Assembly (NCBI RefSeq): GCF_016889705.1
Contig: NZ_CP069526.1
Span: forward strand, 1,302,001 to 1,366,000
Origin: Amycolatopsis sp. FDAARGOS 1241
GTDB taxonomy: Bacteria; Actinomycetota; Actinomycetes; Mycobacteriales; Pseudonocardiaceae
Length of the DNA: 64,000 bases
Reading direction: 5' to 3'
The notes under the pieces were generated by a model. It saw nothing but the letters and a program-made list of their open reading frames with translations. It had not been told where the DNA came from and did no database searches. A program made the position numbers and the translations under genes. Of this stretch, positions 1 to 64,000 are shown one piece after another (within the stretch, counting starts at the first letter, position 1; each line of letters begins with the position of its first letter).

Positions 1-124
1 CGCGAAACGCCTCGTCGCGCTCGTCGAAGGCCTCAATGCACTGACCGCCGCCGATCCGGACACCTACCCCCCGGCCGCGCACCGCGAGGCCGTCAACGCG
101 GCGGTGCGGGAACTCGAAGGCTGA
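1..124 (+). CDS. C-terminal end of a possible TetR-family regulator (5' end outside window)
   Basis: The frame is open from base 2 to the TGA at 122-124 and gives about 40 residues, ending AVNAAVRELEG. The helix-rich tail containing RLVALVEGLNALTAADPDTY resembles the last helix of TetR/BetI-type ligand-binding domains, which commonly end in 'R..V...VRELEG'. The DNA-binding half lies outside the window, so the assignment rests only on this tail and could be wrong. Confidence 0.4.
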   Translation, partial: AKRLVALVEGLNALTAADPDTYPPAAHREAVNAAVRELEG

Positions 125-279
125 CCCCTCGCGCGGCCGGGCCGAAGGCGCGCGCGGGTTGGCGGACTCACCGCCGTCGCGCTCGGCGAGTCCCCGGTGT
201 GCGCCTTGTCGCTGAGGTGCGAACGCGCCCGGAGTCGCGCCTGAGCGTGAGTTCCGCGTTGCCGGTGGAGTTTGTTCCC

Positions 280-1245
280 TCAGGCCGCCGGGCCGAACCG
301 CCGGCGGTACGCCGACGGGCTCAGGCCCGTGTGTTTGCGCAGTTGGGCCCGGAGGTTGGCGGCCGTGCCGAAGCCGCTGTCGGTGGCGACGCGGTCGAGG
401 CGCAGCTCGCCGCGTTCGAGGAGGCGGCACGCGAGCGTGATGCGTTCCGTGGTTAGCCAGGCCAGCGGCGTCGTGCCGAGTTCGGTGCGGAAGCGGCGGT
501 GCAGGGTGGCCGCGCTGGTCGCCGCGCGGGCCGCCAGGTCGGCGACGGTCAGCGGGCGGCCCAGGTTGGCGCGGGCCCACTCCAGCACGGGCGCCAGCGA
601 CGCGTCGGCCACGACCGGTACCGGGCGTTCCACGAACTGCTGCTGCCCGCCGTCGCGGTGGCCGGGGAACACCAGGCGGCGGCTGACGGCGTTGGCGATC
701 TCCGCGCCGTGGTCGCGGGCGATCACGTAGAGGCCCAGGTCGAGCGCCGCCGCGCTGCCGGCGGCGGTGAGGACGGCGCCCGCGTCGACGAACAGGACGT
801 CGGGTTCCAGCCGCACGTCCGGGTAGCGGGCGGTGAACTCCGCCGCCCAGCGCCAGTGGGTCGTCGCGCGGCGACCGGCCAGCACGCCCGCCTCGGCGAG
901 CGTGAACGCGCCCGTGCAGAAGCTCATCAACCGCGCCCCGCGCGCTTCGGCGCGGCGGATCGCGGCGAGCACCGCCGGGTCCGCCGGCACGTCCGGGTCC
1001 GGCCGGTTCGGCACGATCACGGTGTCCGCCGCGTCGACCGCCTCGAGTCCCGCGACGCCGGACAGCGTGAACATCCCCCGGTGCATGCCGACGCGCTCGT
1101 GCGGCGCGGCCAGCGAGAACTCGTACCACGGCCGCCCCAGCTCGGGTCGGCGCAGGCCGAACAGCTCGGTGGCCACGCCCATCTCGAACGGGTTCGAACC
1201 ACCGTCCACGACCATCACCACGCGATGCGAGGATCCTTGCGACAT
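280..1245 (-). CDS. GlxA-family transcriptional regulator (DJ-1/PfpI-like domain plus AraC HTH)
   Basis: The protein has 321 residues, normal for this family. Residues about 8-175 form a DJ-1/PfpI amidotransferase-like sensing domain with the nucleophile-elbow motif SFCTGAF at 108-114. Residues about 215-321 form an AraC/XylS double helix-turn-helix ending HTGLSPSAYRRRFGPAA. These proteins are DNA-binding regulators and the amidase-like domain is presumed to sense a small molecule, not to be catalytic. It is transcribed away from the cupin gene, with 52 bases between the two starts, so it probably controls that gene or itself from the shared region. The ligand is unknown. Confidence 0.88.
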   Translation of the reverse strand: MSQGSSHRVVMVVDGGSNPFEMGVATELFGLRRPELGRPWYEFSLAAPHERVGMHRGMFTLSGVAGLEAVDAADTVIVPNRPDPDVPADPAVLAAIRRAEARGARLMSFCTGAFTLAEAGVLAGRRATTHWRWAAEFTARYPDVRLEPDVLFVDAGAVLTAAGSAAALDLGLYVIARDHGAEIANAVSRRLVFPGHRDGGQQQFVERPVPVVADASLAPVLEWARANLGRPLTVADLAARAATSAATLHRRFRTELGTTPLAWLTTERITLACRLLERGELRLDRVATDSGFGTAANLRAQLRKHTGLSPSAYRRRFGPAA

Positions 1246-1297
1246 GTGCTATTCCTAGCACTCCCACGCCGCCGGAGAACAGACGACGATCGACGGC

Positions 1298-1693
1298 ATG
1301 ACAAACCCCATCGCCCTGGACTCCGTGCTCGCCGGCTTCGACGCCGTGTGGAGCCCGCGCATCGTCGCGAACGTCAACGACTACGACATCCGGCTCGCCC
1401 GCTTCGGCGGCGAACACGTCTGGCACGTCCACGAGGACACCGACGAGTTCTTCCTCGTCCTCGACGGCGAGATCGAGATCGGCCTGCGCGAGCCCGCCGG
1501 CGAGCGCGTGGTCACCGTCGCGCGCGGTTCGGTGTTCGTGGTGCCGCGCGGGACGTTCCACAAGCCGTCGTCGAAGGGCGGCGCGGTCGTGCTGCTGGTC
1601 GAACCCTCCGGCACGCTCTCGGTCGGCGACGAGCACGACGAGGTTCCGGACCACGTGGACGTGACCGTCGGCCACCGCGTCGAAACCGCCTGA
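1298..1693 (+). CDS. Cupin-domain protein
   Basis: This is a single small cupin of 131 residues. The first cupin motif is visible as H43-x-H45-x4-E50 within HVWHVHEDTDEFF, followed by LDGEIEI; the second motif is around VVPRGTFHKP with its histidine near residue 87. The metal-binding histidines are therefore present. Single-domain cupins like this are usually small metal-dependent oxygenases or isomerases, or sugar-binding proteins; nothing here settles the substrate. It is divergent from the GlxA-type regulator, which is its likely controller. Confidence 0.85.
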   Translation: MTNPIALDSVLAGFDAVWSPRIVANVNDYDIRLARFGGEHVWHVHEDTDEFFLVLDGEIEIGLREPAGERVVTVARGSVFVVPRGTFHKPSSKGGAVVLLVEPSGTLSVGDEHDEVPDHVDVTVGHRVETA

Positions 1694-1745
1694 TCAGCGC
1701 CGCCAACTGCTGAGTTTCAGTCTGAGACGGCGTACGCTGCGCAGC

Positions 1746-2258
1746 ATGAAACGGACTTCGTTCGCGCAGTGGCCGTGCTCGATCGCGCGGACCATGGACC
1801 TGCTCGGGGACTGGTGGACGCCACTCGTGCTGCGCGACGCGTTCTACGGCGAAACGCGCTTCGACGAGTTCCAGCGGGCGCTCGGCATCGCGCGCAACAC
1901 CCTCGCCGACCGGCTGCGGCGGCTGGTCGACGAGGGGCTGCTGGAGAAGGTCGCGTACCAGACCGAGCCGGTCCGCTACGACTACGTGCTCACCGAGAAG
2001 GGCAAGGACTTCTGGAGCGTGCTCGCCGCCATGACGGCGTGGGGGGACCGGTGGCTCTCCACCGAAGCCGGGCCGCCCATCACGACGCACCACGAGGCGT
2101 GCGGCCACGACACCCACGCCGAGGTCGTCTGCGCGCACTGCGGCGAACCCCTCACCGCCGAAGACACCCGGATGCGCCGCGGCCCCGGCTTCCCCGAGCG
2201 CATCGCGCACCGCCCGGACGTCGAGGCGCGGTTCGCCAAGCAGGAGGCGTCGCGCTGA
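1746..2258 (+). CDS. HxlR-family winged-helix transcriptional regulator
   Basis: The protein has 170 residues. It opens with the family signature (WPCSIARTMDLLGDWWTPLVLRDAFYG is split here: Cys near residue 11, then LLGDWWTPLVLR) followed by the recognition region RFDEFQRALGIARNTLADRL and the wing VRYDYVLTEKGKDF. A C-terminal extension has CGHDTHAEVVCAHCG, a possible zinc-binding or redox cysteine cluster beyond the core fold. HxlR proteins are dimeric repressors or activators, often responding to aldehydes or quinones through the N-terminal cysteine. It lies directly before the palindrome at 2338-2351 and probably controls the operon starting at 2400. Confidence 0.9.
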   Translation: MKRTSFAQWPCSIARTMDLLGDWWTPLVLRDAFYGETRFDEFQRALGIARNTLADRLRRLVDEGLLEKVAYQTEPVRYDYVLTEKGKDFWSVLAAMTAWGDRWLSTEAGPPITTHHEACGHDTHAEVVCAHCGEPLTAEDTRMRRGPGFPERIAHRPDVEARFAKQEASR

Positions 2259-2260
2259 CG

Positions 2261-2328
2261 GGCTGCTCGCGTTGCCAGGCTGCTCGCGTTGCCAGGCTGC
2301 TCGCGTTGACAGGCTGCTCGCGTTGACA
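2261..2328 (+). repeat. Four tandem copies of a 17-bp repeat
   Basis: Units are 2261-2277, 2278-2294, 2295-2311 and 2312-2328, each GGCTGCTCGCGTTGMCA, with no spacers. The first two end TTGCCA and the last two TTGACA. The array starts three bases after the HxlR stop codon and its last unit supplies a perfect -35 hexamer (2323-2328) ahead of the operator. Absence of spacers rules out CRISPR. Confidence 0.95.
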
Positions 2329-2337
2329 ATGAGGGTC

Positions 2338-2351
2338 TAGTTACGAAACTA
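2338..2351. promoter_or_regulatory. Palindromic operator, probable HxlR binding site
   Basis: TAGTT-ACGA-AACTA is a perfect 5-bp inverted repeat around a 4-bp centre, the type of site seen in front of genes governed by HxlR/MarR winged-helix proteins. A TTGACA -35 lies at 2323-2328 and an AACTAT -10-like element at 2347-2352 (18-bp spacing), so bound protein would cover the -10 region. The SRPBCC gene starts at 2400 after an AGGAGG site. Confidence 0.6.
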
Positions 2352-2399
2352 TCGTGGTCAGAGGCACCTTGACGGTCAACACTGAGGAGGCGCACGACG

Positions 2400-2912
2400 A
2401 TGGAGTGGACCGGCGCGCGATACGCGGACAAGCCCACGGCCGAGGCGACCACGTGGATCGACAGCGACCCCGAAGCGGTCTGGCCGTTCGTGGCCGACGT
2501 GCGGCTCATGCCCGAGCTGAGCGACGAGCTGCAGCGCGTCGAGTGGGCCGGTGACGCGTCCGGCCCGCGGGTCGGCGGCAGCTTCGTCGGCTACAGCAAG
2601 CACGAGGCGCTCGGTGAGTGGTCGACGACGTCGTTCATCGTCGAATGCGAGGAACCGCGCGTGTTCGCGTGGGCGGTGGCCGATCCGGAGACGCCGACGG
2701 CGACGTGGCGCTTCACGCTCGCGCCCGAGAACGGCGGCACGCGGCTCACGCAGTGGATGCAGTTGGGCCCGGCGCGCTCGGGGCTGTCGCTGGCGATCGA
2801 CCGCATGCCGGACAAGGAGCAGAAGATCGTCTTCGTGCGCATGCGCGAGTTCGAGAACGCGATGACCGCGACCGTCGCGGCGATCAAGGACCGGGTCGAG
2901 GCGGTGCGGTGA
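2400..2912 (+). CDS. SRPBCC-family protein (START/Bet v1-like fold)
   Basis: The protein has 170 residues with the pattern of polyketide cyclase/dehydrase-like SRPBCC proteins: an early TWIDSDPEAVWPFVADV strand-helix, a central GSFVGYSKHEALGEW, and a long C-terminal helix carrying FENAMTATVAAIKDRVEAV. The fold makes a deep hydrophobic pocket for a lipid, polyketide or aromatic ligand. The ATG at 2400 follows a good TGAGGAGG site. Its stop overlaps the next start (TGATG), so it is translationally coupled to the F420-type oxidoreductase; it may bind that enzyme's substrate or product. Confidence 0.85.
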   Translation: MEWTGARYADKPTAEATTWIDSDPEAVWPFVADVRLMPELSDELQRVEWAGDASGPRVGGSFVGYSKHEALGEWSTTSFIVECEEPRVFAWAVADPETPTATWRFTLAPENGGTRLTQWMQLGPARSGLSLAIDRMPDKEQKIVFVRMREFENAMTATVAAIKDRVEAVR

Positions 2913-3949
2913 TGCGCACGGCGACCACGGTCGAGGGCTCCGCCGGCTGGCCGCAGACGCTGGAGTTCGTGCTGGAGGCCGAAAAGCTCGGCCTCGACGT
3001 GTGCTGGGTCGCCGAAGCGTGGGGGTCCGACGCGCCGACGGTGCTCGGGTTCCTCGCCGGGCGCACCACGCGGCTGCAGCTCGGCTCCGGGATCATGCAG
3101 GTCGGCGTCCGCACACCCGTCGCGGTCGCGCAGGCGGCGCTCACGCTCGCCGACCTGTCCGGCGGCCGGTTCTCGCTCGGCCTCGGCCCGTCCGGTCCGC
3201 AGGTGATCGAGGGACTGCACGGCGTGCCGTTCGCGAAGCCCCTGACGCGGCTGCGCGAGACGGTGCAGATCGTGCGCAGCGCGTTCGCCGGTGAGAAGAT
3301 CTCGTTTTCCGGCAAGGCTTTCGACATCCCGCTGCCCGGCGAAGCGCGCCCGATGCGGTTGTCGGCCACACCGAACGAGGACATCCCGATCTACCTGGCG
3401 ACGCTCTCGCCGAAGATGCTCGAGCTCACGGGCGAACTCGCCGACGGCTGGCTCGGCACCAGCTTCGTGCCCGAGGGCGCCGGCGCGTACTTCAGCCACC
3501 TCGACGCGGGCCTCGCGAAGTCCGGCCGGGAGCGCAAGGACCTCGACGTGTGCCAGGGTGCGGAGGTCGCGTTCGCCGCCGACGAGGACGAACTGCGCAC
3601 CATGGTGGGCAGCCGTAAGAAGGAGCTCGCCTTTTCCCTGGGTGGTATGGGTTCCGCCTCCACCAACTTCTACAACGACGCCTACAGCCGCCAGGGGTGG
3701 GCCGAGGTCGCCGCCGAAATCCGCGACCGCTGGCAGTCCGGCGACCGCGACGGCGCCGCCGCGCTCGTCACCGACGAGATGGTCCTCGGCACCACGCTGA
3801 TCGGCACCGAGGAGATGGTCCGCGAGCGCCTGCGAGTCTGGCGCGACGCCGGTGTCGACACCGTCCGCCTCTACCCGGCTGGCGACACCCTCGACGCCCT
3901 CGTCACCACACTCGGCCGGGCCCTCGACCTCGTCCGGGAGGTGGGCTGA
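2912..3949 (+). CDS. LLM-class F420-dependent oxidoreductase
   Basis: The protein has 345 residues with a luciferase-like TIM-barrel pattern: FVLEAEKLGLDVCWVAEAW near the start, RLQLGSGIMQVGVRTPVAVAQAALTLADLS, then GRFSLGLGPSGPQVIEGLHG, the classical F420-family signature, and a C-terminal GTEEMVRERLRVWRDAGVDTVRLYP. Such proteins move hydride between reduced F420 (or FMN) and an organic substrate. I chose ATG 2912 because it overlaps the upstream stop (TGATG) and begins the conserved fold; the longer in-frame extension back to 2618 lies inside the SRPBCC gene. Its stop overlaps the next gene in the same way. Confidence 0.9.
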   Translation: MRTATTVEGSAGWPQTLEFVLEAEKLGLDVCWVAEAWGSDAPTVLGFLAGRTTRLQLGSGIMQVGVRTPVAVAQAALTLADLSGGRFSLGLGPSGPQVIEGLHGVPFAKPLTRLRETVQIVRSAFAGEKISFSGKAFDIPLPGEARPMRLSATPNEDIPIYLATLSPKMLELTGELADGWLGTSFVPEGAGAYFSHLDAGLAKSGRERKDLDVCQGAEVAFAADEDELRTMVGSRKKELAFSLGGMGSASTNFYNDAYSRQGWAEVAAEIRDRWQSGDRDGAAALVTDEMVLGTTLIGTEEMVRERLRVWRDAGVDTVRLYPAGDTLDALVTTLGRALDLVREVG

Positions 3950-6255
3950 TGGCCGAGTGGCACACCACGGCGTGCAGCCTCTGCTACCTCAATTGCGGGC
4001 TGGAGGTGCAGCTCGACGGCCGCCGCATCACCCGTGTCCGCGGCGACAAGGCCCACCCGCGCTCGGGCGGCTACCTGTGCCAGAAGGCGCAACGGCTGAC
4101 CTGGTACGGCGACCACGCCGATCGGCTGACCACGCCGTTGCGCCGCCGTGCGGACGGCACGCACGAGCCCGTTACCTGGGAGACGGCGCTGGCAGAGATC
4201 GCCGCGAAGCTGCGCGAGGTGCGCGACGCCGACACCGCGGCCGGACGACCGGGCTCTTTCGGCTACGTCGGCGGCGGCGGGCAGGGCAACCACTCCGGCG
4301 GCGCGTACGGCACGTCGCTCATGAAGTGGATGAACGCCGACCGCCACTTCAACGCGCTGTCGCAGGAGAAGACCGGCGACTTCTGGGTCAACGGGGCCCT
4401 GTTCGGATCCACGGCCGTGCACACCGCCGAGGACGTGGAGCACTGCGACCTCCTCGTGGTCCTCGGGTGCAACCCGTGGCAGGCCCACGGGTTCAGCAAC
4501 GCGCGCCACGCGCTCAACACGATCAAGAACGACCCCGGCCGCCGGATGATCGTGATCGACCCGCGGCGCACGGAGACCGCGGAGATCGCCGACCTGCACC
4601 TGCCGCTGCGGCCGGGCACCGACGCGTTCCTGCTCGGCGCCATCCTCGCGCTGATCGTCGAGCGCGGCGGGGTGGACACCGGGTTCCTGGCCGCGCGCAC
4701 CGAAGGTTTCGCCGAGGTCGCCGCGGCGCTCGCGAAGGTCCCGGTCGACGCGTGGCTCGCGCACGCGGAGGTGGCGCGTGAAGACGTCGAACGCGCCGTG
4801 GGCCTGATCCTCGCGGCGAAGGCGATGACCGTGCGCGTGGAGCTCGGCATCCAGCAGGGGCGCCACTCCACCCTCAACAGCTACCTCGAGAAGCTGCTGT
4901 ACCTGCTCACCGGGAACTTCGGCCGGACGGGCACGAACAACCTCCACTCGTGGCTGATGCCGCTGTGGGGCGGATCGACCGGGCGGCGTTCGGAGCTCAC
5001 CGGCTTCGAGTACATCGGCGGTCTGCTGCCGGCCAACACGATGGCCGAGGAGGTGCTGAGCGAGCACGACCACCGCGTGCGCGTGCTGTGGGTCGAGTCG
5101 TCGAACCCGGCCAACACGTTCGCCGGCACGCACGACGTCGAGCGCGCGATCCGCGCGGCCGAGCTGGCGGTGGTGGTCGACATCGCGTACACGGAGACGG
5201 CGGCGCTGGCCGACTACGTGCTGCCCGCCGCGTCGCAGCACGAGAAGTGGGAGTTCACGCTTTTCACCTTCGAGTGGCCGACGAACTACTTCCAGCTCCG
5301 GCGCCCGTTGTTCGACCCGTTGCCCGGCACGCTCGTCGAAGCGGAGATCTACACACGACTGTTCGCGGAGCTCGGCGTGCTCCCGTCCGACGAGGCGCTG
5401 GCCACCGTCGCGCGGGCGCCGCGGGCCGGGCTGCAGGCGCGGCTGAAGGAGCTCGTGGCGCAGCTGCCCGAACGGGCCGCGCTCCTGCCGGTGCTGCTGT
5501 ACCGGACGCTGGGTCCGACGTTGCCGGACGGTGCCGCGGCCGTCGCCCCGTTGTGGGCCGGCGCGCACCGCGCCGCCGCGACGATGCCTGTCGCCGTCCA
5601 GCGGGCGCTCGGCACGACGGCTTCCGGGCCGGCGCTGGGAGAGGAGCTCTTCGACCGGATCCTGACGAGCCCGAGCGGCACGCCGTTCTCCACGCACACC
5701 CAGGACGAGATCTGGACCCTCCTGCGCCGCGACCGGATCCGGCTGGCGGTGCCGGCGCTGCTGGACTGGCTTGCCGAGCTCGATCCCGCCGCGGAACGGC
5801 CGGACCCGGCGTTCCCGTTGTCGCTCGTCAACGGGCAGCGTCGCGCCCACAACGCCAACCAGATCCTGCGCGATCCGCGCTGGCGGCGGACCGACCCGGA
5901 CGGCGCGCTGCGCGCCCGGGCGGCTGAACTCGCCGCTATCGGGGCCGAACCCGGCGACTGGGTGGCGGTGGTGACGGCGGCCGGCCGCATCGTCGTCCGC
6001 GCCGAAGCCGACGACAACCTGCGCCCGGGTCAGGTCGCGCTGCCGCACGGCTACGGCATGGCGCACCCGGACGGCCAGGGCGACCGCGTCGTGAACGGCC
6101 CGCGCATCAACCTGCTCACGTCGTCGGCGGATCGCGATCCGATCGCGGGCACGCCGCACCACAAGGACGTGCCGGCCCGCCTGGAACCGGCGACCGACGC
6201 CGAACGGGCCCGCGCGCAGCGCGACAGCGAACGGGTGGCCGCCGTTCGCGTGTAG
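3949..6255 (+). CDS. Molybdopterin-dependent oxidoreductase with N-terminal 4Fe-4S site
   Basis: The protein has 768 residues. C9-x2-C12-x3-C16 and a fourth cysteine in GYLCQKAQR form the N-terminal [4Fe-4S] motif of the formate dehydrogenase/DMSO reductase superfamily. The central region holds pterin-binding motifs (VVLGCNPWQAHGFSNARHAL, MIVIDPRRTETAEIADLHLPL, LWVESSNPANTFA). The C-terminal molydop-binding domain includes SLVNGQRRAHNANQILRDP and LPHGYGMAHP. No twin-arginine signal is present, so it is predicted cytoplasmic. At the usual Mo-ligand position I see no clear Cys or Sec (region around ALSQEKTGDFW), so the ligand and substrate are open. ATG 3949 overlaps the preceding stop. Confidence 0.9.
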   Translation: MAEWHTTACSLCYLNCGLEVQLDGRRITRVRGDKAHPRSGGYLCQKAQRLTWYGDHADRLTTPLRRRADGTHEPVTWETALAEIAAKLREVRDADTAAGRPGSFGYVGGGGQGNHSGGAYGTSLMKWMNADRHFNALSQEKTGDFWVNGALFGSTAVHTAEDVEHCDLLVVLGCNPWQAHGFSNARHALNTIKNDPGRRMIVIDPRRTETAEIADLHLPLRPGTDAFLLGAILALIVERGGVDTGFLAARTEGFAEVAAALAKVPVDAWLAHAEVAREDVERAVGLILAAKAMTVRVELGIQQGRHSTLNSYLEKLLYLLTGNFGRTGTNNLHSWLMPLWGGSTGRRSELTGFEYIGGLLPANTMAEEVLSEHDHRVRVLWVESSNPANTFAGTHDVERAIRAAELAVVVDIAYTETAALADYVLPAASQHEKWEFTLFTFEWPTNYFQLRRPLFDPLPGTLVEAEIYTRLFAELGVLPSDEALATVARAPRAGLQARLKELVAQLPERAALLPVLLYRTLGPTLPDGAAAVAPLWAGAHRAAATMPVAVQRALGTTASGPALGEELFDRILTSPSGTPFSTHTQDEIWTLLRRDRIRLAVPALLDWLAELDPAAERPDPAFPLSLVNGQRRAHNANQILRDPRWRRTDPDGALRARAAELAAIGAEPGDWVAVVTAAGRIVVRAEADDNLRPGQVALPHGYGMAHPDGQGDRVVNGPRINLLTSSADRDPIAGTPHHKDVPARLEPATDAERARAQRDSERVAAVRV

Positions 6256-6332
6256 CCGCCATTCCGCGTAACCACCTGCCGGCGCGGCTCCACCTCGGGG
6301 ATCATGGGTTGCCCCGAGGGAGGAGCCGCCCG

Positions 6333-6881
6333 ATGCGCAAGGTCGTGTCCACGTTGTTCGTGTCGCTCGACGGTGTCGTTGAAGCGCCGGACCTGTGGTC
6401 GCTGTCGTACTGGACGCCGGAGCTGGAGCGGGCCGTCGGCACCGCCGTGGCCGACGCCGACGCGATGCTGCTGGGCCGCGTCACGTACGAGGGCTTCGCG
6501 CACGCGTGGCCCGGCCGGACGAACACGGACGACCCCGGCGCGCAGTTCCTGGACAGCGTCCGCAAGTACGTCGCGTCAACCACCCTCGCGACCGCCGGCC
6601 GGCACGACACCACGCTGTTGCAGGGCGATCTCCGCGCCGCGATCACGGACCTCAAGAACCAGCCCGGCGGCACGATCATGACCAGCGGCAGCACGACACT
6701 CGTCCGCTGGCTGCTCGCCCACGGCCTCGTCGACGAACTCACGCTCGTGCAGTACCCCGTGGTCGTCGGCGGCGGCCGCCGGTTGTTCCCGCTCGAAGGC
6801 CCGCCTCTGGACTTCGCCCTGGAACGCTCGACGGCCTTCGCCAACGGCGTGCTGCAGCTGGTCTACCGGCCGGTTAGTTGA
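6333..6881 (+). CDS. Dihydrofolate-reductase-like (RibD C-terminal domain) protein
   Basis: The protein has 182 residues matching the stand-alone RibD-C family: MRKVVSTLFVSLDGVVEAP at the start, DAMLLGRVTYEGFAHAWPG, TIMTSGSTTLVRWLLAHGLVDELTLVQYPVVVGGGRRLF near the end. Members are NADPH-dependent reductases of mostly unknown substrate. ATG 6333 is preferred over 6309 because it follows GGGAGGA at proper spacing and begins the conserved strand. It ends tail-to-tail with the acyl-CoA ligase, overlapping it by 8 bases. Confidence 0.9.
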   Translation: MRKVVSTLFVSLDGVVEAPDLWSLSYWTPELERAVGTAVADADAMLLGRVTYEGFAHAWPGRTNTDDPGAQFLDSVRKYVASTTLATAGRHDTTLLQGDLRAAITDLKNQPGGTIMTSGSTTLVRWLLAHGLVDELTLVQYPVVVGGGRRLFPLEGPPLDFALERSTAFANGVLQLVYRPVS

Positions 6882-8400
6882 CCTGCCGCTCCTGGCCTTC
6901 CCAGAACGGCTTGCGCAGTTTGAACTTCTGGATCTTCCCGGTCGCCGTGCGGGGCAGCTCGGCGAGGAACTCCACGCGTTTCGGGCACTTGTAGCCGGCG
7001 AGGTGCTCTCGGCAGTGCGTGATCAGGTCCTCGGCGGTCACCTCGGTCCCGTCGGTGACCACGAGGGCCGTGACGAGCTCGCCCCACTTCTCGTCCGGGA
7101 TGCCGATCACGGCGGCCTCGCGCACGGCCGGGTGGGAGTTGAGCGCGTCCTCCACCTCGATGGACGACACGTTCTCGCCGCCGCTGATGATCACGTCCTT
7201 CTTGCGGTCGGCGATGGCGAGGTAGCCGTCTTCGAACGAGCCGCCGTCGCCGGTGTGGAACCAGCCACCCTCCTGCACCCGGGCGGTTTCCTCGGGGTTG
7301 TTCCAGTAGCCCTCGAGGTTCATGTTCGACTGGACGAGCACCTCGCCGCCGGCGTCGACGGAGACGCGCACGCCCAGCGCCGGTGTGCCCGCGCGGCCCA
7401 GGTTCTTCGCCTGCTCGTGCGGGTCGAGATCCGCCCACTCCGACCGGAAGCGGTTGACGGTCAGCAGCGGCGAGGTCTCGGTGAGGCCGTAGATCTGGAT
7501 GAACTCCCAGCCCAGCTCGGCGCGCACGCGCTCGATCGTGCGGGTCGGTGGCGGCGCGCCGGCCACGACGATCCGCACGCGGTCGCGCCCGGGGATTTCG
7601 CCGTCCCACTGCGCGGCGCCGTCGAGCGCTGCGGTGACGACGGCGGGCGCGGCGCACATGATCGTCACGCCGTGCTCCTGCACGCGGCGCAGGATCTCGG
7701 TGCCGTCGACCTTGCGCAGCACGATGTGCCGCCCGCCGAGGCCCGTGACCGCGTACGGCATGCCCCAGCCGTTGGCGTGGAACATCGGCAGCGTGTGCAG
7801 CAGCACGTCGTTGTCGTTCAGCGTGGTGTGCAGGCCGAAGACGGCTGCGTTGAGCCAGAGGTTGCGGTGCGTCAGCTGCACGCCCTTGGGCCGCGCCGTC
7901 GTGCCCGAGGTGTAGTTGAGCGTCGCGGTCGCCGATTCGTCGCCGGCCCACGGCTCGGGAGTGCCGTCGCCGCCCCAGATCTGCTCGTCGTGCTCGCCCA
8001 GGACGAACACGTGCTTGGCGGTCACGCTGTCCAGCAAGGGTTTCAGCTCGGGGTCGATCAGCACGACCTCGGCGCCGGAGTGCTCGACGATGTACCGCAC
8101 TTCCGCGGGCGCGAGCCGGAAGTTCACCGGCACCAGGATCCGGCCCCAGGCCGAAACGCCGAAGAACGACGTGAGCAGCCGCGCGGAGTTGTGCGAGACG
8201 ATCGCGACGCGGCCGCCGAAGGGCACGCCCAGCGCGTCGAGGTTCGCGGCCTGCGCGCGGGCCCGCCGCGCGAGTTCGCGGTAGGTGACTTCGCCCCAGG
8301 GGGCAGCGGGCTGGTCGGGTTCGTCCACCACCGCGATCCGGTCCGGGTACACCGTTTCCGCGCGGTCGAGGAAGTCGCGGACACCGAGGTCGTAGAACAC
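6874..8400 (-). CDS. AMP-dependent acyl-CoA synthetase/ligase
   Basis: The protein has 508 residues. The AMP-binding motif LNYTSGTTARPKGVQLTH is near residue 168, IQIYGLTETSPLLTVN gives the acyl-adenylate motif, WFHTGDGG and DRKKDVIISGGENVSSIEVE mark the hinge, and the C-terminal PRTATGKIQKFKLR holds the catalytic lysine. The enzyme activates a carboxylic acid via acyl-AMP to acyl-CoA; medium- or long-chain fatty acid is likely but not shown. I chose the GTG at 8400, preceded by GAAGGGA, over the upstream ATG at 8475, whose 25 extra residues lack family resemblance. It sits downstream of the LuxR-type gene in the same orientation. Confidence 0.9.
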   Translation of the reverse strand: MFYDLGVRDFLDRAETVYPDRIAVVDEPDQPAAPWGEVTYRELARRARAQAANLDALGVPFGGRVAIVSHNSARLLTSFFGVSAWGRILVPVNFRLAPAEVRYIVEHSGAEVVLIDPELKPLLDSVTAKHVFVLGEHDEQIWGGDGTPEPWAGDESATATLNYTSGTTARPKGVQLTHRNLWLNAAVFGLHTTLNDNDVLLHTLPMFHANGWGMPYAVTGLGGRHIVLRKVDGTEILRRVQEHGVTIMCAAPAVVTAALDGAAQWDGEIPGRDRVRIVVAGAPPPTRTIERVRAELGWEFIQIYGLTETSPLLTVNRFRSEWADLDPHEQAKNLGRAGTPALGVRVSVDAGGEVLVQSNMNLEGYWNNPEETARVQEGGWFHTGDGGSFEDGYLAIADRKKDVIISGGENVSSIEVEDALNSHPAVREAAVIGIPDEKWGELVTALVVTDGTEVTAEDLITHCREHLAGYKCPKRVEFLAELPRTATGKIQKFKLRKPFWEGQERQVN

Positions 8401-8450
8401 GTGCCGATCCCTTCGCGTCGAACGGGCAGCGCCGCCCGTGCGGGGATGAT

Positions 8451-8466
8451 CCCCCGCTGTCGGGGG
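8451..8466 (-). terminator. Hairpin after the LuxR-type gene
   Basis: CCCCCG-CTGT-CGGGGG is a perfect 6-bp stem with a 4-base loop between the LuxR stop (8492) and the ligase start (8400). There is no long T run, so it could be a weak or factor-assisted terminator. Confidence 0.45.
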
Positions 8467-8491
8467 CCCGGCCACCCCACAAAGAGGGTGG

Positions 8492-9316
8492 TCAGCCGAG
8501 GAGGCCGGCGGAGCGGGCCCGGTTCACCGCCTGGATCCGGTTGGACACGTCCAGCTTGTGCATCGCGTGCTTGAGGTACGACTTGACCGTGCTGGCCAGC
8601 AGGCCGAGCCGGTCGGCGATCTCGTCGTTGGTGCAGCCCTCGCTCACCAGCCGCAGCACGTCGACCTCGCGCGGGGTCAGCGCGATCCCCGGCGCGGCCG
8701 CGGTCGAGCTTGCGGGCTTGAGGCGTTCGCACACGGCGAGCAGCCGCGCACGGGCCTCGTCGTCGTGCATCGAGCCGGCGATGGCGAGGAGTTCGGCGTG
8801 CAGGTCGGCTTCGTCCGACGGCGCGGGCGGTGGTGCCGCGACCCGGCGCCGGACCTCTTCCTCCACCTCGATATCGCGCTCCAGCCGCGCGACGACGGAG
8901 GTCGCCGCGCGCAGCACGCGGTCGCCGAAGGTGATCGAGTCGCGCGTTGCCGCGTACAGCACCGCGCGCGTGGTCGCGCCGACGCGCACGGGCAGCGCGA
9001 CCATCGCCCGCAGCTGCTCGGGGGCGACGGCGCGGTCGTACTTGTGGGTGATGCCCTGCGCGCTGAGGTAGTCGATGACCGTCGAGGGCCGGCCGAGCGC
9101 CACGGCCTTGCCGCCGAGCCCGGCGCCGGTGTCGACGTGCAGGTGCTGCAGCGAGCGCGTGGCCGTGCCGCGCAGCTGGTCGATGACCAGCGTGCGCGAA
9201 CCCGCCGACACGGGGCCGCCCAGCGCGACCGGCAGCCCCGTCGCGCGCTGGAGCGCCTGCAGCGCGCCGGCGACCAGGGGGCCGGCCGCCAGCGCGAGCC
9301 TGCCCGGTGACGTCAT
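8492..9316 (-). CDS. GAF-domain LuxR-family transcriptional regulator
   Basis: The protein has 274 residues. An N-terminal GAF-like sensor covers roughly residues 10-150 (DTGAGLGGKAVALGRP, ALPVRVGATTRAVLYAATRD), then a short charged linker (LERDIEVEEEVRRRV), and a C-terminal LuxR/GerE helix-turn-helix at about 210-274 (IALTPREVDVLRLVSEGCTNDEIADRL, STVKSYLKHAMHKLDV). Actinomycete members regulate lipid and acyl-CoA metabolism genes. It lies 91 bases upstream of the acyl-CoA ligase in the same direction, which makes that gene the obvious target. Confidence 0.88.
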   Translation of the reverse strand: MTSPGRLALAAGPLVAGALQALQRATGLPVALGGPVSAGSRTLVIDQLRGTATRSLQHLHVDTGAGLGGKAVALGRPSTVIDYLSAQGITHKYDRAVAPEQLRAMVALPVRVGATTRAVLYAATRDSITFGDRVLRAATSVVARLERDIEVEEEVRRRVAAPPPAPSDEADLHAELLAIAGSMHDDEARARLLAVCERLKPASSTAAAPGIALTPREVDVLRLVSEGCTNDEIADRLGLLASTVKSYLKHAMHKLDVSNRIQAVNRARSAGLLG

Positions 9317-9403
9317 GGCACCGTCCGCTTCATCCGACCTGCAAACCTCGTCCGACCTGCGATGAGGGTCAACCGTACGTGATGCGTCGCGTTCGGACTA
9401 CCG

Positions 9404-10255
9404 GTGTGGTTCCGTGGTGCGGTGGCCGTACCGGATTTCGACACCGTCGCCGACGACCTGTACGCGGGGGAGCCCGCGGAGTTCGTCGCGTCGCGCACCG
9501 CCGCGGCGCGCGAGGCGAAGAAGGCGGGCGACGCCGAACTCGCCCGCCGGATCCAGGCGCTGCGCAAGCCGACGACGGCGGCGTTCTTCGTGAACCGCCT
9601 CGCCCGCGACGGCTCCTCGGCGCTGACGGAGCTGGCCGAACTGGGTGACCGGCTGCGGACGGCCCACGCCAACCTCGCCGGCGCCGAGCTGCGGGAGCTC
9701 GCGCAGCGGCGGACGGAGCTGGTACGCGGCGTGCTGCACGACGCGCCCGGCCTGAGCGACTCCGTGGCCCGCGAGGTGGAGGAGACGCTCGAGACCATGG
9801 TCGCCGACCCGGACGTCGCGCGGCTCGTGCTCGCCGGGCGGCTGACCTCGGTGGCGCACCAGGATGTCGACCAGTGGCTGTCGTGGCCCGCTCCCGCGGC
9901 CGGTGCGCCGAAGAAGAAGCCGGCGAAACCCCAGCCGGCGAAGGAGAAGCCGCGCAAAACCGACGAGAAGGCCGCGCGGGAGAAGTCCGAAAAGGACCGC
10001 CGGGACCGCGAACGGGAACGCGCGGAACGGGAGGAACACCAGCGCAAGGTCACGGCCGCCACGCGAGACCGGGCGGAGGCGTCGCGCGCGCTCGTGCGGG
10101 CCGAGCGCCTCGCCGAACAGGCCGACGCGCGCGTGACCGAGTTGCGCGAACGGCTGGCTGAGGCCGAAGACCGCGCCGCCCGGGCCGCCGAAGAGCTTTC
10201 GACAGCGCAGGCGGCGTTCGAGAAGGCCGACGAAGCGGTGAAAGCTCTCGACTAG
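9404..10255 (+). CDS. Uncharacterised actinomycete protein with long C-terminal coiled coil
   Basis: I do not recognise a named family. The protein has 283 residues. The N-terminal half (PDFDTVADDLYAGEPAEFVASRTAAAREAKKAGD) reads as a compact helical domain. A Lys/Pro/Glu-rich linker near residues 165-190 follows (APKKKPAKPQPAKEKPRK), then a highly charged coiled coil to the end (EKSEKDRRDRERERAEREEH; ALVRAERLAEQADARVTELRERLAEAEDRAARAAEEL). There is no signal peptide or membrane segment. Start could be 9404 (ATG) or GTG 9422; neither has a good ribosome site. Confidence 0.7.
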   Translation: MWFRGAVAVPDFDTVADDLYAGEPAEFVASRTAAAREAKKAGDAELARRIQALRKPTTAAFFVNRLARDGSSALTELAELGDRLRTAHANLAGAELRELAQRRTELVRGVLHDAPGLSDSVAREVEETLETMVADPDVARLVLAGRLTSVAHQDVDQWLSWPAPAAGAPKKKPAKPQPAKEKPRKTDEKAAREKSEKDRRDRERERAEREEHQRKVTAATRDRAEASRALVRAERLAEQADARVTELRERLAEAEDRAARAAEELSTAQAAFEKADEAVKALD

Positions 10256-10460
10256 AACGGGACTTCGGCGGGCGATAACCGTGAGCGCGGTCCGGGCGAC
10301 TGGACCGCGACGTGGTCGGCCCCGGCGGTGAAATGTTCGTCGAGCCGCGCCCGGAGACCGGGCGGCGCGGATCCGCTCGACCGGATCGGCGTGCGCCCGG
10401 TTTTTGTCGGTGCTCTCCAGATACTGGGTGAAGCACACACAGCGATGAGGAGAAACCGGG

Positions 10461-11555
10461 ATGCCGCTCGCGGATGAGATGCTCAGCGATCGTGTCGTCG
10501 CCAATCTGCTGACGGCGCTGGCGGCCGCGGCGCCCCGGTGCGGGTTCGACGAGCTCCGCCGCGTGCGGCTCGGCGGTCTCGGCCTGCGGCAACGCACCGA
10601 CGCGGTGCGCGACGCGCTGCTGGCCGACCTACCCGGCGGCTACCGCGAGCTCGAGGAGGTCGTGCGGACAGCGCTGGGCGACGACTCGTTCACGGGCTGG
10701 CTGATCTGGCCCGTCTCGGAGGCCGCGTCCGCTCGGGCGCTGGAAGACGGCAGCCCGGCGGCGTTCGACGCGGCGCTCGACCTTCTGGCCGCCGTGACGC
10801 CGCGACTGACCGCCGAGTTCGCCATCCGGCCGCTGCTCGACGCCGACCTCGACCGCGCGCTGCCGCGAGTGCTGGCCTGGACGACGCACCCGTCCGAGCA
10901 CGTCCGGCGGCTGGCGTCGGAGGGCACGCGCCCGCTGCTGCCCTGGGCGCGCCGGGTGGGCGCGGTGCTGGCGCGGCCGGGGGTCACCCTGCCGATCCTC
11001 GACGCGTTGCACCGTGATCCATCGGCGTACGTGCGGCGCTCGGTCGCCAGCCACCTCAACGACCTCAGCCGCGCGCGGCCCGATCTCGTCGTGGAGGCGG
11101 CCGGGCGCTGGTCCGCCGCCGCCGACAAGCCGACCGCCCGGCTCGTGCGCCACGGCCTGCGCACGCTGATCAAACAGGGCGACCCGGGTGCGCTGGCGCT
11201 GCTGGGCTTCGCGCCGCCGGTGGGGATCACTCTGGCGGACTTCGCGCTGTCGGCCGGCTTGGTGGCTGTCGGCGGCGAACTGGGCTTCTCCGGCGTGCTG
11301 CACAACACCGGTGACGCACCCGCCAACCTGGTCGTCGACTACGTCGTCCACCACCGCAAGGCCAACGGCACCACCACACCGAAGGTCTTCAAGCTCACCA
11401 CCAAAACCCTCGCCCCGGGCGCTGCGCTGCCGCTCGAGCGCACCCATTCGTTCCGCCTCATCACGACCCGCGTCTACCACCCGGGCCCGCACAGCCTGGA
11501 GCTGCAGGTGAACGGAACTTCCCTGGGCAAGGCGGATTTCGAGCTGATGCCGTGA
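10461..11555 (+). CDS. DNA alkylation repair protein, AlkC-like (HEAT repeats plus Ig-like tail)
   Basis: The protein has 364 residues. Residues about 60-250 form HEAT-type helical repeats typical of the AlkC/AlkD glycosylase superfamily, with WTTHPSEHVRRLASEGTRPLLPWA and DPSAYVRRSVASHLNDLSRARPDLV. The remaining ~100 residues are beta-rich (GELGFSGVLHNTGDAPANLVVDYVVHH... LELQVNGTSLGKADFELMP), matching the immunoglobulin-like domain that distinguishes AlkC from AlkD. AlkC-type enzymes excise 3-methyl purines and 3-methylcytosine without base flipping. The ATG follows ATGAGGAG at good spacing. It ends tail-to-tail with the RibD-C gene. Confidence 0.85.
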   Translation: MPLADEMLSDRVVANLLTALAAAAPRCGFDELRRVRLGGLGLRQRTDAVRDALLADLPGGYRELEEVVRTALGDDSFTGWLIWPVSEAASARALEDGSPAAFDAALDLLAAVTPRLTAEFAIRPLLDADLDRALPRVLAWTTHPSEHVRRLASEGTRPLLPWARRVGAVLARPGVTLPILDALHRDPSAYVRRSVASHLNDLSRARPDLVVEAAGRWSAAADKPTARLVRHGLRTLIKQGDPGALALLGFAPPVGITLADFALSAGLVAVGGELGFSGVLHNTGDAPANLVVDYVVHHRKANGTTTPKVFKLTTKTLAPGAALPLERTHSFRLITTRVYHPGPHSLELQVNGTSLGKADFELMP

Positions 11556-11573
11556 CTCCGCTGTGGACAGTGC

Positions 11574-12305
11574 TCAGTGGACGAGGTAGCGGAGCATGAG
11601 CGTCCCGTCGTCTTCGAGCACCGACAGCAGCTCCAGCCGCGCGGGGTCGAAGTCTTCGCCGACGGCGGCGCGCGGCGCGTCGCCGGCCACGAGGAACGGG
11701 GCGATCGTGAGGCGCAGCTCGTCGACGACTCCGGCGGCGAGGAGCGACGCGAACAGGTGCGGGCCGCCCTCGCAGTCGATGCGGGTGAGGCCACGGCCGG
11801 CCAGCGTCGAGACCGCCGCGGGGAGGTCGACGGCGTCCGTGCCCGCCACCAGCACGTCGGCGCCCGCGGCCGTCCACGCGGCGCGCAGGTCCGGGTCGGT
11901 GGCGGCCGAGGTGATGACGATGGTCGGCACCAGTGCCTTGGTGATCACCGGGGCGTCCGCGCGCAGGGAGCGGCCCGTGGTGACGACGGCGACCGGCGGG
12001 ATGGGCGCCAGGCCGTGGCGCCGGCGCCGGTCGGCGGAGCGGGCGTCGGGGCGCATGCCCTCGAACCCCTCGGCCACGGCGGTACCCGCGCCGACGAGCA
12101 CGACATCGGCGAGGTCGTTGCCGAGCCGGTAGACCACGCGGTCGGCGGGCGTCGACAGCGAAGCCGAGCGGCCCTCGACGGTCACGGCGCCGTCGGCACT
12201 CGACACGAAGTTCACCGCGAGCCACCGGCCCGGCGTCCGATATGCGTACATCGCTTCCAGGTCCGTCTCGGCAAGTTCGCGCGTGCCCGGGAAGATCTCG
12301 TGCAT
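11574..12305 (-). CDS. Pyrimidine reductase family protein (RibD C-terminal domain)
   Basis: The protein has 243 residues. NFVSSADGAVTVEGRSASLSTP, DVVLVGAGTAVAEGFEG, RIDCEGGPHLFASLLAAGVVDELRLTIAPFLV are the RibD-C/DHFR-fold signatures of NADPH-dependent reductases that act on pyrimidine or pterin-like substrates. Its start codon overlaps the stop of the DHPS-like gene (TGATG at 12303-12307), so the two are co-translated. That pairing suggests a shared pterin or flavin role, but the reaction is not known. Confidence 0.85.
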   Translation of the reverse strand: MHEIFPGTRELAETDLEAMYAYRTPGRWLAVNFVSSADGAVTVEGRSASLSTPADRVVYRLGNDLADVVLVGAGTAVAEGFEGMRPDARSADRRRRHGLAPIPPVAVVTTGRSLRADAPVITKALVPTIVITSAATDPDLRAAWTAAGADVLVAGTDAVDLPAAVSTLAGRGLTRIDCEGGPHLFASLLAAGVVDELRLTIAPFLVAGDAPRAAVGEDFDPARLELLSVLEDDGTLMLRYLVH

Positions 12306-13174
12306 CAGACGGACCGCACCACGTGTGCGGGCGGGCGGGTGCCGGCGATGCTGGCCACCATCTCCGCCACCTGCCGCGTTTCGAGCACCTGGTGGGCGCG
12401 GAACATCGCGGCGCCGTGCAGCGCGGCGACGGCCGTGGCCGCGAGCGTGCCGATCACGCGCTCGCCGACGGGCACGTCGAGCGTCTCGCCGATCACGTCC
12501 TTGTTCGACAGCGCCATCAGCACCGGCCAGCCGGTGTCGACGAGCGCCCGCGTGTGCCGCATCAGTTCGAGTGACTGGTAGGAGTTCTTGCCGAAGTCGA
12601 TGCAGGGGTCGATCATGATCCCCTCGCGCGGCACGCCCGCGGCCACCGCGCGCTCAGCGAGCGCGGTGGTGCCTTCGATCACGGCGGCGACCACGTCGTC
12701 GTACTGCGGCTTCACCGCCTCGGTGCGCGGGGTGAGGCCGTTGGTGTGCGAGCAGATGTACCCGGCACCGTGCTGGGCCGCGACGTCCAGGATTTCGGGC
12801 TCGTAGGCGGCCCAGTTGTCGTTGACGATGTCGGCGCCGGCGCGGCAGACGGCGTCCGCGACCTCGGCGCGGTAGGTGTCGACGCTGATCACGAGGTCCG
12901 GGAACGTCTCGCGCGCCCACGCCACGGTGGGCGTCACGCGCGCGATTTCCTCGGCGGCGGTGACCTCGGGTCCCTTGCCGGCCGGCACACCGCCGATGTC
13001 GATGAGGTCCGCGCCCTGGGCGCACGCGCGGCGGATCGCCTCCTTCGCGCGGGTTTCCTCGAACGTCGCACCGTTGTCGTAGAACGAATCAGGGGTGCGG
13101 TTCACGATCGCCATCACCAGTGCTCGATCACTGGCGAGGCGGCGGCCTCGGAAGACGAGGTCGGGCGTCTGCAT
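12305..13174 (-). CDS. folP2: Dihydropteroate synthase homologue of the FolP2 type
   Basis: The protein has 289 residues with the DHPS TIM-barrel: VMAIVNRTPDSFYDNGATF near residue 20, SVDTYRAEVADAVCRAGADIVND, MIDPCIDFGKNSYQSLELM, LMALSNKDVIGETL. The pterin/phosphate loop that reads DIGGESTRPG in true DHPS is DIGGVPAGKGPE here, as in mycobacterial FolP2 (GGVKAGPG). FolP2 of mycobacteria is reported to lack DHPS activity, so a different pterin-linked role is likely; the symbol reflects the loop, not tested function. The gene heads a two-gene operon with the RibD-C protein. Confidence 0.82.
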   Translation of the reverse strand: MQTPDLVFRGRRLASDRALVMAIVNRTPDSFYDNGATFEETRAKEAIRRACAQGADLIDIGGVPAGKGPEVTAAEEIARVTPTVAWARETFPDLVISVDTYRAEVADAVCRAGADIVNDNWAAYEPEILDVAAQHGAGYICSHTNGLTPRTEAVKPQYDDVVAAVIEGTTALAERAVAAGVPREGIMIDPCIDFGKNSYQSLELMRHTRALVDTGWPVLMALSNKDVIGETLDVPVGERVIGTLAATAVAALHGAAMFRAHQVLETRQVAEMVASIAGTRPPAHVVRSV

Positions 13175-13340
13175 GGCTTCTCCCGTACCGGAACGTCGGT
13201 TGCCGCGATCATAGGCGAGCGACCGGCGTGGACACGGTGGCAGGCGGCGGCGGGCGACGGGACGGGGCAGCGGTGCTCGTGTGCGGCGGGCAGGTGGCGG
13301 GCGTCGATGCCGAGGGCCACCTGCTCCCGGACCGGCGGCT

Positions 13341-13640
13341 TCAGGAGGCGAGCGCCTCGTTGATGGCGTGGAATTCTTGGGCGGTGCGGGTGGCGGAGAA
13401 TTCGATCACAGAGTAGTGCGCGAGGTGCTGGACGACGAGGGGATCACTGGCGAGCACCGCGTCCAGCTTGCCGCGCAGGCAGGGGCGGGTGAGGATGACC
13501 TGGTCGTGGTCTTCTCCGCCTTTTCCGGAAACAAGGAACAATCCGCGGGCGAAGTGGCCGCGCAGCCACTCCGCGTGTTCCGCCAGGGCGTAGTCGACTT
13601 CGTTTCGAGGCGCTGTGTAAGACAGCAGTGCTATGTACAT
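13341..13640 (-). CDS. YciI family protein
   Basis: The protein has 99 residues from the ATG at 13640, which begins the family's usual MYIALLSYTAP. The ferredoxin-like alpha+beta fold is followed through AEHAEWLRGHFARGLFLVSG (with the characteristic His) to SDPLVVQHLAHYSVIEF. YciI-like proteins are small dimeric enzymes or dehydrochlorinase-like proteins of unknown substrate. A longer in-frame extension to 13760 exists, but it lacks family resemblance and enters an AT-rich promoter-like region. No clear ribosome site precedes 13640. Confidence 0.75.
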   Translation of the reverse strand: MYIALLSYTAPRNEVDYALAEHAEWLRGHFARGLFLVSGKGGEDHDQVILTRPCLRGKLDAVLASDPLVVQHLAHYSVIEFSATRTAQEFHAINEALAS

Positions 13641-13763
13641 AGGCTCAGGGTAGAACTCGTTCACCCGGCTCGCATCCTCCTGCCGAGTGGCACCGGACAC
13701 CGTAAACCGGAGAATGGCAATGAGTTCTTTACAATCGCTTTTTTCGCTTTTTCCATGCAACCG

Positions 13764-13785
13764 ACGTACGTAAATCTGCGTACGT
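13764..13785. promoter_or_regulatory. Inverted repeat in the YciI/membrane-protein intergenic region
   Basis: ACGTACG-TAAATCTG-CGTACGT is a perfect 7-bp inverted repeat with an 8-bp AT-rich centre. It lies in an unusually AT-rich stretch (about 13700-13775, with CTTTTTTCGCTTTTTCC) between two divergent genes, and is a candidate operator for the membrane protein gene starting at 13841. Confidence 0.45.
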
Positions 13786-13840
13786 GAGGTGTCGACACCG
13801 GCACGACGACGATTCGTTGTCGTGACCCCAAAATCGGGGC

Positions 13841-14749
13841 ATGACTCAGATGGTGACGGCGGCGGTGAGCCGCATCTGGCGAGAGGGCCGTCGTGTGGAG
13901 CGCGCGGCGTACGTGGTGGGCACGGTGCTGTTCGCGAGCGGCGTGGTGAACGCGGTGGTACTGCTGGCGTCCGGCGGCACGTGGCTCGGGCCGGTGTCGC
14001 TGCGCAAGGCCGTCACGTTCGGGTTGTCGTTCGGTCTCACCCTGGCTTCGGTGGCGTGGGCGACTTCTCACCTTTCGGTGAAACCGCGGCTGAGAGCGAT
14101 TCTGCTGGGCGCGTTTCTCGTGGCATGTGTCGGAGAAGTCGTGCTCGTGACGACGCAGGCGTGGCGCGGCGTGCCGTCGCACTTCAACTTCGAGACCGGC
14201 TTCGACACGGCCGTCTCGATGTCGCTGGCGGCCGGCGGCGGCGTGCTCGTGCTGACCGCGCTCGGCTTCACCGCGGCGGCTTTCCTCTCACCCGGCGCGA
14301 CGGCGCCGAGCATGCGCCTGGCCGTGCGCTTCGGGTTGCTGGTGCTGATGGTCGCGCTCGCGACCGGCGCGGTCATGATCGCCCGCGGCGTCACCGAGGC
14401 TCGCGGCGGCGACGCGCAACTCGCGTACACGACGGCGGGCTCGCTGAAACCGCTGCACGCCGTCGCGATGCACGCGATCCTCGTGCTGCCCGGGCTCGCG
14501 TGGCTGCTGCGCTTCACCGATGTCCCGGAACGGTCGCGGCTGGCGATCGTCCGGGTGGCCGTCGCCGCGGACGCGGTGCTGACGGCCGTGATCGGAATCG
14601 AGGCGTTCGCGGGAATTCCGCCGTTCGGCGCGCCGCCGGGGTACCTCGCGCTCTCGGCCGCCGCGTTCGCCGTTCTCGCCGGCACGGGTGTGTTTTCGTT
14701 GACGCGAATGAAAAATCGGGCCGGCTATTTCAGTGCCAGCAATCCCTGA
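13841..14749 (+). CDS. Polytopic membrane protein of unknown function
   Basis: The protein has 302 residues and no recognised family. About seven hydrophobic segments are visible (for example AAYVVGTVLFASGVVNAVVLL, AVTFGLSFGLTLASVAWA, AILLGAFLVACVGEVVLV, GGVLVLTALGFTAAAF, FGLLVLMVALATGAVMIA, AMHAILVLPGLAWLL, LALSAAAFAVLAGTGVF). Conserved-looking polar residues lie in the SLRKAVTFG and LKPLHAVAMHA loops; histidines at segment ends could bind a metal or haem, but that is inference. Its 3' end overlaps the TetR gene by 25 bases, tail-to-tail. Confidence 0.75.
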   Translation: MTQMVTAAVSRIWREGRRVERAAYVVGTVLFASGVVNAVVLLASGGTWLGPVSLRKAVTFGLSFGLTLASVAWATSHLSVKPRLRAILLGAFLVACVGEVVLVTTQAWRGVPSHFNFETGFDTAVSMSLAAGGGVLVLTALGFTAAAFLSPGATAPSMRLAVRFGLLVLMVALATGAVMIARGVTEARGGDAQLAYTTAGSLKPLHAVAMHAILVLPGLAWLLRFTDVPERSRLAIVRVAVAADAVLTAVIGIEAFAGIPPFGAPPGYLALSAAAFAVLAGTGVFSLTRMKNRAGYFSASNP

Positions 14750-15288
14750 ACCGCGTCGACGAGTGTCCGCCGCCGCGCCGCCCGCGCGGCGGGCACGTGC
14801 GGCCCCAGTTCCGGGTTCGTGCTGTGCCACGCTGCGGACAGCGCCTGGACCAACACGAGCAGCTGCACCGGCGAAAAGTGGCCCGAGATCTCCCCGGCGC
14901 GTTGCGCGCGCCCGATTTCGCGCAGTCGCACGTCGTTGACCTCGGTGATCGCCGCCAGGTGCTCGGAGCCCGACCGTTCGAGCCGGTGCCACGTCGACAG
15001 CCGCAGGTTCTCCGGGTGCTCCTCGAAGTAGTCGAACGCGCGCCCCAGGTAACCGGCGAGGTCGCTCGCGTCGAACGGCACCGCCTCGAAGAACGCGTTC
15101 GTCTGCTCGTCGAACACGGCGTCGAACAGGCCGTCCTTGCTGTCGAAGTAGGAGTAGATCATCGCCTTGTTGCACCCAGCCGCCGCGGCGATCCGGTCCA
15201 CCCGCGCCCCGGCGATCCCGTAAGCGGCGAACTCGGCGGTCGCGGCTTCGAGGAGCCGCCGCTTGGTCTGTTCTGCGTCGCGAGCCAT
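14725..15288 (-). CDS. TetR-family transcriptional regulator
   Basis: The protein has 187 residues. N-terminal HTH: RLLEAATAEFAAYGIAGARVDRIAAAAGCNKAMIYSYFDSK, the standard TetR signature, followed by a ligand-binding domain with FEAVPFDASDLAGYLGRAFDYFEEHP. It is divergent from the SDR gene at 15361, with a palindromic site between them, so it most likely represses itself and that gene. Confidence 0.9.
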   Translation of the reverse strand: MARDAEQTKRRLLEAATAEFAAYGIAGARVDRIAAAAGCNKAMIYSYFDSKDGLFDAVFDEQTNAFFEAVPFDASDLAGYLGRAFDYFEEHPENLRLSTWHRLERSGSEHLAAITEVNDVRLREIGRAQRAGEISGHFSPVQLLVLVQALSAAWHSTNPELGPHVPAARAARRRTLVDAVQGLLALK

Positions 15289-15300
15289 TCCGGCAGTTTA

Positions 15301-15324
15301 CCAACCAACCAGTCGGTGAGTTGG
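15301..15324. promoter_or_regulatory. TetR-type operator between the regulator and SDR genes
   Basis: CCAAC at 15301-15305 and GTTGG at 15320-15324 are inverted around an inner ACCAACCAGTCGGT, the common sequence pattern for TetR-type operators. It lies in the 72-base divergent promoter region. A similar CAACCAACTGGTT occurs at 32449-32463. Confidence 0.55.
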
Positions 15325-15360
15325 CTCACGCCAACGTCGACGACGACGAAGGGAGCGGTC

Positions 15361-16006
15361 ATGCCGGGAGTCGTCGTGATCGGAGCGGGCCCGGGGATCG
15401 GCCGCGCGGTGGCGCAGCGGTTCGCCCGCGAAGGGCTCGACGTCGCGCTGCTGGCCCGGACGCACCGCGAACTCGAAGTCGCGGCCGCGACCCACCTCGC
15501 GGACGCCGGTGACGAGCAAGCCCTGCGAGCGGCGCTCGTCGGCGTCGTCGGCGACCTGGGGTTACCGGATGCCGTCGTGTACAACGCCGCCGTGATCCGC
15601 GCGGACACCCCGGGTGAGCTGTCGGTGGACGAGCACCTCGCGTTGTGGCGCGTGAACGTCCTCGGCGCGTACGTCGCCGCTGTGCACCTGGCCCCCGCGA
15701 TGGCCGAACGCGGCCACGGCACGTTCCTCGTCACCGGCGGCATGCCGGAGCCGAAGGCCGCCTACAGCAGTCTTTCGCTGGACAAGGCGGGGCTGCGCAC
15801 GCTGGTGGTGCTCTTCGCCGAGCAGTACCCCGCGCTGCACTTCGCGACGGTCACGGTCGCCGGCACCGTCGCGCGCGGCACGGCGTTTCGACCCGGCCGG
15901 CATCGCGGAGCACTGCTGGCGGCTGCACACCCAGCGTGGTCCCGGCTCGGACCTGGAGGTGGTTCACGAACAGCTCCAGTCCTGGGTGAAGCACCCCGCC
16001 AGGTAG
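15361..16006 (+). pseudogene. Short-chain dehydrogenase/reductase, frameshifted near its C-terminus
   Basis: From ATG 15361 the frame reads a Rossmann start VVVIGAGPGIGRAVAQRFAR, then VYNAAVIRADTP, ending abruptly after TVTVAGTVARGTAF. The family-like C-terminus (FDPAGIAEHCWRLHTQRG.. to SWVKHPAR, stop 16004-16006) is in the next frame from 15887. One extra T in the TTT at 15886-15888 explains it; removing it gives a 214-residue protein. This is either a recent mutation or a base-call error. The catalytic region has SSLSLDKAGL where YxxxK is expected, so the active site is atypical. The 3' end overlaps the PucR gene. Confidence 0.75.
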
Positions 16007-17514
16007 AGGTCCACCCGATCCGCGAACCGGCCCGGGTCGCGACCCGTCAGTTCCGAGATGCGCGAGATGCGGTACCGCAAGGTGTTCACGTGCAGGTGCA
16101 GCGCGCCGGACGTCTGGGTCCACGACCCGGAGTGCTCCAGGAACGCCTGCAGCGTCGCCATCAGTTCGGAGCCGTGGGCGGCGTCGTAGGCCAGCACGGG
16201 GCCGAGGACCTTCTCGCCGAACCAGTGGCGCAGGTCGGCCGGGACGGCGGCGAGCAGGAGGACGTGGGAGGCCACCTCGTCGCCCGCCAGGACGGTCGCG
16301 CGGCCCGGCGCGAGGGCGGCCAGGGTGCGGGCGTGGCGGGCCTCCTGGACGCCGGCGCGCAGGCCGGCGGCGTCGGGGGCGCAGCTGAGGCCGACGGAGA
16401 GCCGGGCTGCGCCCAGAGCCGGTTCGACGGCGCGGACGGACTCGCGCAGTTCATCCGCGAGGCGGCCGAGACGGTCCGGGGCGGGGAAGACCGCGTACGT
16501 TTCGCCGTCGACCGTGCCGACCAGCGTCGGCGGCGGGACGGCGGCCAGGAGTTCCTCCACCAGCACCTGCGTGAGGCCCGGACCGCCGCCCGAGAGCTCC
16601 GCGGACAGCGTCACCACCTGTGCTGCCGGTGGAAACCCCAGGGCGGCCAGGCGCGAGGACAGCTCGGCGGCGGACGCGTCGGCCGAAAGCGCCAGTCGCA
16701 GCAGGGGTTCGGCGGCGCGGTTCTCGATGCGCTTGGCCTCGTCGACGCGTGAGCGCTCCAGCCCGATCAGCGGTGCCAGCTCCAGGGCCAGCTCGCGGCG
16801 CGCGGGAGCCCATCGGCCGACATCGCCCTCGGCCACCAGGAACCAGCTGGCCACGCGGTGGCCCGACCGGCTCGCCGCCGCCAGCAGCGTCACGGGCCCG
16901 TCGTCGCCCGGGACGGTCAGCGGCAGCCGTTCGGCCCGCAGGAACCGGCGGGCCAGCGTCGCGCGCCGGGCGGCGGAAGGCGGCGAGCCCGAGCCGGCGA
17001 TCAGCCGGCCCGTCGCGCTCAAAACCCAGCACTCGGCGTCCAGCTCGGCCGCGCCCGCGGCGACCAGCGCGGTCAGGCCCTCGCCGCCGGTCACGGCCGC
17101 GACGAGCCGCCGGTGCGAATCGTGCGCGGGAGCCGAGCGCTCGGCCGCCAGGCCCAGGATCACGCGTTCGGTCACCGTCGCGAAGGACACCGACACGGGC
17201 ACCTCGAACAGCGGCAGCCCGACGCGGCGGCACGCCCGGACGAGGTGCCCGGGCACGGGCCCGCCGACCTCCGCGGTGCCGGCGCCGAGCGCGACCACGC
17301 CCGCGGCCGCGAGCGTGCCCACGAACTCCTCCCCTTCGGCGGGCCCGGGCAGCCAGCGGAGGCCGCACAGCACGATCTCGCCACCGTTGAGGTAGCGCGT
17401 CGGGTCCTGCAGCGTCGCCTGGAAGATGCGCCCGAACTCCCGCTCCAGCGAGTCGGCACCCGTCAGCAGCGTCAGCCCGAGCCCCGGCGTGTCCAGCAGC
17501 GCACCCAGCCGCAC
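15964..17514 (-). CDS. pucR: PucR-family transcriptional regulator
   Basis: The protein has 516 residues. The N-terminal purine-catabolism regulatory domain starts VRLGALLDTPGLGLTLLTGA; a GGDEF-like degenerate central region follows; the C-terminal PucR HTH reads FLEHSGSWTQTSGALHLHVNTLRYRISRISELTGRD. Start GTG 17514 is fixed by a perfect AGGAGGT seven bases upstream; upstream in-frame codons enter the urate oxidase promoter. PucR-type proteins sense purine breakdown intermediates and control uptake and degradation genes, and here it is divergent from such a cluster. Confidence 0.9.
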   Translation of the reverse strand: MRLGALLDTPGLGLTLLTGADSLEREFGRIFQATLQDPTRYLNGGEIVLCGLRWLPGPAEGEEFVGTLAAAGVVALGAGTAEVGGPVPGHLVRACRRVGLPLFEVPVSVSFATVTERVILGLAAERSAPAHDSHRRLVAAVTGGEGLTALVAAGAAELDAECWVLSATGRLIAGSGSPPSAARRATLARRFLRAERLPLTVPGDDGPVTLLAAASRSGHRVASWFLVAEGDVGRWAPARRELALELAPLIGLERSRVDEAKRIENRAAEPLLRLALSADASAAELSSRLAALGFPPAAQVVTLSAELSGGGPGLTQVLVEELLAAVPPPTLVGTVDGETYAVFPAPDRLGRLADELRESVRAVEPALGAARLSVGLSCAPDAAGLRAGVQEARHARTLAALAPGRATVLAGDEVASHVLLLAAVPADLRHWFGEKVLGPVLAYDAAHGSELMATLQAFLEHSGSWTQTSGALHLHVNTLRYRISRISELTGRDPGRFADRVDLYLAGCFTQDWSCS

Positions 17515-17618
17515 GCGGCACCTCCTTCCGGCCTCCAGTAGCGCACACGCGGGGCGCACCGTCGTTTGGAGGAACCTACGAAAAACGGCCGTCCGACCGC
17601 TGGTGGTTTCGGTGGATC

Positions 17619-17640
17619 TGCCGTGGTCCGCGCCACGGCA
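17619..17640 (+). promoter_or_regulatory. Hairpin or operator in the urate oxidase leader
   Basis: TGCCGTGG-TCCGCG-CCACGGCA is a perfect 8-bp inverted repeat 40 bases before the uricase start, between pucR and the purine operon. It may be a PucR site or an RNA hairpin in the leader. Confidence 0.4.
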
Positions 17641-17680
17641 CGGCGTGTGTACTGCTCGGCGAGCGAAGGGAAGGAAGACC

Positions 17681-18571
17681 ATGGCGATCGTTCTGGGCGA
17701 GAACCGCTACGGCAAAGCCGAGAACGGGCTCGTGCGCGTCGACCGCGACGGCGACGAGCACCGGATCACCGACCTCGACGTCAGCGTTTCGCTGTCCGGC
17801 GACATGAGCGACACCCACCTCACCGGCGCCAACGACAAGGTGCTGGCCACCGACACGCAGAAGAACACCGTGTTCGCGTTCGCCCGCGACGGCATCGGCG
17901 AGATCGAGGACTTCGCGCTGCGGCTCGCGCGCCACTTCGTGACGTCGCAGGAGAGCATCGCCCGCGCCCGCGTGCGCGTCGCGTCCTTCCCGTGGCAGCG
18001 CCTGACGGTCGACGGGCAGCCGGCCCACCACTCGTTCGCCCGCGCCGGAGGCGGCACGCGCACCACGACCGTGCACCACGACGGCGAGCGCGCCTGGGTG
18101 GTCGGTGGCGTCGAGGACCTCACGGTGCTCAACACGACCGGCTCCGAGTTCTGGGGCTTCCCACGCGACGAGTACACGACGCTCGCCGAGACGAAGGACC
18201 GCATCCTCGCCACGGCCGTCACCGCGAGCTGGCGCTTCGGCACCGAAGACACCGAAGACACCGAAGACACCGACTGGGCCAGCGCGTACGACACCGCGCT
18301 CGCCGCGATGCTCGACGCGTTCGGCGGCACGCACAGCCTCTCGCTGCAGCAGACGCTGTACGCCATGGGCTCACGGGTGCTGGAGACCGTGCCCGAGATC
18401 GTGGAAGTACGCCTGTCGCTGCCGAACAAGGACCACTTCCTGGCCGATCTGTCGCCCTTCGGCCTCGACAACCCCGGTGAGGTGTTCTACGCCGCCGACC
18501 GCCCGTACGGGCTGATCGAGGGCACCGTGCTGCGCGACGACGCGCCGCCCGCCGGGCCGGCCTGGTCCTGA
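17681..18571 (+). CDS. Urate oxidase (uricase)
   Basis: The protein has 296 residues, the usual uricase length. NRYGKAENGLVRV carries the catalytic Lys region, and ATDTQKNTVFAFAR the conserved Thr of the Thr-Lys dyad. The second tunnelling-fold half includes TTGSEFWGF, VEVRLSLPNKDHFLADLS and the C-terminal GEVFYAADRPYGLIEGTV. It oxidises urate to 5-hydroxyisourate plus H2O2 without cofactor. The ATG follows GGAAGGA. A nine-base unit (GAAGACACC) repeated three times near 18243-18271 inserts TEDTEDTEDT after residue ~187, an acidic loop not expected in the fold core. First gene of the purine operon. Confidence 0.95.
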   Translation: MAIVLGENRYGKAENGLVRVDRDGDEHRITDLDVSVSLSGDMSDTHLTGANDKVLATDTQKNTVFAFARDGIGEIEDFALRLARHFVTSQESIARARVRVASFPWQRLTVDGQPAHHSFARAGGGTRTTTVHHDGERAWVVGGVEDLTVLNTTGSEFWGFPRDEYTTLAETKDRILATAVTASWRFGTEDTEDTEDTDWASAYDTALAAMLDAFGGTHSLSLQQTLYAMGSRVLETVPEIVEVRLSLPNKDHFLADLSPFGLDNPGEVFYAADRPYGLIEGTVLRDDAPPAGPAWS

Positions 18572-18584
18572 GACGGAGGACCAC

Positions 18585-19469
18585 ATGGAGTTCCTGCGCC
18601 CGGCCTCGCTCGCCGAGGCACTCGAAGCCAAGGCGGCGCACCCCGGCGCGGTGCCGATCGCGGGCGGCACCGACGTCATGGTGGAGATCAACTTCGACCA
18701 CCGCCGCCCGGCCACACTGCTCGACCTCAACCGCGTGCCCGAGCTGTACGGCCACGACGTGGAAGAAGGCCGCATGCGCATCGCCGCCGCAACGCCGTAC
18801 TCGCGGATCATCGCCGAACTCGGCGACCGGCTGCCGGGGCTCGCGATGGCGGCCCGCACGGTCGGCTCGCCGCAGATCCGCAACCGCGGCAGCGTCGGCG
18901 GCAACCTCGGCGCGGCCTCGCCGGCGGGTGATTCGCACCCGGCGCTGCTGGCGGCCGACGCCGAGGTGGAGATCGCGTCGGTACGCGGCATCCGGCGAGT
19001 CCGGGTGAAGGACTTCTACACGGGCGTGAAGCGCACTGTCCTCGAGCCCGACGAGCTGATCACCGCCGTGCACCTGGCGCCCGCGAGCGGCCCGCAGCAG
19101 TTCGGCAAAGTGGGTACCCGCAACGCGATGGTGATCGCGGTGTGCGCGTTCGGCCTGGCGGTGCACCCGGCCGAGCGGCGCGTGGGCACGGGAGTCGGCT
19201 CCGCCGCCCCGACCCCGCGCCGCGCCCTGGACGCCGAGGAGTTCCTCGCCGGGGAGCTGGCGGCCGACGGCCAGTGGGACCGCCCGCGCGCACTCGCCGA
19301 TTCGGTGAAACGCCGCTTTTCCGAGCTGGTCGCGGCCGCGGCCGCCCCGATCGACGACGTCCGCGGCAGCGCGGACTACCGCCGCCGCGCCCTCGCCGTG
19401 CTCGCGTGGCGCACTTTGACCTGGGCGTGGACCGAATACTGCACTGGGAGGCGAACCGAATGCGCGTGA
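18585..19469 (+). CDS. Xanthine dehydrogenase family, FAD-binding subunit
   Basis: The protein has 294 residues. FAD-binding motifs PIAGGTDVMVEINF near residue 25 and TVGSPQIRNRGSVGGNLGAASPAGDSHPALLA near residue 93 are typical of the CoxM/XdhB type medium subunit, with a C-terminal CO-dehydrogenase flavoprotein domain. It passes electrons from the Fe-S subunit to NAD+ or another acceptor. It starts 13 bases after the uricase stop behind GGAGGA, and overlaps the Fe-S subunit start by 10 bases. Confidence 0.93.
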   Translation: MEFLRPASLAEALEAKAAHPGAVPIAGGTDVMVEINFDHRRPATLLDLNRVPELYGHDVEEGRMRIAAATPYSRIIAELGDRLPGLAMAARTVGSPQIRNRGSVGGNLGAASPAGDSHPALLAADAEVEIASVRGIRRVRVKDFYTGVKRTVLEPDELITAVHLAPASGPQQFGKVGTRNAMVIAVCAFGLAVHPAERRVGTGVGSAAPTPRRALDAEEFLAGELAADGQWDRPRALADSVKRRFSELVAAAAAPIDDVRGSADYRRRALAVLAWRTLTWAWTEYCTGRRTECA

Positions 19470-19930
19470 ATGTGGTGGTGAACGGCGAACAGCGGCAGGC
19501 GGACGACGTCTGGGAAGGCGAGAGCCTGCTCTACGTGCTGCGTGAACGACTGGGGCTCGCCGGTTCGAAGAACGCGTGCGAGCAGGGCGAGTGCGGTTCG
19601 TGCACGGTGTACCTCGACGGCGTGCCCGCCTGCGCCTGCCTGGTCGCGGCGGGGCAGGCCGAGGGCCGCGGAGTGCGCACGGTGGAGGGCTTGGCCGACG
19701 GTGACCGGCTCGACCCTATCCAGGAGACCTTCGTGGAGTGCGGCGCCGTCCAATGTGGCTTCTGCACCCCGGGGCTCCTCGTGACCGCGCACGACCTCGT
19801 GGCCCGCACGAGCAACCCGAGCGACGCGGAGATCCGCGAGGCGCTGGCCGGGAACCTGTGCCGCTGCACCGGGTACGAGAAGGTCCTCGACGCGGTCCGG
19901 CTCGCCGTACAGCGGAAGGAGCACGCATGA
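19460..19930 (+). CDS. Xanthine dehydrogenase family, 2Fe-2S subunit
   Basis: The protein has 156 residues and two [2Fe-2S] domains: the plant-ferredoxin type CEQGECGSCTVYLDGVPAC at about 41-60, and the alpha-helical CGAVQCGFCTPG ... GNLCRCTGY at about 95-140. This is the electron-transfer subunit between the molybdenum and flavin subunits. It overlaps the upstream gene by 10 bases and the downstream gene by four (ATGA), so the three subunits are translationally coupled. Confidence 0.95.
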   Translation: MRVNVVVNGEQRQADDVWEGESLLYVLRERLGLAGSKNACEQGECGSCTVYLDGVPACACLVAAGQAEGRGVRTVEGLADGDRLDPIQETFVECGAVQCGFCTPGLLVTAHDLVARTSNPSDAEIREALAGNLCRCTGYEKVLDAVRLAVQRKEHA

Positions 19931-22236
19931 CGCGCCCGGCCCCCGCCCGCTCGCCGCAGGAGCTGGCCGACACCGTCAGCGGCGGTATCGGGACCAGCCC
20001 GCCGCGGCCCGACGGCACGCTCAAGGTGCGCGGCGAGTTCGCCTACTCCTCGGACCTGTGGCACGAGGACATGTTGTGGGGCGCCACCCTGCGCAGTCCC
20101 CACCCGCACGCGCGGATCGTGCGCCTCGACGTGTCCCGCGCGCTCGCGCAGCCGGGCGTCCACGCGGTGCTGACGCACGAGGACGTACCCGGTGAGAATC
20201 GCTACGGGCTGAAGTACCAGGACACGCCGGCTCTGGCCGAGGACCGCGTGCGTTACCAGGGTGAGCCGGTGGCTATCCTCGCCGCCGACCACCCGGAGAT
20301 CGCGCGGCAGGCGCTCAAGCAGATCTTGGTCGAGTACGAGGTGCTCGAACCCGTCACCGACCCCGAGCGCGCCGCCCACGACGAAACGCTGCCGAAGCTG
20401 CACGCGGACGGGAACCTCGTGCGCTACCAGCGCATCGTGAAGGGCGATCCGGACGCCGAAGCTGACGTGGTCGTGTCCGGGGTGTACGAGATCGGCATGC
20501 AGGACCAGGCTTTCCTCGGCCCGGAGTCCGGCCTCGCCGTGCTCGACGACGACGGCGGCGTGGACCTCTACCTCGCCACGCAGTGGCTGCACGTCGACCA
20601 GAAGCAGACCGCGCGGGCGCTCGGCCTGCCGCCGGAGAAGGTGCGGCTGACGCTCAGCGGCGTCGGCGGTGCGTTCGGCGGGCGCGAGGACCTCTCGATG
20701 CAGATCCACTCGTGCCTGCTGGCGCTGCGGACGGGCCGGCCGGTGAAGATGGTCTACAACCGCGAGGAGTCGTTCTTCGGCCACGTGCACCGCCACCCGG
20801 CGAAGATGTACTACGAGCACGGCGCCACCCGCGACGGCGACCTCGTGTACGTCCGGGCCCGGCTCTACTTCGACGGCGGGGCCTACGCGTCGAAGACGCC
20901 CGTGGTGGTCGGCAACGGCACCACGCTCAGCGTCGGACCGTACAACGTGCCCAATGCGCACATCGAAGGCTGGGGCGTGTACAGCAACAACCCGCCGTGC
21001 GGCGCGATGCGCGGCCTCGGCGCGGTGCAGCCGACCTACGCGTACGAGTCCCAAATGGACAAACTCGCGGCCGCGCTCGGCATGGATGCCGTGGACCTGC
21101 GGATCCGCAACGCCCTGAGCGAGGGCTCAACCACCGTCACCGGCCAGGTCGTGGACTTCCCGGCGCCCGTCGCGGAACTGCTCCAGCGCCTCAAGGCGAT
21201 GCCGCTGCCGCCGGAGCGCACCGCAGACGCCGACGTCCGCGACCTGCCGGGCGGAGCGTCCAACGTGACCCACGGCGAAGGCGTGGTGCGCGGCGTCGGA
21301 TACGGCGTGACCATCAAGAACATCTCCTACGCCGAGGGCCTCGACGACTACTCGACCGCCCGGGTGCGGCTGCAGGTGCTCGGCGGCGAGCCCGTCGCGA
21401 TGGTGCACACGGCCGCGGCCGAGGTGGGCCAGGGGCTCGTGACGCTGCAGCAGCAGATCGCGCGCACGGAGCTGGGCGTCGCGCGGGTCACCGTGCACCC
21501 GGCGGACACGAGTGTCGGCGACGCGGGGTCGAGCTCGGCGTCGCGCCAGACGTACGTGACCGGCGGCGCGGTGCGCAACGCCAGCCGCGCCGTGGCTGAG
21601 GCGGTGTACGCGCTGGCCGAACGCCGGCTGGGCCGCCCGGCCACAGGGATGTCGCTGGCCGGTGGCAAGATCATCGCCGGCGACGGCGAGGTCGTCGCGT
21701 CCCTTGTGGACCTGCTCGGTGCGGAGGTGGTGGAGGAGACGCGCGAGTTCCACCACCGCAAGACCTACCCGCTCGACCCCGAGACCGGCCAAGGTGATGC
21801 CCACGTGCAGTACGGCTTCTCCGCGCACCGCGCCGTCGTGGACGTCGACGTGGAGCTGGGGCTGGTGAAGGTCGTGCAGCTCGACTGCGCGCAGGACGTC
21901 GGCAAGGCGCTGAACCCCGAGGCCGTGCTGGGCCAGATCCAGGGCGGCTCCGCGCAGGGCCTCGGCCTGGCCGTGATGGAGGAGATCCAGGTGGTGGACG
22001 GGAAGGTGCGCAACCCGTCGTTCACCGACTACCTGATCCCGACCGTCCTCGACATGCCACCGATCCGCATCGAGGTGCTGGAACGGCCCGACCCGCACGC
22101 GCCCTACGGCGTCCGCGGTGTCGGTGAACCGCCCACGATCTCGTCGACGCCGGCGGTCGCCAACGCGATTCGCGCCGCGACGGGCCTCGAACTGCCCCGT
22201 GTCCCGATCCGCCCCGAACACCTCACTGGCACCTGA
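19927..22236 (+). CDS. Xanthine dehydrogenase family, molybdopterin-binding subunit
   Basis: The protein has 769 residues with the two aldehyde oxidase/xanthine dehydrogenase Mo-binding domains. Visible motifs: GVGGAFGGREDLSMQIHSCLLAL, NPPCGAMRGLGAVQ, EVGQGLVTLQQQIA and, near the C-terminus, YGVRGVGEPPTISSTPAVANAI with the catalytic glutamate of GVGE. It hydroxylates hypoxanthine/xanthine to urate, inferred from the neighbours urate oxidase and guanine deaminase. ATG 19927 overlaps the Fe-S subunit stop. No XdhC-type Mo-insertion chaperone is seen nearby. Confidence 0.93.
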   Translation: MTRPAPARSPQELADTVSGGIGTSPPRPDGTLKVRGEFAYSSDLWHEDMLWGATLRSPHPHARIVRLDVSRALAQPGVHAVLTHEDVPGENRYGLKYQDTPALAEDRVRYQGEPVAILAADHPEIARQALKQILVEYEVLEPVTDPERAAHDETLPKLHADGNLVRYQRIVKGDPDAEADVVVSGVYEIGMQDQAFLGPESGLAVLDDDGGVDLYLATQWLHVDQKQTARALGLPPEKVRLTLSGVGGAFGGREDLSMQIHSCLLALRTGRPVKMVYNREESFFGHVHRHPAKMYYEHGATRDGDLVYVRARLYFDGGAYASKTPVVVGNGTTLSVGPYNVPNAHIEGWGVYSNNPPCGAMRGLGAVQPTYAYESQMDKLAAALGMDAVDLRIRNALSEGSTTVTGQVVDFPAPVAELLQRLKAMPLPPERTADADVRDLPGGASNVTHGEGVVRGVGYGVTIKNISYAEGLDDYSTARVRLQVLGGEPVAMVHTAAAEVGQGLVTLQQQIARTELGVARVTVHPADTSVGDAGSSSASRQTYVTGGAVRNASRAVAEAVYALAERRLGRPATGMSLAGGKIIAGDGEVVASLVDLLGAEVVEETREFHHRKTYPLDPETGQGDAHVQYGFSAHRAVVDVDVELGLVKVVQLDCAQDVGKALNPEAVLGQIQGGSAQGLGLAVMEEIQVVDGKVRNPSFTDYLIPTVLDMPPIRIEVLERPDPHAPYGVRGVGEPPTISSTPAVANAIRAATGLELPRVPIRPEHLTGT

Positions 22237-22269
22237 GCAGGTCACCGATCCGTCTGGAGCGCAAGCGAA

Positions 22270-22758
22270 ATGACTCTTTCCCTCGACGCCGACCTCGAAC
22301 GCGAATGGCTCCTCGAGAGCGTCCGCATCGCCACGCGCAACGTCGCGGACGGCGGTGGCCCGTTCGGCGCGCTGGTCGTGAAGGGCCGTGACACCGTCGC
22401 GACCGGCGTGAACCGCGTCACGGCCTCGCTCGACCCGACGGCCCACGCCGAGGTGGTCGCGATCCGCGCGGCCTGCCAGGCGCTCGGCACGTTCAAGCTC
22501 GAGGGCTGCGTGCTCGTGTCCTCGTGCGAACCATGCCCGATGTGCCTGGCGTCTTCGCTGTGGGCGCGCGTGGACCGGGTGATCTACGCGGCCGACCGCG
22601 ATGACGCTGCCAAGGCCGGGTTCGACGACCGCGCGTTCTACGAACTGTTCGAAAACCCGCGCGAGACCTGGGACGTACCCGTGGCCCGGCTGTCGCTCAA
22701 GGACGGCTTCGCGCCGTTCGACGCCTGGCTGGGCCGGGCCGACCGCGTCGACTACTAG
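22270..22758 (+). CDS. guaD: Guanine deaminase (cytidine-deaminase fold)
   Basis: The protein has 162 residues with the zinc deaminase motifs TAHAEVVAIRAAC (His and catalytic Glu) and SCEPCPMCLASSLWAR (two zinc cysteines). The region DAAKAGFDDRAFYELFENPRETW closely resembles Bacillus subtilis GuaD (AAEAGFDD), which separates it from tRNA adenosine deaminases. It converts guanine to xanthine, feeding the xanthine dehydrogenase just upstream. Confidence 0.92.
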   Translation: MTLSLDADLEREWLLESVRIATRNVADGGGPFGALVVKGRDTVATGVNRVTASLDPTAHAEVVAIRAACQALGTFKLEGCVLVSSCEPCPMCLASSLWARVDRVIYAADRDDAAKAGFDDRAFYELFENPRETWDVPVARLSLKDGFAPFDAWLGRADRVDY

Positions 22759-22791
22759 GGCTCACACCGGAAGCCCGCGCTCGGGCCCCTC

Positions 22792-22813
22792 GTGGTGCTG
22801 ACCGGAGCACCAC
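22792..22813 (+). terminator. Hairpin after guanine deaminase
   Basis: GTGGTGCT-GACCGG-AGCACCAC is a perfect 8-bp stem 33 bases past the deaminase stop, followed by AAAAGAAC. It is a plausible partial terminator between guaD and the permease, with the remaining 180 bases forming a new promoter region. Confidence 0.5.
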
Positions 22814-22994
22814 AAAAGAACACTGTGCTGTTCGTTGCCAATCCGACCACAGTCACGGCGGGAACGGTTGCCAGGCGGGTGACGTCCGGCTCCGTGCCCG
22901 CCTGCTTTTGGCCGGCTTGGCAACTCGTCCGGCTCGCTCGCCCCGCTTTTCCGCGAAGCGCGGCCGAGCACACCCACCGGCAAGGGGAGGACGT

Positions 22995-24437
22995 ATGACC
23001 CAGGTACACATCGACGACGCTGTGACCCCGGCACCCGGACCCGCTCGGAAGTCCTTGATGGACCGCCTGTTCGAGCTCAGGGCCCGGCGGACGACCGTCG
23101 GGCGCGAGGTGCGCGGCGGACTCACCACGTTCGTCGCGATGGCCTACATCGTGCTGCTCAACCCGCTCATCCTCGGCGCCTCCGCCGACATGACCGGCGC
23201 GAAACTCAGCTCCGCGCAGGTCACCACGGCCACCGCGCTCGCGGCCGCGGTGATGACCATCCTCATGGGACTCGTCGGCAACGCGCCACTCGCGCTCGCC
23301 GCGGGGCTCGGCATCAACGGCATCGTGGCGTTCCAGATGGCGCCGGCGATGACGTGGGCCCAGGCCTTCGGGCTCGTGGTGCTCGAAGGCGTGTGCATCG
23401 TGCTCATGGCCGTGAGCGGGATCCGTGAGCGGATCATGAACGCGATCCCGGCGCCGCTCAAGCTGGCGATCACCGTCGGCATCGGGCTTTACATCGCGCT
23501 CGTCGGCCTGGTCAGCGCCGGCTTCGTGACGCGAACCCCGGACGCGGCCGAGTCCACCGTGCCCGTGCGGCTCGGGCTCGACGGGCACCTCGACGGCTGG
23601 CCGATCGCGGTGTTCTGCTTCGGTCTGCTGCTGATGACCGTGCTCACGTCCCGCAAGGTGCCCGGCGCGGTGCTGATCAGCATCGCGGTGTCCACTGTGC
23701 TCGGTGTGGTGCTGCACGACGGCTTCGGCGTGGGCGGCTGGGGCCTCACGACGCCGACGCTGCCCGGTCACGTGGTGGCGGCGCCGGACTTCGGCCTGCT
23801 CGGCCACGTGGACCTGTTCGGCGGCTTCGCCTCGGCGGGCGCGCTGACGGCCACGATCTTCCTGTTCACGCTCGTGCTCTCGGGCTTCTTCGACGCGATG
23901 GGCACGATCACGAGCGTCTCGGCCGAGGCCGGGCTGTCGAAGGACGGGCGCGTGCCGAAGATGGGCCGCATCCTGCTCGTCGACGGTGCGGGTGCGATCG
24001 CGGGCGGGCTCTCGGGTTCGTCGCCCAACACCGTGTTCCTCGAGTCGGCCGCCGGCGTGGGGGAGGGTGCGCGAACGGGCCTCGCGAGCGTGGTCACGGG
24101 CGTGCTGTTCGCCGCGACGCTGCTGTTCACGCCGATCGCCGGCATCGTCCCCACCCAGGCGGCGGCACCGGCACTGGTGGTGATCGGCGGGATGATGGTG
24201 GCGCAGTGCCGCACCATTCCGTGGCAGGACAGCGATTACACGATCCCGGTGTTCCTGACGGTCGCGCTGATCCCGTTCACGTACTCCATCACCAACGGGG
24301 TGGGTGCGGGCCTGATCGCGTTCGTGCTCATCAAGACGGTCAAGGGCAAGTGGCGCGAGGCCGGCTGGCTCCTCACGGTGCTGGCGCTCGTGTTCACCGT
24401 CTACTTCGGAATCGACGTCGTCAAGGCCGTGTTGTAG
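22995..24437 (+). CDS. Purine permease of the AzgA-like NCS2 family
   Basis: The protein has 480 residues with about 12-14 membrane segments. TTFVAMAYIVLLNPLIL, the early AzgA motif, is followed by LALAAGLGINGIVAFQMA, GFFDAMGTITSVSAEAGLSKDGRVPKMGRILLVDGAGAIAGGLSGSSPNTVF and SAAGVGEGARTGLASVVTGVLF. These are hallmarks of AzgA/GhxP hypoxanthine, guanine or adenine transporters. ATG 22995 has GGGGAGG in front. It would supply purine bases to the degradation enzymes. Confidence 0.9.
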   Translation: MTQVHIDDAVTPAPGPARKSLMDRLFELRARRTTVGREVRGGLTTFVAMAYIVLLNPLILGASADMTGAKLSSAQVTTATALAAAVMTILMGLVGNAPLALAAGLGINGIVAFQMAPAMTWAQAFGLVVLEGVCIVLMAVSGIRERIMNAIPAPLKLAITVGIGLYIALVGLVSAGFVTRTPDAAESTVPVRLGLDGHLDGWPIAVFCFGLLLMTVLTSRKVPGAVLISIAVSTVLGVVLHDGFGVGGWGLTTPTLPGHVVAAPDFGLLGHVDLFGGFASAGALTATIFLFTLVLSGFFDAMGTITSVSAEAGLSKDGRVPKMGRILLVDGAGAIAGGLSGSSPNTVFLESAAGVGEGARTGLASVVTGVLFAATLLFTPIAGIVPTQAAAPALVVIGGMMVAQCRTIPWQDSDYTIPVFLTVALIPFTYSITNGVGAGLIAFVLIKTVKGKWREAGWLLTVLALVFTVYFGIDVVKAVL

Positions 24438-24455
24438 CTTCGTAGGGAAGGATCT

Positions 24456-24839
24456 GTGGTGGCACTGATGTTCCTCAACGGCGGCGCCATACGCGGCGAA
24501 CCGCTGCACCACCTGCTCGACGGCGCGCCGCTCGTCGCCGCCACGGCCACGGCGCCGAAGTACCGCTTCTACTCCGTGGGCGGCCAGTGCCCGGCGCTGG
24601 TGCCGGTCGCCCACGGCGGCGCCGCCGTGGCGGGCGAGGTGTACGACCTGGCGCTCGACGCGTTGCGCGACCGCGTGCTGCCGGCCGAGCCACCCGAGCT
24701 GGAGCTGGGCGTGATCGAGCTGGCCGACGGGAGCTCCGCGTTCGCGATGCTGCTGCGGCGCCCGCAGACGTCCCACGTGCAACTGCGGGACATCACCGAG
24801 ATCGGCGACTGGCGGGCCTACCGGGCGGCTGCTTCGTGA
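24456..24839 (+). CDS. Allophanate hydrolase-related (gamma-glutamylcyclotransferase-like) protein
   Basis: The protein has 127 residues from GTG 24456 behind GGGAAGG. MFLNGGAIRGEPLHHLLDGAPL and KYRFYSVGGQCPALVPV resemble the C-terminal domain of allophanate hydrolase AtzF and gamma-glutamylcyclotransferase-like folds, and stand-alone versions sit in purine and urea breakdown operons. Function is unproven; the location suggests a late step in ureide or allophanate processing. Its stop overlaps the glycerate kinase start (GTGA). Confidence 0.7.
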   Translation: MVALMFLNGGAIRGEPLHHLLDGAPLVAATATAPKYRFYSVGGQCPALVPVAHGGAAVAGEVYDLALDALRDRVLPAEPPELELGVIELADGSSAFAMLLRRPQTSHVQLRDITEIGDWRAYRAAAS

Positions 24840-25357
24840 CGGTGCTGATGGCGCCCGACAAGTTCAAGGGCTCGCTCACGGCCGCGCAGGTCGCCTCGGC
24901 CATCGCCGAGGGCCTGCGCGCCGCCGGCACGCCGGCGCGGGAGTTCCCGATCGCGGACGGCGGCGAGGGCACGGTGGCGGCCGCGGTCGCCACCGGCTTC
25001 CGCCGCGTCCCCGTCCGCGTGACCGGCCCCACCGGCCGGCGGATCACGGCGTTCTTCGCGCTCCGGGACGACGTGGCGGTGGTGGAGCTCGCGGAGGCGT
25101 CCGGCTTGCACCGGCTGCCCGGTGGGGTGCCGGCGCCGTTGACCGCGTCGAGCTACGGCACGGGGGAACTCATCGCGGCCGCCTCTGCCGCCGGCGTCCG
25201 GCGGATCGTGCCCGGCGTCGGTGGCAGTGGGTGCACGGATGGCGGGGTGCGGATGAAGTGCTGGAAGATCCTGCGGGACTACCGGCGCGCCGCCATCACG
25301 CTGGGCGACACGGTGTCCGGAATCGCACACTTGCACAACATCCTCCTCGCTGGCTGA
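24836..25357 (+). pseudogene. Glycerate kinase, truncated and fused to an IS remnant
   Basis: From GTG 24836, residues 1 to about 137 are a clear glycerate kinase N-terminus: MAPDKFKGSLTAAQVASAIAEGL, IADGGEGTVAAAV, GLHRLPGG, SSYGTGELIAAA, PGVGGSGCTDGG. Intact enzymes are about 370 residues; here the frame runs instead into ~35 residues (MKCWKILRDYRRAAITLGDT...HLHNILLAG) resembling the C-terminus of an IS5-type transposase. The substrate-binding C-terminal domain is absent, so the product should be inactive. Glycerate kinase would have closed the glyoxylate branch of purine breakdown. Confidence 0.8.
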
Positions 25358-25409
25358 TCGCAACACCCAGCAACACCAACAACAGCATCAGTTACGAGAC
25401 ATCGCTTAG
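25247..25409 (+). mobile_element. 3' remnant of an IS element (IS5-like transposase tail and end)
   Basis: Sequence after the glycerate kinase core encodes WKILRDYRRAAITLGDT..SGIAHLHNILLAG, like the last residues of actinomycete IS5-family transposases, then CAGTTACGAGACATCGCTTAG, which could be its terminal inverted repeat (reading outward as GCGATGTCTCGTAAC). No matching left end or transposase body is present, so the rest was deleted. Family assignment is from recall of the C-terminal motif. Confidence 0.5.
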
Positions 25410-25793
25410 GCGAACAACCGCCGGACATGGGGAGACAACGGGAGCCCCGCGGCAGTCTCCGCTGTGGCCCACTTGAACGCGTCGTGTTCCGATGGGCTGA
25501 GGGTGACGGTGCCGCCGGGAGTCGGTTCGGTGGCGGTGTACACGCGGGCATGGATGGTCAGGGGGCGGCCGGAGAAGTCGGGCCAAGAAAGGCGCGCGTT
25601 CGCCGAGGAGGCGTACGCGCAGGCCCGTCTCTTCGGCGACCTCGCGCACGGCGGTGGCTTCCGGCGCCTCGCCGGGTTCGGCGGTGCCGCCCGGGAGTTC
25701 CCAGTGTTCGCCGAGAAAGGTGCCGGGGGTGCGGCGCAGGACGAGGACCGTGGCGCCGCGCGGGAGCCACGCGTAGGCGAGCAGTTTGGTCAC
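25406..25793 (-). pseudogene. NUDIX hydrolase, frameshifted
   Basis: The frame from ATG 25793 gives [22 protein letters not shown] and the Nudix box [24 protein letters not shown], then loses similarity. The proper C-terminus ([20 protein letters not shown].. SEHDAFKWA.. HVRRLFA, stop 25406-25408) is in another frame, with the shift between about 25600 and 25630 in a GC-repetitive stretch. The Nudix box keeps its catalytic glutamates. This is either a one-base indel mutation or a base-call error. The ATG overlaps the SDR stop (ATGA), and the stop codon lies at the IS remnant boundary. Confidence 0.75.
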
Positions 25794-26524
25794 GACAAGC
25801 CGCCGTCGCTCGTCAGGACGCGGCCCGTCAGCCAGCCGCCATCAGGGCCGCAGAGGAAGGAGACGAGGTTGGCGCAGTCGGCGGGGGTGCCGAGGCGGCC
25901 CAGGGGCGTGCGGTCGACGAGCGCGGCGCGTAGCGAATCGTCGAGCCACCCCGTGTCGGTCGGGCCGGGGTTGACGGAATTGGCCGTGATGCCGAGGGGG
26001 CCCAGTTCCCGGGCGGCGGCGATGACGAGCCGGTCCAAGGCGCCCTTGCTGGCGCCGTAGGGGACGTTGCCGGCCACGTGATCACTGGTCAGCGCGACGA
26101 TCCGGCCCGCGCCGTGCGCACCGCGGTAGCGCGTGGCGAACTCGCGCATCAGCAGCCAGCTCGCGCGCGTGTTCACGGCGAAGTGGCGGTCGAAGCTGTC
26201 GAGGGACGTGTCGAGGAAGCCGGAGTCGACGGATTCGCAGTGGGCCAGCACCAGGGCCTGCACGTCTCCGAGTTGGGTCACCACGGAGGAGAAGAGAACG
26301 CGCGGCGCGGCGGGGTCCTCGAGGTTCGCCTCAACCTCGAACGAACCCGCCCCGGGGCGGGTTTCGTCAGCGCCCCAAGGCATCCGGTCGTCGTAGGCGC
26401 CCCAGTACGAGCAGGCCACGGTCCAGCCGTCGGCCACCAGACGAGCGGCGATCGCCGCCCCGATGCCCGCGCGGCGGCCGACGCCGGTGACGAGCGCGAC
26501 GGGCCTACTCCTCAATGGCCCCAC
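25790..26524 (-). CDS. Short-chain dehydrogenase/reductase
   Basis: The protein has 244 residues. The start is [19 protein letters not shown] (variant TGxxxGIG), followed by [13 protein letters not shown] at the NAG position, Ser in [24 protein letters not shown] (YxxxK present) and GPTDTGW, SDGGLS at the end. It is a classical NAD(P)-dependent SDR of unknown substrate. It overlaps RraA upstream by 20 bases and the NUDIX start by four, giving a tight leftward operon. Confidence 0.88.
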
Positions 26525-27212
26525 CCACGGCGCGCAGGTGTTCGCGGAACGTCAGCGCCGGGTTTTCCGCCCGCGCCCGCAGGAACTCGGCGAACCGCAC
26601 TTGTTCACGCAACGTCGTGCCGCCGCGGATGAGGTCGGCTTGCCGCCGCTCGGTGTCGCGAATGGACTCCGCGAGCCGGAACACGTCGCCGGCCTCGGCG
26701 GCGGGCACGAACACCACGCCGTCGTCGTCGCCGAACACCAGGTCGGCGGGCGTGACCTCCCACGGGCCGACGCGCGCGGAGTCGAGCGCGTCGGCTGGTC
26801 GCGCGGTGAGCGACAGCGGTCCAGTCGGGATCGAGCCGAGGCTGAACACGGGCAGCCCGAGTGCCCGCAGGTCGGCGGAATCACGGTGCAGACCCCAGAT
26901 CACGATGCCGGCCGCGCCTGCCGTCGCCGCCTCGATCGCCACGAGGTCGCCGACACAGCTCTCGTCGAGGCGCCCGCCGTTGTCGACCACGAGCACGTCG
27001 CCGGCTTCGGCGCTGCTCAGCGCTTCGAGGAACACGTCGACGCTGCCCACGTGCCGCGCCGGCAGCACCCGTCCGGCCACCCGGCCGCCGGGAACCGCCG
27101 AACGCGTGCCCGCCGGCGCGCACCGCACCTGCAGCCGCGCCCGGATGCACCCGTCGGTGAGGTGCGCGGTGGTCAGCGCCTCGAAGCGGCGGTGCAGTTC
27201 GTCGTTCTCCAT
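26505..27212 (-). CDS. RraA family protein (RraA-like/HMG aldolase fold)
   Basis: The protein has 235 residues. HLTDGCIRARLQVRC.., a GDVLVVDNGGRLDESCVGDL block and AAGIVIWGLHRDSADLRALGLPVFS (the family RD...R metal/substrate loop), then DLVFGDDDGVVFVPA. Relatives are either 4-hydroxy-4-methyl-2-oxoglutarate aldolases or RNase E inhibitor-like proteins; in actinomycetes an aldolase or lyase role is more likely. The start at 27212 lies two bases after the VOC stop (TGAGGATG). Confidence 0.88.
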   Translation of the reverse strand: MENDELHRRFEALTTAHLTDGCIRARLQVRCAPAGTRSAVPGGRVAGRVLPARHVGSVDVFLEALSSAEAGDVLVVDNGGRLDESCVGDLVAIEAATAGAAGIVIWGLHRDSADLRALGLPVFSLGSIPTGPLSLTARPADALDSARVGPWEVTPADLVFGDDDGVVFVPAAEAGDVFRLAESIRDTERRQADLIRGGTTLREQVRFAEFLRARAENPALTFREHLRAVGGAIEE

Positions 27213-27214
27213 CC

Positions 27215-27562
27215 TCAGGCCTTTCTCGCCGAGAGCTGGAACACGTTGCCGGACGGATCCTGCCCCATCGCGCCGAAGTCGCCGTACGAGGTTTCGCGTA
27301 GCGCTTCCACCGACGTGGCGCAATGCGCGAGCGCGCGGGCGTACGTGCCCGCGACATCGGCGATGTAGACGTACAGGAACGCCGGGAACTCGTCGAGCTC
27401 CGCCGACACCCCCGACACCAGCACGAGCGAGTCGCCGAGCCGGATCTCGGCCGGACCGTGCTCGGGCGTGGTGGCGGTGGCCGCGAAGACCGCGACCAGG
27501 AACGCCACGGCCGCCGCCGGGTCGGCGACGACCACCCGGGGCGTCACACTGCGGTAGCTCAT
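27215..27562 (-). CDS. VOC family (glyoxalase/dioxygenase-like) protein
   Basis: The protein has 115 residues from ATG 27562, where VTPRVVVADPAAAVAFLVAVF begins the first beta-alpha-beta module; the second ends DFGAMGQDPSGNVFQLS. The fold binds a divalent metal in many members, but the typical first-strand His/Glu ligand is not obvious here, so it may be a binding protein. A longer reading to 27700 is low-complexity Arg-rich and was not used. First gene of the leftward operon with RraA, SDR and NUDIX. Confidence 0.78.
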   Translation of the reverse strand: MSYRSVTPRVVVADPAAAVAFLVAVFAATATTPEHGPAEIRLGDSLVLVSGVSAELDEFPAFLYVYIADVAGTYARALAHCATSVEALRETSYGDFGAMGQDPSGNVFQLSARKA

Positions 27563-28193
27563 CCGGCGAGCCAACCGCGTCGGCCGCGGCCGCGCAACGT
27601 GATTCGCAAGCCGGCCCGACCTCGAAATCGGCACCGCCACCGGACTCGCCCGCGCGGCCGAACGACTCCGCACCGGGCGCGCTGTGCTCCTCGACCTCAC
27701 CGGCGACGGTGAACCCCCGCCCGGACGGGCGGACCCCGGTGCAGCACGACGTCGCCGCCGGACTCACGCATTCGGGCCCGCACAAGCGGAATCGCTGCGG
27801 CCGGGCCGAAGCAGGCAGCCGGCCAGTCCGTGCTCCGCGAGCGCGCGCACCACCCATTCCACGCGGAAACCGGCACGCGCTTCCCGGCGAATGCGTTTCT
27901 CCAGCAGCATTTCCGCTGCTTGCCCGAGGCCCTCGCCGGTCTGAAACGCGGGCTGCACGGCCGGGCACACGAGCCGCCCGTTCTCCCGCACGCCACCCTT
28001 TCCGAGAACCCGCCATACGTGGCGAAAAGGACTTAACGCCCAGCTGTGCTTTGGTGTGATTATCCCATTTCGTGAGTTTCTGGTTGAAGTCCTGGTGAAT
28101 TCCAGGGCGGGGAGTGGTCTCGACCCCTGTTTCTTCACTTTCCGCACGCATAATTCCCTCTCGGTAGTCCGAACGAGTGGCAGGAGAGTGTGC
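27563..28193. other. Intergenic region with a possible decayed gene fragment
   Basis: No intact gene is seen. On the plus strand, about 27615-27715 reads RPDLEIGTATGLARAAERL..AVLLDLTGDGEP, which resembles the C-terminal thioredoxin-like domain of FAD aromatic monooxygenases, but it breaks off. About 28035-28120 is AT-rich (GTGTGATTATCCC) and probably holds the efeO promoter. The remainder shows nothing recognisable. Confidence 0.35.
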
Positions 28194-29369
28194 GTGCCGG
28201 GGTCTGTACGTACCCGTTGGATGGTCGGGGCCGCCGGCGTGCTGGTGGTCGCGGCTGCCGTGGGAATCGCTTTCGCGGTCTGGCCCGACGGTGCCTCCGC
28301 TCAGGATCCGGAGATCCAGATCTCCCGCTCCGACTGTGGTCAGGGCTGGACGGACCCCAAGCCGGGCCCGCAAACCTTCCACCTTCACAACACCGGCGCG
28401 GTCACGTCCGAGGTCGACCTGATCGACCCCAGGACGGGCGTGATCTACGGCGAGGTCGAGGGACTCGGCACCGGCACGATCCGGCCGATGTCGGTAACGC
28501 TCGGTAACGGAACTTACGCCTTCCGATGCCTGCCGGAGGACTCCTCCGCGATCGTGGGGCCGGCCACGACGGTGGGTGGCGGCACCGAGCGCGGCCCGGG
28601 AGTCGCGCCCGTGACCCAGAACGACCTGCTGCAGCCGCTGAAGGTCTACCAAGCCAAGGTCATCCAGGGCCTCGACCAGCTGGTCACCGACGTCGGCGCG
28701 CTGAAGGACGCCGTGCACCGCGGCGACCGCACCGCGAGCGAGTCCACCTGGCTCACCGCGCACCTCACCTACGAGCGCCTCGGCGCCGCCTACGACGCGT
28801 TCGGCGATTCCGACGGCGCGATCAACGGGACCACCGCCGGCCTGCCCGGCGGTACCGGCGACCCGGGCTTCACCGGCTTCCACCGCCTCGAGTACGGCCT
28901 CTGGCACAACGACGACATGGGCTCGCTCGGCGCCGTCGCCGACAAACTGGCCACGGACGTGCAGGACCTGCGCACGGCGTTCCCCCACAGCCAGGTCGAC
29001 GCAGGTGACCTCGGCCTGCGTGCCCACGAGATCGTCGAGAACTCCCTGCAGTTCGAACTCACCGCCGAGACCGACTACGGCAGCGGCACCAACCTCGCCA
29101 CCGCACGGGCCAACCTCGACGGCGTGCAGACCGTGCTCGACGTCCTGCGCCCGGTGCTCGCCCCGCGCTACCCGGAACTGTCCGGAGTGGACAGCTGGCT
29201 GACACGCACCGAAGCGACGTTGGACGCCGCCCGCCACCCCGACGGTTCGTGGACCCCGGTGTCCGCGCTTTCCCAACCGCAGCGCGAAAAGATCGACGCC
29301 GACGTCAGCGAGCTCACCGAGCGGCTCGCCCCGATCGCGGCCATCGCCGAGCCCAGGAGGGTTTCGTGA
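28194..29369 (+). CDS. efeO: EfeO-type iron uptake protein (cupredoxin plus imelysin/M75 domain)
   Basis: The protein has 391 residues. A membrane-spanning signal ([22 protein letters not shown]) is followed by a cupredoxin-like domain ([19 protein letters not shown].. [10 protein letters not shown]) and an imelysin/M75 domain with the HxxE site in [16 protein letters not shown]. EfeO is the periplasmic or cell-surface iron-binding component of EfeUOB-type ferrous uptake. GTG 28194 is chosen since AGGAG lies 7 bases upstream. It overlaps efeB by four bases (GTGA). No EfeU permease is adjacent in this window. Confidence 0.9.
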
Positions 29370-30595
29370 CCGCCAACCACCGAGAGCCGGCTGAGTCCTC
29401 GCGCCGCACCTTCCTGCGCCGCACCGTCGTGGGCGCGGGCCTCACGGCCGTGGCGGGCGCAGGCGCCGGCACGGTCGCCGCGAGCGCCGCGGGCCCCGAT
29501 CCCGCCGCCGTGCCGTTCCACGGCGCCCACCAGGCCGCGATCGTGCGCCAGCCGCGCGCGCAGGCCGTCGTCGCGTCGTTCGACGTGACCGCCGAGAACA
29601 AGGGCGAGCTCACCGACCTGTTCAAGGAGATCACCGACCGGGCGCGGTTCCTCACCACCGGCGGCGCACCGGCGGCGCTGGGCATCACCGCGCCGCCCGC
29701 CGATTCCGGCGTGCTCGGCCCGGTCGTGCCGCCCGGCAACCTCGGCGTGGTGCTCGGCGTCGGCTCGTCGCTGTTCGACGACCGCTACGGCCTCGCGGCG
29801 AAGAAGCCCAAGAAGCTCAAGCCGATGACGATGTTCCCCAACGACGCCCTGGACGACGCCCAGTGCCACGGGGACCTGTCGCTCACGCTCTCGGCCGACT
29901 CCACCGACACCGTGCTCCACGCGTTGCGCGACATCAGCCGCGCCACCCGCGGCGGGATGCAGCTGCGCTGGAAGGTGAACGGATTCGCGTCGCAGCCGCG
30001 CCCGTCGGGCACCCCGCGCAACCTGATGGGCTTCAAGGACGGCATCGCGAACCCCGCGGAGTCCGAGTTCGACCACCTCGTGTGGCTGGCCGACGGCAGT
30101 GGTGAACCCGCGTGGACGAAGGGCGGCACGTACCAGGTGGTGCGGCTGATCCGGATGCTCGTCGAGTTCTGGGACCGCGTGTCGCTCACCGAGCAGGAGA
30201 ACATGTTCGGCCGCCGGCGCGACACGGGTGCGCCGCTCGACGGCGCGAACGAGCAGGACGTGCCGCGCTACGCCGACGACCCCGTCGGCACCGTCATCCC
30301 CCTCACGAGCCACATCCGCCTGGCGAACCCGCGTAAGCCGGAGACGGATTCCAGCCGGATCCTGCGCCGCGCCGTCAACTACGACCGCGGCGTGGACAGC
30401 AACGGCAACCTGGACATGGGCCTGATCTTCACCTGCTACCAGCAGGACCTCGAGCGCCAGTTCGAGGCGGTCCAGAAGCGGCTCATCGACGAGCCGCTGG
30501 TTGATTACATCTCCCCGTTCGGTGGCGGTTACTTCCTGGCGCTGCCGGGGGTGACCGGTTCCGACGACCACTACGGCCGGGCGTTGCTCGCCTGA
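29366..30595 (+). CDS. efeB: EfeB deferrochelatase/peroxidase (DyP type)
   Basis: The protein has 409 residues. The Tat signal [22 protein letters not shown] is followed by a DyP-type haem peroxidase fold: [34 protein letters not shown] with the GxxDG catalytic Asp, [17 protein letters not shown], and the proximal region [12 protein letters not shown]. It is exported folded by Tat, oxidises ferrous iron or removes iron from haem, and works with EfeO. GTG 29366 overlaps the efeO stop and has AGGAGGG in front. Confidence 0.93.
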
Positions 30596-30652
30596 CCGTG
30601 GCTTTCCCGAAGTTGCAGTTCCCACCAGATCACCGATCAGGAGGATTCCCCA

Positions 30653-32293
30653 GTGGACAAAGGAATCGGCAGACGGCGGCGCCACACGCGACGCCTGCTG
30701 GGCGCCGGTGCGCTCGCCTCGGCCGCGGCCCTGGCGATCGTCACCGGCTCCACGGCGACGTCGGCGGATGCGCAGCCGCTGCACGCCCTTCCCGCGTCGT
30801 GGATGCCGACGCTCACCCCGATCAAGCACGTCGTGGTGATCTTCGGCGAGAACATCTCGTTCGACCACTACTTCGGCACCTACCCGAACGCGACCAACGA
30901 GAACGGCACGCCGTTCAAGGCCGCGAAGAACACCCCGAAGGTCAACGGCCTCGACAAGAAGCTGCTGACGAACAACCCGAACGCCTACGACCCGAAGCGC
31001 CTCGGCCCCGACCAGGCGCTGACCTGCGACCAGAACCACAGCTACGGTGCTGAGCAGGCGGCGTTCAACGGCGGCAAGATGGACAAGTTCGTCGAGAAGA
31101 CCGAGACCGACAAGTGCACGGGCCAGCCGATCCTCTTCGGCGAGCCGGGCCTGGTCATGGACTACTACGACGGCAACACCGTCACCGGCCTGTGGAACTA
31201 CGCTCAGAACTACGCCATGAGCGACAACTCCTACAACACGGTGTTCGGCCCGTCCACCCCCGGCGCCGTCAACCTGATCTCGGGCCAGACACACGGGGTT
31301 CAGGCGGTCACGTCGGTCACGCACCAGCCGACGTCGGACTCGTACGTGGTCGCGTCGCCCGACGCCAACGGCGTCGGCACGGTCATCAACGACCCGGACC
31401 CCGCGTGGGACGACTGCGCGGACAAGAACCACACCGCCACCGAGAACCTCGCCTCGATGCAGGGCAAGAACATCGGTGACCTGCTCAACCAGCGCCACGT
31501 GACCTGGGGCTGGTTCCAGGGTGGGTTCAAGCCGACCGGCACCCAGAACGGGTTCGCGGTCTGCGGTGCCCAGCACACCAACGTCGGCGGCATCCCGGTG
31601 ACGGACTACAGCCCGCACCACGAGCCGTTCCAGTACTACAAGTCGACGGCGAACCCGAAGCACCTCCCGCCGTCGTCGGTGCAGGCCATCGGTCAGACCG
31701 ACCAGGCCAACCACCAGTACGACATGACCGACTTCGACGCTTCGCTGAAGGCCGGCTCGATGCCCGCCGTGAGCTTCCTCAAGGCCCCGGCCTACCAGGA
31801 CGCCCACGCGGCCAACTCCGACCCGCTCGACGAGCAGCAGTTCGTGGTCAGCGAGATCAACAAGATCCAGCAGTCGCCGGAGTGGAAGTCCACGGCGATC
31901 GTCCTCGCCTACGACGACTCGGACGGCTGGTACGACCACCAGTCCTCGACCATCATCAACGGATCGCAGGACGCCGCACAGGACCAGTCGGTCTGCACGG
32001 GGACGAAGACCACCTTGGGCAAGTACGCCGACCGTTGCGGTTACGGCCCGCGCCTGCCGCTGCAGGTAATCTCGCCCTACAGCAAGGTGAACTTCGTGGA
32101 CCACACCCGCACGGACCAGACCTCGGTGCTGCAGTTCGTCGAGGACAACTGGTTCACCGGCCGCATCGGCGACTCGTCGTTCGACTCGCGTGCCGGCGGT
32201 CTGTGGAACATGTTCAACTTCAAGCACCCGCAGGCGGACAAGGTCGCGCTCGACCCGAAGACGGGCGCCGTCGTGAAGAACGGGCACCACTGA
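30653..32293 (+). CDS. Secreted phosphoesterase (phospholipase C/acid phosphatase family)
   Basis: The protein has 546 residues. The signal peptide has a twin-arginine-like RRRRHTRRLLGAGALASAAAL and AxA cleavage near TSADA. HVVVIFGENISFDHYFGTYPN is the catalytic N-terminal motif (GENxSFDHYFG), followed by NSYNTVFGPSTPGAVNLISGQTHG and the metal-binding YDDSDGWYDH. The family includes phospholipases C and AcpA-type acid phosphatases; the actual substrate is not clear. The GTG start follows GGAGG. It sits 57 bases after efeB and could be co-transcribed; a strong terminator follows. Confidence 0.9.
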   Translation: MDKGIGRRRRHTRRLLGAGALASAAALAIVTGSTATSADAQPLHALPASWMPTLTPIKHVVVIFGENISFDHYFGTYPNATNENGTPFKAAKNTPKVNGLDKKLLTNNPNAYDPKRLGPDQALTCDQNHSYGAEQAAFNGGKMDKFVEKTETDKCTGQPILFGEPGLVMDYYDGNTVTGLWNYAQNYAMSDNSYNTVFGPSTPGAVNLISGQTHGVQAVTSVTHQPTSDSYVVASPDANGVGTVINDPDPAWDDCADKNHTATENLASMQGKNIGDLLNQRHVTWGWFQGGFKPTGTQNGFAVCGAQHTNVGGIPVTDYSPHHEPFQYYKSTANPKHLPPSSVQAIGQTDQANHQYDMTDFDASLKAGSMPAVSFLKAPAYQDAHAANSDPLDEQQFVVSEINKIQQSPEWKSTAIVLAYDDSDGWYDHQSSTIINGSQDAAQDQSVCTGTKTTLGKYADRCGYGPRLPLQVISPYSKVNFVDHTRTDQTSVLQFVEDNWFTGRIGDSSFDSRAGGLWNMFNFKHPQADKVALDPKTGAVVKNGHH

Positions 32294-32321
32294 AGTAGCT
32301 AGGCAGTTCGCTCGATCCGTT

Positions 32322-32349
32322 GGCCACCGGGTTTCCGAACCCGGTGGCC
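32322..32349 (+). terminator. Rho-independent terminator after the phosphoesterase
   Basis: GGCCACCGGGTT-TCCG-AACCCGGTGGCC is a perfect 12-bp stem with a 4-base loop, followed by TTCGGTCGTTT. Confidence 0.85.
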
Positions 32350-32446
32350 TTCGGTCGTTTCCGGGGTTTGCGCGGTAGTTCGGTCGTGTTCCGGCGCTCT
32401 CGAGCGCGGCCGCGGGAAGTCTCTCCCGGTACAGCACCTGGCCAGT

Positions 32447-32465
32447 TAACCAACCAACTGGTTAG
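32447..32465. promoter_or_regulatory. TetR-like palindromic site upstream of 32488
   Basis: TTAACCAACCAACTGGTTAG contains TAACCA and TGGTTA as perfect 6-bp inverted arms around ACCAAC. It lies about 23 bases before the start at 32488 and is similar to the TetR site at 15301. No regulator gene is next to it. Confidence 0.5.
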
Positions 32466-32487
32466 ATGGCGGACGGAGGTGGCTCCC

Positions 32488-32871
32488 ATGCCAGGACCGT
32501 TCGTTTTCATCGCCACCAATCGCGTGCGCGAGGGCAAGCTGGAGGCCGAGAAGAGCCGCGTGCGGGGGTGGGTGCGGTTCATCGACGAGCGCGAGCCGCG
32601 CGTGATCGGGTTCCACGAGTACCTCAGCGAGGACGGCACGGAAGTCGAGTACGTGCAGATCCACCCGGACGCCGCGTCGTTCGAGCACCACCTCGGGGTG
32701 CTCACGGCGGAGGCGAACGAGTCCTACCGCGAGACGCTCGAGGCGACCACGGCCATCCGCGTCTACGGCGAGCCCACCCAGCCGATCCTGGACCTGCTCC
32801 ACGCCCTCGCCGGTGAAGGCGTGCCGATCACCGTGTTCCCGCAGCACCTGGGCGGCTTTCAGCGCGGCTGA
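32488..32871 (+). CDS. Small alpha+beta-barrel-like protein of unknown function
   Basis: The protein has 127 residues starting MPGPFVFIATNRVREGKLEAE, behind GGACGGAGG. The pattern strand (FVFIATNRV), helix (KLEAEKSRVRGWVRFIDE), strands (RVIGFHEYLSEDG..EVEYVQIHP) and helix (DAASFEHHLGVL) is that of dimeric alpha/beta-barrel (ABM-like) proteins. These are often small oxygenases or stress-response proteins, but no catalytic residue is evident. It lies behind a palindromic TetR-like operator. Confidence 0.75.
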   Translation: MPGPFVFIATNRVREGKLEAEKSRVRGWVRFIDEREPRVIGFHEYLSEDGTEVEYVQIHPDAASFEHHLGVLTAEANESYRETLEATTAIRVYGEPTQPILDLLHALAGEGVPITVFPQHLGGFQRG

Positions 32872-33055
32872 GCGCGATTCCCGGGGGGTATCCGCCCTGG
32901 CCGGTGTCGACGTGCCCGTCGCGGTCTTCCCGTGGCGCCCGAGCGGCGTCCAGCCCGCTCGGGGCCGCATTTCCCGCGCGATTTTCGCCCCGGAAGGACA
33001 CAGTACGGAAAATGCCCCTTGCGCCAGGGGCACCGGCACTGGTCAAATCCCCGCC

Positions 33056-33634
33056 ATGTCGACGTGGGCCGAAACGGAGCGGCTGCGGTTGCGCCCGTTG
33101 ACGCCCGCGGACGCCGGAGCGCTCGTGGCACTCCTCGGTGATGCCGGGGTGATGCGCCACATCGACGACGGCCGGCCGGTGCCGTCCGAAGTCGTGGTGG
33201 GGCGGACGCTTCCGGGGTTCTTGGCGGAATACCGCGACCTGCCCGCGGGACACGGTTGTTTCGTCGCCGAGAATTCGGTGACGGGCCAATTCGCCGGCTG
33301 CTTCTCGGTGCGGCCGGCGACCACTCGCGCGCTCGAAGGCTGCGGCACGGAAGTCGGATACCGGTTGCTGCCGTCGGTGTGGGGGCGGGGATTCGCGACC
33401 GAAGGTCTGCGTGCGGTGGTCCGCAAGGCATTCGCGGAACTGGGCGCCGAGCGGGTCGTCGCTGCGACGATGGTGATCAACACCCGTTCCCGGCGGGTGC
33501 TGGAGAAGGTGGGCTTGAAGCTGGTGCGCACGTTCTTCCCCGAGTGGCCCGATTACCTGGAAGGCGCGGAACACGGCGCTGTCGCGTACGCGCTGACCGG
33601 ACAGGAATGGGCGTCCAGCGCCGCGGCGCATTAG
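33056..33634 (+). CDS. GNAT-family N-acetyltransferase
   Basis: The protein has 192 residues of the RimJ/RimL-like GNAT group: ERLRLRPLTPADAGALVALLGD at the start, GCGTEVGYRLLPSVWGRGFATEGLRAVVRKAF (acetyl-CoA binding, GRGFATE), and VVAATMVINTRSRRVLEKVGLKLVRTF (NxxSxxVLEKxGF). It transfers acetyl groups to an unknown amine. The upstream 184 bases contain only a weak 6-bp hairpin (CCCTTGCGCCAGGGG near 33014). Confidence 0.9.
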   Translation: MSTWAETERLRLRPLTPADAGALVALLGDAGVMRHIDDGRPVPSEVVVGRTLPGFLAEYRDLPAGHGCFVAENSVTGQFAGCFSVRPATTRALEGCGTEVGYRLLPSVWGRGFATEGLRAVVRKAFAELGAERVVAATMVINTRSRRVLEKVGLKLVRTFFPEWPDYLEGAEHGAVAYALTGQEWASSAAAH

Positions 33635-33690
33635 TCGACACGATAAGGTTCCCCCAGGCACGTCCTGTAGAAGGTGAAGGAACGCGAACC

Positions 33691-34107
33691 ATGGCGCAGA
33701 AGGTTCACGTCGAGATGGTGGACGACATCGACGGCAGCATCGCCGATCAGACCGTCCCCTTCAGCCTCGACGGTGTGAATTACGAGATCGATCTGTCCGA
33801 AGACAACGCTGCCGCGCTCCGCGAAGAACTGGCGCGTTACGTGGCCGCTTCTCGTCGCGTCGGCGGCCGCAAGGTGCGGATGGCCGCCGGGCAGGCACCG
33901 CGGGCCACGTCGTCGGCCGCCGACCGGGAGCGCAACCGCCTCATGCGTGAATGGGCCGAGGAGAACGGCTTCAAGGTCTCCGACCGCGGCCGCCTCCCCG
34001 CCGAAATCGTGAAGGCGTTCGAGGAGCGCGAAGAGGAAATCGAGGTTGAAGAGGCCCCCGTCAAGCCGGTCCGCAAGCGCGCGCCGCGCAAGAAGGCCAA
34101 CGCCTGA
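33691..34107 (+). CDS. lsr2: Lsr2 nucleoid-associated protein
   Basis: The protein has 138 residues, slightly longer than mycobacterial Lsr2 (112). N-terminal oligomerisation domain: MAQKVHVEMVDDIDGSIADQTVPFSLDGVNYEIDLS, then the variable basic linker with GGRKVRM..., and the C-terminal DNA-binding domain RERNRLMREWAEENGFKVSDRGRLPAEIVKAFEE, where SDRGRLP is the RGR AT-hook-like minor-groove motif. An extra acidic/basic tail (EEREEEIEVEE.. PVRKRAPRKK) follows. Lsr2 silences AT-rich and horizontally acquired DNA in actinobacteria. A strong terminator follows. Confidence 0.97.
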   Translation: MAQKVHVEMVDDIDGSIADQTVPFSLDGVNYEIDLSEDNAAALREELARYVAASRRVGGRKVRMAAGQAPRATSSAADRERNRLMREWAEENGFKVSDRGRLPAEIVKAFEEREEEIEVEEAPVKPVRKRAPRKKANA

Positions 34108-34122
34108 GCCGAGCTTCCACGA

Positions 34123-34154
34123 AAGGGGTCCGTCACCGCCGTGACGGACCCCTT
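34123..34154 (+). terminator. Rho-independent terminator after lsr2
   Basis: AAGGGGTCCGTCAC-CGCC-GTGACGGACCCCTT is a perfect 14-bp stem with a tetraloop, 15 bases past the lsr2 stop. Confidence 0.9.
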
Positions 34155-34240
34155 CGGCGTTTCCGGGGGCACCACACACGGACGAACCGGCCGGCCGGTT
34201 CGGGTGACTTAGGTGACAGTCGAGTCCTCGCGCGCGAGAG

Positions 34241-34259
34241 GTAGGGTAGCCAAGCCTAA
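34241..34259. promoter_or_regulatory. IdeR/DtxR-like iron box
   Basis: GTAGGGTAGCCAAGCCTAA matches 15 of 19 positions of the TTAGGTTAGSCTAACCTAA iron-box consensus and lies 26 bases before the first permease gene. It implies repression of the siderophore importer by an iron-loaded DtxR-family protein. Confidence 0.7.
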
Positions 34260-34285
34260 TGTCCAGTGAGTGAAGGTAACCGACT

Positions 34286-35305
34286 GTGGCTGACCGAGCC
34301 CGCCCGAGAACGCTCTCCCTCACGGCGGGTCTCGCAGCGCTGCTGGTCGCGCTCGTGCTCGTCGTCGTGCTGAGCATCGCCGTGGGGTCGCGCGGGTTGT
34401 CGTTCGGCACGGTGCTCGACTCGCTGTTCCACTACGACGCCTCGAATCCCGATCACCTGGTGGTGCGCGAGCTGCGGCTGCCACGCACGCTCGCCGGCGT
34501 GCTCGCGGGTGTCGCACTGGGACTGTCCGGTGCGATCATCCAAGGCGCCACGCGAAACCCGCTCGCCGACCCGGGCCTGCTCGGCGTCAACGCGGGCGCC
34601 GCGCTGTTCGTGGTGCTCGGCATCAGCACGCTCGGTATCAGCAGCGTCACCGGATACGTCTGGTTCGGCTTCGCGGGCGCGGCCGCCGCCGCGGTTGTCG
34701 TCTACGGCATCAGCGCGCTCGGCCGGGTGGGGGCCACCCCAGTGAAACTCGCGCTGGCCGGCGCGGCGGTGACCGCGGCGCTGCAGTCGGTGACGAGCGG
34801 CCTGCTGCTCACCGACTCGACCACGTTCGACCAGTTCCGTTTCTGGCAGGTCGGTTCGCTGACCGGACGCGACGCCGCGACGATCTCGCAGGCCGTGCCC
34901 TTCGTCGTCGTCGGCGTGGTGCTCGCCCTGGTGTCCGCGCGGATGCTCAACGCGCTCGCGCTGGGCGAGGACACCGCCCGCGCGCTGGGCCAGAACGTGG
35001 CGCTGGCGCGGGCGGTCTGCGCGCTCGCGGTGGTCGTCCTCTGTGGATCGGCGACGGCCATCGCCGGCCCGATCGCGTTCGTCGGCCTGACCGTGCCCCA
35101 CGTCGCGCGCCTGATCACCGGGCCCGACCACCGCTGGCTGCTGCCGTACTCGGCGTTGCTGGCGCCGCTGCTGCTGCTCATGTCCGACGTGGTCGGTCGT
35201 GTGGTCGCGCGGCCGGCGGAGGTGCAGGTGGGGGTGGTGACGGCGGTCATCGGCGCACCGGTGTTCATCGTGCTGGTGCGCCGCAGGAAGCTGGTGCAGG
35301 TGTGA
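34286..35305 (+). CDS. Iron-siderophore ABC transporter permease (FecCD type)
   Basis: The protein has 339 residues and about nine to ten membrane segments. RELRLPRTLAGVLAGVALGLSGAIIQGATRNPLADPGLLGVNAGAAL is the classical FecCD/BtuC signature, and LCGSATAIAGPIAFVGLTVPHVARLITGPDHR the coupling region. It forms a heterodimeric channel with the next gene product. The GTG start lies after GTGAAGG and an iron box. Stop overlaps the next start (GTGA). Confidence 0.93.
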   Translation: MADRARPRTLSLTAGLAALLVALVLVVVLSIAVGSRGLSFGTVLDSLFHYDASNPDHLVVRELRLPRTLAGVLAGVALGLSGAIIQGATRNPLADPGLLGVNAGAALFVVLGISTLGISSVTGYVWFGFAGAAAAAVVVYGISALGRVGATPVKLALAGAAVTAALQSVTSGLLLTDSTTFDQFRFWQVGSLTGRDAATISQAVPFVVVGVVLALVSARMLNALALGEDTARALGQNVALARAVCALAVVVLCGSATAIAGPIAFVGLTVPHVARLITGPDHRWLLPYSALLAPLLLLMSDVVGRVVARPAEVQVGVVTAVIGAPVFIVLVRRRKLVQV

Positions 35306-36342
35306 GCACGCAGCTGCCCGACGCGCTGCGCGCCGTCAAAGCTGCCCGCCGCCAGGGTGCGGTGCGAGCGCGGCTCGTGTCCCTCGTGCTGTTCGTGGTG
35401 CTGGTGGTGGTCTTCGCGCTGTCACTGGCGGTCGGCGACTTCTCCGTGCCGCTGGGCGACTTGCCCGGCATCCTCTTCGGCGACGGCACGGGCGCCGGCG
35501 CCTACGTCGTCACGGACCTGCGCCTGCCGCGCGCGGTCGCCGGCGTGCTCGTGGGTGTCGCGTTCGGACTCGGCGGCGCGCTCTTCCAGCGCCTGCTGCG
35601 CAACCCGCTCGCGAGCCCCGACGTGATCGGTGTGACGCAGGGCGCGAGCGCCGCGGCGGTGATCTGCCTGGTGCTGTTCGGCGTGTCCGGTGCGGTGCTG
35701 TCGGCGGCGGCGTTCGCCGGCGCGCTGGTGACCGGCGTGGTGATCTACGTGCTGTCTCGCCGCGGCGGGGTGAACGGCTACCGGCTCGTGCTCATCGGCG
35801 TCGGGGTCGGCGCTGTGCTGGCGAGCGTCGTGTCCTACCTGATGACATGGGCCGACGTGACGCTCGCGCAGCAGGCCCTGGTGTGGCTCACCGGCAACCT
35901 CAACGGCACCAGCTGGGACAAGGCAGCGCCGCTCGCGCTCGCACTCGTCGTGCTGGGACCCGCCGCGCTGGCGCTCAGCCGCGCCCTCACGGGTCTGCAG
36001 CTCGGCGACGACACCGCGGCCGGGCTCGGCCTGCGCGTCGAGCGCATGCGCCTGCTGCTGCTCCTGGTCGCCACCGCGCTCGCCGCGTTCGCGACGGCGG
36101 TGGCCGGGCCCATCGCGTTCGTGGCTTTCGTGGCGAACCCGATCGCGACGCGGCTCGTGGGCGGAGCCCGCGTCGGCCTCGTCGCACCCGCCCTCACCGG
36201 GGCTCTCGTGACGCTGATCGGCGATTTCGCCGCCCAGCACCTGCTCGGCTCCCAGCTGCCGGTGGGTGTCGTGACCGGTGCCGTGGGCGCGCCGTATCTG
36301 CTGTGGCTGCTCGCCACGGCCAACCGGGCCGGCCGAGTCTGA
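35302..36342 (+). CDS. Iron-siderophore ABC transporter permease (FecCD type)
   Basis: The protein has 346 residues. DLRLPRAVAGVLVGVAFGLGGALFQRLLRNPLASPDVIGVTQGASAAAV is the second FecCD signature in the operon, with LATALAAFATAVAGPIAFVAFVANPIATRLVGGAR near the coupling helix. It is the partner permease to the preceding gene, which it overlaps by four bases. Confidence 0.93.
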   Translation: MSTQLPDALRAVKAARRQGAVRARLVSLVLFVVLVVVFALSLAVGDFSVPLGDLPGILFGDGTGAGAYVVTDLRLPRAVAGVLVGVAFGLGGALFQRLLRNPLASPDVIGVTQGASAAAVICLVLFGVSGAVLSAAAFAGALVTGVVIYVLSRRGGVNGYRLVLIGVGVGAVLASVVSYLMTWADVTLAQQALVWLTGNLNGTSWDKAAPLALALVVLGPAALALSRALTGLQLGDDTAAGLGLRVERMRLLLLLVATALAAFATAVAGPIAFVAFVANPIATRLVGGARVGLVAPALTGALVTLIGDFAAQHLLGSQLPVGVVTGAVGAPYLLWLLATANRAGRV

Positions 36343-36355
36343 GAAGGAACTGACC

Positions 36356-37177
36356 GTGACACAGACCGCACCGACGCTGCACACCGAAGGCCTCAAGCTC
36401 GGCTACGGGCCGCTCACTGTCGTGAAGGACCTCTCGGTCCGGATCCCGCAGGGCAAGGTCACCATGATCGTGGGGACCAACGCGTGCGGGAAGTCGACGT
36501 TGCTGCGCGGCCTCGCACGCCTGCTGGTACCCGCCGCGGGCGCGGTGTTCCTCGACGGCGAGCGCCTGCATTCGTTGCGCAGCAAGGATGTCGCGAAGGT
36601 GCTGGGCCTGCTGCCGCAGTCGCCGACCGCGCCCGAGGGCATCACGGTCGCCGACCTCGTCGGTCGCGGCCGCTACCCGCACCAGGGCGTGTTCCGCCGC
36701 TGGAACGCCGACGACGAGGAGGCGGTGGCGCGCGCGATGCTCGCCACCGACACGGTGGAGCTGGCGAGCCGGCCGGTCGACGAGCTCTCCGGCGGGCAGC
36801 GCCAGCGCGTGTGGATCGCGATGGCGCTCGCGCAGAGCACGCCGTTGCTGCTGCTCGACGAGCCGACGACGTTCCTCGACATCAGCCACCAGGTGGAGGT
36901 GCTCGACCTGATCGCGGACCTCAACCGCTCCGAGGGCACGACCGTCGTGATCGTGCTCCACGACCTCAACCTCGCGGCCCGCTACGGCGATCACCTCATC
37001 GCCATGAAGAACGGGTCGATCGCCGCCGAGGGCGCCCCCGGCGACATCCTCACCGCCGAGCTCGTCGAGGACGTGTTCGGCATGCCGTCCCGGATCATCA
37101 CCGACCCCGTGTCCGGCACCCCCATGGTCGTCCCGATCGGCCGCCACCGCGCCGGTGCCCCCACCACCCAGCCCTAG
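36356..37177 (+). CDS. Iron-siderophore ABC transporter ATP-binding protein (FecE type)
   Basis: The protein has 273 residues from GTG 36356 behind GAAGGA. Walker A GTNACGKST, typical of FecE/FepC, the signature VDELSGGQRQRVWIAMALAQ, Walker B LLLLDEPTTFLDI and switch His in VIVLHDLNLAARY are all intact. It energises uptake by the two upstream permeases. Start follows the previous stop by 13 bases. Confidence 0.95.
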   Translation: MTQTAPTLHTEGLKLGYGPLTVVKDLSVRIPQGKVTMIVGTNACGKSTLLRGLARLLVPAAGAVFLDGERLHSLRSKDVAKVLGLLPQSPTAPEGITVADLVGRGRYPHQGVFRRWNADDEEAVARAMLATDTVELASRPVDELSGGQRQRVWIAMALAQSTPLLLLDEPTTFLDISHQVEVLDLIADLNRSEGTTVVIVLHDLNLAARYGDHLIAMKNGSIAAEGAPGDILTAELVEDVFGMPSRIITDPVSGTPMVVPIGRHRAGAPTTQP

Positions 37178-37188
37178 GAAGGAACCCC

Positions 37189-38205
37189 ATGTCCGGACGG
37201 ACCGCCAGATGGACCAAGGTGGCCGGCCTCGTCGCCACCGCCGCGCTCCTGGGCGCCTGCAGCCAGCCCGCCAACACCACGACGTCGGGGGTCGGGGACA
37301 AGGACGTCGCCACTGGCGGCCGCCTGTTCGCCACCGCCGACACCGAGACCGCGAAGCTCAAGGCCGACGTCGGCCCGGGTGTCTTCCCGCGCACGGTGAC
37401 CCACGCGCTGGGCCAGACGAAGATCGAGAAGCCGCCCACGCGGGTCGTCGTGCTCGACAGCGGTGAGCTGGACGACGTGCTCGCGCTCGGCGTCACGCCC
37501 GTCGGCATGGCCACCACCGCCGGCCAGACGGGCGTGCCCAGCTACCTCGCCGACAAGGCCAAGGGCATTCCGACGATCGGCGACACCAACAACCTGAACC
37601 TCGAGAAGATCGCGTCGCTGAAGCCGGACCTGATCCTCGGCAGCAAGCTGCGCGCGAACGACCTGTACTCGCAGCTGTCGAAGATCGGGCCGACGGTGTT
37701 CAGCATCCGCCCCGGCTTCCCGTGGAAGGAGAACTTCCTGCTGGTGGCCGCCGCGCTGGGCAAGGAGACCGCTGCCGTCGCAGCCCTCAACGCCTACCAG
37801 AAGAAGGCCGACGAGGTGAAGGCCGAGGTCAAAGGCGACCCCAAGATCTCCCTGCTGCGCTTCCACTCCACCGGCATCCGCATCTACGGCGATCTGTCGT
37901 TCATCGGCGTGATCTTCAAGGACGTGGGCCTGCAGCGCCCCGCCAACCAGCACATCAATGAGCTCGCCAAGCAGATCTCCCGGGAACGCATCGACGAAGC
38001 CGACGGCGACTGGATCTTCTACTCGAGCTACGGTGCGGGACCCAATGCCGACGAGAAGGCGGTGACCAGCAGTGGGCTGTGGGCATCGCTGAACGCCGTG
38101 AAGAACAAGAAGGCCATCCGCGTCGACGACGAGGTGTGGTTCCTCGGCCTCGGCCCGATCGGTGCCGACCGGGTCCTCGACGACCTGAAGAAGTTCCTTG
38201 CCTGA
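37189..38205 (+). CDS. Iron-siderophore substrate-binding lipoprotein
   Basis: The protein has 338 residues. The lipobox AALLGACSQ places the anchoring Cys near residue 24, so it is a membrane lipoprotein. The class III binding fold is seen in PTRVVVLDSGELDDVLALGVTPVGMATT, IASLKPDLILGSKLRANDLYSQLSKIGPTVFS and a long helical backbone around NFLLVAAALGKETAAVAAL. It captures ferric siderophore outside the cell. ATG is preceded by AGGAAGGA. Last gene of the operon, followed by a hairpin. Confidence 0.93.
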   Translation: MSGRTARWTKVAGLVATAALLGACSQPANTTTSGVGDKDVATGGRLFATADTETAKLKADVGPGVFPRTVTHALGQTKIEKPPTRVVVLDSGELDDVLALGVTPVGMATTAGQTGVPSYLADKAKGIPTIGDTNNLNLEKIASLKPDLILGSKLRANDLYSQLSKIGPTVFSIRPGFPWKENFLLVAAALGKETAAVAALNAYQKKADEVKAEVKGDPKISLLRFHSTGIRIYGDLSFIGVIFKDVGLQRPANQHINELAKQISRERIDEADGDWIFYSSYGAGPNADEKAVTSSGLWASLNAVKNKKAIRVDDEVWFLGLGPIGADRVLDDLKKFLA

Positions 38206-38220
38206 GCACAGGTCGGACGA

Positions 38221-38258
38221 GAAGGGGCGCCCTGGTTCTCCGCCGGGGCGCCCCCTTC
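38221..38258 (+). terminator. Terminator after the siderophore operon
   Basis: GAAGGGGCGCCCTGG pairs, with two small irregularities, to CCGGGGCGCCCCCTTC around a TTCTCCG loop, 16 bases past the last stop. It also ends the leftward aldehyde dehydrogenase remnant. Confidence 0.7.
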
Positions 38259-38262
38259 CGCG

Positions 38263-39035
38263 TCAGGCCGTGAGGTACACCGTCTTGAACTGCTGGTAGT
38301 TCCCGAGCGCCTCCGGGCCGAGCTCGCGCCCGAGGTCGCCGGCCTTCGCGCCGCCGAAGGGCGCCACCGGCTGGCGCAGGTAGGTGTTCACGCCGATCGT
38401 GCCCGTCTCCAGCCGGCGCCCGACGTCGAGCCCGTGTTCCGGTCGGTGGTCCAGACCGTGCCTCCGAGCCCGAAGCCGGAGTCGTCGGCGATGGCCCGGC
38501 GTCGTCGACGTCGCCGTAGGGAATCACCGACAGCACCGGGCCGAAGATCTCCTCGCGGGAGATCGTGGCGGAGTTGTCCACCTCGGCGAAGATCGTCGGC
38601 TCCACGAACCAGCCGTCCACCGCGCCCGACGCCATGGCCGTGCGCACGTCGACGACCTCCGCGTAGCGGGCGCGCGGCGCGAGCACGCGTGTGCCGAGGA
38701 AACAGGTCTGGCCGTTGTTCATCATCGTGGCCATGCACAGGCCCTCGACGCTGCCGGCGAGGTCGGCGTCGTCGAGGGTGAGCGCCGCCGACTTGCCGCC
38801 CAGCTCCACTGGGTAACCGGTTTCGGCCCGGATGGCGGCGCTCGCGCTCGTCCTGCCGTTCTGCGCGCACACCGGGTCGCGAACTCCGAGCTGCGCTCAA
38901 CCATCACCGGGGCGAAGCGGCCCAGCACGTCGGCGCGCCGGGCCGGGTCCCGACGGCCCAGCCCTGCGGGTCGCGCAAGGCGGTGCGGACCGCGGCCACG
39001 GCCTTGTCGACGTCGCCGGGCCCGGCTTCCGGGAC
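38263..39035 (-). pseudogene. Aldehyde dehydrogenase, multiply deleted and frameshifted
   Basis: Pieces in three frames, read leftwards, rebuild an ALDH: DVDKAVAAVRTALRDPQGWA and LGRFAPVMVERSSEFATR (N-terminus); then directly VELGGKSAALTLDDADL and NNGQTCFLGTRVLAP (catalytic Cys kept); WFVEPTIFAEVDNSATISREEIFGPVLSV; and finally VNTYLRQPVAPFGGAKAGDLGRELG..YQQFKTVYLTA with stop at 38263-38265. About 150 residues between the N-terminal piece and the ELGGK motif are missing. Intact enzymes are about 480 residues. This is a clear pseudogene with internal deletions, not only a base-call problem. Confidence 0.85.
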
Positions 39036-39046
39036 CTGTCGGCGCG

Positions 39047-39331
39047 CGCGTGGAGCAGGGCCGGCGGCGCGGGCCGATCGGCGTCGGCGATTTCGCGCGG
39101 TACGACTTGCGCCGCCGCTACCAGCTGACGCTGCACGGGGACTTCCACTACTGCGTGATGACGTTCCCGCGCATGGCACTCGGGGTGCCGGAGCCGGCGC
39201 TCGAAGCGATGGTGGAGCACGCGTTCGCCACCGCCAGCGGCGTCGGGCAGGTGTTCGCTTCGTGCCTGCTCAGCACGTTGGAGCAGCACGGCGTGTCACC
39301 CTCGGGGCTGCGCCGGCGGATCACCGGCTGA
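39047..39331 (+). pseudogene. AraC-family regulator fragment (ligand-binding domain)
   Basis: The frame reads RRGPIGVGDFARYDLRRRYQLTLHGDFHYCVMTFPRMALGVPEPALEAM..GVGQVFASCLLSTLEQ, matching the AraC-binding-like cupin domain (PGDFALYD... FPRxLLG). It then jumps to HGVSPSGLRRRITG, which looks like a scrap of the HTH region. Both the N-terminal start and most of the HTH are missing. It is oriented divergently from the aldehyde dehydrogenase remnant, as a regulator-enzyme pair would be. Confidence 0.65.
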
Positions 39332-39343
39332 AGGTCGCGGGGC

Positions 39344-40279
39344 CTACAGGCCGAGCCGCGCGTCGAGGTCGATCTTGCCGCCGACGGCGTCGAGGATCGC
39401 GCGGATCGCCTTGTCCCGCCGCAATCCGCCGCCGTGCTGGTCGGCGTGGGCGCGCATGAGGTTGCCGACGTGGCGCTCCGGGTTGGACCACGTGGGCCAG
39501 CGACGGCGCGCGATCGCGGCCAGGCCTTCGAAGTCGGTGGTGCCGGCCGGGGCGGTCGCGTCGAGCAGCCAGTTGAGGTAGGTGCGCAGCACGGCCACGG
39601 GGAAGCTGCCGGGGTGGCTGAGACCGCCGTGGCCGGGCACGAAGGTGCGGACCGTCGGGAACGTCTTGTCGAGCCAGTGCAGTGCGTCGAGCCAGCCGGG
39701 CACCGAGCCGTGGATCGCGAGCGGGGTCGAGCCGACGGACAGCAGATCGCCGGTGAACAGCGTGCCCGTCTTGGGCTCGAAGGCCACCAGGTCGCCGTCG
39801 GTGTGGGCGACGCCGGGGAACGGCACGACCTCCACGACCACGCCGCCGAGGTCGACCTCGCGCGGCGTGGTGACGGCGTGCACGGCCTCGGGTTTCGGCG
39901 CTTCGAGCGTGCCCCAGTTCGTGCACGTGAAGGTGTCCTCGTAGCGCTGCGGTCCCGCGCGCACCGCCGAGACGGCCGAGGCGGCGGCGAGGATGCGGCC
40001 GCCGTTGCGCAGCGCCACGCCGGCCCCGTTGTGGTGCGCGCCGTGCGCGTGGGTGAGCACGAGCGTCAGCGGCAGTTCGACGGTCGAGTACTTGCGCACG
40101 TCGTTGACCAGGTCGAGGGTGTCGCGCTCGGTGCCGCAGGTGTCGACGAGCAGAACCCCGGACCGGCCGCGGATCCAGCCGCAGTTCGACACGAGCCAGT
40201 CGCTCGGACTGCGGACATAGGCCACCACGCTCGGGTCGGAGTACCTGAGCGGGACGATGTTTCGCCTGATGGCGGGCAT
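39344..40279 (-). CDS. MBL-fold metallo-hydrolase with altered metal motif
   Basis: The protein has 311 residues from ATG 40279, behind GAGGGGGA. The fold is recognisable: GVLLVDTCGTERDTLDLVND, LTLVLTHAHGAHHNGAG, FPGVAHTDGDLVAF, TLFTGDLLSVGS and TFVPGHGGLSHPG. The standard HxHxDH motif reads HAHGAH, so the conserved Asp that binds the second metal is Ala (codon GCG). Other ligands appear kept. It may be a one-metal enzyme or a non-catalytic homologue. A dre-like site lies about 75 bases upstream. Confidence 0.85.
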   Translation of the reverse strand: MPAIRRNIVPLRYSDPSVVAYVRSPSDWLVSNCGWIRGRSGVLLVDTCGTERDTLDLVNDVRKYSTVELPLTLVLTHAHGAHHNGAGVALRNGGRILAAASAVSAVRAGPQRYEDTFTCTNWGTLEAPKPEAVHAVTTPREVDLGGVVVEVVPFPGVAHTDGDLVAFEPKTGTLFTGDLLSVGSTPLAIHGSVPGWLDALHWLDKTFPTVRTFVPGHGGLSHPGSFPVAVLRTYLNWLLDATAPAGTTDFEGLAAIARRRWPTWSNPERHVGNLMRAHADQHGGGLRRDKAIRAILDAVGGKIDLDARLGL

Positions 40280-40351
40280 GTGATCCCCCTCGTGGGCTGC
40301 GCCGCCGTGATCCCGGACCACTGCATGGTAGTGGATCACCGACCCTTCGAA

Positions 40352-40363
40352 TGGTATAGACCA
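40352..40363. promoter_or_regulatory. DasR-like (dre) GntR-family site
   Basis: On the minus strand this is TGGTCTATACCA, a perfect match to one common form of the DasR responsive element. It lies between the MBL gene (minus) and the GH2 remnant (plus). The rest of 40280-40603 holds only the promoter described separately. Confidence 0.5.
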
Positions 40364-40535
40364 GGTGGGCGTATGTCAGCAGGCAGTGGGCGCACCGTGT
40401 GCTACGTCGCACAGCCCTGTCGGCGCCCTCTGTGCGCCGACGGGGGTGACCCTACCTCCGCCGGGGCCTCGGCTCAGGTTGATGGCGAGGTCTGGGTGGT
40501 CTGGCCACTCGGTTCGCATTTGTCCGGTCGACGCG

Positions 40536-40589
40536 TTGACTCCACTGTGACCGTCCGGCTACATTGCGGAACCGTCCAAGTCGTTGGAC
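40536..40589 (+). promoter_or_regulatory. Promoter and operator of the decayed GH2 gene
   Basis: -35 TTGACT (40536-40541), 18-bp spacer, -10 TACATT (40560-40565). A perfect inverted repeat GTCCAA-GTCG-TTGGAC (40574-40589) starts at the expected transcription start, a typical repressor operator position. The promoter looks intact although the gene behind it is not. Confidence 0.55.
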
Positions 40590-40623
40590 TGCATTCACAT
40601 CCATGAACGATGGAGTGGGTGTC

Positions 40624-42751
40624 GTGCGCCGCTGGTTGCCCGTGGTTCTCGCCGGGCTCTGGGTTTTTCCTTGGCACGGCGGTTTCTTCGTTCGCGGCTC
40701 CGGGCACCGGGCGGGTGCGGACCGACCTGGACGCCGGGTGGTGGTTCGTCCGCGCCGACGTGCCGGGTGCGCAACCACCCGGGTTCGCCGACGCGTCCTG
40801 GGAACGCACGAACGTGCCACCCACCTGGAACGCTCTCGCCGGCCAGGACGGCGGCGGCGACTAACTCCGCGGCGCCGGGTGGTACCGCAGGCACGTCACG
40901 CCGCCGCACACGGTGGCGGGCAAGCGGTTGTGGCTGCAGTTCGACGGCGTGAACACGGTCGCCGACGTGTGGATCAACGGCGTGCACCTCGGACAGCACC
41001 GCGGTGGCTACGCGACTTTCGCTTCGACGCGACGGACGCGCTGCGGCCCGGCCACGACAACGTGCTCGCGGTGCGGGTGGACAATTCGGCGGTCGCCGAC
41101 GTCGCGCCGCTGAGCGCCGACTACACGTTCTTCGGCGGCATCTACCGCGACGTTTCGCTGGTCGCCCTCGACCCGTTGAGCGTGCGGATGGACGACTTCG
41201 GCGGCCCGGGCGTGTACCTGACGCAGCGGTTGGTGACGGCCGAAGCGGCTCAGGTCGACGTGGTCACCAAGGCACACAACGCTTCCGGCGGCTCGCGCTC
41301 CGTGCGCGTGCGCACGGTGCTCTCGGACGCGCGGGGCCGCGAGGTGAGCCGGGTGGTTTCTCCACCGGCGTCGATCTCGACGGACCTCGGCGTGTCGCAG
41401 CGGCTTTCGCTCTCGCGGCCGCACCGCTGGCAGGGCACGGCGGACCCGCACCTGTAGCACGTGCGGGTCGACGTGCTTGATGCGCACACGGGCCGCGTCA
41501 CCGACTCCGTGACCCAGCCCCTCGGCCTGCGTTCGTCCACTGTGGATGCCGACACCGGGTTCTCCCTCAACGGGCAGCACGTCGCGCTGCACGGCGTCAA
41601 CGGCCCACCAGGACCGGCTCGACGAGGGCTGGGCCGTCGCGGACCGGCGGCGCGACCAGGACTTGGACCTCATGGACGAGATGGGCGTGAACGCGCTGCG
41701 GACCGCGCACTACCAGCAGCCCCAGCACGGCTACGACCTCGCCGACCGGCGCGGGTACGTGGTGTGGGCGGAGATCCCGTTGGTCAACGGCGTCACCGAC
41801 AGCGCCGAATTCCGCGCCAACGCGGTGCAGCAGTTGTCCGAGCTGATCCGGCAGAACTACAACCACCCGTCGATCGCGTTCTGGCGCACCGGCAACGAGC
41901 AGGCCAAGAACGACGAGGTCACCAACGGCCTCCTTGCGGACCCCGCCGCCCAGGTCGCTCGGGAAGACCCGATGCGGCTTTCCGTCTACGCCAACCACAA
42001 GGGCGGCCAGGACGCGGTGTCGAACCACGCGGACCTGTCGGCGCACAATAAGTACTACGGCTGGTACGACCTGTCCGCGCCCGGCTTCGGCCCCTGGACC
42101 GGCCAGCTGCACGCAGCGGATCCTGCGCGCCGCATCGTGATCAGCGAGTACGGCGCCGGCGGCAGCGTGTCCCAGCACGTGGAGAACTCGACGGTGAAGC
42201 CGCCGGTCATCGCGTCGCGCGCACCCGGAGGAGCACGAGACGCTGGTGCACGAGAACACTTGGCGCCAGATCGAATCCCGGCCCTACCTGTGGGGCACCT
42301 TCGTCTGGAACATGTTCGACTTCGCCTCCGACGGCCGCACCGAAGGCGACACCCGGGCCGCAACGACAAGGGCCTGGTCACCTACGACCGGAAGACCCGC
42401 AAGGACGCGTTCGACTGGTACAAGGCCAACTGGACGTCGAGGCCGTTCGTGTACCTGACCAGCCGCCGCTGGACCTCGCGCACCGACGCCGCGACGACGG
42501 TCAAGGCTTACGGCAACGGGGTCGTCTCGGTGTCGCTGACGCTCAACGGTGTTCCGGTGGGCGCCCGGGTTTCGGCCGACCACACCTACACCTGGCCGGT
42601 CACCCTGTCTCCCGGCGCGAACGTCGTGAAGGTGACGGGTGGGCGCGGCGGGCACATGTACGCCGACACGGTCACCTGGACTCTCACGACGCGAGCGCCG
42701 GCCGGAAGTCCGCCCGGTAACGGCTCGGTGCGGCCCCCACGTGGCGCGTGA
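40624..42751 (+). pseudogene. Secreted glycoside hydrolase family 2 beta-galactosidase, broken by several lesions
   Basis: Joined pieces give a near full-length GH2 protein: signal (RRWLPVVLAGLWV, then FFLGTAVSSFAAP), sugar-binding domain (WYRRHVTPPHTVAGKRLWLQFDGVN.. VWINGVHLGQHRGGY), catalytic barrel (RTAHYQQPQHGYDLADRRGYVVWAEIP, acid/base Glu in RTGNEQ, nucleophile in ISEYGAGG) and a C-terminal domain. Lesions: TAC to TAA at 40862-40864, Tyr to TAG at 41455-41457, and frame changes near 40665, 41015, 41610, 42220 and 42356. The two nonsense codons in otherwise aligned frames argue for true decay. Confidence 0.88.
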
Positions 42752-43624
42752 AGTGCTACCGGAACGACACCGCCGGGCCTAAGCCGCAGCAGGTGGCGAT
42801 CTCGGCGACCGGCAGGCCGGTGCGTTCGAGCAGTTGCTCGGCGCGCTGCGCAGGTCGAGCAGCCAGCGCAGCGGCGTGGTGCCCGTTTCGGCGACGAAGC
42901 GGCGCGCGAAGGTGCGTTCGGACATCGAGGCCCAGCCGGCGAGCTCGGTGACGGTCAAACGGCCGGCCCAGTTCGCGCAGGGCGCGTTCGCGGACGGCGG
43001 CGTGGGGTTCGTCGCCGAGTGGCGGCGTGGGGGCGGTGATGGACTGCGCCTGGCCGCCCGAGCGGAAGGGGGCCGTGACCATGGAGCGGGCGATCGCCGC
43101 GGCGGCGTCGGCGCCGCGGGTGAGGCGCACGAGGTGCAGGCACAGGTCGATGCCGGCGGCGACGCCCGCCGACGTCCACACGCCGTCGGCGCCCGCGCAG
43201 AGGACGCCGGGGTCGACCTGGGCGCGCGGGCGGCGACGGGAAGCTCGGCGGTGAACCGCCAGCGCGTCGAGGCGGGGCGGTCGTCGAGCAGGCCCGCGGC
43301 GCCGAGCACGAACGCGCCGAGGCGCAGGCCCGCGACTTGTGCGCCCGCCCGGTGCGCCGACCGCAACGCGGCCGGCCGCGCGGGCGACGGGCGCGCGTCG
43401 AGGACGGCCTAGCCGGGGACGAAGACCAGGTCGGCTGTGCGCAGCCAGGAAAACCCGCGCTTCGGCGTCAGCACGACGCCGCCGGTCAGCTGCACGGGAT
43501 CCTTCGGCTCGGCGCACTTGCGCAGCTCGGCCGCGGCACCGCTGCGCGCGCCCCACACCTCGTCGACCACGGCCGTGTCGAAGAGGCGGGCACTGTCGAA
43601 CAGAACGAGGGCGATCTTCTGCAC
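42684..43624 (-). pseudogene. GlxA/AraC-type regulator, frameshifted with internal stops
   Basis: Pieces in different frames: VQKIALVLFDSARLFDTAVVDEVWG (DJ-1-like start, GTG 43624), stop after VFVPG (43409), then RSAHRAGAQVAGLRLGAFVLGAAGLL, IDLCLHLVRLTRGADAAAAIAR, LTVTELAGWASMSERTFARRF, TGLPVAEIATCCGLGPAVSFR, a TAG at 42775-42777, and HFTRHVGAAPSRYRADFRPALAS to the stop at 42684. At least four frame changes and two premature stops. It overlaps the GH2 remnant tail-to-tail by 68 bases. Confidence 0.85.
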
Positions 43625-43702
43625 GGCTCCAGGCTGACTGGCAGGGTCCCATCGACCAACGGCATCTCTGCCACTCACCGTTCCGAGGAAAGACGAGGCA
43701 GG

Positions 43703-44461
43703 ATGAACGGCATGACCACTTTCACCCTGCGCCACCTCGGCGGCCCGACCTCCCTGATCACCTACGGCGGCGTGCGGCTGCTCACCGACCCGACGTTCGA
43801 CGAGCCGGGCGAGCACCCCATCGGCAGCCGCGTGCTGGTCAAGACGACGGGGCCGGTGCTGGGGCCGGACGAGGTCGGCCCCGTCGACGCCGTCCTGCTG
43901 TCGCACGACCAGCACCCCGACAACCTCGACCGCGGCGGCCGCGAGTACCTCGCGACGGCGCCGCTCACCCTCACCACGCCGTCGGGTGCCGAACGCCTCG
44001 GCGGCACCGCGCAGGCCCTGCCGAACTGGTCGCACGTCGAGCTGGCCGGCGGTGTTCGCGTCACCGGCCTGCCGGCGCTCCACGGCCCTGAGGGCTCCGA
44101 AGCCAAGGTCGGCGAGGTCACGGGCTTCCTGCTGTCTGCCGACGGTCTGCCCACCGTCTACATCAGCGGCGACAACGCGTCGCTGGACCGCGTCCGCGAG
44201 ATCGCCGGCCGCTTAGGCCCCGTGCCCATCGCCGTCCTCTTCGCCGGCGCCGCCCGCACGCCGCTGATCGACGCGTACCTCACCCTCGAGTCCACGGCCG
44301 CCGCCGAGGCCGCCGAAATCCTCTCGGCAACCGACGTCGTCCCGCTGCACTTCGAGGGCTGGGGCCACTTCACGCAGGGTCCGGGCACGCTGGAGGAGGC
44401 CTTCGCCGGCAAGCCGGCGCGCCTGCACCTGCTGAAGCCGGGTGCGGAAGTCAGTCTCTGA
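43703..44461 (+). CDS. MBL-fold metallo-hydrolase (UlaG/UPF0173-like)
   Basis: The protein has 252 residues: TFTLRHLGGPTSLITYGGVRLLTDPTFDEPGEHP at the start, VDAVLLSHDQHPDNLDRGGREYL (HxxHxDN metal motif), VTGLPALHGPEGSEAK, TVYISGDNASLDRVREIA, and a C-terminal VPLHFEGWGHFTQG with the last His ligand. It is predicted cytosolic. Lactonase- or phosphodiesterase-like roles are possible. Start could be ATG 43703 or 43712; both have GGCAGGA-type sites. It overlaps menG tail-to-tail by 11 bases. Confidence 0.88.
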   Translation: MNGMTTFTLRHLGGPTSLITYGGVRLLTDPTFDEPGEHPIGSRVLVKTTGPVLGPDEVGPVDAVLLSHDQHPDNLDRGGREYLATAPLTLTTPSGAERLGGTAQALPNWSHVELAGGVRVTGLPALHGPEGSEAKVGEVTGFLLSADGLPTVYISGDNASLDRVREIAGRLGPVPIAVLFAGAARTPLIDAYLTLESTAAAEAAEILSATDVVPLHFEGWGHFTQGPGTLEEAFAGKPARLHLLKPGAEVSL

Positions 44462-45155
44462 CGCCCTCGCTCTTGTAGCCACGGTGCAACGCCACCACAC
44501 CACCGGTGAGATCCCGCCACTCCACTCGCGTCCAGCCCGCGCGCTGCAGGTCGGCCGCCAGCTCCGGCTGCGTGGGCCACGCGAGGATGGAGTCGGCGAG
44601 GTAGCCGTACGCCGGCGCGTTGGTGCTGAGCACGCGGGCGATGTGTGGGGCCGCCTTCCGCAGGTACGCCTGGAAGGCGGCCTGCGTGAGCGCCGAGGCC
44701 GGGTGGCTGTACTCCGCGACGACCACGCGCCCGCCGGGCCGCACGACACGGTGCATCTCCGCGAGCGCCCGCACGCGGTCGTGCACGTTGCGCAGGCCGA
44801 ACGAGATCGTCGCCGCGTCGAAGGCTCCATCGGGAAACGGCAGGTCGAGGGCATCACCCGGCACGAACTTCAACGACGGCACCCGGCGCCGGGCCACCGC
44901 GAGCATGCCGGGCGAGAAGTCGCAGCCCACGACCTCGACCCCGGACCGTGAAAGCGCCCGCGACGAAGTCCCGGTACCGCACGCGACGTCCAGCACCCGC
45001 TGTCCCGGGCGCAGGTCCAGCGCCCGCGCCATGGCTTTGGCCCACCGGCCCATCTGCCCGAACCACAGCACCGATCGCGTGCGGTCGTAGCCTTCGGCGA
45101 CCTCGTCGAACATCGCCGACACCTGGTCGGCCTTCTTGTCCAGTTCTGCGCGCAT
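44451..45155 (-). CDS. menG: Demethylmenaquinone methyltransferase (MenG/UbiE family)
   Basis: The protein has 234 residues. VSAMFDEVAEGYDRTRSVLWFGQMGRWAKAMA is the UbiE N-terminal signature, VLDVACGTGTSSRALS the SAM-binding motif I, and GDALDLPFPDGAFDAATISFGLRNVHDRVRALAEMHRVVRPGG the diagnostic UbiE/MenG block. It methylates demethylmenaquinone in the last step of menaquinone synthesis. It appears to be monocistronic. Confidence 0.95.
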   Translation of the reverse strand: MRAELDKKADQVSAMFDEVAEGYDRTRSVLWFGQMGRWAKAMARALDLRPGQRVLDVACGTGTSSRALSRSGVEVVGCDFSPGMLAVARRRVPSLKFVPGDALDLPFPDGAFDAATISFGLRNVHDRVRALAEMHRVVRPGGRVVVAEYSHPASALTQAAFQAYLRKAAPHIARVLSTNAPAYGYLADSILAWPTQPELAADLQRAGWTRVEWRDLTGGVVALHRGYKSEGVRD

Positions 45156-45203
45156 GACAACCCCCGAAGTTCCACCTCCAGGGTAGCGCGCGGCCGCAAG
45201 TGT

Positions 45204-46100
45204 CTACTCAGGACGGAAGGAGCGCGCCAGCGCGACCGCACCGAGCGCGACGGCCTTCGCGCCGCCCCTCGCCGGCCGGACGTCCACCGGTGACCCCGAC
45301 AGCAGCGGGTGCGCCAGCAGCGCCTCCTGTATCGGTTTCTCGAGCAGCGCCCACGAATTCGTCGCCGAACCGCCGACGACGGCCGTCGCGATGCCCAGCA
45401 AGCCGCACGCGTGCGTGATCGCCTCGCCGAGGTAGCGCCCGGCGTCCGTGAACACCGTCAGCGCCGCCTGGCCGCCCGCCAGCGCCGCCTCCGCCACCAC
45501 CTCCGCGCGCACGGCCAAGCCGGTCGCGAGTGCGTAGCGGCGCGCCAGCGACCGCCCCGACGCGTAGGCCTCCAGGTGCCCGGTTTGCCCGCACGTGCAC
45601 GGCGCGGGTCCGTAGTTGCCGACGTGCCCGATCTCGCCCGCCCCCGTGCCACCGCCGTGCAGCAAGGCGCCGTCGACGAACACGGCCCCGCCGACGCCCG
45701 TGCCCAGCGCCACCCCGAGCAGGTGCCGGTCCGAAGTGGACAGTTCGCCGAGCAGGAACGCGTTCACGTCGTTCTCCGTCACCACCGGCACGCCGCCCAG
45801 CCGCCCGGTGAGCCCGACATTGACGGCGGTGCCCGCCCAGCCCGTGAACGAGTCGCCCGTGACCACGATCGTCCCGGTCGCCGGCTCGACCACCCCCGCC
45901 GCGCCGACGCCCACCCCGGCCAGGGCAGAAGCGGGCGCCACCGACGTCACCAGTGCCGCCGCCCGGTCGAGGATCGCCTCGCCGCCGAGGTGCGCGCCCG
46001 AAACCGCCGACACCGACGCGACTTCACGCCCGTCGCCGTCGCACAAGACGACCAGCGCGTTCGACCCGCCGATGTCGACCCCGGCCCACAGCCCGTTCAC
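45204..46100 (-). CDS. ROK-family sugar kinase or regulator
   Basis: The protein has 298 residues. LWAGVDIGGSNALVVLCDGDG is the phosphate-1 motif; GVGAAGVVEPATGTIV and VTENDVNAFLLGE carry the catalytic ENDxN Asp; GVALGTGVGGAVFVDG the phosphate-2 loop; PCTCGQTGHLEAYASG the zinc motif, with His in place of the usual third Cys (GHLE for GCLE). No HTH, so it is more likely a glucokinase-type enzyme. GTG 46100 overlaps the ABC ATPase stop (GTGA), so it was the last gene of a transporter operon that has lost its front part. Confidence 0.88.
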   Translation of the reverse strand: MNGLWAGVDIGGSNALVVLCDGDGREVASVSAVSGAHLGGEAILDRAAALVTSVAPASALAGVGVGAAGVVEPATGTIVVTGDSFTGWAGTAVNVGLTGRLGGVPVVTENDVNAFLLGELSTSDRHLLGVALGTGVGGAVFVDGALLHGGGTGAGEIGHVGNYGPAPCTCGQTGHLEAYASGRSLARRYALATGLAVRAEVVAEAALAGGQAALTVFTDAGRYLGEAITHACGLLGIATAVVGGSATNSWALLEKPIQEALLAHPLLSGSPVDVRPARGGAKAVALGAVALARSFRPE

Positions 46101-47165
46101 GCAGCTGGGTCCACGTCGGGCACCGTGAACTCCAGCCGCCGGCCGCGTTGGACCGCCGGGTCCGCCACGGGGGAGGACAGCAGCAACGCCTTGGTGTACG
46201 GGTGTTCCGGGTCCCGCAAGACCTGCGCAGCCGGCCCCTTGCTCCACCAGCCCGCCCGCGCGCAGCACGGCCACGCGGTCGCACACGCGGTCCACCGCGG
46301 CCAGGTCGTGGCTCACGAACAGGCAGCCGAACCCGAACTCCGCGTGCAGCCGCTTGAACACGTCGAGCACCACGGCCTGCACCGCCACGTCGAGCGCACT
46401 CGTCGGTTCGTCGGCGATCAGCAGCTTCGGTCCCAGCACGAGCGCCCGCGCGAGGCTCACGCGCTGGCGCTGGCCGCCGGAGAGCTCACGACCGTAGCGC
46501 TCCAGCATCGATTCCGGCAGCTCGACGGCGTCGAGCAGCTCCCGCACGCGCCGCCGGCGTTCCGCGCGGCCGGATGAGGTGTGCATGACCAGCGGTTCGG
46601 CCACCGTCTGGCCCACCGTCATCCGTGGGTCCAGCGACGACGCGGAGTCTTGGAACACCGCGCCGATCTGCCGCCGCGCCGCCCGCGCCGCCCGCCCGGT
46701 CCCGCGCGGCAACGGACCACCGAGCACTTCCACCTGCCCCGACTTCGGCGTCACCAGACCCAGCGCGCAGTTGCCCAGCGTCGTCTTGCCCGAGCCCTCG
46801 CCGACCAGCCCCAGGATTTCGCCCGGTCCGACGCGCAGCGACACCGAGTCCACTGCCCGCTTCCCGCCGTACTCCACCACGACGTCCGTCAACGCCAGCA
46901 CCGGCTTCTCCGGCGCCGCGACGGCCGCGTCGTGCACCCCGGCGCCCAGCCGCGGCACGGCTGCCAGCAGCTCCCGCGTGTACGCGGCCTGCGGCGCCGC
47001 GAACAGCTGCGCCGTCGGCGCCTCCTCCACCAGCCGACCGGACCGCAGCACGAGCACGCGGTCGGCGATGTCGGCCACCACCCCCATGTTGTGCGTGATC
47101 AGCAGTGTCGCCGTGCCCTCGGTGTCGCGGATGTCGCGCAGCAGGTCGGGGATCTGCTGCTGCAA
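46097..47165 (-). pseudogene. Dual oligopeptide-type ABC ATPase, 5'-truncated and frameshifted
   Basis: The remnant begins within the first ATPase domain just before its switch region (RDTEGTATLLITHNMGVVADIADRVLVL), then has the second domain with signature YGRELSGGQRQRVSLARAL and Walker B KLLIADEPTSALDVAV. The first domain's Walker A and signature are gone. The second Walker A reads GEGSGKTT instead of GESGSGKTT, a one-residue in-frame deletion. An extra G in GGGG (46235-46238) shifts the frame before the oligopeptide-transporter tail DPEHPYTKALLLSSPV (stop 46097-46099). No permeases or binding protein remain nearby. Confidence 0.85.
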
Positions 47166-47169
47166 CCGA

Positions 47170-47932
47170 CGAACCGCGGTGCCAGGCCGCTGTCGTGGTG
47201 ACCGGCGACGACGAGACGGTGATCACCGACCAGGCGGCCAGGCTCGCCAAGTCCTATTGGGACGCACGGCGGGACTTCCGGTTCGTCGCGCCGACCGGCA
47301 CCTTGGGGGAATGCCTGGCGCAGGCCGTGGCTTCGGAGGCGTGCCCGTTCTTCGTCAGCGATTCCGGCGACAACCCGACCGCCGGCGGGGCCGGCGACAC
47401 GTCGTGGAGCCTCGACGTGCTGCTGCGGACGCCCGCCGTCGTCGGCTCGGAGTTGACCACGCTGTACGCCGCCATCGTCGATCAGTCCGCAGTGGACACC
47501 GCGGTGGCCGCGGGCGTCGGCGCCACCGTTTCCGTGGAGCTGGGCGGAAAGGTCGACTCCGGCCCGCACGGACCGGTGCCGGTCACCGCGCGCGTCGAGG
47601 CCATCGACGCCGACGACCCCGTGGCCGGCACCGCCGTGGTGTTCGGTGTCGGCGGCCTGCACGTGATCGTCACGGCGCGGCGCAAGCCCTACCACCTGGA
47701 GTCCGACTTCCTCGCACTCGGCCTGCGCCCGCGCGAAGCCGACGTGGTGATCGTGAAGATCGGCTACCTGGAGCCGGAGCTCTTCGCCATGGCGGGCGGC
47801 TGGCTGCTCGCTCTCACGCCCGGCGGCGTCGACCAGGACCTGCTCCGCCTCGGCCACGCCGGGATCGAGCGGCCGATGTTCCCCTTCGACGACGAGGTGG
47901 CGGAGCCGGCGCTGAAGCCCGAGCTGCTCTGA
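47170..47932 (+). pseudogene. M81 (MlrC-like) metallopeptidase, C-terminal part only
   Basis: The open frame reads QAAVVVTGDDETVITDQAARLAKSYWDARRDF, CPFFVSDSGDNPTAGGAGDTSWSLDVLL, VELGGKVDSGPHGPVPVTARVEAI and HLESDFLALGLRPREADVVIVKIGYLEPEL, the MlrC C-terminal domain seen in peptidases of about 490 residues. The N-terminal metal-binding domain is missing; the sequence upstream of about 47170 belongs to the divergent ABC ATPase remnant. No start codon or ribosome site of its own is credible. The stop is normal, at 47930-47932. Confidence 0.8.
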
Positions 47933-48305
47933 GCGCCAGCGCGGTCAGCGCGCCGTAGGCCAGGTGGTCGAGCCACTGCGGCCCGCGCGGCAGCGCGCGG
48001 ATCGCGGACTTGCGCCGCCCGACGACCTCCAGGTCCAGCAGTGCGATGGCCGCGCCCGCGGCCATGCCGTCGCGCACGGACAGCGGGCGCCGGCGGTCGA
48101 CGTAGGCGAGCGCGGCCGTCCAGCCCGCCGACACCAGCCCGTGGACCAGCGTGCCGCGCACGACGCCGGCCCGGCCACCGGGCAGCAGAGTGCCGGCCGC
48201 GCGCGTCGCCGCGAGTGGATCACGGTGCGTGAACAACGCGTGCAGGGTCGACGGCACCCCGCTGCCGGTCGCCGCCACCGCCCACGCCTTCACCGCGTCC
48301 CTCAC
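47814..48305 (-). CDS. Small membrane-associated protein of unknown function
   Basis: The protein has 163 residues from GTG 48305 (RDAVKAWAVAATGSGVPSTLHALF). Hydrophobic stretches include AATRAAGTLLPGGRAGVVRGTLVHGLVSAGWTAAL and DGMAAGAAIALLDLEVVG. The core ends at about AYGALTALALRAARA; the last 30 residues are Arg/Pro-rich and lie entirely over the end of the M81 remnant, so the original stop may have been lost in the same rearrangement. No family recognised. Confidence 0.55.
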   Translation of the reverse strand: MRDAVKAWAVAATGSGVPSTLHALFTHRDPLAATRAAGTLLPGGRAGVVRGTLVHGLVSAGWTAALAYVDRRRPLSVRDGMAAGAAIALLDLEVVGRRKSAIRALPRGPQWLDHLAYGALTALALRAARASAPAPPPRRRRGTSAARSRRGRGGAGPGRRRRA

Positions 48306-48326
48306 CAGGTCAGTATGCCGCAGGAC

Positions 48327-48362
48327 TTGACATGCAGGCATTTGCCTGCCTTACTGTGTGTG
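48327..48362 (+). promoter_or_regulatory. Promoter with internal ArsR-type operator, possible leaderless start
   Basis: -35 TTGACA (48327-48332) and a -10-like TACTGT (48352-48357). Between them lies a perfect inverted repeat GCAGGCA-TT-TGCCTGC (48334-48349). The GTG codon at 48362 begins the conserved ArsR fold about where transcription should start. A repressor on this palindrome would block RNA polymerase. Confidence 0.6.
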
Positions 48363-49129
48363 TGCAACCGGATCTGGACAAGGTGTTCAAGGCGCTGGCC
48401 GACCCGACCAGGCGGTACCTGCTGGACCAGCTGCACGAGGACAACGGGCAGACGCTCAACGAGCTGTGCGCCCGCCTGGACATGACGCGCCAGACGGTCA
48501 CGCAGCACCTCGGAGTCCTCGAAGCGGCGAACCTGGTCAGCACGGTCCGCCGCGGGCGGGAGAAGCTGCACTACCTCAACCCCGTCCCGTTGCACGAGAT
48601 GCAGGAACGCTGGGTGGACAAGTTCGAGCGCCCCCGGCTACGCGCCCTGAGTGCCGTCAAACGCCGAGCAGAGGAAACCATGACCGACAAGCCGAGTTAC
48701 GTGTACGTCACCTACATCGAGAGCACCCCCGAGAAGGTCTGGCACGCGCTGACCGACGCGGAGCTGACCGGGCAGTTCTGGGGCCACCGGAACGTTTCGG
48801 ACTGGCAGCCGGGCTCCCGCTGGGAGCACGTGCGCCTCGACGGTTCCGGCATCGCCGACGTCTACGGCGACGTGGTGGAGGCCGTCGCGCCCAAGCGGCT
48901 CGTGACCACCTGGTACGACAGCGGGAACCCGGACGTGCCGCCGTCGCGCGCCACGTTCGACATCGAGCAGTACAACGACATCGTGCGGCTCACCGTGACC
49001 CACGAGGACTTGCCCGACGACCAGGCGCGCCGCGACGTCGGCCGCGGCTGGCCCGCGGTGCTGGCAAACCTCAAGTCGCTGCTGGAGACCGGGCACGTGC
49101 TGCCGCAACAGCCGTGGACCATGCCCTGA
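48362..49129 (+). CDS. ArsR-family regulator fused to an SRPBCC (AHSA1-like) domain
   Basis: The protein has 255 residues. The ArsR winged helix is at 1-100: LDKVFKALADPTRRYLLDQLHEDNGQTLNELCARLDMTRQTVTQHLGVLEAANLVSTVRRGREKLHYL. After AVKRRAEETMTDKP, an AHSA1/START-like domain follows (YVYVTYIESTPEKVWHALTDAELTGQFWGHRNVSDWQPGSRWEHV). Usually these are two adjacent genes; here they are one protein, so the SRPBCC pocket may sense the ligand directly. Start GTG 48362 (or 48356) is preferred over ATG 48332, since the latter would place the operator inside the coding region. Confidence 0.88.
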   Translation: MQPDLDKVFKALADPTRRYLLDQLHEDNGQTLNELCARLDMTRQTVTQHLGVLEAANLVSTVRRGREKLHYLNPVPLHEMQERWVDKFERPRLRALSAVKRRAEETMTDKPSYVYVTYIESTPEKVWHALTDAELTGQFWGHRNVSDWQPGSRWEHVRLDGSGIADVYGDVVEAVAPKRLVTTWYDSGNPDVPPSRATFDIEQYNDIVRLTVTHEDLPDDQARRDVGRGWPAVLANLKSLLETGHVLPQQPWTMP

Positions 49130-49143
49130 TCCTCGGGCCTTCG

Positions 49144-49971
49144 CTACTTGTCGACACCTTCGTACGTGCCGCGCGTGAAGCGCTTCGAGAAGACGAAGTA
49201 GACGATCGCCACCGGCAGCGTCATGAGCAGTGCCGCGGCGAGCTTGAGCGGGAACTGGTTGCCCTGCCCGAGCTCGCCGGACACGAGCGACGCGACGCCG
49301 GTGGTGAGCGTGTTCAGCGCCGGGTCCTGCCGCGACACGATGTAGTGGGGCAGCTCGTTCCACGAACCCTGGAACGACAGGATGGTCAGCGTGATCAGCG
49401 CTGGCTTCGACATCGGCAGCACCACGGACCAGAACGTGCGCAGCGGTCCGGCCCCGTCGATGCGCGCGGCCTCTTCGACGCTCAGCGGCACGCTCTCGAA
49501 GAACTGCTTCATGATGAACACGCCCGACGCGTCGGCCAGCAGCGGGATGATCATCGCCGAGTAGGTGTCGTACATGCCGAACTGGTTGAGCACCAGGAAC
49601 TTCGGGATGAGCAGCACCACGCTCGGCACGGCCAGCACCGCGACGATCGCGCCGAACACGGCCGTGCGGCCGCGGAAGCGCAGCCGGGCCAGCGCGTAGC
49701 CGGCCATCGAGTCGAACACGACGCGGCCGACGGTGATCGTCACGGAGATGAAGATCGAGTTGAGCGCCCAACGCGGGAAGTCCTGCTGCGCGAGCGTTGA
49801 AAAGACGGCCACGGACCACTCGTGCGGCCACGGGGTGAGCGGGTGGGCTGTGGCGTCGGCGTCGGTCTTGAACGCCGTCGCCAGCTGGATGAGGAACGGG
49901 TAGATGTAGGCCACCGCGACCAGGACGAGCAGTGCGAACCCGACCCAGCGCAGATATCCGCGACGCTTCAC
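49144..49971 (-). CDS. Carbohydrate ABC transporter permease (MalG type)
   Basis: The protein has 275 residues with six membrane segments, beginning YLRWVGFALLVLVAVAYIYPFLIQL. The EAA coupling loop is VEEAARIDGAGPLRTFWSVVLPMSKPAL. It is the last gene of the sugar importer operon and overlaps the MalF-type permease by four bases (ATGA). Confidence 0.92.
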   Translation of the reverse strand: MKRRGYLRWVGFALLVLVAVAYIYPFLIQLATAFKTDADATAHPLTPWPHEWSVAVFSTLAQQDFPRWALNSIFISVTITVGRVVFDSMAGYALARLRFRGRTAVFGAIVAVLAVPSVVLLIPKFLVLNQFGMYDTYSAMIIPLLADASGVFIMKQFFESVPLSVEEAARIDGAGPLRTFWSVVLPMSKPALITLTILSFQGSWNELPHYIVSRQDPALNTLTTGVASLVSGELGQGNQFPLKLAAALLMTLPVAIVYFVFSKRFTRGTYEGVDK

Positions 49972-51056
49972 CGCCGGCTCCTCCGTCCGTCCTTTTCACG
50001 CAATAGCCAGCGCTGCCCGAGCGTGAGCACCACGATCACCACGAACAGCAGGAACGCGATCGCCGAGCCCTGGCCCCACTCCTTGCCGATGAACGACGTC
50101 GAGTACGACAGGTAGGCCGGGGTGAGCGTGGTCTTGGCGGGATTGCCGCGGCTGAGCACGTAGACCTGGTCGAAGACCTGCCACGTGCCGATCAGCCCGA
50201 GCGTGAGCACGAGGAACAGCGTGGGCCGAAGCTGCGGCAGCGTCACGCGCCAGAACCGCTGCCACGGGTTGGCGCCGTCGATCAGCGCGGCCTCGTCGAT
50301 GCCCGGCGGCAGGTTCTGCAGCGCCGCGTAGAACATGAGCATGAACCCGCCGGTGGTCGTCCAGACCACGAGCACGATGATCGAGCACATCGCCACGCTC
50401 GGACCCGAGAGCCAGTCCCACCAGGACAGTCCGAGGAACCCGTGTGAGGTCAGGGCTTGCGGGTTCTGCGGCACACCGAGCCCGTTGAGCGCGAGCTGGA
50501 AGATGCCGCGCGGGTCGGCGAACCAGCTGGGCCCGTTCACCCCGAACAGCTTCAGTGCGGCGTTGACCGTGCCCGTGCTGGAGAAGAGGAACAGGAACAC
50601 CACCGAGATGGCCACGGAACTTGTGACGGTGGGGAAGTAGAACGCCGTGCGGAAGAACTGCTTGCCCTTGAGCTTGCGCTGGTGCAGCAGCATCGCCAGG
50701 CCCAGCGCGAGCGCCGTTTGCAGCGGCACCACGAACAGCACGAAGTAGGCGTTGTTGCGGATGCTCGTGGCGAAGTCGCGTTGCGTGAGCCCGGGTTCGG
50801 TGAGCAGCGCGGCGTAGTTGTCACCGCCGACGAAGTGCACCCGCGACGAGAACGGGCTGCCGTTGCCGGTCCAGTCGCTCACGCTCACCCACAGCGCCAT
50901 GAGGATCGGCAGCACGAAGAACAGGCCGAGCACCACCAGCGTCGGGGCGAGGAACAGCCAGCCGACGCGCCCCTCGCGCCGGCTGGGGCCGGGTCCCCGC
51001 CGCGCCGGGGATGGCGGCGCGGCGGGGGTGGCCGGCGTGGTCAGCACCGTGGTCAT
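49968..51056 (-). CDS. Carbohydrate ABC transporter permease (MalF type)
   Basis: The protein has 362 residues. A Pro/Arg-rich cytoplasmic N-terminus precedes VGWLFLAPTLVVLGLFFVLPILMALW. The EAA loop is IDEAALIDGANPWQRFWRVTLPQLRPTLF. A large extracytoplasmic loop (NAALKLFGVNGPSWFADPRGIFQLALNGLG) is unusual but within family range. It forms the channel with the neighbouring permease. Confidence 0.92.
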   Translation of the reverse strand: MTTVLTTPATPAAPPSPARRGPGPSRREGRVGWLFLAPTLVVLGLFFVLPILMALWVSVSDWTGNGSPFSSRVHFVGGDNYAALLTEPGLTQRDFATSIRNNAYFVLFVVPLQTALALGLAMLLHQRKLKGKQFFRTAFYFPTVTSSVAISVVFLFLFSSTGTVNAALKLFGVNGPSWFADPRGIFQLALNGLGVPQNPQALTSHGFLGLSWWDWLSGPSVAMCSIIVLVVWTTTGGFMLMFYAALQNLPPGIDEAALIDGANPWQRFWRVTLPQLRPTLFLVLTLGLIGTWQVFDQVYVLSRGNPAKTTLTPAYLSYSTSFIGKEWGQGSAIAFLLFVVIVVLTLGQRWLLREKDGRRSRR

Positions 51057-51066
51057 GCCCGCTGCC

Positions 51067-52308
51067 TCACTGACCCAGCGCGGCGGCGGTGTTGGTCTGC
51101 AGCTGCTGCAGGATGTGCTTCGGGTCCGCGCCCGGCAGCTGCTGGATCTGGGCGTCGAAGTCGGTCAGGACCGGGTCCATCTTGGTCAGCGTCACCGGGC
51201 CGTGCGCGGAGTCGGCACCTTCGAGGAACGCCGCCTGCTGCGGGAACTGCTGCTGGTACTGCGTGCGCACCGACTGGCGCGAGGGCATCACGCCGAACGT
51301 CTTCGCGAACGCGAGCTCCTGCGCCGGCTGCATCAGCGCGTCGACGAGCTGCTTGGCCTGGTCCTGGAACTTGCTCTTGGCCGCGATGCCCCAGCACTGC
51401 GTGAACGACAGCGTGCCCGGGCCCGCCGGACCGGCGGGCAGCGGCACGACCTTGTACTTCACGTTGGGGTAGTCCTTCGACATCCCGCCGACCAGCCAGT
51501 TGCCGTCGACGCTCATCGCGGCCTTGCCCTGGCCGAACGCCTCACCCGAGTCGCCCGCGCCGATCTGCTTGGGGTACTTGGCGGCGCCGGAGGCGAGCAG
51601 GTCGCGCACGTACGTCAGCGCCTGCAGGTTCTGCGGCGAGTCGGCGGTGGCCTTCTTCTGGTCGGCGTCGAGGGGCCAGCCGCCGGCCTGCACGAGGAAC
51701 GCGCCGACGCGGTCGCGGGTGTCGTTGAACACGAGCCCGGTGTGCCCGCCGGTGGTGAGCTTCTGCGCGACGGACTTGAGCTGGTCCCAGTTCTTCGGGA
51801 TGTCGTTGTCGGTGAGGCCGGCCGCGGTCCACTGGTCGGTGTTGATCGCGAGCGCGAGCGTGGAGAAGTCCTTGGGGACGCAGTAGAGCTTGCCCTCCTT
51901 GGTGAACGTGGTGCGCAGCGTCGGGTAGAGATCGTCTTTGTAGGACACCGAATCCCCGTAGGGCAGCATTTCGTCGGCGTAGCCCTGGAACTTCGTGGCG
52001 TCCACGGCGAACACGTCGGGCGGGCTGCCCGCGGCGAAGCCCTGGCTCAGCTGCTGGGGCAGGTCGTTGGCGGCGATCACCTGCACCGACGAGCCGGCGG
52101 ATCCCGCGGCCCACTTCGCCGTGGCGTCCTGCACCGCCTTGAGCTCGGCGCCGCCGCTGGCGGCGATCATGAGCTTGAGCTGGGCGGGCCCGGACTGCTG
52201 GGTCGCGGGTGCCGTCGAGTCGTCGAAACCGCCGCCGCACGCGGTGAGCGTGAGCAGCAGACCGGTGGCGGCAACGGCACCGGCGGCCCTGGGGAGGGGG
52301 TGACGCAT
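51067..52308 (-). CDS. Sugar-binding lipoprotein of the ABC importer
   Basis: The protein has 413 residues. Signal peptide and lipobox LLLTLTACGGG (anchoring Cys near residue 24); extracellular solute-binding protein family 1 features such as LKLMIAASGGAELKAVQDATAKW, GKLYCVPKDFSTLALAINTDQW, GKAAMSVDGNWLVGGM. It captures an oligosaccharide or polyol for import. No ATPase is in the operon, so a shared MsiK-type ATPase elsewhere is likely. Confidence 0.92.
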   Translation of the reverse strand: MRHPLPRAAGAVAATGLLLTLTACGGGFDDSTAPATQQSGPAQLKLMIAASGGAELKAVQDATAKWAAGSAGSSVQVIAANDLPQQLSQGFAAGSPPDVFAVDATKFQGYADEMLPYGDSVSYKDDLYPTLRTTFTKEGKLYCVPKDFSTLALAINTDQWTAAGLTDNDIPKNWDQLKSVAQKLTTGGHTGLVFNDTRDRVGAFLVQAGGWPLDADQKKATADSPQNLQALTYVRDLLASGAAKYPKQIGAGDSGEAFGQGKAAMSVDGNWLVGGMSKDYPNVKYKVVPLPAGPAGPGTLSFTQCWGIAAKSKFQDQAKQLVDALMQPAQELAFAKTFGVMPSRQSVRTQYQQQFPQQAAFLEGADSAHGPVTLTKMDPVLTDFDAQIQQLPGADPKHILQQLQTNTAAALGQ

Positions 52309-52335
52309 CGATCCTCCTTGATCGTGCAGGGGTGG

Positions 52336-53337
52336 TCAGGTCGTGCGGAGCACGAGCCGGGGGGTGAGCAGGGTGGAGGTGGGTTCGGGGCCGGATGGGC
52401 CGCGCAGCCGCGCGCGCAGCAGGCGCACGCACTCGGCGGCGACCTCGGCGATCGGCTGGGCCACGGAACTCAGTCCGAGCACCGCCGCGGTCGGGGTGTC
52501 GTCGAAGCCGATCACGGACGCGTCCGCGCCCGGGCGCAGCCCGCGTTCGCGCAGTTCACCGACAACGCCGAGCGCGAGGGAGTCGCTGGCGCACACGAAA
52601 GCGGTGGGCGCGGTGGGTTCGTCGAGCAACCGGGCGGCCGCCGAGCGGCCGCCTTCGACGCCGTCGAACACTTGCGCCTGCGGCCGGTCGCCGAGCCCGG
52701 CGGCGGCGAGCCCGGCGTCCCAGCCGGCTCGCCGGTCGTCACCGGTCTCGGAGCCGGCGGGCCAGCCGACGAACGCGATGCGGCGGTGGCCCTGGCGCAC
52801 GAGGTGCTCGGTGGCCAGGCGCGTGCCGCGGGCGCCGTCGACGTCGACCCAGCCGTGCGCGTCCTCCGCGCCCCAGGGCCGGCCGAAGGTCACGAACGGC
52901 AGGTCGCGCTCCTTGAGCCAGCGGGTGCGCACGTCGTTGTGGTGGGTGCCGGTGAGCACGAAACCGTCGACGCCGACGGAGGCGATGAGGTCTTCGTACG
53001 CCCGGGTTTCGGCCTCGTCGTCGGCGGCGCTGAAGAGCATGATCCGGTGGTCGTACTCCTCGGCCGTGGCCGTGAGGGAATGCAGGAACTGGTCCAGGAC
53101 CACGCCGCTCACGCCGTTGCCGGCCGGGGCGATGCGCATGCCGATGATCTGCGAACGGGTGGTGCGCAGCTGGCGGGCGGCGGTGTGGGGACGGTAACCG
53201 AGCCGCTCGATGGCTTCGAGCACGCGTTCGCGGGTCTCGGGGCTCACGAGGTCGGGCGAGTTGATCACGTTCGACACGGTCTGCCGTGAGACGGCGGCCG
53301 CCTGCGCGACCGAGTTCAGCGTGGCCCGCTGAGCCAT
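52336..53337 (-). CDS. LacI-family transcriptional repressor
   Basis: The protein has 333 residues. HTH and hinge: ATLNSVAQAAAVSRQTVSNVINSPDLVSPETRERVLEAIERLGYRPHTAARQLRTTRS. The ligand-binding periplasmic-protein-like domain includes VDGFVLTGTHHNDVRTRWL, RRIAFVGWPAG and VIGFDDTPTAAVLGLSSVAQPI. It heads the transporter operon and is divergent from the glucosidase gene; the palindromes in between are its likely operators. Confidence 0.93.
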   Translation of the reverse strand: MAQRATLNSVAQAAAVSRQTVSNVINSPDLVSPETRERVLEAIERLGYRPHTAARQLRTTRSQIIGMRIAPAGNGVSGVVLDQFLHSLTATAEEYDHRIMLFSAADDEAETRAYEDLIASVGVDGFVLTGTHHNDVRTRWLKERDLPFVTFGRPWGAEDAHGWVDVDGARGTRLATEHLVRQGHRRIAFVGWPAGSETGDDRRAGWDAGLAAAGLGDRPQAQVFDGVEGGRSAAARLLDEPTAPTAFVCASDSLALGVVGELRERGLRPGADASVIGFDDTPTAAVLGLSSVAQPIAEVAAECVRLLRARLRGPSGPEPTSTLLTPRLVLRTT

Positions 53338-53371
53338 CTCGCCTCCCGCTTGTCCGGTTTTGTCCGGTGAT

Positions 53372-53383
53372 TTGAACGTTCAA
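53372..53383. promoter_or_regulatory. LacI-type operator near the repressor gene
   Basis: TTGAACGTTCAA is a perfect 12-bp palindrome with the central CG typical of LacI-family sites, 35 bases upstream of the repressor start. Confidence 0.65.
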
Positions 53384-53451
53384 CCTGGCGGCTACTCTGA
53401 ACGTTGGGCACTGACCTGTCAAGACTTCGAATGAACTTGACACGAAGCTCG

Positions 53452-53465
53452 TTTGATCGATCAAA
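53452..53465. promoter_or_regulatory. LacI-type operator in front of the glucosidase
   Basis: TTTGATCGATCAAA is a perfect 14-bp palindrome with a central CG. It covers the expected -10 region downstream of TTGACA at 53437-53442, so binding would repress the glucosidase gene. Confidence 0.7.
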
Positions 53466-53502
53466 TCGAGGAGCACCCCGACCCCACCGGAGGACGTTTC
53501 CC

Positions 53503-55518
53503 ATGCAGCCGCTGCTCCATGACCTCGCGATCACCCTGCGCGCGCCGACCGTCGTCCTTTCGGGTCGCGACGGCCAGATCCGCGGCAATGGCACGCAGGG
53601 CCTGCTGCACGGCGACCTGCGTCTCGTGAGCGAAGCGGTGGTGACCGTCGACGGGCACGAGCCCGCGCCGATCGGCTTCGAGGAGCCGGCCGCGGACCGC
53701 GGGACGTTCACCGGGCTGGTGCGCCACCTCGGTGACCCCGGCCCGGATCCGACGGTGTGGCTGCGCCGCCACCGCCGGGTCACGGCGAGCGGGGTGGCGG
53801 AGGAGCTGGAGCTGGTGTTGTCGGCCGCCGACGCGGTGGAGTGCGTGGTCGAGCTCGCGCTGGCGGCCGACTTCGCGCCGATCGAGGTGATCAAGTCCGG
53901 CGGGGAGACTTCGCCGCTGGTGCCCGTGCGCGTCGACGGCGGGGTGCGGTGGGAGTCGGGTCCGGTCACGGCCGTGGTCGCCACCGACGGCGGAACCACT
54001 GTGGACGGTGCCGGGGTGGTGATCCGGTGGCGCGTGCGCCTCGAGGACCAGGTGGTGCTGCACTGGTCGCTGACCGCGGCGGACCCCGCGGCGCCGTTCG
54101 TGCCGGGCACGGCCGTGCGCTTGCCGGCGCCCGTGGTGGAGGCCGACGACCGGCGCTTCACCGCGCTGCTGAACCGTTCGCTCGCCGACCTCGACGCGCT
54201 GCTGCTGGCCGAACGCGAGCACCCGGCCGACGTGTTCGCCGGCGCCGGCGCACCGTGGTTCTTCACGTTGTTCGGCCGCGACAGCCTCTGGGCCGCGCGC
54301 CTCGCGTTGCCGTTGTCGCTGGAGCTGGCGGGCGGCACGCTGCGCACGCTGGCCCGCGCCCAGGGCGAGCGCCACGACCCCGCGACCGGCGAGGCGCCGG
54401 GCAAGATCCTGCACGAGCGCCGGCGCACCGGATTCGAGGTGCACGGCATGTCGCTGCCCGCGCGCTATTACGGCACGATCGACGCGACCGCGCTGTGGGT
54501 GTGCCTGCTGCATGACGCCTGGCGTTGGGGCCTGCCCGAGGCCGAGGTCCGCGAGCTGCTGCCGAACCTGCGCGCGGCGCTGTTCTGGATCACGGGCCTC
54601 GCCGACACCGACGGCGACGGGTTCGCCGAGTACCTCGACGAATCCGGCCGCGGCCTGGCCAACCAGGGCTGGAAGGACTCCGGCGACGCCGTGCGTTTCG
54701 CCGACGGGTCGATCGCCAAGCCGCCCGTCGCGCTCGCCGAGGTGCAGGGTTACCAGTACGAGGCCGCCATCCGCGCCGCCGAGCTCTTGACGGTGTTGGG
54801 CGAGCCGGTCGACGGCCTGGCCGAGTGGGCTTCGGGCTTGCGCTCGAGGTTTCGCGAGCGGTTCTGGGTGTCCACTGCAGACGGTCACTTCCCCGCCCTG
54901 GCTCTGGACGGCGGCAAACAGCCTGTGGACTCGCTGACGAGCAACATCGGCCACCTGCTCGGCACCGGATTCCTGGACGAGTCCGAAAGCGACGCGATCG
55001 GCGCGCTGCTGCTGGGCCCGTCGATGTCGGCGGGCTTCGGGTTGCGCACCATGTCCTCGACCGCGGGTGGCTTCTCACCCCTGAGCTACCACTGCGGCTC
55101 CGTCTGGCCTCACGACACCGCTGTCGTCGTCCGCGGCCTGCACCTCGCCGGCCAGTCGGCGCGCGCCGCCGAACTCGGCCTGCAGCTGGTCCACGCCGCC
55201 GGCGCGTTCGACAACCGCCTCCCGGAACTGTTCTCGGGCTACGGTGCCGCCGACGTGACGGCGCCCTTGCCGTACCCGGCTTCCTGCCGCCCGCAGGCTT
55301 GGGCGGCCGCCTCCGCGGTCACGCTGCTGGTGACCTTCCTGGGCCTGCACGTCGACGTCCCCGCCGGCGTCGTCACGCTCGACCCCCCGCGTCCCAGCCC
55401 GGTGGGCGCGCTGCGCGTGACCGGCCTGCCCCTCGCCGGCGGCACCCTCGACGTGACGATCACGGCCGACGGCACGACGACCGACGTGCGGCTGCCGCCA
55501 GGCCTGCGGCTCGGCTGA
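53503..55518 (+). CDS. Amylo-alpha-1,6-glucosidase-like enzyme
   Basis: The protein has 671 residues from ATG 53503 behind CCGGAGG. An N-terminal glycogen-debranching-type domain (GTQGLLHGDLRLVSEAVV, PTVWLRRHRRV) is followed by an (alpha/alpha)6 barrel with GAPWFFTLFGRDSLWAARLALPL, GWKDSGDAVRFADGS, VQGYQYEAAIRAAELL and GFSPLSYHCGSVWPHDTAVVVRGL. No signal peptide, so cytoplasmic. It would debranch or trim imported alpha-glucosides, consistent with the divergent sugar importer. Exact linkage specificity is not certain. Confidence 0.88.
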   Translation: MQPLLHDLAITLRAPTVVLSGRDGQIRGNGTQGLLHGDLRLVSEAVVTVDGHEPAPIGFEEPAADRGTFTGLVRHLGDPGPDPTVWLRRHRRVTASGVAEELELVLSAADAVECVVELALAADFAPIEVIKSGGETSPLVPVRVDGGVRWESGPVTAVVATDGGTTVDGAGVVIRWRVRLEDQVVLHWSLTAADPAAPFVPGTAVRLPAPVVEADDRRFTALLNRSLADLDALLLAEREHPADVFAGAGAPWFFTLFGRDSLWAARLALPLSLELAGGTLRTLARAQGERHDPATGEAPGKILHERRRTGFEVHGMSLPARYYGTIDATALWVCLLHDAWRWGLPEAEVRELLPNLRAALFWITGLADTDGDGFAEYLDESGRGLANQGWKDSGDAVRFADGSIAKPPVALAEVQGYQYEAAIRAAELLTVLGEPVDGLAEWASGLRSRFRERFWVSTADGHFPALALDGGKQPVDSLTSNIGHLLGTGFLDESESDAIGALLLGPSMSAGFGLRTMSSTAGGFSPLSYHCGSVWPHDTAVVVRGLHLAGQSARAAELGLQLVHAAGAFDNRLPELFSGYGAADVTAPLPYPASCRPQAWAAASAVTLLVTFLGLHVDVPAGVVTLDPPRPSPVGALRVTGLPLAGGTLDVTITADGTTTDVRLPPGLRLG

Positions 55519-56150
55519 GCCAAGCCGTGCCGGCGCCCGCACGTACTTGCTCTCGCGGCCCGGCGCAGCTCCGGTCGCCCAGCGGTGGCTGTGCGCGACG
55601 TCCGGTGCGCGCGCCGGCCGCCGGAACCGAGCGGCTGCACTGCACCTGACCTCGACGCCCATTGGCGCCGGCACGGCCCGACTTTGCGCCGCTTGCCGGC
55701 ATGGTCGCCTCGAGCGAGTACTCCGGCGGCATAGCGCACCGCACCCCACCTACGCAGCCCACGAACCACGCCTACGCAGCGCAAGGCAATTACGCAACGA
55801 GGATGCGCCGAGCCCCCCGATCCGAAGCTTCAACGCGGCCGTAGTCACACCCCCGCTTCGGGGTGCATACGCACCGCAACACGCCCCTGCGTCGACAAGA
55901 TGGAGACGATCGTTCGGTCGTGACGTGTTTGGTGACCGCAATCGCCGTCAGCGGCGAGCGATGCGTCACAGGAGGAGCGGACGGCGGCGATGGTGCGGGG
56001 ACAGCGAGCCCCCTGAGCCAAAGATCAACTCGTCCCGCACGCGGATTCCGGGGGACGCGCATAACGGTGGATCCCCGAGTCCTGGCAGCTACCGATCCGG
56101 CCTCGCCGAACTCGGTGCCGTCTTCCGGGTGACGAGGCGTGATCGGGCCG
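55519..56150. other. Non-coding stretch before the TetR island
   Basis: No gene is supported. Frames here are Arg/Pro/Ala-rich and lack start signals. 55740-55800 contains two CCTACGCAGC copies; 55835-55891 is the 57-bp hairpin element listed separately; 55960-56150 is featureless. Confidence 0.6.
55835..55891 (+). repeat. 57-bp hairpin repeat, copy 1
   Basis: It begins GCGGCCGTAGTCACAC and ends ACACGCCCCTGCG; 57 bases, with the same boundaries as the copy at 59777-59833 and six mismatches, all in the central hairpin. The hairpin here is CACCCC..CTT..GGGGTG in outline. The two copies are direct repeats about 3.94 kb apart. Confidence 0.9.
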
Positions 56151-56792
56151 TCAGTGGCCTCCCGCCGGCACGGGAGCAGACCCGGTAGTTCCGCGGTCAT
56201 CGCTGGGCTGCCGGGGAGATGACGCAGGGATGGCGTTGTCGATGAGGACGGAGGCGATGGCGGCGGCGGTGGGGAAGCATTCGCTGTCGAGGACTCGGGT
56301 GCGGGCGGAGGCGCCATCGATGAGCAGCGCCAGCTGTTCGCCGAGTTGCTCGGGGTTGGTGGCGCCTGCTTCGCGGGCGGTTTCGGCGAGCCGCGCGGCG
56401 ATGGCTTTCTTGTAATCGCGTGCGCACTCGGATGCCGGGTGCCCAGGGTCGTGGAGTTCGACGGCCGCCCCGATGTAGGGGCACAGGGGGGTGGATGCCG
56501 GCACATCGAAGACAGCGAGGAGTCGTTCGCGGGGCGTGAGGTCGGTGCGGTCGAACACCCCGGGCAAGACGTCGGGATCGAAGCGGCGCAGGTATTCGGC
56601 GACCAGTTCGTCCTTGCCGGCGAAGTGCTGGTAGGCCGTGTGCTTCGACACCTGGGCCACCGCGCAGAGCTGGTCCATACCGGTGCGATTGATGCCCTGT
56701 TCGCGGAACAGTTGTTGTGACGCGCTGAGGATCCGCTCGCGTGCGCCCCTGCCCCGGCGGCGGCCTTGGGGCCCCTTCTCCAACTCCGTCAT
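56151..56792 (-). CDS. TetR-family transcriptional regulator
   Basis: The protein has 213 residues from ATG 56792. HTH: RILSASQQLFREQGINRTGMDQLCAVAQVSKHTAYQHFAGKDEL; the ligand domain has DLTPRERLLAVFDVPASTPLCPYIGAAVELHDPGHPASECARDY, where the Cys pair is common in quinone- or electrophile-sensing members. Divergent from the SDR gene. The upstream extension to 57002 runs across the promoter and operators and was not used. Confidence 0.9.
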   Translation of the reverse strand: MTELEKGPQGRRRGRGARERILSASQQLFREQGINRTGMDQLCAVAQVSKHTAYQHFAGKDELVAEYLRRFDPDVLPGVFDRTDLTPRERLLAVFDVPASTPLCPYIGAAVELHDPGHPASECARDYKKAIAARLAETAREAGATNPEQLGEQLALLIDGASARTRVLDSECFPTAAAIASVLIDNAIPASSPRQPSDDRGTTGSAPVPAGGH

Positions 56793-56822
56793 ACATCCAG
56801 CATAGCCGAGTGGAGTACCGAC

Positions 56823-56889
56823 CGGTGTACATAACTTGCCCGCCGGCCGATCGCCCGATACGTTAAGCACACAGGACGGTGTACATAAC
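56823..56889. promoter_or_regulatory. Paired 13-bp direct repeats, probable TetR binding sites
   Basis: CGGTGTACATAAC occurs at 56823-56835 and again at 56877-56889, exactly 54 bp apart, in the divergent promoter region of the TetR and SDR genes. Each contains the palindrome TGTACA. Confidence 0.6.
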
Positions 56890-56931
56890 GCACCGGCTGG
56901 TTCGAACCCTCGGCGATTCGAAGGAGAGATC

Positions 56932-57666
56932 GTGGGAAAGCTCGACGGCAAGGTAGCGGTGATCACGGGTGGATCAACCGGCATGGCGCTGGCCGGCGCC
57001 AAACTGTTCGTGGACGAGGGAGCTCACGTCTTCATCCAGGCCCGGCGGCAGGACGCGCTGGACGACGCCGTCAAGCTGATCGGCCGGAACGTGACCGCCG
57101 TACAGGGTGACGCGGCCGAACTGGCCGACCTGGACCGCTTGTACGACACCGTCAAGCGGGACAAGGGCTCGATCGACGTGCTGTGGGCCAGCGCCGGGAT
57201 GGGCGAACCCGCCGTCCTCGGCGAGATCACCGAGGAACAGTTCCATCGCGCCTTCTGGCTCAACGCACGCGGCACCCTGTTCACCGTGCAGAAGGCCCTG
57301 CCGCTGCTCAACGACGGTGCCTCGGTCTTCATGACCGGCTCCAATGCCTCACTCGGGGCCTTCCCCGGATGGAGTCTGTACGCCGGTAGCAAGGCCGTGC
57401 AGCAGGCATGGGCCCGCGTGTGGCTCAACGAGCTGAAGGACCGCAAGATCCGGGTGAACGTCCTGACCCCCGGCCAGGTCGCCACGGCCAAGCAGGAAGA
57501 ACTGTTCGACGAGGCCACCAAGGCCGCGTTCGAATCCCTGATCCCGCGGGGAAAGATGGGCCGCCCCGAAGAGATCGCCACCGTCGCGCTGTTCCTCGCC
57601 TCCAACGACTCCAGCTACGTCAATGGCCTGGAACTGGTCACCGACGGCGGAACCACGGCGATCTGA
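56932..57666 (+). CDS. Short-chain dehydrogenase/reductase
   Basis: The protein has 244 residues from GTG 56932 behind GAAGGAGA. KVAVITGGSTGMALAGAKLF (TGGSTGM for TGxxxGI), LWASAGMGEPAVLGEI, Ser in MTGSNASLGAFPGWSLYAGSKAVQQAW (YxxxK), VNVLTPGQVATAKQEE, and EIATVALFLASNDSSYVNGLELVTDGG. An NADP(H)-dependent oxidoreductase. Probably repressed by the divergent TetR protein and expressed with the F420-reductase-like gene 134 bases downstream. Confidence 0.92.
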   Translation: MGKLDGKVAVITGGSTGMALAGAKLFVDEGAHVFIQARRQDALDDAVKLIGRNVTAVQGDAAELADLDRLYDTVKRDKGSIDVLWASAGMGEPAVLGEITEEQFHRAFWLNARGTLFTVQKALPLLNDGASVFMTGSNASLGAFPGWSLYAGSKAVQQAWARVWLNELKDRKIRVNVLTPGQVATAKQEELFDEATKAAFESLIPRGKMGRPEEIATVALFLASNDSSYVNGLELVTDGGTTAI

Positions 57667-57800
57667 GCGGAAAACCCGGTACGCGCGGGCACGCCCGCAA
57701 GAACACAGCCACCACGGGCGAAGAAACCGTTCTCGGACGCGGGCACCGCAACACGACGAAGTGTTGCGTGGCCGCGAGAAGAAGGAAGAGAGCACACCTC

Positions 57801-58424
57801 ATGAGCAGCATCAGCTTCATCGGCACCGGGAACATGGCCCGCACCATCGGTACGCGGGCGGTAGCGGGCGGCAACACCGTCGAGATCATCGGCCGCGATG
57901 AGTCCAAGGCCGCCGATCTGGCCCAGGCTCTCGGCGGCGGCACCACGACGGGAAAGTGGGGTGCCGTCCCGGCCGGGGACATCGTCATCGCGGCCCTGTT
58001 GTACGACGCTGTCGTTCCGGCCATCGCCCAGTTCGGCGACGCCCTCGCAGGCAAGGTCATCGTCGAGATCAGCAACCCCTTCAACGCCACGTTCGACGGG
58101 CTGGCCCACAGCGAGGAGACCTCGATCGCGCAGGAAGTCGCCAAGGTGGCCCCGGCCGGCGCCAGCGTGGTGAAGGCCTTCAACACCATCTTCCGCAACG
58201 TCCTGGAGAAGGGCCGGCCCAACGTCTTCATCGCCGGCGACAATGCACAGGCCAAGGCGGACGTGGCGGCATTCGTCAAGAGCCTCGGGCTGCGCCCACT
58301 GGATGTCGGCGGCCTGAAAATGGCGCACTGGCTGGAAGGCGCAGGCGTAGTCACGGTGGGCCTCGCCGGCAACGCGGTCGGCCACTGGGACTTCGCCCTC
58401 GGCGTCAACGAGTTCTCCGGCTGA
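57801..58424 (+). CDS. NADPH-dependent F420 reductase-like protein
   Basis: The protein has 207 residues. The Rossmann start SISFIGTGNMARTIGTRAVAGGNTVEIIGRDESKA is followed by PAGDIVIAALLYDAVVPAIAQFG, VIVEISNPFNATFDGL and VVKAFNTIFRNVL, with FIAGDNAQAKADVAAFVKSLGLRPLDVGGL. This is the coenzyme-F420-dependent NADP oxidoreductase fold; many short actinobacterial members are general NAD(P)-binding reductases. ATG 57801 follows GGAAGAGAG. Confidence 0.88.
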   Translation: MSSISFIGTGNMARTIGTRAVAGGNTVEIIGRDESKAADLAQALGGGTTTGKWGAVPAGDIVIAALLYDAVVPAIAQFGDALAGKVIVEISNPFNATFDGLAHSEETSIAQEVAKVAPAGASVVKAFNTIFRNVLEKGRPNVFIAGDNAQAKADVAAFVKSLGLRPLDVGGLKMAHWLEGAGVVTVGLAGNAVGHWDFALGVNEFSG

Positions 58425-58456
58425 GCGCGACCGCGCTATCGCCGGCACTGTAGGCC

Positions 58457-59725
58457 TCATGAGGAGTGCGATCGCCGAGCGACCGGTGGGGTCGGGATGC
58501 GGTTGTAGATGTCGCGGAATCGGCTGGTCTCCATCGCCAGCGCCCCGCCGTCGTTCGGCGCCCGGTACAGGTGCTCGCAGTTCAGGGTGCCGAAGAAGCG
58601 TTCGATGACCCCGGTTGGTCTGCGGTGATCGGACGCGGGTGCGGACGTGGCGCAGCAGTGGGTCCTCGCCTGCGAACGCGGTCTGGTGGGTCTCGCCACG
58701 GAAGCAGGAGCCGTGGTCAGAGACGTCGGCGATCGGCGCCGGGACGACGTCGATGATTTCGCCGGTGGTTTCGTCGACCAGTTCGAGCTCACCACGCTTT
58801 GCCCGTAGGTCGCCGGGGCCGAGAACGCGTTCGGCCTCGGCGACGGCGGCGTCAAGGCACGCGAGGGCGTCGGTGCCGCGGCCGGTCGGGGTGATGGTGA
58901 TGGCGAGGCAGTACTTGGTGGCGTAGTCGATGACGGCGCAGATGCGCCCGATGCCGCCGCCGGTGGCCTCGAAACCGCTGAAGTCGCCCTACCAGACCCG
59001 GTTGCGTTCGGTGGGCGGGTCGTGGAACACCTCGCGGCGCAGGGCGGCGCAAGACTTGCGATCGGCCCAAGAACCCGCGCGGCAGCAGCAACCCGCGCCG
59101 ACGCGGCGCCCGCTCCACGGTCGAGGTCGACACTGAGAGTCCGTCGGCGCGCATCATCGCGGCGATCTTGCGCTGCTCCCACGCCGGCCAATCGGACGCG
59201 TACTTCGCTGCCGGCGCCTCGAGGGCGTCGACCGACGGTGTCGGCCACGGCCCCTTGACCGGCTCGTCCCCGGCCCGGAGCTTGGCGAGGCGGCGCCGGT
59301 AGGTGCGTTCCGGGATGCCGGCCAGCCGTGTGAACCTCGCGAGCGGCAGCTCGGCTGCCGCTCTCAGGGCCTCGAGGTCTGCGAAGGGATCTGGTCGACG
59401 TACTCCGAGCCCTCGCTGCCGGACCCGCAGCTGCACCGTCGCCTCAGCCGGCGCCAAGTTCAACTCCTGGATCTCGGCCCGCTGCCGACGCTCGACCAGG
59501 CTGCCCGGGCGCCGGCCTTGCCCGGCATACCGTCCTCCATTGCAGCTTTGCCCGCATCGACGAAGCGGTTGCGCCAGCGGTTGATCGACTCCGTCGACAC
59601 CCCGTGCCGACGCGCAGCCTCCGCGACGCCAGCTCGTGCGCCAACACCGCGAGCACGAGCTGCAGCCGCGTCTCGACCGGCACCGGGTCGTTGCTCTTCC
59701 TGCTCACGATCGAAGTGCCTGTCAC
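58457..59725 (-). pseudogene. DDE-type transposase (IS3/IS481-like), frameshifted
   Basis: Leftward pieces rebuild an integrase-fold transposase: LGVAEAARRHGVSTESINRWRNRFVDAGKAAMEDG (HTH), LARFTRLAGIPERTYRRRLAKLRAGDEP, ASDWPAWEQRKIAAMMRADGLSVSTSTVERA, then the catalytic domain VWYGDFSGFEATGGGIGRICAVIDYATKYCLAITITP, ADVSDHGSCFRGE and SPQTNGVIERFFGTLNCEHLYRAP. The D, D and E positions are kept, but at least three frame changes split the gene. Terminal inverted repeats were not found. It marks the island as mobile in origin. Confidence 0.8.
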
Positions 59726-59776
59726 GGATCAGCCCAAAAACCCTGCCAGAAAGTCCGACGCACACCAACGGGGTCA

Positions 59777-59833
59777 GCGGCCGTAGTCACACTCGAGCTT
59801 CGGAGTGCATACGCACCGCAACACGCCCCTGCG
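59777..59833 (+). repeat. 57-bp hairpin repeat, copy 2
   Basis: It begins GCGGCCGTAGTCACAC and ends ACACGCCCCTGCG, as in copy 1 at 55835. The hairpin outline is CACTC...GAGTG, whereas copy 1 has CACCC...GGGTG: the T-A pair replaces C-G at the same stem position. It lies 43 bases from the end of the YidC-like gene. Confidence 0.9.
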
Positions 59834-59876
59834 CAGGACCGCATCACCCCACAACGCCCCCACCCCAACCACCCAC

Positions 59877-60545
59877 TCACCCCCGATGCAACACCATCCG
59901 CTCCACCACACTCCACGTCGTCGTAGTCAGCACATACACCGACGCAGCCAAGGGAACAAAAGCGGTAACCAAAACCGTTCCATAAGGCAGGAGGCGGAGG
60001 AACCGAGCGCCCGGAGCACTGAAGTCGCGCTGACGGTCCTGCCACCGGATCGAGAACCACGCCACCACGGCGAGCAGGCCGGCCACCACGAACACCAACG
60101 GGGCCGCGGCGAGGCCGTGAGCCCCGAGCGAGAGGCCCAGCAGGGTACTGCCGAGCAGCGCGTTGGGGGCGCCGGCGATCACTGCGGCGCTGAAGAGGTG
60201 GTACATCACCCAGAAGAACGGCAGTTGCGCGACCATCGGCAGGCATCCGACGAACAGCGACGTCCCGGACTCCTGCTGCAGCCTCGCCATCTCGGCAGCC
60301 AGCGTGTCGCGGTCGTTGCCGTGCTTTTTCCGCAGCTTCTCGATTTCGGGCAGCAGCGCGGTGCGGGCCCGCTGCCCGCGGGCCGCGGCTCGGGCGAACG
60401 GCACGAGCAACAGCCGCACGGCCACGGTGAACAGCACGATCGCGACGGCGGCCGCGAACGAGCCGGTGACGGGTTCGGTCGCCGAAGCGAGCCAGTGGAC
60501 GAGGTGGTACGCGCCTTCGACGGGCAGGTCGAGGAATCCGGGCAT
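59877..60545 (-). CDS. YidC/Oxa1-family membrane insertase paralogue
   Basis: The protein has 222 residues, shorter than main actinobacterial YidC (over 300). AVAIVLFTVAVRLLLVPFARAAARGQRARTALLPEIEKLRKKHGNDRDTLAAEMARLQQESG is the hydrophilic-groove Arg and cytoplasmic coiled-coil hairpin region; FVGCLPMVAQLPFFWVMYHLF and later segments complete five membrane helices. It inserts or folds membrane proteins. It lies downstream of the DUF6412 gene in the same orientation. Confidence 0.9.
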   Translation of the reverse strand: MPGFLDLPVEGAYHLVHWLASATEPVTGSFAAAVAIVLFTVAVRLLLVPFARAAARGQRARTALLPEIEKLRKKHGNDRDTLAAEMARLQQESGTSLFVGCLPMVAQLPFFWVMYHLFSAAVIAGAPNALLGSTLLGLSLGAHGLAAAPLVFVVAGLLAVVAWFSIRWQDRQRDFSAPGARFLRLLPYGTVLVTAFVPLAASVYVLTTTTWSVVERMVLHRG

Positions 60546-60638
60546 GACAGCACTCCGAGGGAAAGTCGATTCAGGGCAGGCGGAATCAGCTGCGCGAGTG
60601 CCCGAAGAAGACTTGTCCTGATCGGACTCAGCAGCGGG

Positions 60639-60926
60639 TCACGCAGCCGGGGAGTGCTGTCCGGGTGCGCGGGGCCGGCTTCGGCCGGGTGCGCCGGGAT
60701 CGCGCAACCGCAGGAACGCCGCGCGGCGCGACCGCTGGTTCAACGCGGTGTGGCGGGCGCGCACGGGGATCGTCCACGTCGCAAGCTCACCGCGGTTCGC
60801 GTTGGCGACCACGATGACCACGAGCAGGCTCGCCGCCACCACGGAGGCGAACGTGAAGAACGCGGCCGGGCCGCCCTGTTCGACCAGGTGGACGGCGGGG
60901 AACGCGAGCAGCAGCAGTGCGTGCAT
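60639..60926 (-). CDS. DUF6412 domain-containing small membrane protein
   Basis: The protein has 95 residues. One or two hydrophobic segments (MHALLLLAFPAVHLV; FFTFASVVAASLLVVIVVANA) and a basic tail RRAAFLRLRDPGAPGRSRPRAPG match the DUF6412 pattern found next to YidC-like genes in actinomycetes. Function unknown; a partner or substrate of the adjacent insertase is plausible. Divergent from the Rho paralogue. Confidence 0.75.
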   Translation of the reverse strand: MHALLLLAFPAVHLVEQGGPAAFFTFASVVAASLLVVIVVANANRGELATWTIPVRARHTALNQRSRRAAFLRLRDPGAPGRSRPRAPGQHSPAA

Positions 60927-61154
60927 GCGGCGTCCCCTTCCGGTGTGTGGCGCGTCCCCCTGTTCGGGCGCCAGTGTAGCCGAGTTCGAAAGGGTGTTGT
61001 GGCTTTCCCAGCCGGTGCGTTATGCTCACCGCGATCCCCATGGATGCCGGCTCAGCCGCCCGGGGGAGTTTTTCTCTCTTCACGCGAACCCGAGTGACTC
61101 GTGTTCGTTCTCGCGATCCGTCGATCGCAACTCACACCTGTTCAAGGAGTCATC

Positions 61155-62222
61155 ATGTCCTACGTTGGAATTCTCGATGTCCGCGGCAAGACCGCCACGC
61201 TCGGCTACGGGCCGGGCGGGCCGACCGTCCCATTCGGACTGATCCGCAAGCACAGCCTGCGCCGGGGTGACGAAATCGTCGTCGAGGGCGAGCAGCTCGT
61301 CTCGGTCAACGGCGCCCCGCCGCCGCCGGACCGCCCCGAGTTCGAGCGGCTCACGCCCGTGCACCCCGATGAGCGGCTCGTGCTCGAAACGACCCGCCAC
61401 CAGCTCACGACCCGCGTGCTCGACCTCGTCGCGCCCGTCGGCAAGGGGCAGCGCGCGCTGATCGTCGCACCGCCCCGCACGGGAAAGACGTCGGTGCTGC
61501 AGGCGATCGCCCAGGCGGTGGCGGTCAACCACCCCGAGGTGCACCTCATGGTCCTGCTCGCCGACGAGCGGCCCGAGGAGGTCACCGACATGCAGCGGTC
61601 GGTGCGCGGCGAGGTCGTCGCCTCGACCTTCGACCGCAAGCCCGCCGAGCACGTGGCCGTCGCCGAGCTCGTCGTCGAACGCGCGAAGCGCCTAGTCGAA
61701 TCCGGCCGCGACGTCGTGCTGCTGCTCGACTCGCTCACGCGCCTCGGCCGCGCCTACAACCTCGCCGGCCGCGCTTCCGGCCGCATCCTGTCCGGCGGGG
61801 TGGACGCCGGCGCGCTGCACCCCATGAAGAAAATCCTGGGCGCTGCCCGCAACATCGAAGGCGGCGGCTCGCTCACCATCATCGCCACGGCCCTCGTCGG
61901 CACCGGTTCGCTCGCCGACACGGTGTTCTTCGAGGAGCTCAAGAGCACGGGCAACTCGGAGCTCCGCCTCGACCGCGCCCTCGCTGACAACCGCGTGTTT
62001 CCCGCCATTGACCTCTTCGCCTCCGGTACCCGCCGCGAAGAGCTGCTCCTCTCGCCGGCCGAACTGCAGGTCATGACGGAGGTCCGCCGCGCACTGGCCG
62101 CCCAGGACCCCAAGCGGGCCGCCGAGCAGTTCCTCGACCAGGTCCGCACCACGAAGTCCAACGCGGAGTTCGTGGTCCGCGTCGCGGCCTCCCTCGGCGC
62201 CCCGGCCGCCGCAGCCGCCTGA
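61155..62222 (+). CDS. Short paralogue of transcription termination factor Rho
   Basis: The protein has 355 residues; main actinobacterial Rho is 600-700. The ATPase core is well kept: GKGQRALIVAPPRTGKTSVLQAIAQ (P-loop 106-113), LMVLLADERPEEVTDM (137-146), LLDSLTRLGRAYN (191-202), AIDLFASGTRREELLL (Arg finger). However, the N-terminal helix bundle is missing, and the RNA-binding GFGFLR-type motif is replaced by GKTATL (11-16). The R-loop DTGSKMDEVI is GTGSLADTVF (249-258), so the RNA-contacting Lys is Leu253. P-loop Lys-Ala is Arg108-Thr109. ATG 61155 follows AAGGAGT. Probably not a normal terminator. Confidence 0.9.
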   Translation: MSYVGILDVRGKTATLGYGPGGPTVPFGLIRKHSLRRGDEIVVEGEQLVSVNGAPPPPDRPEFERLTPVHPDERLVLETTRHQLTTRVLDLVAPVGKGQRALIVAPPRTGKTSVLQAIAQAVAVNHPEVHLMVLLADERPEEVTDMQRSVRGEVVASTFDRKPAEHVAVAELVVERAKRLVESGRDVVLLLDSLTRLGRAYNLAGRASGRILSGGVDAGALHPMKKILGAARNIEGGGSLTIIATALVGTGSLADTVFFEELKSTGNSELRLDRALADNRVFPAIDLFASGTRREELLLSPAELQVMTEVRRALAAQDPKRAAEQFLDQVRTTKSNAEFVVRVAASLGAPAAAAA

Positions 62223-62378
62223 CTCACGCCGCGCCGCGTATCCGAACCCCCACCCGCGCGTGTGATGAGTTCGGCGTGACCGCGCCACTGCCTCCTGGCC
62301 GACGGCCGCCGCAGCTCACCCGTTTCCGCACCCGCGATCTCGTGGGGCGTACGAAGTCCCGCCCGCTCGAACCGCCTT

Positions 62379-62700
62379 GAGCAGCCAACCTGCTGTTCAC
62401 GCGCGAGCTCGCGCGCCGGCTGCCGGTCAGCGCTGCGTCGTTCCACCCGGGCACGCTGGCCGGCGACTTCTTCCGCGAGGGCGGCTTTCCCGCATGGGCG
62501 GTGCGCTCGCCGATCGGCCGCCGGCTCACCGTGACGCCGGAGCGGGCCGCCCAGCGATTGGTCCAACCGGCGACCGCAGCGCACCTGCCGAGCGGCGCGT
62601 ACTTCGATCGCGGCGTCCCGAAGGAACCCACCGGTCAGGCCACAGACGACGCCCTCGCCCGCGGCCTGTGGCTCCGCGCCGCGGAGATCCTCAGCCACCG
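62379..62700 (+). pseudogene. C-terminal fragment of a short-chain dehydrogenase
   Basis: The frame reads ANLLFTRELARRLPVSAASFHPGTLAGDFFREGG..SPIGRRLTVTPERAAQRLVQPATAAHLPSGAYFDRGVPKEPTGQATDDALARGLWLRAAEIL. This is the end of retinol-dehydrogenase-like SDRs (YxxSKLANLLFTRELA... onwards). The Rossmann half and catalytic residues are absent upstream, where 62223-62378 shows no similarity. Confidence 0.7.
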
Positions 62701-62998
62701 GAACGGTGACCAGCCAACGATCCGGTCCGGCACACCAGGGACCAGACCACCGATCTGCGGACGGAAGGAATTCGACAAGGAAAACATCCTCCGGAGACTC
62801 TGCCGAATGGTTGGCAGCTTTTGCAGCCGGCGAGGAGCGACGGGCTTCTTCCGTTACGCGGCAAGCGACTACGCGACTGCAACGCCACCTGCATGAGAGA
62901 ACCACCCACTTAGTTGCATTGCCAACGGATACGACGCTGCAACTAAACAACGAAATGGGAACCACCCGCACCTCCCCCGCCCCGATCCTCAGCCTCCT

Positions 62999-63060
62999 CT
63001 ACGGTACTCACTTTGTGTCAAGGTGCGCTTTCCAGCCTTGACACAAAGTGAGTACCGTAG
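62999..63060. repeat. Long perfect hairpin with 25-bp stem
   Basis: Left arm 62999-63023, loop TGCGCTTTCCAG (63024-63035), right arm 63036-63060; the arms are exact reverse complements over 25 bases, with core TGTCAAGG/CCTTGACA. No T run follows, so it is not a standard terminator. Its loop is nearly the reverse complement of the loop of the hairpin at 63234-63291. Confidence 0.95.
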
Positions 63061-63194
63061 AACGATTGGCTGTCGGGGTGTCGTTCCCATGGAATCGTTT
63101 CGCCCGTAGGGCGCCTTTCCTGTTGCGAAGACGACGCTTACCTCCGGTGAGAACACCCTTGCCTTCGGCAAGAAAAGACTTCGCCTACGGTGAA
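63061..63194. repeat. Array of small three-base-loop hairpins
   Basis: Four mini-hairpins of the type nnnCC-NNN-GGnnn: CGCCC-GTA-GGGCG (63101-63113), CTTACC-TCC-GGTGAG (63137-63151), CTTGCC-TTC-GGCAAG (63158-63172), TTCGCC-TAC-GGTGAA (63180-63194). The last three are centred 21 and 22 bp apart. A wider AACGATT/AATCGTT pair spans 63061-63099. No credible gene is encoded here. Confidence 0.85.
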
Positions 63195-63209
63195 AAGGCT
63201 CACGAGAAG

Positions 63210-63236
63210 CTCCCCGAAGCCCAATTGTGACTACGG
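63210..63236 (-). repeat. Partial inverted copy of the 57-bp hairpin element
   Basis: Read on the plus strand, CTCCCCGAAGC...TGTGACTACGG matches the reverse complement of the first half of the 57-bp element, 22 of 27 bases against copy 2. It joins this element family to the hairpin array. Confidence 0.6.
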
Positions 63237-63291
63237 TTCGGGGCCTCTTGTCAAGGCGGGAAAGCGTACCTTGACAAGAGGCCCCGAACCG
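63234..63291. repeat. Long perfect hairpin with 23-bp stem
   Basis: Left arm 63234-63256, loop CGGGAAAGCGTA (63257-63268), right arm 63269-63291; exact complementarity over 23 bases, with core TGTCAAGG/CCTTGACA as in the hairpin at 62999 but different outer arms (CGGTTCGGGGCC..). Confidence 0.95.
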
Positions 63292-63844
63292 CGTTCTGGC
63301 TTCGTATCGGGGAGCGGGGCGGGGGTTGGTCGTTCACGTTCGTCCCAGCATCGGTGACCGTTGGGGAGGTGGTGGTCGGTCGCCGGCGGTGGTGTTCCGG
63401 TTCGAAGCGGAGGCGCGTAGGGGGTGGGTTGGGGTATTGGCTGCGGTTGGCTGGATGGTGGTCGGTCGCCGCTGGCGGTGTTCCGGTTCAGCGCGGGGTC
63501 GCCCAGAGGGCTGGGCCGGCGTGGTTTGCTGCGGTTGGGCGAAATGCCAGTCGGTCCGGGCTGCAGGAGATCAGTTGTTGGGCCGACGAGCTGCGGTCGC
63601 CGCGAACGCGATCCGGCCCAGCGGCGCGATGAACCGACCAGGCCAGGGACCGCGCCGACATCGAATCGAGCACCCCACCCACGATCGCCAACATCTCATC
63701 AGCCCTTACCCGACCACGGCCCCCTTTCAAAGCCCCACCGCCATCCATCCTCCCCCCCAACCAGACATTCCCGACCCACCAAGCCCGCCCCCTCCCCTTT
63801 CACTACTCTTCCCCTCGTCCACCAACGACACAGGAGGAAGCCGC
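63292..63844. other. Non-coding stretch with a 34-bp direct repeat
   Basis: 63370-63403 and 63456-63489 are direct repeats (TGGTGGTCGGTCGCCG...TGTTCCGGTTC), 31 of 34 identical. A minus-strand frame at 63488-63760 (LKGGRGRVRADEMLAIVGGVLD...) has no start signal and no family I can name. 63700-63830 is C-rich with low G on the plus strand, and probably holds the promoter of the next gene. Confidence 0.6.
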
Positions 63845-64000
63845 GTGGCGGAATGGGCCGATTTGGTCGCGTTCATCAGGCACGAGTACGACGTGATCCG
63901 CGAGGAGCCCGAGGAGGTGCGTATCCGGATGGCGTTCGGGGACGACGCGGAGACGCGGGGGCGTGCGCAGGTGGTGGTGATCGCCCGGGAGGTGTTCGAC
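63845..64000 (+). CDS. Start of an unrecognised gene (3' end outside window)
   Basis: GTG 63845 follows CAGGAGGAAG at ideal spacing. Fifty-two residues are visible: VAEWADLVAFIRHEYDVIREE.. RIRMAFGDDAETRGRAQVVVIAREVFD. The helix-strand-strand pattern resembles small actinomycete chaperone-like or immunity-like proteins, but no family can be assigned from this portion. Confidence 0.7.
   Translation, partial: MAEWADLVAFIRHEYDVIREEPEEVRIRMAFGDDAETRGRAQVVVIAREVFD

What the first reader, a model, noticed from the sequence alone, without database searches (positions are those of the whole stretch)
61155..62222. Rho paralogue stripped of both RNA-contact motifs
The protein keeps the complete Rho ATPase core (P-loop, DERPEEVT, DSLTRL, Arg finger), but has lost the N-terminal helical bundle, the GFGFLR-type aromatic primary RNA site (GKTATL here) and the R-loop lysine of DTGSKMDEVI (Leu253). 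It also has Arg-Thr for Lys-Ala in the P-loop. Since Rho acts as a hexamer, such a protein could poison, tune or replace subunits of the main Rho, or act on a different substrate. The P-loop change touches the region contacted by the Rho inhibitor bicyclomycin. It is divergent from a YidC paralogue and DUF6412, suggesting a unit coupling transcription control and membrane insertion.
Basis: partly seen in the sequence, partly recalled or inferred. Interest (0 to 1): 0.72.

Follow-up and report, generated by a model that had tools for sequence, protein, structure and literature searches.

The report
Stripped second Rho with leader hairpin
This soil bacterium carries a shortened spare copy of the RNA motor Rho that has kept its engine but lost the parts that normally grip RNA, and its message appears to begin with a conserved RNA hairpin that, in the related genomes searched, is found almost only in front of such short Rho genes.

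Summary
The ORF at 61155-62222 is a 355-aa Rho paralogue; the genome (Amycolatopsis, by its homologues) also has a full-length rho about 196 kb away. ATPase and Q-loop residues are intact. The helical bundle and all six primary-site contacts are gone, in 31 of 31 intact orthologues from four genera, against 6/6 kept in the 15 family main Rhos compared. The R-loop lysine is not a special loss: the host's main Rho lacks it too. The gene is under purifying selection (median dN/dS 0.18). The YidC/DUF6412 'unit' is lineage-specific (6 of 31 loci; 0 of 14 outside the genus).
Short Rhos are a known but uncharacterised kind (NCBIfam NF041509, whose cut-off this one fails). New here is a covarying 5' hairpin (window 61035-61067), followed by a C-rich, G-poor leader. 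A covariance model hit 85 of 390 family genomes; 80 hits lie just upstream of a short rho, and 5 elsewhere is about the number expected by chance. The window's leader has no Rfam match, and the model found none beside the main rho loci tried.
Best reading: an auxiliary, primary-site-less Rho motor whose dose is set by attenuation in its own leader. Biochemistry is untested.

The parts
61155..62222 (+). Short Rho paralogue without a primary RNA-binding site ('type D'), 355 aa + stop
61155..61328 (+). Residues 1-58: shrunken OB-fold N-terminal domain; none of the six primary-site contacts left; net charge about -1 on average in type D
61464..61490 (+). P-loop APPRTGKT region (Lys-Ala to Arg-Thr; Walker Lys111 kept)
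   Evidence: R 25/31, T 30/31, Walker Lys and Thr 31/31; Thr at the second place also in 12 of 73 other main Rhos
61776..61805 (+). Q-loop (residues 208-217), secondary RNA site, conserved
   Evidence: 208, 210 and 212-216 invariant in 31; 209 and 217 in 30 of 31; 211 varies (V/I/T)
61902..61913 (+). R-loop TGSL (residues 250-253); Leu at the place of E. coli Lys326
   Evidence: L 28/31, Q 3/31; main Rho of the family Thr 15/15
60997..61026 (+). Promoter-like TTGTGG (60997-61002), 18 nt, TATGCT (61021-61026)
   Evidence: equivalent in 68 of 73 leaders against 13 of 1460 letter shuffles; the tool's stricter scan found none
61035..61067 (+). Conserved leader hairpin at the predicted 5' end of the transcript (UCCCC-AU-GG-AU-G-C-CGGC-UCA-GCCG-C-CC-G-GGGGA)
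   Evidence: covariation, 0/500 shuffles in all five measures; 80 of 85 family genome hits lie upstream of a short rho; similar in the minimum-energy fold of the leader
61070..61154 (+). C-rich, G-poor leader between hairpin and start (28 C, 17 G in 85 nt), rut-like in composition; contains GCGATC/GATCGC (61113-61118 with 61123-61128) and SD AAGGAG 61144-61149
   Evidence: C minus G 0.153 mean in 31 type-D leaders against 0.002 (sd 0.084) in 256 control upstream regions
60639..60926 (-). DUF6412 protein, divergent neighbour (not shown to be part of the system)
   Evidence: PF19950 38.4 bits; linkage
59877..60545 (-). YidC/Oxa1 paralogue, divergent neighbour (not shown to be part of the system)
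   Evidence: PF02096 99.1 bits; linkage

Best explanation
It is an auxiliary Rho: a selected Rho ring subunit, catalytically competent by its residues, that should hydrolyse ATP and thread RNA through the Q-loop channel but cannot catch RNA at rut sites by itself, because its primary site is gone. Most likely it works where loading is done by something else, either inside rings shared with the main Rho, lowering the number of primary-site pockets and so tuning which RNAs are terminated, or as its own ring on RNA already delivered to the channel. Its amount is probably set by attenuation in its own leader: the transcript begins with a conserved hairpin and continues with about 85-113 nt (group means) of C-rich, G-poor RNA on which the main Rho could load, so that short Rho is made more when Rho activity falls. 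SHOWN by sequence: paralogy, intact catalytic and Q-loop residues, loss of all six primary-site contacts, purifying selection, a covarying hairpin specific to short rho in the genomes searched, rut-like leader composition. INFERRED: ATPase activity, hexamers, mixed rings, transcript start, Rho-dependent attenuation, the direction of the feedback.
Against: No biochemistry: ATPase, ring formation and partners are untested. About 40% divergence from the host's main Rho in the shared region (59.5% identity) may forbid mixed rings. The N-terminal domain is on average slightly net negative, so what would deliver RNA is unknown, and no neighbour is shared by most loci across genera to act as loader. 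The minimum-energy fold of the whole leader is not unusually stable (z -0.92), the terminator scan found no intrinsic terminator, and rut-like composition alone does not prove Rho-dependent termination. 1 of 18 S1, 1 of 11 S2, 8 of 22 S3 and 10 of 11 short rhos from other families have no hairpin that I recognised. The model missed 15 of the 72 family leaders it was built from in the family scan. A symmetric DNA operator could mimic part of the covariation.
Confidence: 0.4

Rival explanations
1. Independent motor: the short Rho forms its own homohexamer with a different job (for example R-loop or antisense RNA clearing) and is loaded by an unknown partner or binds RNA through the channel only.
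For: Fixed differences from main Rho lie round the RNA channel and the R-loop helix (Ec279 to Arg, Ec300 to Ile, Ec322 to Gly, Ec331 to Phe, Ec335 to Leu, each 31/31), as expected of a motor retuned to another substrate (most are shared with S1 forms; Ec322 Gly is not). No conserved neighbour.
Against: In E. coli, primary-site mutants fail to activate ATPase or helicase with RNA (PMC12203952, passages), so a lone primary-site-less ring needs help; no partner gene is evident.
Confidence: 0.3
2. Negative regulator: subunits without a primary site enter main Rho rings and lower termination, as an anti-terminator.
For: Catalytic and Arg-finger residues are kept, so co-assembly is chemically plausible.
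Against: E. coli Rho primary-site mutants are reported without dominant effect over wild type (PMC12203952, passages); strong conservation of the catalytic site and Q-loop is not needed for a plain poison.
Confidence: 0.12
3. Drug-insensitive spare Rho (target duplication against bicyclomycin-like inhibitors).
For: P-loop Lys-Ala to Arg-Thr and Ec337 Gly to Ser (26/31); that these two lie in or near the drug pocket is recalled, not from a call.
Against: Ec320 is Leu (drug-sensitive state) in 31/31 while the family's main Rho already has the resistant Met in 14/15 (PMC8828861, passages); a spare without RNA grip could hardly replace Rho alone.
Confidence: 0.06
4. The conserved leader element is a ligand-binding riboswitch or a protein-bound RNA (or DNA) operator unrelated to Rho activity.
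For: Conserved bulges in a helix whose flanking pairs vary (GG-AU-G-N); position at the predicted 5' end.
Against: In the family genomes searched 80 of 85 hits are at short rho, which speaks for feedback by Rho itself rather than a signal shared by several genes.
Confidence: 0.25

Closest known systems
Full-length transcription termination factor Rho (TIGR00767; host copy at G000:C1:1165101)
   Same: Same RecA-type ATPase core, Q-loop, catalytic Glu, Arg finger and overall fold; the R-loop lysine is absent from both.
   Different: No N-terminal extension or helical bundle, no primary-site contacts, scores 460.9 against a cut-off of 509.45.
NCBIfam NF041509 'transcription termination factor Rho, short form' (paralog_Rho2)
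   Same: Short Rho paralogue; the two proteins that passed its cut-off here (L190, L237) also have an eroded primary site.
   Different: P0001 scores 483.7 against a cut-off of 628, another type-D protein (L184) 449.3; all six primary-site contacts are lost rather than some.
Mycobacterium tuberculosis Rho (7oqh)
   Same: Closest solved structure by sequence (412.7 bits) and by fold; R-loop without lysine.
   Different: Has the primary site and a large N-terminal insertion; Met495 where this protein has Leu247.
Autoregulated rho leader of E. coli (recalled, no call)
   Same: A rho gene with a leader in which attenuation is plausible.
   Different: The hairpin found here has no Rfam match in the window nor in eight related loci, and the model found none beside the main rho loci tried.

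Membership tests
Rho (equivalog TIGR00767) | Score over the curated cut-off 509.45 | tested here: not met
   460.9 bits; the other Rho model NF006886 is met: 445.3 against 315
Rho | RecA/F1-type ATPase core with Walker A/B, catalytic Glu, Arg finger | tested here: met
   PF00006 86 bits; residues 31/31; fold
Rho | Hexameric ring | not testable with these tools
   only monomers were modelled
Rho | Primary RNA-binding site in the OB-fold domain | tested here: not met
   PF07497 not detected; 0/6 contacts in 31/31; the OB fold itself is kept in the model
Rho | N-terminal helical bundle (Rho_N) | tested here: not met
   absent; the main Rho of the host has it
Rho | Secondary site: Q-loop | tested here: met
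   residues 208-217 conserved in type D except 211
Rho | Secondary site: R-loop lysine | tested here: not met
   Leu 28/31, Gln 3/31; not discriminating, since family main Rho has Thr 15/15
Rho | RNA-dependent ATPase and transcription termination | not testable with these tools
   needs protein
NF041509 Rho short form | Score over the curated cut-off 628 | tested here: not met
   483.7; of 10 other short forms tried, L237 686.5 and L190 641.6 pass, 8 do not
Known structured RNA families (leader) | Match to any of 4227 Rfam families | tested here: not met
   no match at E <= 1 in window 60900-61200; none at gathering scores in 8 related loci
Riboswitch | Ligand-dependent change of expression | not testable with these tools
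   needs experiment

The most novel reading that the evidence does not exclude
A two-Rho homeostasis circuit: the main Rho terminates transcription in a dedicated short-rho leader (5' hairpin plus rut-like stretch), and when Rho activity falls the leader lets through synthesis of a second Rho subunit without a primary RNA site, which enters Rho rings and changes their substrate choice. Both the composition-tuned heteromeric Rho ring and the leader element would be new.
Probability: 0.2. Interest if true: 0.82.

Novelty: new variant of a known kind. Interest (0 to 1): 0.62.

Why it matters
Rho is treated as one homohexamer whose primary site chooses its RNAs. A conserved second Rho with motor residues intact and no such site separates choosing from pulling, and gives a natural test of what the primary site is for. 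The short-rho-specific leader hairpin gives a ready reporter of whatever signal controls it, and is a candidate new RNA family.

Tried and rejected
Rejected or not settled: (1) 'R-loop lysine lost' as a paralogue trait: the main Rho lacks it. (2) A YidC/DUF6412/rho unit: 6 of 31 type-D loci (a seventh, L094, has only a weak YidC match, 1.2e-6), 9 of 40 genus genomes with the YidC paralogue; in G061, for example, the pair lies 113 kb from the main rho and far from the short rho. (3) A conserved operon partner: with my rough gene calls no neighbour cluster is shared by most loci across genera (no rho call at some loci). Cluster 4 is near 13 type-D loci of the genus and at one outside it, on the other side of rho. 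(4) Defence gene: only weak PADLOC P-loop matches (25.2 and 15.2 bits). (5) Pseudogene: median dN/dS 0.18; but one type-D copy (G179) is broken. (6) A single origin of all actinobacterial short Rhos: FastTree had them in one clade (0.88, with L239 inside); in the IQ-TREE tree ten of the eleven from other families branch elsewhere; a single origin is neither shown nor rejected (AU p 0.152). (7) Known leader: no Rfam match. (8) Literature: ten searches; their listings, several capped to the top titles, showed no paper on a short Rho paralogue, and none with the word DUF6412 (0 occurrences in the 6 of 273 listed). The library is open-licence only. (9) A second hairpin before the SD (GCGATC/GATCGC in the window): the type-D alignment is too gapped to judge; not counted. 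(10) First AF2 model (pLDDT 79) was replaced by a deeper one.

Dropped rows: L187 (broken type D), L189 (fragment) and L122 (split) were left out of protein counts. In the leader set 73 of 93 short-rho loci entered A3; 14 of the 73 (L085, L128, L174, L188, L190, L191, L192, L193, L197, L198, L202, L205, L207, L208) were picked by eye after reading, and the pattern for the others was written after seeing the alignment, so A3 favours the motif; the independent test is the genome scan (23 of 80 rho-adjacent hits in genomes not in A3). L237 is in A3 but the model did not recover it at E <= 0.1. E-values of the model are rough (short calibration).

Full report
OBSERVATION. The genome, whose closest named homologues of this protein are Amycolatopsis, holds a full-length rho at G000:C1:1165101-1166990 (706-aa frame, 670.4 bits) and this one at 1363155. 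Pfam finds Rho_N, Rho_RNA_bind and the ATPase domain in the first, and of these only the ATPase domain in the second.

SELECTION AND HISTORY. Median pairwise dN/dS is 0.18 overall, 0.14 in the ATPase part, 0.365 in the N-terminal domain; main Rho 0.083. In the genus, 59 of 80 genomes carry a short Rho (one split), 17 of them type D. In the family, 32 of 390 genomes have a type-D N-terminus at E below 1e-25, in four genera (one, G179, is broken). A search of 5.8 billion proteins with residues 1-82 gave 22 proteins among 84 word-sharing candidates, those with names being Amycolatopsis, Saccharopolyspora or Actinokineospora. In a 74-row tree type D (12 rows) is one clade (SH-aLRT 99), type D with five of six S1 rows 97, with all six 72 (not significant), and all 40 short forms of the family plus L237 from family f2 96.5. 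Short Rhos of other families, also with eroded primary sites (two of the groups are Streptomyces-like and Streptosporangium-like, judged by where sibling main Rhos fall), branch apart, though a common origin is not rejected (AU p 0.152). NCBIfam names a 'Rho short form' (NF041509); of 11 short forms tried, two pass its cut-off, type D does not.

NEIGHBOURHOOD. A YidC paralogue and a DUF6412 protein lie divergently beside this gene. This holds for 6 of 31 type-D loci, all in the genus, and for one S1 and one S2 locus among those fetched. The YidC paralogue occurs in 40 of 80 genus genomes and is beside a short rho in 9 (G000, G010, G021, G032, G047, G059, G068, G070, G079). So the linkage recurs but is not required. 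No gene neighbour is shared by most loci across the genera.

LEADER RNA. Aligning upstream regions showed a conserved block in type D, then in most other short rhos of the family: 31 of 31 D, 17 of 18 S1, 10 of 11 S2, 14 of 22 S3, and by eye 1 of 11 from other families; 14 of the 73 were added by hand. A promoter-like TTGnnn-N16-19-TAnnnT lies a median 15 nt before the core in 68 of 73 (13 of 1460 letter shuffles), so the RNA should begin with the element. The structure is a hairpin with bulges: a variable outer helix, GG/CC, a two-base bulge, G-C, a one-base bulge, and an inner four-pair helix. On 72 distinct rows 84.1% of cells pair (76.0 in shuffles), 10 of 13 pairs have double-sided changes, 93 cells have such changes (27.9 in shuffles), none of 500 shuffles reached any of the five measures, and the score peaks at slide 0. 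RNAalifold by itself proposed only the inner helix. A check of the outer helix on unaligned flanks gave 12.45 against 11.04 (sd 0.25; 0 of 500 swaps reached it). There is no Rfam match in the window or in eight related loci.

SPECIFICITY. In the own genome the model has one clear hit, this leader (2.9e-6; next 0.2). In 390 family genomes 85 hit at E <= 0.01, once each: 74 lie 50-226 bp upstream of a listed short rho; 6 more lie 124-217 bp upstream of proteins that group with the family's short Rhos and keep 2, 2, 2, 3, 3 and 5 of the six contacts (at two of these, L250 and L259, the open frame runs on upstream, so the start is unsettled); 5 do not, where about 3.9 chance hits are expected. 23 of the 80 are in genomes that gave nothing to the model, and 15 of 72 family leaders in the model were missed. 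In the genus, 51 of 59 genomes with a short rho hit and 0 of 21 without. In 328 order genomes 10 hit (9 at short rhos already seen), in 296 class genomes 2 (own, and G476, not at the short rho listed for it). In 77 held loci with main rho or with short rho outside A3 (and L237, which was in A3 but not recovered) there was one weak match (E 0.056).

LEADER COMPOSITION. Behind the hairpin come on average 85-113 nt rich in C and poor in G: C minus G is 0.153 (D), 0.222 (S1), 0.155 (S2), 0.165 (S3) against 0.002 (sd 0.084) in 256 control upstream regions taken from my rough gene calls; 69 of 73 exceed control mean + 1 sd. That is what Rho loads on (general knowledge). Against: whole-leader folding is not unusual (z -0.92) and no intrinsic terminator was found by the scan.

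MECHANISM. Shown: a selected Rho motor subunit without primary RNA grip, with its own conserved leader hairpin. Inferred: activity, ring formation, partnership with main Rho, attenuation. Published work read in passages: E. [quoted passage not shown] in M. tuberculosis Rho Thr501 and Met495 weaken the motor and Met495 gives drug resistance (PMC8828861), and type D has Leu at the latter place in 31 of 31. I commit to an auxiliary Rho controlled by leader attenuation (0.4), with an independent motor as the chief rival (0.3).

NOVELTY. The protein is a new variant of a known but uncharacterised kind. The leader element looks like a new RNA family; the listings of my ten literature searches (open-licence library, capped lists) showed nothing on it or on a short Rho paralogue.

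Noticed in passing
window 61035-61067 and 73 related leaders (alignment A3): Short-rho-specific 5' hairpin, candidate new RNA family; became the main new result.
   Followed up: yes
window 61113-61128: A second inverted repeat GCGATC/GATCGC just before the Shine-Dalgarno; some relatives show matching changes (for example ACGATC/GATCGT in L184) but the alignment is too gapped to test.
   Followed up: partly
L187 (G179), L122 (G031), L189 (G172): Broken, split or fragmentary short rho copies: the gene decays in some strains, although the G179 and G031 leader hairpins are still found by the model.
   Followed up: partly
L215, L216, L218, L235, L236, L238, L240, L241, L242, L243: Short Rhos of other actinobacterial families keep the residues at Ec66 and Ec78 but lose those at Ec80 and the Ec110 loop: parallel or shared erosion of the primary site.
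   Followed up: partly
L196, L201, L206, L210, L211 and L194, L203, L209: Short rhos without the hairpin have other long leaders that look conserved among themselves; not analysed.
   Followed up: no
L228 (G630) and L239 (G585): Second rho copies that are less eroded (L228 keeps all six contact classes) or branch with their own main Rho (L239), possible intermediates or separate duplications.
   Followed up: no
window 59460-59768 (-): Transposase-like helix-turn-helix matches, all below Pfam cut-offs, next to the YidC paralogue; possible insertion remnant.
   Followed up: no
G003, G027, G054, G057: Short rho and the YidC/DUF6412 pair lie about 20-27 kb apart, hinting at an old shared location that was later broken up.
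   Followed up: no
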